Shown here one piece after another: positions 1 through 21,999 of a stretch of 21,999 nucleotides of DNA. The DNA lies in the IMG/VR virus record IMGVR_UViG_3300018481_000082, positions 1 to 21,999 of that record; one strand, written 5' to 3'. This stretch comes from a virus. The notes beneath the pieces were generated by a model that worked only from the letters and a program-made list of their open reading frames with translations, was not told the DNA's origin and searched no databases. Position numbers and translations under genes: made by a program. The stretch's first letter is position 1. Each line of letters begins with the position of its first letter.

Positions 1-1202
1 CGCTTAATCGGCCCATAGTGCAAACACCGATTCCGCAGCGTCATAACGCACGTCTCCATCGCAAACGGCGGACAATGCTTACAAAGATCCTGGAACTCCT
101 TACCCTTTCCCGAACCATAGCTATCCCAATCTGAACTCTCACACGTCACACCCTCACTAAAGACGTCAATATAGTCCTCATACTCACCTGCCAGATAGGC
201 TTCCATAATCTTGGGGAACTGAGGCGTACAAGTATGCGCATTGTAGCTGGTCTGATAGAGGCCCGCTTCGGCTGTATCCGACTGCACGTTATCGGCACTC
301 TGATCGCGCCCACAGCAGTGCATCCCACTCGACTCTCTCATACCCAAACCGTACAGAAGCGCATAAGCGTGCCGCAACGTCGCTAGTCCCGCGTGCTCAT
401 TACACATCCCCAGGCGGATGAAATCCTCCTCATATTCCGACAGCGCATCTACCGTAGGGTCGCCCTGAGCGCGCTTAGCCTGCTCCACCGCCGTCGACGC
501 ACCCTCCTGATAGGCTCGAACTACCTGCGCCCATCCGAGGGCAAACCCCTTAATGTAGCCATCCGGAGCAACCCCACGGTCCTTCCACTTGTATTGGGCG
601 ATTTCGCTCTCCATCGCAATCTTAATAATCGCCTCTTGGTATGCGGGGGGCGGCTTCGGCCCCGGCCCCGGCCCTTCTACCGCCTCCCCGACGATCGAGC
701 TTGCAATCGCCTCGCAAAGCTCTTCAAAACTCTCATGATAAAGATCGGTATCTGCTTCCGAATCCACAAAGCAAACCTCGATCAGAATCGCAGGCTCCTC
801 CGTATTATTCAGAAAGAAGAGGTCAGTGCGCTTCTTCGGCCCCCTATTAACAAAGCCCACTCCTGCAATCGCATCCACAACCTTCTTTGCGTGCTCATTC
901 CCCTTCGAAGAGACGTAGAGCACCTCAGTGCCCATTGGCTTCCCCGTAGTCTCATAGGCATTAAAGTGCACCGAGACGTCCAAGTCACGCGTTTTGCTAT
1001 TATGGAAGTTCACAATCGCATTCAAATTCGCATTCTGCGAAGTCGAATTGTTGTCGTGAAACACCGTGCAAGTATGCTCCGTGCTCCCGCTAATAAGATC
1101 CTCCACCCGATCCACCACCCGCCGCGCCTCGTCAACCTCATCAATAAAGCCCGAGGCGCCGCGGACGTACTTGCCATGACCGCTCGAAATAACCAATTTC
1201 AT
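1..1202 (-). CDS. Endolysin: Amidase_3 domain fused to a lysozyme-like C-terminal domain (partial, runs off left edge)
   Basis: Four hundred codons are open from the ATG at 1202 to the window edge with no stop. The N-terminal part (about 1-170) fits the zinc-dependent N-acetylmuramoyl-L-alanine amidase family (Amidase_3). It has SSGHGK with the first zinc His at H9, acidic E22/E25 in the helix expected to supply the Glu ligand, SVHFNA with H79, and ILIEVCF with the likely catalytic E142. A Gly/Pro linker (177-187) follows. The rest (188-400) contains GMRESSG with E290 and AEAGLYQTSYNA (311-322), which resembles lysozyme/transglycosylase-like domains of phage peptidoglycan hydrolases. Eight Cys lie between 296 and 393. 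The product would cleave the stem peptide from MurNAc and probably also the glycan, for host lysis. There is no signal peptide or membrane segment, so a holin is probably needed but was not seen. The start overlaps the upstream stop as TGATG. The amidase call is firm; the second activity is inferred. Confidence 0.88.
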   Translation of the reverse strand, partial: MKLVISSGHGKYVRGASGFIDEVDEARRVVDRVEDLISGSTEHTCTVFHDNNSTSQNANLNAIVNFHNSKTRDLDVSVHFNAYETTGKPMGTEVLYVSSKGNEHAKKVVDAIAGVGFVNRGPKKRTDLFFLNNTEEPAILIEVCFVDSEADTDLYHESFEELCEAIASSIVGEAVEGPGPGPKPPPAYQEAIIKIAMESEIAQYKWKDRGVAPDGYIKGFALGWAQVVRAYQEGASTAVEQAKRAQGDPTVDALSEYEEDFIRLGMCNEHAGLATLRHAYALLYGLGMRESSGMHCCGRDQSADNVQSDTAEAGLYQTSYNAHTCTPQFPKIMEAYLAGEYEDYIDVFSEGVTCESSDWDSYGSGKGKEFQDLCKHCPPFAMETCVMTLRNRCLHYGPIK

Positions 1203-1531
1203 CACACGGCCTCCTCTCTCGCCTCACTCGGCACCAAAGTAGGCTTCGGCACAACATACTTAGGCGCGTCCACAATCCCCTGAAGCACCGCATAAAGCTC
1301 GACCGTCGTAGCGCCGAAGGGAAACTCCTTAATCGTCGTCACCAACGTAGTGTGCTGGTCGTCCTCAAGGAGCAGCTCCCCTTCCGCGCCGTCAAGCGCC
1401 TTCAGGATGTCAACAATCTTCGCCATCTGAGCATAACTCACCTTGCGCTCAGCAACTGGAAGCTCAAACATCTGCTTAATGATGTCCGACGTCTTATAGC
1501 GGCCCAAATTCAGCAACTCAATCCTTTTCAT
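1202..1531 (-). CDS. Small phage protein of unknown function
   Basis: This encodes 109 residues starting MKRIELLNLG. The reading frame is open upstream to 1588, but the ATG at 1531 is preceded by AAGGAG with 8 nt spacing, and a start there gives only a 14-bp overlap with the upstream gene. The product looks soluble and mixed alpha/beta, with an acidic patch (GELLLEDD) near the middle and a Pro/Val-rich tail. No membrane segment, signal peptide or catalytic motif is visible. It sits directly before the endolysin and shares TGATG with it. Its place beside a small acidic partner might suggest a lysis accessory or virion assembly role, but nothing in the sequence demonstrates either. Confidence 0.7.
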   Translation of the reverse strand: MKRIELLNLGRYKTSDIIKQMFELPVAERKVSYAQMAKIVDILKALDGAEGELLLEDDQHTTLVTTIKEFPFGATTVELYAVLQGIVDAPKYVVPKPTLVPSEAREEAV

Positions 1532-1754
1532 TACCTGGCTCCTTCTTCCTCTTGACATAACTACCAGCCTCTGCCCCATAGTCTGCATAGAGCTTCGCCA
1601 GCTCCGAGAACGAAATCAGCGTAGGCTCAGGCACATTCCTAACCCACGTCTCACCATCGGCCTCGGTTGTCTCAGTCAAATACAACTGCACGATGGGATC
1701 TTTAGCCTTGTTTGGATCGCACTGGAACCGCATAATGTTCGTCACAATCGGCAT
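1518..1754 (-). CDS. Small acidic phage protein of unknown function
   Basis: This encodes 78 residues starting MPIVTNIMRF and ending in a charged, Lys/Glu-rich tail. The ATG at 1754 has a purine-rich GAGGAGA sequence a few bases upstream. It overlaps the next gene by 14 bp, consistent with translational coupling. There is no transmembrane helix, so it is not an obvious holin or spanin. I do not recognise a family. Its position between the fibre-type genes and the endolysin is the only functional hint. Confidence 0.65.
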   Translation of the reverse strand: MPIVTNIMRFQCDPNKAKDPIVQLYLTETTEADGETWVRNVPEPTLISFSELAKLYADYGAEAGSYVKRKKEPGNEKD

Positions 1755-1772
1755 CCCACTCTCCTCTTTCCT

Positions 1773-2369
1773 CTATTGGTAGGGCGACCAGTAGGCCGCA
1801 CACATCTCAGTACCTAGGTTAGGCGTCACCCCTATAACGTTCGCCCCACCCACCGCTGGATAGGACTTCCCCGCCCTAAAGTGATTGTTGCCCGACGGAT
1901 TCAACGCCGTATCCTGCGTAATGCCCGTCAGCGTAATCGAGCCCACATTCGTACAAGCCGCCGCAATTATCACCCCTCCTGCAACATTCGGAGTAATCGA
2001 AATCGAAGGATTCGACCCCGCAACCGTCACAGCCGGCGTCAAACTAACCAACCCATAGAGCGCATAGACGTGAATGCCGTTCAGGGTGGTTGAACTCGCA
2101 GTGCTCGCATCAATCGTCGCCGTCGTCCCAGTCGGCCACGCCAGCCCGAATATCCTCGAATGCGTTCCCGCCCTCAACAGCGTCATCGCATTGCCGTCTA
2201 TCGTGACGCCAGTCGCCGGCGTCCCCGATTGGTCCTGCAGAACCACAACCACAAACCTATTCGCAGCCGCCGTCCCAATCGCAACTCCCGCCCAACTCCG
2301 CGCACTCGTCTTAGCATCGGTAAACGCCACCGAACTAAGCGTCACAAGCGGCCCCGCCCTAAATCGCAT
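1773..2369 (-). CDS. Putative virion/tail-associated beta-sandwich protein
   Basis: This encodes 198 residues, rich in Thr, Ala, Val and Gly, with alternating hydrophobic stretches typical of a beta protein. The pattern AANRFVVVVLQDQ, then VTIDGNAMTLL, then a Gly/Thr-rich strand and HVYALYGL (roughly residues 35-110) resembles a beta-sandwich module I associate with phage structural and adhesion proteins. That match is from memory, not from a search. The ATG at 2369 is preceded by AAAGGAAGG about 6 nt upstream, overlapping the end of the large fibre gene (gap 12 nt). It is probably a virion accessory or receptor-contact protein that works with the fibre upstream. A chaperone role cannot be excluded. 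Confidence 0.65.
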   Translation of the reverse strand: MRFRAGPLVTLSSVAFTDAKTSARSWAGVAIGTAAANRFVVVVLQDQSGTPATGVTIDGNAMTLLRAGTHSRIFGLAWPTGTTATIDASTASSTTLNGIHVYALYGLVSLTPAVTVAGSNPSISITPNVAGGVIIAAACTNVGSITLTGITQDTALNPSGNNHFRAGKSYPAVGGANVIGVTPNLGTEMCAAYWSPYQ

Positions 2370-2381
2370 TCGCGCCTTCCT

Positions 2382-5330
2382 TTAGGTGCTCAGATTCCCA
2401 ATAATAACCCACTCATCCGTACCGCGCTTATAAAGGGTCGCCCCGCCGTATTGGGAGGGGATCTTCAGGCCCGTTATCGTCCTAATCGTTACTCCACCCG
2501 TAGCGACTACCGTAGTCTGCCCCGCCCCGATCTGAACAATGTTAATATACGTCCCAACAGGGAACGCTACACTGGAGTTAAGCGGCACCGTAAGGTTATT
2601 CGCCCCCGCAACATTCATCTCGACCGTCTTACCCGCATCCCCGAGCACCAGTGTGTAACTCGCCGTCTGCGTATTAATGTCCGACGACGCCACCACGACA
2701 CTGTTGTGGTAGAATGGCAACCCAGCCTGCACCGCCCCGGCTACGCCTAGACCTCCAGCCACCTTAAGCGCACCCGTAGTGGGCGAGGCGGCGGCAGTAG
2801 TACTTGTAATAGAGACATCACCAGCGGCCGTGACGGCAATGCGTACCACATTGCTCGTTATAAAGTGCAGTGGGTGCGCAGAAATCAAGCCAATTATGGC
2901 TTGCGTAATATCCGCATACATCCCCACTGTTACGCTGCTGGCCTGGACAATGAATTGACCAGACACGGCGTTTACAATATAAATGTCGGAACCGGCGTAA
3001 ATCTTACCCCCAACACCCACACCTCCAGCCACAACCAACGCCCCCGTGCTGGTCGAGGTAGAGGGGGTGGTGTAGTTTACTTCTAATTTCCCAGTGCTTA
3101 ATACACCACCTGAAATGGTAACCCCGTTCGTAGAGCCCGCGGTATAAAATGCCGTTATAGATCCGTCGCAAATTATATTGAATGAACTAACGCCCCCGAG
3201 GGTCGTATTCGTCGAACTGTTGGCAAGCAGTTTTACCAGCCCACTGTCTGCATTCGTACCAAGGAACACACCAGACTGCGCGGATGAGCCGGCATTGGTG
3301 TTATGCACGAAGAATAAAACGGGGCTATCGGCGCTTTGAGTAATAGTAACCTGGGCACCAAAATAGCCCGCACCTGCAACCCCCACGCCACCTGCAACCA
3401 CAATCGCCCCCGTGGTGGAACTAGTAGAGGGGGTGGTGTCGTTCTGAATGATCCGTCCGGCACCAACCTCAACATAAATAGCGTCCTTCGTAGTAATGGT
3501 GCCAGCCCCACTAGGCGGCTGTATGCGCATTCCATACCAAGCCGCTAACGTCTTGCCACTCGCAACGGCGGGGCCAGACATATTAATCCCAAACAGCGTA
3601 CCACTAAAGTTCTGCAAAACCGATGGATTTAGGTCTAATATCGAATCAAAAGCCGTAGACGCGGTCGCCCCGTTCCAAACATAGTTAACGCGGAGGGCCT
3701 GGTTCGACAGCGCCCCCGTGGCACTCGCACTTGCGTCCTGATAATTGACCTGCAACCCACCATAGATGCCGCCCCCACCAACCGCCGTGGCACGAGAAGA
3801 AACAATGAACACACTCGAGTAATTCGACGTGCCCGTATATGTGTCATAAAGGTTCAGACCACCTCCAATCCAGAGCGCACCTCCGACTCCAAGCCCGCCC
3901 GCAACCACCAACGCGCCTGTGGTGGGAGAGGTGGAGGCGGTGGTGTTCGCGATGGAAACATCACCAGCAGCCGAGACGGTGGCGCGTATTACATTGCTCG
4001 TGAGAATATACAGCGGGTGCGCAGTTTGGACGGCCAGCGCCCCAAAGCCGCCGAAGCCGTCCGTAGCCTGTAGTGCTAGCCCGACTGTATCAAAGGCATT
4101 CAAGTAGAACTGGGTTGGGGTGCCAGAAACCCCTGAATACCCATTGAGCGATTTCGCCCAGAGATCGCCAGCAACCCCAACACCGCCACCAACTACCAGA
4201 GCACCTGTGACGGTGGAGGTAGATGGCACCGTGGCCGGAATGCTGACGACGCCAATACCAGGACTTCCGATGTCGGGCCCAAAGATAACCCCACCATTAC
4301 CATAGACCGTAAGCTTAGTGCTCGTCGTTGTAGTACCGCTCGCCGTCGTTCGCAGGATGAACTTCGAGCCCTGCGCCGTATCTGTCCAGGTCTCGTCCGC
4401 CTGAAACGCAAGCACACACCGAGGCGCAGAGCTATACCCAGTCGTCCCATAACCATAACTATGGAACAACAGCAAATTATTCCCAGAAGCAATGGTCGAG
4501 GGGCTGCCTACCGTCCCTTGCGCACGCCGCCCGGCCCAAGTCGGGGCCGACGTATAGCCATCAAGAAGCACTCCACTGTCGCCCGCAGAGCCCGCAACCC
4601 ACACGCCCGGCGTAGCCGCAAAGGAGCCTGTCGGAAAAGCCGCTGGCACCCCACCAGTCAGATTGACGTTCAAGGCCCCATTGGTATGAATAGCACCAGG
4701 AATAGTAACCAGCCCCGTACTATCAACGGTTAAGACGTAGTCGCCAACGCTATTCATAAAGAGGTATAACTTACCCGGAGCGTCCGTAGCACTGCCACCT
4801 ATTCCAAACGCAGCAAGAGCCCCGGTATCATTAAACGCTATAAACTCTGCATACCCTGTCGAGAAACCTAACCGAATTGCAACTGACGTATTAATACCAC
4901 CGACATCGCAAACAAAGTCAGCCGAAGTCGTAGCCGTCGACGTCGAGTTCGCAAACAACACTCCATTATTCACCATCGGCGTAGGCAAACCCCCCGCCGA
5001 GGCCGTCGTAAGCGTCGTCCACGAAGTCAGCCCCGACACAAAGATCGTCATATCCCCCGGACTAACCGTCCCAACATCAACCCCCACATGGTCTACGACG
5101 TTCAGGACGTTCGCAACCCCAACATTGTTGACGTAGATAACCAGCGCGCCCTTCGCACTTGGCGTAGGCAACTGCACCGTCCGATCGGCCCCATTCGGAT
5201 CTAACTCATAAATCGAGGGCCCATCAAACCTAATCGCATACGCCCCCACTAAGACCTGGTGCACCGTCCCAAAGCGCGGCGCAATCAGCCTCGGCCTATC
5301 CGCCAGATTATCTTCAAGATTGCTTCTCAT
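2382..5330 (-). CDS. Large repeat-containing tail fibre protein
   Basis: This encodes 982 residues, very rich in Gly, Ser, Thr, Ala and Val, with few charges, as in trimeric phage fibres. Five copies of a 22-residue motif (consensus TT-PSTS-TTGALVVAGG-GV-G) lie at residues 367-388, 463-484, 632-653, 754-775 and 844-865. Copies 2 and 5 are each preceded by a longer related block (HPLYILTSNVIRATVSAAGD versus HPLHFITSNVVRIAVTAAGD). The N-terminus (about 1-110) and the C-terminus (about 890-982) each carry a beta module of the form seen in smaller virion proteins in this window. No catalytic motif or C-terminal autoprotease/chaperone domain is evident. The start overlaps the previous stop as ATGA. 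Its role would be host receptor binding at the tail. The repeat motif is common in phage fibres to my knowledge. Confidence 0.85.
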   Translation of the reverse strand: MRSNLEDNLADRPRLIAPRFGTVHQVLVGAYAIRFDGPSIYELDPNGADRTVQLPTPSAKGALVIYVNNVGVANVLNVVDHVGVDVGTVSPGDMTIFVSGLTSWTTLTTASAGGLPTPMVNNGVLFANSTSTATTSADFVCDVGGINTSVAIRLGFSTGYAEFIAFNDTGALAAFGIGGSATDAPGKLYLFMNSVGDYVLTVDSTGLVTIPGAIHTNGALNVNLTGGVPAAFPTGSFAATPGVWVAGSAGDSGVLLDGYTSAPTWAGRRAQGTVGSPSTIASGNNLLLFHSYGYGTTGYSSAPRCVLAFQADETWTDTAQGSKFILRTTASGTTTTSTKLTVYGNGGVIFGPDIGSPGIGVVSIPATVPSTSTVTGALVVGGGVGVAGDLWAKSLNGYSGVSGTPTQFYLNAFDTVGLALQATDGFGGFGALAVQTAHPLYILTSNVIRATVSAAGDVSIANTTASTSPTTGALVVAGGLGVGGALWIGGGLNLYDTYTGTSNYSSVFIVSSRATAVGGGGIYGGLQVNYQDASASATGALSNQALRVNYVWNGATASTAFDSILDLNPSVLQNFSGTLFGINMSGPAVASGKTLAAWYGMRIQPPSGAGTITTKDAIYVEVGAGRIIQNDTTPSTSSTTGAIVVAGGVGVAGAGYFGAQVTITQSADSPVLFFVHNTNAGSSAQSGVFLGTNADSGLVKLLANSSTNTTLGGVSSFNIICDGSITAFYTAGSTNGVTISGGVLSTGKLEVNYTTPSTSTSTGALVVAGGVGVGGKIYAGSDIYIVNAVSGQFIVQASSVTVGMYADITQAIIGLISAHPLHFITSNVVRIAVTAAGDVSITSTTAAASPTTGALKVAGGLGVAGAVQAGLPFYHNSVVVASSDINTQTASYTLVLGDAGKTVEMNVAGANNLTVPLNSSVAFPVGTYINIVQIGAGQTTVVATGGVTIRTITGLKIPSQYGGATLYKRGTDEWVIIGNLST
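2736..4232 (-). repeat. Five diverged copies of a 66-bp coding repeat in the fibre gene
   Basis: In-frame 66-bp units lie at 4167-4232, 3879-3944, 3372-3437, 3006-3071 and 2736-2801. They encode 22-residue versions of a TTGALVVAGGVGVAG-type motif. Units are separated by 74 to 222 residues of non-repeated sequence, so this is a dispersed domain-boundary repeat and not a tandem array. The core GALVVAGG is nearly constant, while the three to five residues before it vary. Confidence 0.9.
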
Positions 5331-6343
5331 TCGACCACCACAATCTTCCGCACCACAATGGTCGGCTGCGTCTTATTGACGACGGTCTGCGTCACTCCAC
5401 CATTTATCGAGTCCGTCGCACCACTCACAGTCAGCGCCCCCGCACTTGCCGTGATCGCACCTCCCGTCGTAGTGCTAGAGCCCACCGTCGTAATAGATGC
5501 GACGTTAAACTGCCCCGCACCCGCCTGCGACTGAGCCGAAGTATACTTAATGTCATGCGCATGGCTGCCTTGAGTAACCGCTATCGTCCCAGAGCCCAGT
5601 GTCACATTAGGCAAGTTCGCCTGCGCCAACGTCACCGTCTCTGCACCACCTGCCGCACCTACCGTCGCCCCATCAATTCCCGAACCCGCCGCCGTCAACC
5701 GCGTCGCCGCTGCCTCCAGGCCAGCCGCAACCCTTCCCCCATGGTCGGGCAGCACACCAGAGCCCACTACCGCATTATAGTCTGGATAATTCGTGGAGGC
5801 GCTCGCCAGCGTCGCCCCTTGCGCAGCCTCGTACCCAACCGGCACAGCCGCAAGCTGATTCTCCAACACCGTCCCCACCGGGACGCGCGGCACCCGCTCC
5901 GCAATCCACGCCGTCCCCGTCCAAACAACCTTCGTCCGATGCCCCGGAATACACCTTCTCGTCTTCACCAAACCCGCAACCTCACCCGACTGTATCGTAC
6001 CCGAGGGCGGCGCAATAAAATACGCATTAGCATCCGTCCCCACCTTAAGGAAGCTGCACTCCCACCCCGCATCTCCCACCGCCAGCACCGGCAAGGTCAT
6101 CGTAATCGCACCGCCCGAGGTGGTGAGCACAAACACCTTATTCATATCCGCCGCCACCACCGAGTAGTTAGCGTTCTTCGCGGCACTCGACGGATTATAG
6201 AACGCCTTCGACGCACTCGGAAAGCTCGCCTTCACAACGCTCTTAACGAGGCGAATCTGATCGTCACCCTGAGCCCGAATATCGGTCGCCGCCGGATTAT
6301 TGACGTCGAGTTCAGAAATCCAAGTCGCGCTCTCAAGGCTCAT
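5327..6343 (-). CDS. Tail fibre / tail collar-type protein
   Basis: This encodes 338 residues. The N-terminus (about 1-45, LDVNNPAATDIRAQGDDQIR) matches a short segment I know from the start of podovirus fibre proteins and likely mediates virion attachment. Residues about 57-150 form a beta module (YSVVAADMNKVF, then an ITMTLP strand) also seen elsewhere in this window. From about 155 (PVGTVLENQLAAVPVGY) the sequence follows the phage tail collar pattern, with GYEAAQGATL and then LPDHGGRVAAGL and a Gly/Ala/Thr-rich tail containing SHAHD. It overlaps both neighbours by 4 bp (ATGA), so it is tightly coupled to the adaptor before it and the large fibre after it. It probably acts as the fibre base or a short fibre. 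Confidence 0.82.
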   Translation of the reverse strand: MSLESATWISELDVNNPAATDIRAQGDDQIRLVKSVVKASFPSASKAFYNPSSAAKNANYSVVAADMNKVFVLTTSGGAITMTLPVLAVGDAGWECSFLKVGTDANAYFIAPPSGTIQSGEVAGLVKTRRCIPGHRTKVVWTGTAWIAERVPRVPVGTVLENQLAAVPVGYEAAQGATLASASTNYPDYNAVVGSGVLPDHGGRVAAGLEAAATRLTAAGSGIDGATVGAAGGAETVTLAQANLPNVTLGSGTIAVTQGSHAHDIKYTSAQSQAGAGQFNVASITTVGSSTTTGGAITASAGALTVSGATDSINGGVTQTVVNKTQPTIVVRKIVVVE

Positions 6344-6987
6344 AGGTTGGCCCCCATTCGATACGGCCCTGCCGCCAATTCACCTGCAATCTCCTCACCA
6401 ATAATGGCGCGATTGCCCGCCTTCCGCATCTGATCGAACTTCAAAACAGCGTCCGCATTCCCGAGATCCATCGCCAACCTCCAACCCGCCTCCCCAATCA
6501 GCCACTCGGGGGCGTTCGCTAGCCAGGCATTTTCGATGTCGCTCGTGAGCGGGTCCGCCGCCTTATAATAGTCCCAATAGAAGGTATAATCCTGATCCGC
6601 ATAAGAACTAAAAACGATGTTATCCTTTCGAATACTATACGCAACCGGCAGTCCTGGAACAACATCATCACTAGCCCAATACGCATCAATAAGGTCAATA
6701 TAGATCAACGGCCTCAGACGAGTAGTAACTCCTCCATATCCATAAGCGACTATCCCTAAATCGTCACCTAGGCGCAAAAACCCCGTCGGCAAATTAACCG
6801 CAGGGCTACCCTCAAGCAGGATCAACGGCTGCTCCTCCTGTAGGAGGAACTTCGGCAGCGTCTTGCCCTTTTCGAGGTCACGCTGCGCCTCCTGCAACAT
6901 CAGGATGATGTTCGCCTCGAGGGCGTTGCCAGCCGCCCGAAAGCCAATACCCTGGTTAATCCGCGCTACCGCCGCACTTCTAAGCAT
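6340..6987 (-). CDS. Head-to-tail adaptor protein (SU10/podovirus-like)
   Basis: This encodes 215 residues from the ATG at 6987. The frame is open to a TTG at 7011, but only the ATG has a Shine-Dalgarno (TAAGAGGT at 6993-7000), and it leaves a 13-nt gap to the preceding gene. The N-terminal helix INQGIGFRAAGNALEANI with MLQEAQRDLEKGKTLP and FLLQEEQ is the pattern I recognise from podovirus head-tail adaptors, which form a dodecameric ring below the portal. A central acidic/aromatic segment (YIDLIDAYWASDD, YTFYWDYYKAADP) and a C-terminal helical part (APEWLIGEAGWRLAMDLGN) also fit. It is unusual that two large beta proteins lie between capsid genes and adaptor. Family assignment is from memory. 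Confidence 0.78.
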   Translation of the reverse strand: MLRSAAVARINQGIGFRAAGNALEANIILMLQEAQRDLEKGKTLPKFLLQEEQPLILLEGSPAVNLPTGFLRLGDDLGIVAYGYGGVTTRLRPLIYIDLIDAYWASDDVVPGLPVAYSIRKDNIVFSSYADQDYTFYWDYYKAADPLTSDIENAWLANAPEWLIGEAGWRLAMDLGNADAVLKFDQMRKAGNRAIIGEEIAGELAAGPYRMGANL

Positions 6988-6992
6988 CACAG

Positions 6993-7000
6993 ACCTCTTA
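6993..7000 (-). promoter_or_regulatory. Ribosome binding site that decides the adaptor start
   Basis: TAAGAGGT on the minus strand, 5-6 nt before the ATG at 6987. The upstream in-frame TTG at 7011 has no comparable site. Confidence 0.6.
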
Positions 7001-8242
7001 TTAGCAACCAATCATTCTGGCGACAGCAGCCGAAGCGGACACTTCTGGCTGCTCAATACCGAAGTGCGTAGCAGAAACTGTCGAACTTACAGAGGACACC
7101 CAAAGCAACCCAGGCACCTCGTCCGTAAAGGTCAGTCTTTGAGGTGCCACTATGGCTGCGACTGCGATTAAGAGGTTTGTCGGCATCAGATTGACTTCCG
7201 ACCCCCACGCCGTCGCACCACCATCCGTAGTCGACTTGCAGTTGATGCTAACTTGGTTCATTGCCACTTCATCGCCCAGTACTGAGCCGCCATAGAACAC
7301 ATACCACGTCGTTCCCACTATGCAGATCGAGCAAGCGCCTTGGTCGTCAACGCTGCCAGCGAAAACCTTATTGGCCGTCTCAGCAATCGCACTCTCGGTA
7401 ACCTTCCACACACTCAACGTCATGCCAGTAGTCTGGTCTGGGAGGTTACCCCAAGCACACAGCAAGTTCTGACTATTCGTCAGATCAACCGTAGCGCCCC
7501 ACTGCTTTGGAGTAGTGGTCGTATCGATCTGACCAGTCGCAATCGATGTCGAAGCCCACTGCGTACCCGGAGTAGCGGAGTCATCGTAGACAAGGCGAAA
7601 GATCGTATCCGCCGAACTATCCCAAAAGAACGCCATGATGTCATTGGCGTCAGCAGCCCAACTGGGCATCAGAATGATATTGTCAGCCGGGTCAGCTCCG
7701 ATAACCGAATACACATCGTCCCTTGCCGTAAACGTAACCGGTGCGCCAACATCCGCACTAAGCATCCGCGCAAAACCGTACTCGACCGCAGGATTATCAA
7801 TCATGTAAGCAACATAGACGTTGCCGCCACGGGCTCGCACGATAGACAAAGAACCAACGGCCACTACGGCAGTAGACCCAGCGAGGACCGTGGCTGGCCC
7901 CAACACAGCATCACTGCTCGCCGTGTTGACGTTATAATAAAGCACGTCGTCGCTAGTCGTATCTATGCAGGCGAGGTGAATGTAGTCGCTCGAAAGCCCA
8001 CTATCCCTATCGTACCAAACGGCGACAGCAGTATTCAGCCCTGTGTTGATTGTAGTCAGCGTCCAGTTAATCCCACCATTAATGCTTTTCGCCATAACGA
8101 TGTCGGAGGCATTGGTCCCGCCAGCCGCTGCTTGGACAAAGAAATAATACAGATGTCCGTTGTTCGCCTGAATAGGGCGATTGCTGGCATACCCTTGCGA
8201 GTTCATGTTAGTCGAAAATTGCGAGAGAACTAATCTAGCCAT
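7001..8242 (-). CDS. Sialidase-like (BNR/Asp-box) beta-propeller virion protein
   Basis: This encodes 413 residues. Two Asp-box-like motifs are visible: KSINGGINW near residue 53 and KSTTDGGATAW near residue 338. Between them repeated strands with aromatic/acidic turns (YYFFVQ, VAVWYDRDSG, YVAYMIDN, IMAFFWDSS, WYVFYGGS) recur about every 45-60 residues, as in a six- or seven-bladed propeller. The Arg triad of true sialidases is not apparent, so a binding role is more likely than hydrolysis. The ATG at 8242 follows AAAAGGAAAA, and the gap to the upstream gene is 13 nt. It probably decorates the virion and contacts surface glycans. It ends 13 nt before the adaptor start. Confidence 0.7.
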   Translation of the reverse strand: MARLVLSQFSTNMNSQGYASNRPIQANNGHLYYFFVQAAAGGTNASDIVMAKSINGGINWTLTTINTGLNTAVAVWYDRDSGLSSDYIHLACIDTTSDDVLYYNVNTASSDAVLGPATVLAGSTAVVAVGSLSIVRARGGNVYVAYMIDNPAVEYGFARMLSADVGAPVTFTARDDVYSVIGADPADNIILMPSWAADANDIMAFFWDSSADTIFRLVYDDSATPGTQWASTSIATGQIDTTTTPKQWGATVDLTNSQNLLCAWGNLPDQTTGMTLSVWKVTESAIAETANKVFAGSVDDQGACSICIVGTTWYVFYGGSVLGDEVAMNQVSINCKSTTDGGATAWGSEVNLMPTNLLIAVAAIVAPQRLTFTDEVPGLLWVSSVSSTVSATHFGIEQPEVSASAAVARMIGC

Positions 8243-8255
8243 GGCACTTTTCCTT

Positions 8256-10052
8256 TTAGGCCGTAGTGGTAAACATCGAAGATGTCACCACCGCAGAAAA
8301 CGCACCCTCGCGGAAGTGCATAAAGTGAAAATAGTAGTTTGTTGATGGCAACAGCCCAGTAGCGTTAAACGTCTTCACCCCACTCGTCGTTATGTGACCG
8401 GTGCTGCCACTCCACTTGTGCGCAGTCTGCGCCACACCATGAAGATTTTGACCAATTAAAACCATTAGCGGAAACGGCTTCGTCGGAAGCAGCGTAACAA
8501 CCGCGTAGACTTCACCATCATCAGTGTCGGTAGTGACGCTTCCAGTAGCCGTTGTCGAACCCGTCGCCGCGCCAGACTGACCCGACAGCGTGGGCCTCCC
8601 CGGCGCATAGTTGTACCAGAAATTTGAAACGTAATTATTTGATGTCGCAATAACTGTACCACCGAACACATGGAGATCAGGAGTAGAAACTCCCCCATAC
8701 CCGGCCATCCTATTCGCGTCGTGAAGCCACCTCGTCACCCAATCAAACGTAGCGTCAGCCTTCCAATATTCTTGAAGCCCAAGCACTCGACTAACAAGCA
8801 CACACCCCGTTATGGTCCTACCTGCCGCCGCCATATAGCCACCAGCATTCTCCATCAGCGGAGGAAGTTCATACTCGAAGACGCCGATGGCGGGCGTTGC
8901 ATATGGATAAGCATCATAAACAAATTCCTGTTCTGTTTCCTGAATTGCGAGGTTGCGGGAACTATGGTGATCTCCGGTGGCAATCTTCTCATCGCCAAAC
9001 AGCGGCGGCCCCAGCGGATACTCCTCACGCGGCTTTGGCCACAGATACCCATCCCAAGCATCTTCGTGATAATACCACTGCTGTTGCTCGCCGAACTTCT
9101 TGCTGCCATTTAGGTCTGGCGTGATCGTCATATCCCCAACAGCAAGCATATCCTCGTCTTCCATGAACATGCCGCCGTAAAGAACAATCGTCAAACAAAC
9201 CGGACCATACCCGGCCCCGGTCGAGAACGAATTCGCACAATTCGGAAGCAGGGCATAGTAATCAAGCGCCGCCTGACAAATGCGCTCTCGCATCGTATTC
9301 GATGTTGCCGTGTTATAAAGCGAATGAACTAGGTTAACCGTCACGTGCGCCATAGCACCATTCGTTGGATAAATCTGGCCCTGAAAAGCATTAAGGGGAC
9401 GCATCTGGCTTCTGCTTAATGTATGGAAGCCAACATCATACAACGGCCGGACCATGCGTCCGGTAATATCAAGCGTGGCTGTCGGAGTAGCCGGGCCGAC
9501 AGGACGAGTGAGATTGGGCGACAACGAATGATTAACAGTGCTGAGAGGGACCAGCGCCTTAGTGCCGGAAACTTTGCAATAAGGCGGCGCAAAGCACGGC
9601 ACTGATGGATGGTCCGCAAGGCAGTGCAACAGGGCCATTTCCAAAATGACTGTCCCGTTACCACCGCCCGGCTTCGCAGCTTGGTTCGGGAGATTGCTCT
9701 CTGCTGCACATAAGCATTCGCCGGGGCTCATTTGAATATACGGCAACAGCGCAACATTATTCGCAGCGTTATATCCTTCCATCCTGCTATCGTAGCCTTG
9801 CCAAACAGCGCCTTGGATACTAGCAAGCGCCGGATCAGGATCAATCATCGCGCCGTGGCGCACACCTCCGCCCGTTCCATCCCAAGCTGGACTTGAAAGA
9901 GTGATCTGCGGACCATCACCACCCGGATGCACGAAATACGGATCGCCCCTGACGGGGAAATAACCAAACTCCACTGGCTCAGAGAACGTGAAAGTTCGGC
10001 CGAGCCAACTCAGCGATGTCGTAGTTGCTGCCGCGCTAACCGTTACATCCAT
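8256..10052 (-). CDS. Large unknown virion protein with C-terminal fibronectin III-like domain
   Basis: This encodes 598 residues from the ATG at 10052, which overlaps the upstream stop as TGATG; an upstream in-frame TTG at 10085 is less likely. The N-terminus (SLSWLGRTFTFSEPVEFGYF, GDPYFVHPGG) and the following HGAMIDP and QGYDSR motifs recall a module of uncharacterised surface proteins; this resemblance is from memory. The middle (about 270-470) is rich in aromatic and Trp-containing helical segments (ICQAALDYYALLPN, FEYELPPLMENAGGYMAAAG, WVTRWLHDANRMAGYGG) that could form an alpha/alpha toroid like polysaccharide lyases. The last 90 residues (VYAVVTLLPTKPFP to FNATGLLPSTNYYFHFMHF) look like an fn3 domain. 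It is a candidate tailspike or depolymerase; no catalytic residues can be assigned. Confidence 0.6.
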   Translation of the reverse strand: MDVTVSAAATTTSLSWLGRTFTFSEPVEFGYFPVRGDPYFVHPGGDGPQITLSSPAWDGTGGGVRHGAMIDPDPALASIQGAVWQGYDSRMEGYNAANNVALLPYIQMSPGECLCAAESNLPNQAAKPGGGNGTVILEMALLHCLADHPSVPCFAPPYCKVSGTKALVPLSTVNHSLSPNLTRPVGPATPTATLDITGRMVRPLYDVGFHTLSRSQMRPLNAFQGQIYPTNGAMAHVTVNLVHSLYNTATSNTMRERICQAALDYYALLPNCANSFSTGAGYGPVCLTIVLYGGMFMEDEDMLAVGDMTITPDLNGSKKFGEQQQWYYHEDAWDGYLWPKPREEYPLGPPLFGDEKIATGDHHSSRNLAIQETEQEFVYDAYPYATPAIGVFEYELPPLMENAGGYMAAAGRTITGCVLVSRVLGLQEYWKADATFDWVTRWLHDANRMAGYGGVSTPDLHVFGGTVIATSNNYVSNFWYNYAPGRPTLSGQSGAATGSTTATGSVTTDTDDGEVYAVVTLLPTKPFPLMVLIGQNLHGVAQTAHKWSGSTGHITTSGVKTFNATGLLPSTNYYFHFMHFREGAFSAVVTSSMFTTTA

Positions 10053-10657
10053 CACGTCACCACTTGATCTTCTAAAGTCGCCCAAGTGCTGAAGTCGCTG
10101 CCTACCCCAAGCCGCACCCTGAAGTCATAAGAACCCGCAGCCAACTCGGCACCTGATGCAGTTATCGCGTCTGCTAAAATATCTTCTGCTGACAACACCT
10201 GCGGTGGGAAATACGAACTCCACTCGTCACTTTCCGCCACACTTACCTCGGCAAAAATTGTATAACCAGCAACGGCGCTGGCTGGCAAAGTAAAGCGCAG
10301 ATCAGGCGTCGTGTCGCTAGTTGCAGAGAACACCGTGAAGCTGGTAACGGGCTCAACTACCACTGGACCCGGATCGATCGTTTGCGAAACTGCCAGATCT
10401 GGCGGGTTGGCAACAGAACCATTGTCGCTCACAATATAATTTAGCGTTCCAATCGGAAGATCGAACGCCACAATGATATCGCCAAGCGCCGCATCTATTT
10501 CCAACAGAGCCGCGTCATCACCTGACAACGAATAATTCGGTACACCTCTCGAATACAAGGTCGTCGCTACCGCAACGAGCGTGCCGACCGGCGCGACATC
10601 GTCAACGAAGAAGGTCGCAACCTCGATGTACGAAGGAAAATACCGACCTTGCAGCAT
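10052..10657 (-). CDS. Virion protein with cadherin-like N-terminal domain
   Basis: This encodes 201 residues. Residues about 20-95 follow a cadherin-like pattern: VGTLVAVATTLYSRGVPNYS, LSGDDAALLEIDAALGDI, then LNYIVSDNGS. The C-terminal half (DLRFTLPASAVAGYTIFAEV to GSYDFRVRLGVGSDFSTWAT) looks like a second Ig/fn3-type beta-sandwich. The ATG at 10657 lies 4 nt after the upstream stop with only a weak purine-rich site. The product is probably a virion surface protein giving weak adhesion or acting as a spacer. It resembles the domain composition of the gene at 11281-11961. Specific function is unknown. Confidence 0.65.
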   Translation of the reverse strand: MLQGRYFPSYIEVATFFVDDVAPVGTLVAVATTLYSRGVPNYSLSGDDAALLEIDAALGDIIVAFDLPIGTLNYIVSDNGSVANPPDLAVSQTIDPGPVVVEPVTSFTVFSATSDTTPDLRFTLPASAVAGYTIFAEVSVAESDEWSSYFPPQVLSAEDILADAITASGAELAAGSYDFRVRLGVGSDFSTWATLEDQVVT

Positions 10658-10661
10658 TAAC

Positions 10662-11279
10662 CTAGACCTTGCTCTTAAAGCCGATCAGCGTAACAACAAT
10701 ACCGCCGCCCGTGGTCACCGCAGAAGGATCTGCACAAACCGCAGTATTGGCGGAGAAGGGGATAGGAACTTCAAAGCTCTTAGCAAACCCATCCACACCA
10801 TCCACCTTAGCGGGGACCGGACAAGTCGCCTTAACCGTACCCGCCGCGCCATCTCGCAAGTTAACCAGCACGTCAATATCGGAGTCATTAGAAATGATGA
10901 TGTCCGTGCAGTAGAACTTAATGCCCGAACCAAGTGCCTCTACAACGGAGGTCGAAGAGCCATCCGTAATCGAGGTCGAGACCCTGGTAACAATGTCCTC
11001 CAAATTGCAATGCGGGCGATGGATGAGAACGCCATCGAGACCCGCATAAAGGTTGGTGCGCTTTGCCGCCGCAAGCAGCGTCTCACCCGAGACCGACGCC
11101 GTCGTTCTGGCGGCGATCTTTGATCCGACGCTCGTGGTGTCGTCGGCACCGTGCCCCACGGTTCCCTCGACAGCCGCCAGCAGCACAGCCAAGGCATCGC
11201 GAATTACCGCGAGTGACGGCACCTCGCCACTCTCTTGCGGAACGCCAGCTACTAGCGTGATTTCATCGAGTTCTGCCAT
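10662..11279 (-). CDS. Putative virion structural beta protein
   Basis: This encodes 205 residues. The first 75 are acidic and helical (PSLAVIRDALAVLLAAVEG). The C-terminal half (about 120-205) has IKFYCTDIIISNDSDIDVLV, NLRDGAAGTVKATCPVPA and a closing VVTLIGFKSKV. This is an all-beta module that I have seen in phage virion proteins of this kind. The ATG at 11279 directly follows the upstream stop (1-nt gap) and has an AGGAT purine run upstream. There are no transmembrane segments. A decoration or tail-accessory role is inferred from composition and position only. Confidence 0.65.
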   Translation of the reverse strand: MAELDEITLVAGVPQESGEVPSLAVIRDALAVLLAAVEGTVGHGADDTTSVGSKIAARTTASVSGETLLAAAKRTNLYAGLDGVLIHRPHCNLEDIVTRVSTSITDGSSTSVVEALGSGIKFYCTDIIISNDSDIDVLVNLRDGAAGTVKATCPVPAKVDGVDGFAKSFEVPIPFSANTAVCADPSAVTTGGGIVVTLIGFKSKV

Positions 11280-11280
11280 T

Positions 11281-11961
11281 TTAGAATCCTAGCCAGTAGA
11301 AGGTTGAAACTCCACTAACGTCCTCAAACACATCCAACACCGTAACGGTGATCGTCTTATTCGCCGCATTCAGCGTCGCATCAGTCGCCGTAACCTGCAC
11401 CACATAGGTGTTATTGGCGTCGGCGTCTGTCGGCACTTCGAAGTTCTTCGCGGCCAAACTAAGCAAATCCCCACTCAACGTGAATAGGGCTGCATCCGCC
11501 CCACCAGTCTTAGTCCACGTCACGGCCTCACTCGCCGTCAACGTAATCGAGAACACCGCATTCTCGTCAACCGTCTGCGCCGCATCTGTCAGGATCGTCG
11601 GTGCCGTATCATCGACGTCCAGCACCACAATCATAAACGCCTGCACCACAGGTGCAATGCCATTCGTCGCCGTCACCGTAATCGGGTGCAAAAAGTCTGT
11701 CTCAAAATCCAGCGCCGCATTCACCCTAAGCTCATTCCCGACGATAGCGAACTTCGCATCCGTATCCTCAGTTAGCGAATAGGTGTAGACGCCACTTCCC
11801 TCTATGACTGAGAAGGTACCCACAACGGTCCCAACTGTCGCACTTTCGGATACCTGACTCGAACTCAACAATAGCTGCGCCGGGGGCGTGCTCGTATACG
11901 CGCCTAAAGATGGGATATAGCCCAACTTACCAAAGGACCAACCCAACCAACCTATCACCAC
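11281..11961 (-). CDS. Virion protein with two cadherin-like repeats
   Basis: This encodes 226 residues if translation starts at the GTG at 11961; the adjacent GTG at 11958 is equally possible. GGGAG lies 4-8 nt upstream of these codons, and a longer TTG-initiated frame to 12048 would overlap the preceding gene by 68 bp, so I reject it. After a short Trp/Gly-rich start (VVIGWLGWSFGKLGYIPSLG) come two tandem repeats. The first has VGTVVGTFSVIEGSGVYTYS and ends VVLDVDDTAPT. The second starts VDENAVFSITLTASEAVTW and has a DADANNTYVVQVTATD segment. They are cadherin-like, with Asp/Asn positions suited to calcium binding. A role in virion surface adhesion is likely. Confidence 0.72.
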   Translation of the reverse strand: MVIGWLGWSFGKLGYIPSLGAYTSTPPAQLLLSSSQVSESATVGTVVGTFSVIEGSGVYTYSLTEDTDAKFAIVGNELRVNAALDFETDFLHPITVTATNGIAPVVQAFMIVVLDVDDTAPTILTDAAQTVDENAVFSITLTASEAVTWTKTGGADAALFTLSGDLLSLAAKNFEVPTDADANNTYVVQVTATDATLNAANKTITVTVLDVFEDVSGVSTFYWLGF

Positions 11962-11980
11962 CCTACTCCCTAGGCGCGTC

Positions 11981-12277
11981 TTAGGCGGACCTAACCGAGA
12001 TCTTATGCCCCGGCGACACCCCAAAATACTCCGTGACCCCCGCCGCAATCGGGAGATCCGTCACCGCAGCCACCGGGGCGAGGCCGACCGCAACGAACCC
12101 ATTCGTATCAGACTGCACCCGAATGATCCTAGTCGCCGTATTGAAAGCGGCGCTTAGCCCTGGCGTCGCCGAGAAGGTAAGGCTCTGCGACGCAACGGGC
12201 GGCAACTGCACCACGCCCGCCTTCTGCCCACTTCCACTCGCGAGCCCAACGAATTCGACCACACTTACGAGAGCCAT
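11981..12277 (-). CDS. Small virion protein (98 aa)
   Basis: The start is the ATG at 12277 (MALVSVVEFVGLAS), preceded by GGAG with 8 nt spacing. The frame is open upstream, but those residues look like non-coding translation and would run into the upstream gene. The body has SAAFNTATRIIRVQSDTNG, then VAVGLAPVAAV and a closing GVTEYFGVSPGHKISVR. This is a small beta protein of a type I associate with phage decoration proteins: R-x-x-R-x-x-S-D followed by an EYFGV-PG-KI end. That association is from memory. It follows a 68-nt non-coding gap containing a hairpin. Confidence 0.72.
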   Translation of the reverse strand: MALVSVVEFVGLASGSGQKAGVVQLPPVASQSLTFSATPGLSAAFNTATRIIRVQSDTNGFVAVGLAPVAAVTDLPIAAGVTEYFGVSPGHKISVRSA

Positions 12278-12308
12278 CCTCTGATCTCCGTTCGCTTCAG
12301 TGTGGAAA

Positions 12309-12338
12309 GGGGCGCTGTACCCACAAGCACAACGCCCC
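12309..12338 (-). terminator. Intergenic hairpin between two small virion genes
   Basis: On the minus strand GGGGCG TTGTG, an 8-nt loop, then TACAG CGCCCC form an 11-bp stem with two G-T wobbles. TTTCC follows, so the U-tract is weak. It lies in the widest gap inside the operon (12278-12345), 7 nt after the stop of the upstream gene. It could be a partial terminator, an attenuator or an mRNA-stabilising structure that sets different levels for genes before and after it. Confidence 0.45.
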
Positions 12339-12345
12339 CTACACC

Positions 12346-12795
12346 CTACGAAACCGTCGCCGAGAAGGGCGTCGCAGGCGCAAGGCCCGACAACATCCCC
12401 CTTACGTGCCAAATCCCGGCAGCGACGTCCTTCACCACCAACCACTCTCCAAGCGACACCGACCCGGTGTTCGTCCTATCAAGCGTGATCGTATCGCCAG
12501 TCGCTCCCGGGACGAACCCGAACATATTCACCGTCGCCAGATTCGAATCAAGGCACATCACAACTCCGCGAAACACATCCGTGGCATTCTGCACCTTGAT
12601 TATGTGCGAGTTCGTCGTAGCCAACACGGTTATGATGAACTCATACTCATCACCATAACCGATGGCCGGCGGCAGCGTCACCACCGACCCCGCAAGCGTA
12701 TCCAACGCCACCACCTTAAAGCGGTCGGTGGCGCGACTTAGCGTCCTAGTCGCCCCGGCGGGCAGGATACCCGGCCTCTGCTTGAGCCACATCAT
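12346..12795 (-). CDS. Putative capsid decoration / head fibre protein
   Basis: This encodes 149 residues. The ATG at 12795 has AAGGAG 9 nt upstream. After a basic N-terminus (MMWLKQRPGILPAG) there is one beta module: FKVVALDTLAGSVVTLPPA, then YGDEYEFIITVLATTN and HIIKVQNATD, ending with a GEWLVVKDVAAGIWHVRGM strand pair. A similar module appears in the next gene and in the fibre proteins of this window. It lies two genes after the major capsid protein, which suggests that it coats or projects from the capsid. A tail-fibre base protein is the main alternative. Confidence 0.68.
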   Translation of the reverse strand: MMWLKQRPGILPAGATRTLSRATDRFKVVALDTLAGSVVTLPPAIGYGDEYEFIITVLATTNSHIIKVQNATDVFRGVVMCLDSNLATVNMFGFVPGATGDTITLDRTNTGSVSLGEWLVVKDVAAGIWHVRGMLSGLAPATPFSATVS

Positions 12796-12807
12796 TTACA
12801 GGACTCC

Positions 12808-13179
12808 TTATGGCAAGTTCGAGGCAACTACGCGCCAACCCAAGTTCGCCGTAGGCGACCCCGTACACACTACCATCACCCAACCTCCCGAAACTGCAAC
12901 CGTAATCGCAGTCGCAAAGGCCGCATCCGTACTCGTCTTCAGAGTGATAATGCCACCCGCACCTACGTTGTAGATCCAGAAGGTGAGTCCCTTCGTCTCA
13001 GCACTCGACGCCGGCATCAGGACGTCGACCGCACCCGCCGGCGTCATGATGACCACGGGGGGCATCTTCGCCGACAGCACATAGTCGTTCGCCGGAACCA
13101 GCTCGCACACACCCAGCTTAAAGCCGCCCGCATGATACGCACCAACGGACCTAGAGTCGTTCTCGTTAACTCTGCTCAT
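12808..13179 (-). CDS. Putative capsid decoration protein
   Basis: This encodes 123 residues starting MSRVNENDSRSVGAY. A perfect AAGGAGG (13187-13193) sits 7 nt before the ATG at 13179 and fixes the start; a TTG two codons earlier is ignored. The beta module has NDYVLSAKMPPVVIMTPAGA, then DVLMPASSAETKGLTFWIYN and GGIITLKTSTDAAF, then GGWVMVVCTG. The same layout occurs in the 149-residue neighbour. Position right after the major capsid gene, small size and a very strong ribosome site suggest a high-copy head protein. Confidence 0.72.
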   Translation of the reverse strand: MSRVNENDSRSVGAYHAGGFKLGVCELVPANDYVLSAKMPPVVIMTPAGAVDVLMPASSAETKGLTFWIYNVGAGGIITLKTSTDAAFATAITVAVSGGWVMVVCTGSPTANLGWRVVASNLP

Positions 13180-13186
13180 CTCCAAT

Positions 13187-13193
13187 CCTCCTT
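13187..13193 (-). promoter_or_regulatory. Perfect Shine-Dalgarno for the putative decoration protein
   Basis: AAGGAGG on the minus strand, 7 nt before the ATG at 13179 and overlapping the major capsid stop codon (TAA, 13192-13194). It is the strongest ribosome site in the operon, in line with a high-copy product. Confidence 0.75.
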
Positions 13194-14424
13194 ACGTTGA
13201 CGAGATGTTGCCGAGGTAGGCATTGGTCAGCCCACCGTAGTCGACCATCAAGCCCGCGTCGGACTGGATGAACCCTCTCCGCACGTCTTCATCCTTCGCT
13301 TGGACGTCGTCCTTCGGATTGCCATCCGGGCGGCCCTTCTGCTTCGTATACTTAACCGCATCGAAGTCCAGGATGAACATCGACTTCTTATACAGCCCGT
13401 GCCGCGACAGCAGTGGGTGCGACTTCAGCATCAGGGTACCATTCGGCAACCGGAACTTAGTGAAGTCCATCCCATAGTTCTCGACCGTCCCACTTACGTT
13501 GTAGACGACCTCATTCGCGAAGATCTTCGACAGCTCAATAAGGGCTTGGTTGCCAGCGAAGCCCGCCCGCTGATCGCCCGCCCCCGTGTCGAACTCGAAC
13601 ACAGGCGCAATCGCGTCTAGGAACGACGATGGCGTCACCGGACTTCCAAAGACGGTCACGTTCGTCGAGGGGATGAACTCCCGCAGGCCGCCCATGAAGC
13701 GCTTCGGCTTCCCATTGTCGCCCGTCGTCTCGGCCTTACGGCCGAACATAATCGTCCACTCAATGTCGGACGCATGCTTAAAGGACTTGCGTCGCTTATC
13801 TTCCTGATACCCATTGTTGGTGCGGGTGTTCGTGTTATCGGCCGTCCCAGTCAGCTCATAAGTGTCCTTGAAGATCTGAATATAATTGTTGTTCTTGATT
13901 GGGTTACGGCTGACAGCGGTCGGGACGCCCGTACCTTCCGCGTAGGCCGAGCTAATCAGCGTCAACCACACATCGTTCGCAATCGACGCCGCCGTCGTCC
14001 CGCCCGCACCTCTTCGGACGGTGAACTGCGTATCCGAGATAACGCTATCCACCTCAAGCAACTCATGATTGAAGGTGGCGTTATCCGCGGTCGGCTCTAC
14101 CAGCAGGATGTCACCCGCCTTAAGGTGCGTCGCGGTGCCGAGGTTGGCCCCCATCGTACTAATTCCGGGGTCCGACGAATCCACAGTCACCGTCGTATCC
14201 GCCGCCGCAAGGGCACCCGCCACCTGCATACGAATAAGCACATTCCCCTCGCACCACCAACTATACTCGGGGTCATCAACCGTCTTCGAGCCCGCCTTCG
14301 ACGTGAGGGCGAAGATGGGCGCGGTACCATTCGGATTAAAACGTAAAATGCCCTCGCGGAAGTTCTTAGGGCGCTCATCAGTGCCCCAATCACCTGACCC
14401 GCGCAGTCCAGCGACTCCAGCCAT
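13192..14424 (-). CDS. Major capsid protein (HK97-fold, SU10-like family)
   Basis: This encodes 410 residues. It is placed by order after portal and scaffold and by resemblance to the SU10-type major head protein family (DUF5309). Features include an N-terminal Gly-rich start, an inserted beta region about residues 70-150 (AADTTVTVDSSDPG, LKAGDILLVEPTAD, DTQFTVRRGAGGT), then KNNNYIQIFKDTYELTGTA and a basic KRRKSFKHASDIEWTIMFGR helix that resembles the HK97 spine helix. The C-terminal part has KSHPLLSRHGLYKKSMFILD and a GLTNAYLGNI ending. The ATG at 14424 follows AAGGA about 10 nt upstream. It would form the icosahedral or elongated head shell. No N-terminal prosequence or cleavage site is obvious. 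Confidence 0.88.
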   Translation of the reverse strand: MAGVAGLRGSGDWGTDERPKNFREGILRFNPNGTAPIFALTSKAGSKTVDDPEYSWWCEGNVLIRMQVAGALAAADTTVTVDSSDPGISTMGANLGTATHLKAGDILLVEPTADNATFNHELLEVDSVISDTQFTVRRGAGGTTAASIANDVWLTLISSAYAEGTGVPTAVSRNPIKNNNYIQIFKDTYELTGTADNTNTRTNNGYQEDKRRKSFKHASDIEWTIMFGRKAETTGDNGKPKRFMGGLREFIPSTNVTVFGSPVTPSSFLDAIAPVFEFDTGAGDQRAGFAGNQALIELSKIFANEVVYNVSGTVENYGMDFTKFRLPNGTLMLKSHPLLSRHGLYKKSMFILDFDAVKYTKQKGRPDGNPKDDVQAKDEDVRRGFIQSDAGLMVDYGGLTNAYLGNISST

Positions 14425-14436
14425 CTCTCTAATTCC

Positions 14437-15486
14437 TTATTCTGACAGAGACCCCATATATTGGAAGGGGTTCTCCTGAACTTGCTGCGATTGCACGACT
14501 TGCCCGGGATTAGCCGGCGCAAACCCTGCCGGTGACTGAGCCCTGACTCCATTGCCCCTCACAGGACCAGGTTGCGAAGCCTGCGGCGCCCTCTGCATCG
14601 TCGTCGGCTGAGCCCCGATCGCCGTCAGAACCAGCGGACCGAGCTGTTCGATCATCTGATCCAGGGTGGCTTCGGGGAACATCTTCCGATAACGAATACC
14701 AAGCTGATTAACAACTTCGCCGTGCTTCGTCTGGTCGATACCCGGCCACGCTTGGTAGAAGCGTGATGCATTCTCCTGATGCTTCTGCGTTTGCTGCTGC
14801 TGGCGCTGGAGCATCTGCGGGAGAATGTTGCCGAGCTGGGCAAGGAACTGCGTTTGGGAGAACAAAGCCGCTTTCGCAAGCAGCTTCGGCATACTCCCAG
14901 CAAAGTCAGTCTCAAGCGCCTCAATCTCTGCCGGCCCTAGGGCGAATACCTTCGCCAAACTCTCGAGGGCCGCAGCTTCATGCTCCACTAGCCCACGGGC
15001 TAGCGAATGCGGATCAGCCGGATCATACTGAGGCGTTTGCCCACCCTGCTGAACGGGGGGCGCTGCCGGCTGTTCCGCCACCTTCTGCGCAACTTCCACA
15101 GGCGGCGTCGGCGGCACCGGAGCGGCTGGAGCGGCTTCGGGAGGCTTCGGCTGCTTGCTTTGTTGCGGGGCGGTTTCGAGGGCAACACCCGGGTCGACGC
15201 TGCGGCCCGAAGTATCGCCAAAAATATCCCTAATAAAGTCGAACGAATCCCCACCCGCACCAGGGGTGCCGCCTGCGTCGGCCTCGGTGGACCCACTACC
15301 GGGAGCCCTGTCGGGAGGTGACGCGGGTCCGCGCGACGCAGGCGACTCCGGGGCAACGCTAGGCGCACTCGAGGCGCCAGCGCCGCTATCCGAACTAGAA
15401 GGGGGTGAAGGCGAGGGTGCGGCCGCTCCGACTTCGTCGGGGGGACTCCAAAGCGGTTGCGGCCTTCCAAATAACCTATTATGCAT
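14437..15486 (-). CDS. Capsid scaffolding protein (putative)
   Basis: This encodes 349 residues from the ATG at 15486; a GTG three codons upstream is less likely because GGAAGGTG lies 7 nt before the ATG. The first half (about 1-150) is low-complexity Pro/Ala/Ser/Gly with acidic patches, as expected of a disordered region. The second half is helical and Gln-rich (QMLQRQQQQTQKHQEN) with YRKMFPEATLDQMIEQLG, then a Gln/Pro-rich tail. This composition and the place between portal and capsid genes fit an internal scaffold that guides procapsid assembly and leaves before packaging. No protease signature is present, so it is not an obvious scaffold-protease fusion. It overlaps the previous gene by 8 bp. 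Confidence 0.75.
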   Translation of the reverse strand: MHNRLFGRPQPLWSPPDEVGAAAPSPSPPSSSDSGAGASSAPSVAPESPASRGPASPPDRAPGSGSTEADAGGTPGAGGDSFDFIRDIFGDTSGRSVDPGVALETAPQQSKQPKPPEAAPAAPVPPTPPVEVAQKVAEQPAAPPVQQGGQTPQYDPADPHSLARGLVEHEAAALESLAKVFALGPAEIEALETDFAGSMPKLLAKAALFSQTQFLAQLGNILPQMLQRQQQQTQKHQENASRFYQAWPGIDQTKHGEVVNQLGIRYRKMFPEATLDQMIEQLGPLVLTAIGAQPTTMQRAPQASQPGPVRGNGVRAQSPAGFAPANPGQVVQSQQVQENPFQYMGSLSE

Positions 15487-15811
15487 CGCCTTCACCTTCC
15501 GAGTTGGGTTTAGCTTCTGCGATTGCCTGCACTATAACAGAGGGTAGATCGCGGCTCAAACAAAATGCGTACATTGCCCCTTTTAGGAACTCCGACTTCA
15601 CCATCCCATCCATACTTCCCGACGGCTCCAACATTTGCTGGCCCAACTCGGCGATACGCTTCCCAAGCACCTCCCCTAAATAGATACGAAAGTCCCCATT
15701 CAACAGGAGGCGGCGCATCGCATCTATAAGAAGCATATCCTCCCGCTGGGCCTTATTGGCCTCTCTTACCATATCCTCATAGGCTTCAGGTATCGCCGCC
15801 TCGAATTTCAT
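15479..15811 (-). CDS. Small protein between portal and scaffold
   Basis: This encodes 110 residues that look mainly helical (EAYEDMVREANKAQREDML, FRIYLGEVLGKRIAELGQQM) with an acidic C-terminus. The ATG at 15811 follows the portal stop by 1 nt, with only a weak GGGG purine run upstream. Small helical proteins often occupy this slot in podovirus head modules, but I do not recognise the family. A role in head assembly or as a portal-scaffold adaptor is a guess from position. Confidence 0.68.
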   Translation of the reverse strand: MKFEAAIPEAYEDMVREANKAQREDMLLIDAMRRLLLNGDFRIYLGEVLGKRIAELGQQMLEPSGSMDGMVKSEFLKGAMYAFCLSRDLPSVIVQAIAEAKPNSEGEGDA

Positions 15812-15812
15812 C

Positions 15813-17744
15813 CTAAGCCCCCATCGCGTTCAGGCCAGTCTCAGTCGAGGCGGCGGAGCCCGGCCCAACGCCATTCAAGTTACGCTGCGCCCCCGGAGCG
15901 CCAATCGGAACCACATTTCCAGCGGCGGCTTGCCCCGCGAGCTGCTGATCGGGCATCACCTGCACCTTAAATTGGTGGATATTCTTAAGGCCGCTCAGCG
16001 AAGCCGCCCACGCAAAGATCTTCCCCCAATCATAGCCCGTCTGCACCTGCACGGGCATATTCCGCACCGAGGCCATTATCTCTTTCCAGAGGTTCGCTTG
16101 CGACATTCGATCGACGGGCAGCAACCCATCAACTGGCACGAAGTCGAACGAGCCCGCAATCAACTCCGGACTTACATTCAGAAAGCGCTCTCCTGCATCA
16201 AGCGCGAGGTCGCCTACGCGCCGCAACTTTCCTTCGACGTCGTAGAACTGTTGCGAGTTCTGTACCAGCTTCTGCGAATGCTGCGAAAACGACATCGCCG
16301 ACATATACTCAGCGACCGTCTTCATGCGGTTGACGCCGAAGGTGGTCGTGGTCCGCACTTCGGTAGCTGTTTTGCGGCCGCCACCCGAGTTAAGCGATCC
16401 CATAATCTGATCGTTAATGCCGAGGGTGCGTTCGCCGATGCCCATCATCGTCTGGAAGTCATTTATGTTCGATCGCGTGACGTCCGTAACCGGCACTTGG
16501 GTGAACATCTTTGAGATGTCAGTCCCATACGCTTCAGGGCGCAGCCGCCAAAGGAACCCTGGCCCCGAGTTTTGGACATCTTTGATGACCAGTTTCGAAG
16601 GATCGACAATGAACTGGTTATTGAGGCTAGCTCGGACGTTATAGAAGTGGGTATTGATAAGCCAGTCGACGGTGTTCTGCACCCCCGACATGATCTCGGG
16701 TACCCCTCGCGTATAGGCACCGTAGCCCTCCACTTCGCATTCCAGCACATTGAAGGGGAACTTACAATGCACATTGCCCAGCGGCGTAATCCCAATAATA
16801 ATGTCAAGGTCTTCCGTAATGGTAAAGACCCACTTTTGGGGATACTTCAACCCAGCACCTAGGCGCCATTCGGCAGGGATTAGGTCGACATGAACCTCAT
16901 AGAAGGTACCGCCTTCTGCATGCTTCGTCTTCTCCTCGTAATACTCAGAGGCGCTTAGGTCAAATTGGGGGCGCTTTAGCTGGGAGCTGCCCTCACTAGA
17001 GCCCTTATCAGTTAGATGGTCCTTCAGATATTGAATATTATCATTATAGTAGCCGTCGCGAGAGCGCCTTACGATCTCGTTCCAACTCATTCGCACCCGC
17101 CTAACGCAAAACTCACCCTTCTGGAAGTCCTTCAAACTTACGCGGGGGTCGTGCATGAAGTCCCACGGACTTACATTAAAGATGCGGTTGCCTTCGTAGC
17201 CGGGCAGCTCCTTCGTCGTCTGCCAAAGCGACACCGCCCCCGTCTCATCCGGCATCTCAATCAACTGGCCGTATTGAAGCGTCTCCTTGCACCAATACTC
17301 ACCCGTCACTCCATGGCCGTACTTACCTGCATCATAGAGCCAGATGTAGTAGGGGCCCAAGGCGGCGCCTACGTCAATCTGGTAGCCGATCAGCGCCTCC
17401 AGCGCTTGCACTTGCATTTCACCCTCGCCGTGCCTCCCAATGAACTGATGCACGGGGTTGCGGGCGAAAAAGACTGAGGTGAGGTAGGTATGCATACTCA
17501 TCATCATCGCATAAGTGTATGGGATCATGATCGTCGTATAACGGGGCGTGCCTGAGCTACGCGAATTCCGTCGCGCTCCATCCTCGGCGGTCTCATGCAC
17601 ATAGGCGAGCGTGCGCTCCTCGGCATCTATCCAGCGGTCGTGCTGATCCGAGTGGCCCTTCTCCGCGAGCTTAACTCGCGCCTGCAACCTCTCCTTTAGG
17701 AACGTATGGAGGGTCGAATCCTTAGGCGCCTTAAGGGTGGGCAT
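15813..17744 (-). CDS. Portal protein
   Basis: This encodes 643 residues from the ATG at 17744, which overlaps the terminase stop as TAATG and has AGGAG 9 nt upstream; the TTG three codons upstream is rejected. Size and order (directly after TerL) and motifs fit podovirus portals: a helical N-terminus with basic segments, SVFFARNPVHQF about residues 90-101, NVSPWDFMHDP in the wing, an NTVDWLINTHFYNVRASLNN region, and RKTATEVRTTTTFG followed by the helical crown/barrel part. The tail (about 600-643) is Gly/Ala-rich and probably disordered. It would form the dodecameric ring at one capsid vertex, through which TerL drives DNA. Confidence 0.92.
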   Translation of the reverse strand: MPTLKAPKDSTLHTFLKERLQARVKLAEKGHSDQHDRWIDAEERTLAYVHETAEDGARRNSRSSGTPRYTTIMIPYTYAMMMSMHTYLTSVFFARNPVHQFIGRHGEGEMQVQALEALIGYQIDVGAALGPYYIWLYDAGKYGHGVTGEYWCKETLQYGQLIEMPDETGAVSLWQTTKELPGYEGNRIFNVSPWDFMHDPRVSLKDFQKGEFCVRRVRMSWNEIVRRSRDGYYNDNIQYLKDHLTDKGSSEGSSQLKRPQFDLSASEYYEEKTKHAEGGTFYEVHVDLIPAEWRLGAGLKYPQKWVFTITEDLDIIIGITPLGNVHCKFPFNVLECEVEGYGAYTRGVPEIMSGVQNTVDWLINTHFYNVRASLNNQFIVDPSKLVIKDVQNSGPGFLWRLRPEAYGTDISKMFTQVPVTDVTRSNINDFQTMMGIGERTLGINDQIMGSLNSGGGRKTATEVRTTTTFGVNRMKTVAEYMSAMSFSQHSQKLVQNSQQFYDVEGKLRRVGDLALDAGERFLNVSPELIAGSFDFVPVDGLLPVDRMSQANLWKEIMASVRNMPVQVQTGYDWGKIFAWAASLSGLKNIHQFKVQVMPDQQLAGQAAAGNVVPIGAPGAQRNLNGVGPGSAASTETGLNAMGA

Positions 17745-19330
17745 TATGGGCAACTCCTGATGTCGGGCAAATCCTCGACCGCCCCCATGTATTGCACCTG
17801 GCCCTTCGCATCCAACTGGAGGAAGGGATTATACAACTCCTGCAACGCGAGTGCGCTCGCATCCAAATCATCGTCAAGGCCGCCGTAAGTAGGGCCGTAG
17901 GACTGAAATTGCATATTAAAGATCGAGTGGTCTCCGCCGATCCAGAGGCGGCCCTGCGAAGCCAGCGACCCTATCGTCGAGGTGATACGGGCGAACTTCT
18001 GCATTCCATCAGCAACGGGCACCACCTGATAATAGATGCCAGTCTTTTTCATCTCCTGCTCTAATATCCACTTAAGCGCCCGCTGATAGGCGACCGCATC
18101 TATTACGATTCGCATAACCCTCCACTGACGCGCAAGACGGAAAGCGGTGGCCACCGTCCAACTCGGATCGTGGCCACGACTACGATCAAAGTCGCAGAGG
18201 TGGTATTCGTCGCCCTTCCGCGCCCAGACATAATGCGCCTCATAATCTTTCCGCTGAAGGCCTCTCTCCTGGGCCTTTTCTGAAGGCGGAGGAACTGGGT
18301 CGATAGCGAGGATCGCGGGATAACCGCGCGGAGCGGGCACATCTGGGCTGCGGATGTTCAGCCAATTCGCCCTGAACTGCGCGGTCTCCCGCGAGATAAG
18401 GCGGCACTCCATCTCTCTAGTAAAGGTGGAGAGCTTGTTATCATTCGTGTAGTCGGACTTTTGCTTCCGCAACTCGCCAGTGGAGAAGCGCTCGGGCCAC
18501 GACGAAACCTGTTGGCTGGTCGGGAGATCCATCGTCTCCCGCGTCCAGCACGGAAACACGACCGACGTCCATTGCTGCGACTTCAGCGCCTTCTGCGAAA
18601 TGTCATCCTCATGCTGCGGCGTGATGAGCATAATCATCTTCGCATTAGGCTCATCCGATACCGGAGTTAGGGAGTTGCGGACCGCCCCCAGGATAAGCTC
18701 CTCCAGCTTCTCCCTCTGAGAGGCGTTGGCGGCCGTCTCGTCGTTCTGAGGATCGTCCACAATAATGAGGTCAGGCCGATAATCGTCAATATTAAGGCCC
18801 CGAAGGCTGCCAGTAACGCCAGAGGCAAGAACCCTAATAGTATGCCCAAACAACTTATGCTCAATCTCAATCTGGGTCTCTTCCCACTTTTGCCCCCGCG
18901 CAAGTCCAAAAGTTTCCCTCCATTTGTGGTTGCGGTCGACCCGGTTGCGAATCCAGTTAACCGACTCAATCGCCTTTCCCTCAGAGACGCCAATATAGAG
19001 GATGGTCCGCGAGATCCCGAATGCAATGCGCTTCGACGCAAAGATGCGGGCCCTCGACGTTTTGGAGCTGCCTCGAAACGCAATCACGTTGACGAGGCGC
19101 TTCGTTGGGTCCTCCATAGGCTCCCACATTGCGCGAGCGAACGCCGGCGACTGCTGCCTGAAGGTCTGCGGAAAGAACGTATGGGCATACAGCTCGGTAT
19201 CGACGGCGCAGAGCTTGACGAGTTCGTCGCGCGAGATGTGGATCGTACCTCCGCCGGCATTCACCTGTGAGGCGCCAGAAGGTGCGGTGCCCGCATCGCC
19301 GCCGCCTTGACGGCTCTTCATGCCCTCCAT
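17744..19330 (-). CDS. terL: Terminase large subunit (TerL)
   Basis: This encodes 528 residues. The N-terminal ATPase has a Walker A-like loop FRGSSKTS (85-92) and Walker B DLIIVDD (187-193), followed by a coupling-type LITPQHED (234-241). The C-terminal RNase H-like nuclease has acidic residues at D343 (ILAIDP), D410 (IVIDA) and the D485-D489 cluster (GGLDDDLD). It cuts concatemeric DNA and pumps it into the procapsid through the portal. The Walker A is a variant lacking the usual G-x-x-x-x-G-K spacing, with the Lys at 90 retained. The ATG at 19330 has AAGGTG 6 nt upstream. The gene overlaps its upstream neighbour by 13 bp and the portal start by 1 base. Confidence 0.95.
   Translation of the reverse strand: MEGMKSRQGGGDAGTAPSGASQVNAGGGTIHISRDELVKLCAVDTELYAHTFFPQTFRQQSPAFARAMWEPMEDPTKRLVNVIAFRGSSKTSRARIFASKRIAFGISRTILYIGVSEGKAIESVNWIRNRVDRNHKWRETFGLARGQKWEETQIEIEHKLFGHTIRVLASGVTGSLRGLNIDDYRPDLIIVDDPQNDETAANASQREKLEELILGAVRNSLTPVSDEPNAKMIMLITPQHEDDISQKALKSQQWTSVVFPCWTRETMDLPTSQQVSSWPERFSTGELRKQKSDYTNDNKLSTFTREMECRLISRETAQFRANWLNIRSPDVPAPRGYPAILAIDPVPPPSEKAQERGLQRKDYEAHYVWARKGDEYHLCDFDRSRGHDPSWTVATAFRLARQWRVMRIVIDAVAYQRALKWILEQEMKKTGIYYQVVPVADGMQKFARITSTIGSLASQGRLWIGGDHSIFNMQFQSYGPTYGGLDDDLDASALALQELYNPFLQLDAKGQVQYMGAVEDLPDIRSCP
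17754..17758 (-). promoter_or_regulatory. Ribosome binding site supporting the portal ATG
   Basis: AGGAG on the minus strand, 9 nt before the ATG at 17744. It lies inside the 3' end of the terminase gene and makes the upstream TTG at 17753 implausible as a start. Confidence 0.6.
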
Positions 19331-19845
19331 AGAAGCACCTTCATCCCCGCCGAAGGCTCAAGCACCTCTTCAATCGAGCGACACAAATCTATGTCCTCAG
19401 GAAACCCTATAGAAGGGTCGTAGGAGCGCACGACTTCGACGCAAATCACATCCTCAATGCCGCCTAGCTCCCGCACTACGGGCTCGTAGAGGCGCCTCAA
19501 CTGCCACCAGGCGGCGTGCGTATGCTGGCTCTTTATCTCGAACACATAGGCGAGTTCACCTCTTAGAAGCATCCCATCGGGGATGACGCGCCTGACGTTG
19601 CCCCCCGCGAGGAGCGTAAGGACGGGCGCTTCGATGTAGTCTGGTATTTGCTGCCTCAGATAGAGTTGCGCCTTTGCTTCGTAGCGGAGGCCCGCCCGCT
19701 GCGCTAGGGTGAGGCCGCCGCCCGATGCGGCACCGGAGGGCTTCCACGAGACGCGCTCAATCGGCCCACGGAGCGCCTGAAAGTGCGCCGGCGGCGGAAT
19801 GCTGGCGCGTGCCCTAGGGCTCGGATTTAGGGATGGAATTGGCAT
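19318..19845 (-). CDS. PD-(D/E)XK nuclease-like protein inside the terminase operon
   Basis: This encodes 175 residues. A PD-(D/E)XK-type core is visible: helix LRYEAKAQLYL with E56, then VIPDG with D90, then VFEIKSQ with E103 and K105 (E-x-K), then a following helix HAAWWQLRRLYEPVV with Q115. This is the order E, PD, ExK, Q expected for the superfamily. The N-terminus (about 1-45) is Pro-rich and probably disordered. It overlaps TerS by 32 bp and TerL by 13 bp, so it is translated with both packaging subunits. It could trim, nick or resolve DNA ends or branches during packaging, or defend the phage. The exact role is unknown. Confidence 0.72.
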   Translation of the reverse strand: MPIPSLNPSPRARASIPPPAHFQALRGPIERVSWKPSGAASGGGLTLAQRAGLRYEAKAQLYLRQQIPDYIEAPVLTLLAGGNVRRVIPDGMLLRGELAYVFEIKSQHTHAAWWQLRRLYEPVVRELGGIEDVICVEVVRSYDPSIGFPEDIDLCRSIEEVLEPSAGMKVLLWRA

Positions 19846-20464
19846 CTTCTGGGACTTCCTCCGAGGGTAGGTCGATTAGGACGCCTTCATCGAGCAGCGA
19901 TTCGATGTCGGGCGGCACCTCTGCCGCGGGCAGGGCGCTCGCAATCTTCCGCTGCTCTACAGCACGCAGGGTCGAACGCGCCTCTTCCAGCAGGGTAATC
20001 GTTACGCTGCCGCCCGGCGCACTTACCTGATTCGTGTTATTCACCACGACCGAAGGGCCTACCTGGGGGCCGAATCCGAGGCGGTCGAGGCCGGTCTCGA
20101 TGATGTCGCGGGCAATCGCAAGAGGGATCTGGTCGCCCTTCTTCTTCAGTTGCGCGTCCGCTGCATCGAGGGCCCGGATGGTCACTCCGGTCAGCTTCTC
20201 GCGCAGAATATCTTCGTTACGCTGGCGCCAAGCTTGCTTGCGCTGGGCCTCGTATTCGCGGTAGAGGTCGGTATTCGCGATAGCGCTTATGGTGTTTTCG
20301 CCCTTCCCGAGGTGGGCGGCGATCTCGCGATTCGTGCAGCCCGGATTGGCGAGGCGGTAATCGGCGATAGAAGCGTACCACCAGCGCCACCTCCCGCGGT
20401 AGTGGCCAGTGCCGCCCTTCGTCTGCTGGAGGGCTGGCTCAGCTGGAATTGCGTTCGGGTTCAT
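19814..20464 (-). CDS. terS: Terminase small subunit (TerS)
   Basis: This encodes 216 residues. A helix-turn-helix lies about residues 42-64 (GCTNREIAAHLGKGENTIS), followed by long helical segments (LYREYEAQRKQAWRQRNEDI) suited to oligomer formation, and an acidic C-terminal tail that could contact TerL. It is the first gene of the leftward operon, directly before the nuclease-like gene and TerL. The ATG at 20464 has GGGGAG 8 nt upstream. It would recognise the packaging site, which in many phages lies in or near terS, so the 20465-21130 region is a candidate. The assignment rests on HTH, size and gene order. Confidence 0.85.
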   Translation of the reverse strand: MNPNAIPAEPALQQTKGGTGHYRGRWRWWYASIADYRLANPGCTNREIAAHLGKGENTISAIANTDLYREYEAQRKQAWRQRNEDILREKLTGVTIRALDAADAQLKKKGDQIPLAIARDIIETGLDRLGFGPQVGPSVVVNNTNQVSAPGGSVTITLLEEARSTLRAVEQRKIASALPAAEVPPDIESLLDEGVLIDLPSEEVPEDANSIPKSEP

Positions 20465-20773
20465 TTAGCGTCTCCCCGAACTCATACGTGCGCTCAGCGG
20501 GGGGCGCTTTAGAAAGCCGTAACTCGCCTCAGCCTCGCCAGGAGGGCGCGGCTTGCGGGGCTTTTTCGCGGGGCGGGGCTTCGGTGGCGACCCTCTCGGC
20601 GGGCGTGTTTTCATGTCCCGAGGTTAGCGCGGCGGGGGGCGGCGCGCAATGGTAATCGGCACACTGCCCCTTTGGAGGGGATTGATTGTCCGGGCCGCTG
20701 GCGCGTTTTGCGGCCGGGTGATAGCGGGGCAGCGCGGGCCCTGGGCCGCTGCACGGGCGGGCTGTTTCTGTGC

Positions 20774-20820
20774 GGGGGCGGGGCCATCGCGCTGGTGGTC
20801 GGGGGGCGGTGTTTGGGGGG
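20774..20820 (+). other. Potential G-quadruplex cluster 1
   Basis: Four G tracts lie at 20774-20778, 20780-20783, 20801-20806 and 20815-20820, with loops of 1, 17 and 8 nt. The long middle loop makes folding uncertain. Confidence 0.35.
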
Positions 20821-20890
20821 TGCTGCGGTGCTGCTGTGCGAAAGGGGCGTTGTGTTTGCGACTTCGCGCGGGCCCCGAATGGCAGACCCC

Positions 20891-20920
20891 GGGGGTGGGC
20901 AACACAACTCAGGGTGGGGG
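20891..20920 (+). other. Potential G-quadruplex cluster 2 (symmetric)
   Basis: GGGGG-T-GGG, a 12-nt spacer, then GGG-T-GGGGG: a mirror-symmetric set of four G tracts at 20891-20895, 20897-20899, 20912-20914 and 20916-20920. Confidence 0.4.
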
Positions 20921-20931
20921 TATGGCCTCCC

Positions 20932-20944
20932 CCTCTACTAGAGG
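20932..20944. promoter_or_regulatory. Perfect 13-nt palindrome, candidate operator
   Basis: CCTCTA-C-TAGAGG is a perfect inverted repeat with a one-base centre, about 190 bp before the rightward gene. A nearby TAGTGCTAGC follows it. Operator function is inferred only from position and symmetry. Confidence 0.35.
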
Positions 20945-20966
20945 TAGTGCTAGCCATGCACCCCGA

Positions 20967-20998
20967 GCATAGCATGCGTCCAGCGCATAGCTGCGTCC
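20967..20998. repeat. Direct repeat in the divergent control region
   Basis: GCATAGCATGCGTCC (20967-20981) and GCATAGCTGCGTCC (20985-20998) are the same word with one base inserted in the first copy, spaced 18 bp apart. A looser third part (GCGCATGCCTGGCATG, 20999-21014 region) follows. This spacing, close to two helical turns, is compatible with a protein-binding array. Confidence 0.5.
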
Positions 20999-21101
20999 CG
21001 CGCATGCCTGGCATGTGAAGATGCATGGCGATTGTTCTAGACTCCATAAGCGCGCTGGCTTATGGTGTTCATGCGGCCGGGCAATGGTGCCGAGGCCGCA
21101 A

Positions 21102-21114
21102 GGGGCAGAGCCCC
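21102..21114 (+). promoter_or_regulatory. Small hairpin directly before the rightward gene's ribosome site
   Basis: GGGGC-AGA-GCCCC is a 5-bp stem with a 3-nt loop, ending at the AAGGGAG Shine-Dalgarno (21115-21121). It could affect ribosome access or mRNA stability. Confidence 0.35.
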
Positions 21115-21130
21115 AAGGGAGCCTTAAGCT

Positions 21131-21688
21131 ATGAATACCCAAGTCGAAAAGGTAGAGCGCGTCGCCAAGCACGAACTGCTCGACAGCGCAGGCACGGTCA
21201 CCGAGCGTTTCGAAGACGCAGTTGCGATCCGCTACACGGATATCGCATCGGGTGATGTGATCGACTTCGAGCCGAAAGGCGAAGCGCAGCGCATGCTGGC
21301 TCTGTTCGGGGCGCGCACGCTGGCGACCAACGAGGCGAGCGCATCGCGCCAGAAGGACGGCACCTCTGCCGACCAGATGGACGCAATCCGCGAGCGGTTC
21401 GCGGGCATGAGCGGCGATGAGCCCAAGTGGGTCGATCGCACCCGCGAGGGCGGCCCACGCATCGACCAGCCCACGCTGGCCGAGTCGGTCGTCGACCAAA
21501 TGGTCATCGACGGGAAGTGGACCGAAGATGAGCGCGCGACCAAAGTCGCGAAGATGCTGGAGACGATGAAGGCGGATGCGAAGAAGGTCACCGTCCTTCG
21601 CTCGCTGCCTGGTGTCGAGGCGCACTACAAGCGGCGCAAGGGCGGCAAAGCGGCCAGCGCCGCCGACATCGCCGCGCTCGTGGCGTAA
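21131..21688 (+). CDS. Rightward protein of unknown function (185 aa)
   Basis: The ATG at 21131 is preceded by AAGGGAG with about 9 nt spacing. The protein is soluble and highly charged. Residues 43-74 (VIDFEPKGEAQRMLALFG and on) are clearly related to residues 19-50 of the small gene downstream. The C-terminal part (about 126-175) is helical and basic (KVAKMLETMKADAKKVT, EAHYKRRKGGK), which could bind nucleic acid. I recognise no enzyme motif. It is divergent from the virion operon, so it may belong to an early or regulatory/replication module. Its codon choice looks more G/C-rich than that of the leftward genes. Confidence 0.8.
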   Translation: MNTQVEKVERVAKHELLDSAGTVTERFEDAVAIRYTDIASGDVIDFEPKGEAQRMLALFGARTLATNEASASRQKDGTSADQMDAIRERFAGMSGDEPKWVDRTREGGPRIDQPTLAESVVDQMVIDGKWTEDERATKVAKMLETMKADAKKVTVLRSLPGVEAHYKRRKGGKAASAADIAALVA

Positions 21689-21696
21689 CGCAAACC

Positions 21697-21718
21697 GGCG
21701 GGGCAGCGATGCCCCGCC
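21697..21718 (+). terminator. Strong GC hairpin after the first rightward gene
   Basis: GGCGGGGCA-GCGA-TGCCCCGCC is a perfect 9-bp stem with a GNRA-type tetraloop, 8 nt after the stop codon, followed by TTCCC. Without a full T tract it may attenuate rather than end transcription, as the next gene starts 27 nt later. Confidence 0.6.
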
Positions 21719-21745
21719 TTCCCTGCCACCGAAAGGACTTTCAAC

Positions 21746-21964
21746 ATGGCAATCAAGTTCTCAATTAAGCTGTTCCGCTCCCCCGATCGAATCCCCAAAG
21801 TGCTCGACTTTGAGGGAACCAAACTCGAAGGCCAGCGCGAACTAGCGATATTCGGCCTCCGCACCCTCACCCAGAACACGGCGTCCATGCTGCGCCAGCG
21901 CGGCCTCACCGAGGCCGAGATCGAAACCGAGCTTCGCGCTTTCGTCGCCAAGCGTCTCTCCTAA
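21746..21964 (+). CDS. Small rightward protein related to its upstream neighbour (72 aa)
   Basis: The ATG at 21746 has AAAGGA 8 nt upstream. Residues 19-50 (VLDFEGTKLEGQRELAIFGL then RTLTQNTASMLRQ) align with residues 43-74 of the 185-residue protein, sharing DFE, QR, FG, RTL, AS and RQ. The C-terminus is a short charged helix (TEAEIETELRAFVAKRL). This looks like a partial duplicate or a single-domain version of the larger protein. No catalytic residues are seen. It is enclosed by hairpins on both sides, so it can be expressed separately. Function is unknown. Confidence 0.75.
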   Translation: MAIKFSIKLFRSPDRIPKVLDFEGTKLEGQRELAIFGLRTLTQNTASMLRQRGLTEAEIETELRAFVAKRLS

Positions 21965-21971
21965 GAGGCGG

Positions 21972-21989
21972 AGCGCCCTACGGGGCGCT
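21972..21989 (+). terminator. Hairpin terminator after the second rightward gene
   Basis: AGCGCCC-TACG-GGGCGCT forms a perfect 7-bp stem with a 4-nt loop, starting 7 nt after the stop codon. TTTC follows the stem, giving a short U run. It is a likely Rho-independent terminator for the rightward transcript. Confidence 0.65.
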
Positions 21990-21999
21990 TTCGCATTCC

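Follow-up and report, generated by a model that had tools for sequence, protein, structure and literature searches.

The gene between the small and large terminase subunit genes of a virus from IMG/VR encodes a small protein that, by predicted fold and conserved motif, belongs to the PD-(D/E)XK nuclease superfamily. The initial annotation had proposed this membership from the letters of the window alone (the window is the whole stretch of 21,999 nucleotides analyzed here, positions 1 to 21,999 of record IMGVR_UViG_3300018481_000082). The assignment is now supported by conservation of the motif among homologs, by the predicted core and by matches to solved folds. The evidence favors a role in packaging or DNA processing, and it does not separate end processing from branch removal. 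Our tentative preference, which falls somewhat short of even confidence, is that the protein is a packaging-coupled, structure-specific (debranching) endonuclease.

The gene and its neighbors

The open reading frame is as first described, with E56, P89-D90, E103-I104-K105 and Q115 all at the positions originally given (Table 1). The gene also overlaps both terminase genes as claimed, by 32 bp on the terS side and by 4-13 bp on the terL side. The overlap with terL is 13 bp for a terL start at the ATG at 19330, or 4 bp (ATGA) for the alternative in-frame start at the ATG at 19321. A Shine-Dalgarno-like GGAGGA lies at 19857-19862, 11 nt upstream of the nuclease ATG.

Table 1. Features of the terminase region in the window, with codons of the putative catalytic motif
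Feature	Position	Strand	Basis or remark
PD-(D/E)XK nuclease gene	19318..19845	-	ATG start, 175 aa ORF
terS, small terminase subunit gene	19814..20464	-	weak HTH matches, place, conserved family
terL, large terminase subunit gene	17744..19330	-	PHROG 38 at 3.4e-59; Pfam Terminase_6C at 7e-6
Portal protein gene	15813..17753	-	Pfam SU10_portal at 3e-15
terS end / nuclease start overlap, 32 bp	19814..19845	-	from sequence
Nuclease end / terL start overlap	19318..19330	-	from sequence
E56 codon, helix A glutamate (GxxxE with G52)	19678..19680	-	invariant in 44; within helix 47-66 of model
P89-D90 codons, PD motif	19576..19581	-	D90 invariant in 44; starts strand 91-95
E103-I104-K105 codons, ExK motif	19531..19539	-	E103, K105 invariant in 44; mid strand 98-107
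Q115 codon, helix B	19501..19503	-	invariant in 44; helix 110-125

The upstream gene is named terS from weak HTH matches, from its position and from a sequence family that is conserved across loci. Among the fetched loci, 96 frames of this family lie upstream of the nuclease and terL.

Two further regions of the window were noted. A GC-rich, non-coding stretch (20465-21130) separates the minus-strand packaging operon from small plus-strand genes (21131-21688 and 21746-21964) and is likely a divergent control region. A minus-strand ORF (3-1205) that runs to the window edge resembles, by eye, an N-acetylmuramoyl-L-alanine amidase endolysin with a C-terminal extension.

Catalytic motif and predicted fold

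Conservation of D90, E103 and K105 among homologs had been suggested as a check on the assignment. All three residues are kept in 44 of 44 aligned sequences, as are E56 and Q115. The complete list of invariant positions (window numbering) is G52, E56, D90, E103, K105, Q115 and Y120, and P89, H108, A112, P122, E137 and D143 are nearly invariant. In a set of 30 sequences that includes Caulobacter phage Kuura, D90 is found in 29 (replaced by E once, in Kuura) and Q115 also in 29.

The alignment was grown by iteration, from 13 to 27 and then to 44 sequences, and the family comprises more than 60 distinct phage loci. A tblastn search with the window protein recovered homologs in Microcystis phage Mel-JY34 and Vibrio phage VS-ABTNL-3. 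Among scanned viral contigs there is a relative with 63% identity. No cellular homologs were found in two pattern-limited scans of genome contigs.

The pattern E-x(28-38)-PD-x(8-14)-[DE]xK occurs in 0.4% of shuffles of the window protein. Of the other long frames in the fetched loci, 26 of 1349 (1.9%) contain it, compared to 71 of 84 family frames (85%). Conservation across homologs is stronger support than these chance figures. The family is also under purifying selection: dN/dS is about 0.11-0.22 in measurable pairs, values that are rough because some pairs are near saturation.

So far the family appears to be absent from public profile libraries. The window protein alone has no match in Pfam or PHROG. 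When 27 members were scanned, no Pfam, PHROG, NCBIfam or PADLOC model for the nuclease emerged, and the hits were weak and scattered. Several of these hits are PD-(D/E)XK families (NERD, 0.0037; NucS, 0.09), and one member weakly matches phrog_6591, a Holliday junction resolvase PHROG (3.8e-4). The best weak sequence match of the nuclease is Cas4 4r5q (E 0.013).

An alpha-beta-beta-beta-alpha-beta core had been set beforehand as a test of the fold, and it is present in both AlphaFold2 models that we built. The model of the window protein (27 sequences; pLDDT 91.3, pTM 0.84) runs through helix 47-66, strands 75-80, 83-87, 91-95 and 98-107, helix 110-125 and strand 132-141. A second family member (44 sequences; pLDDT 95.2) has the same order of elements. 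In the model E56 lies on helix A, D90 enters the second core strand, E103 and K105 lie on the third, and Q115 lies on helix B. Judged from DSSP, strands 91-95 and 98-107 with their turn at 96-97 would put D90 opposite E103.

Foldseek searches of the PDB with the two models gave leading matches that are mostly PD-(D/E)XK nucleases, with best E-values of 4e-3 and 1e-2. The best matches are Can2, VC1899, McrC, Bax1, R2 endonuclease, Cas4 (SSO0001) and NucS/EndoMS. No match is close; TM-scores to the solved structures all stay under 0.41, and hence the fold names no specific activity. Among viral models, the fold comparison gave strong matches to three small phage proteins (E 1e-11 to 3e-7).

Comparison with known nucleases

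The proteins of Mel-JY34 (XAI96499.1) and VS-ABTNL-3 (ATB52643.1) are true homologs, and GenBank labels them 'putative endonuclease I'. Pairwise E-values with the window protein are 8e-7 for Mel-JY34 and 7e-2 for VS-ABTNL-3, and both are clear in the profile. As in the window, the two genes lie between a terS-like gene and terL, and all catalytic residues are present. The proteins are merely 27-28% identical to the window protein.

The GenBank names imply membership in the T7 endonuclease I family, which we rejected: hhalign to T7 gp3 returned a probability of 0.1. PF05367, the T7 endonuclease I family, matches none of the 27 members. T7 endonuclease I (gp3) does resemble the nuclease in its superfamily motif order (E, D, ExK), in being phage-encoded and in being small (149 aa). 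T7 gene 3 sits among replication genes and not between terminase genes.

Cas4/RecB-like nucleases and NucS/EndoMS are among the best fold matches (SSO0001 and NucS, TM below 0.41), and the Q and Y of helix B resemble the RecB-type QxxxY motif. Cas4 is defined by a four-cysteine Fe-S cluster module (PMC5704561). The nuclease has only C135 and C155 and does not have this module; Cas4 membership was therefore rejected. VRR_NUC (PF08774) was rejected as well, with no match in the family members. Proteins of the HK97 gp74 type are similarly small and encoded beside terminase genes, but no member has an HNH match and the predicted fold differs, so an HNH terminase accessory was also rejected.

The terminase slot in related phages

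A survey of related phages, also suggested at the outset, shows that the placement is conserved. A search from terL gave 53 non-redundant loci in which a terS is visible. Of these, 41 have the nuclease gene between the two terminase genes, with the order terS, nuclease, terL and a shared strand in every case; the other 12 lack it. When the nuclease was the sole query, terL was found downstream in every recovered locus. In nearly all cases the nuclease frame overlaps terS or adjoins it, and 1-3 kb of ordinary late genes may separate it from terL. Since the nuclease stays directly behind terS although its distance to terL varies, its fixed neighbor is terS.

Genes inserted between the nuclease and terL were seen in loci L008, L045, L083, L101, L102, L110 and others, and almost never between terS and the nuclease. 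By eye, some of them resemble lysis, tail-fiber or membrane proteins, and an ORF in locus L020 (2290-2808) is like HNH/AP2-type homing endonucleases. Searching 21 whole records that have no nuclease near terL located the gene farther off clearly in two; a third match is weak and contains stops.

In Caulobacter phage Kuura (OQ067476.1; L005 750-2045), an annotated 431-aa 'putative small terminase' consists of a TerS-like part and the nuclease domain, in which PD is changed to PE and H108 to G. Just past the TerS-like part, another frame contains VKNLTLTLSGEDLARI, which resembles a normal TerS C-terminus. Hence the fusion is probably a frameshift, either from sequencing or natural, and we set it aside as evidence of a link to TerS.

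We compared trees of the nuclease, terS, terL and the portal for 61 loci. Agreement with terL is poor for the nuclease (rank correlation rho 0.23, against 0.60 for terS). Both are short, and the nuclease has diverged to about the same degree as terS. Thus either the nuclease moves between phages more often, or its alignment, being short, carries more noise. Such poor agreement is unexpected of a subunit closely fitted to the terminase and counts against packaging-coupled debranching.

Presence in some related phages and absence from others, together with the discordance with terL, would fit a free-standing homing endonuclease for which the terminase genes are a landing site. However, the position is constant, right behind terS and with overlapping frames. 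The gene is under purifying selection and is found in most loci, very divergent ones included. Neither a homing-type DNA-binding domain in the protein nor, in nuclease-only searches, another genomic slot was seen. Homing is the least likely of the proposed roles, and we consider it highly improbable.

A patchy gene that is exchanged between phages could also be a passenger in the terminase operon, serving host takeover or counter-defense through host DNA breakdown or attack on plasmids and competing phages. Some phage PD-(D/E)XK proteins do disturb defense, for example, the Cas4-like proteins of Campylobacter phages (PMC5704561). Yet searches with the nuclease alone never placed the gene outside the terS-terL region, and the best PADLOC match of the family is no better than E 0.036. 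Overlapping frames among late packaging genes are also unsuited to early host takeover. Because its slot is constant, the nuclease is less likely to have such a role, and we regard it as improbable.

Phage PD-(D/E)XK nucleases as a kind are already known, but this family and the slot it takes between the terminase genes appear to be new. Our searches of the open-access literature brought up no account of a PD-(D/E)XK family with a fixed place between terS and terL.

Packaging-coupled debranching or end formation

Because the slot is kept in most related phages, the likely task of the nuclease is to trim or cut viral DNA for packaging. In the debranching mechanism a metal-dependent PD-(D/E)XK nuclease would be produced along with the terminase subunits, its gene overlapping theirs. 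The enzyme, presumably active in catalysis, would act with the packaging complex, probably via TerS, and may bind the terminase. There it would excise branches (Holliday or Y junctions, flaps) from replicating concatemeric DNA, its likely substrate. Removal of the branches would leave TerL able to translocate the concatemer.

The proposed role would parallel that of phage T4 endonuclease VII, a portal-binding enzyme that lets packaging resume when it has stalled at Y-DNA (PMC3485210; PMC9958956). What the two share is the proposed function of debranching in concert with the packaging machine (PMC9958956, PMC3485210). In contrast, endonuclease VII (gp49) belongs to an unrelated family and has another active site.

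Searches for other resolvases bear on this role in two ways. RuvC, RusA, endonuclease VII (PF02945) and VRR_NUC (PF08774) all stayed below the cut-off in 35 related records; for VRR_NUC, the same whole-record search gave signal in control genomes. With no other resolvase family above the cut-off, the nuclease is the best visible resolvase candidate in these records. The slot, the co-translation with the terminase genes and this absence of resolvases together make packaging-coupled debranching the best single guess.

However, the records of relatives that lack the nuclease have no recognized resolvase either (the endonuclease I search among these had no positive control). We had considered that another resolvase might stand in for the nuclease in such genomes, and we rejected this complementarity, since none was seen. 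About a quarter of the related terminase loci have neither the nuclease nor a recognized resolvase, and thus a resolvase is not obligatory. Because these relatives are also without the resolvase families listed above, the argument for debranching is weak.

The main rival to debranching is end formation. Here the nuclease would assist the terminase by nicking or cutting the genome end and so help TerL produce mature ends, for example, direct terminal repeats. The nuclease is tightly coupled to terS, the subunit of packaging-site recognition, and the related podovirus Kuura has an exact direct terminal repeat of 606 bp (found here; reported in PMC9959647). The HNH protein gp74 of HK97 helps its terminase cut cos. 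Similarly placed HNH nucleases act with the terminase (Kala et al. 2014, as cited in PMC12817073). On the other hand, the fold and motif of the nuclease are PD-(D/E)XK and not HNH, and 12 of the 53 related loci have no such gene although their terminases are otherwise similar. Nor was an end repeat found in the records of Mel-JY34 and VS-ABTNL-3, which may be permuted or incomplete. We consider end formation rather unlikely.

Implications

The label 'endonuclease I' that GenBank gives to the homologs lacks sequence support, and the family alignment can serve to build a profile. Two isolates that carry the nuclease, Mel-JY34 and VS-ABTNL-3, are already in GenBank. To our knowledge, few phages have a known enzyme for debranching concatemers or for making terminal repeats. 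A compact family of nucleases that holds a fixed place between terS and terL in the majority of a diverse clade offers a direct handle on debranching and end formation. It is possible, if doubtful, that the terminase complex of a large uncultured podovirus-like clade has a third, nuclease component. This component would be a PD-(D/E)XK enzyme recruited by TerS, and it would make or finish genome ends or clear branches during packaging, tasks for which HNH proteins or portal-bound endonuclease VII have so far been held responsible.
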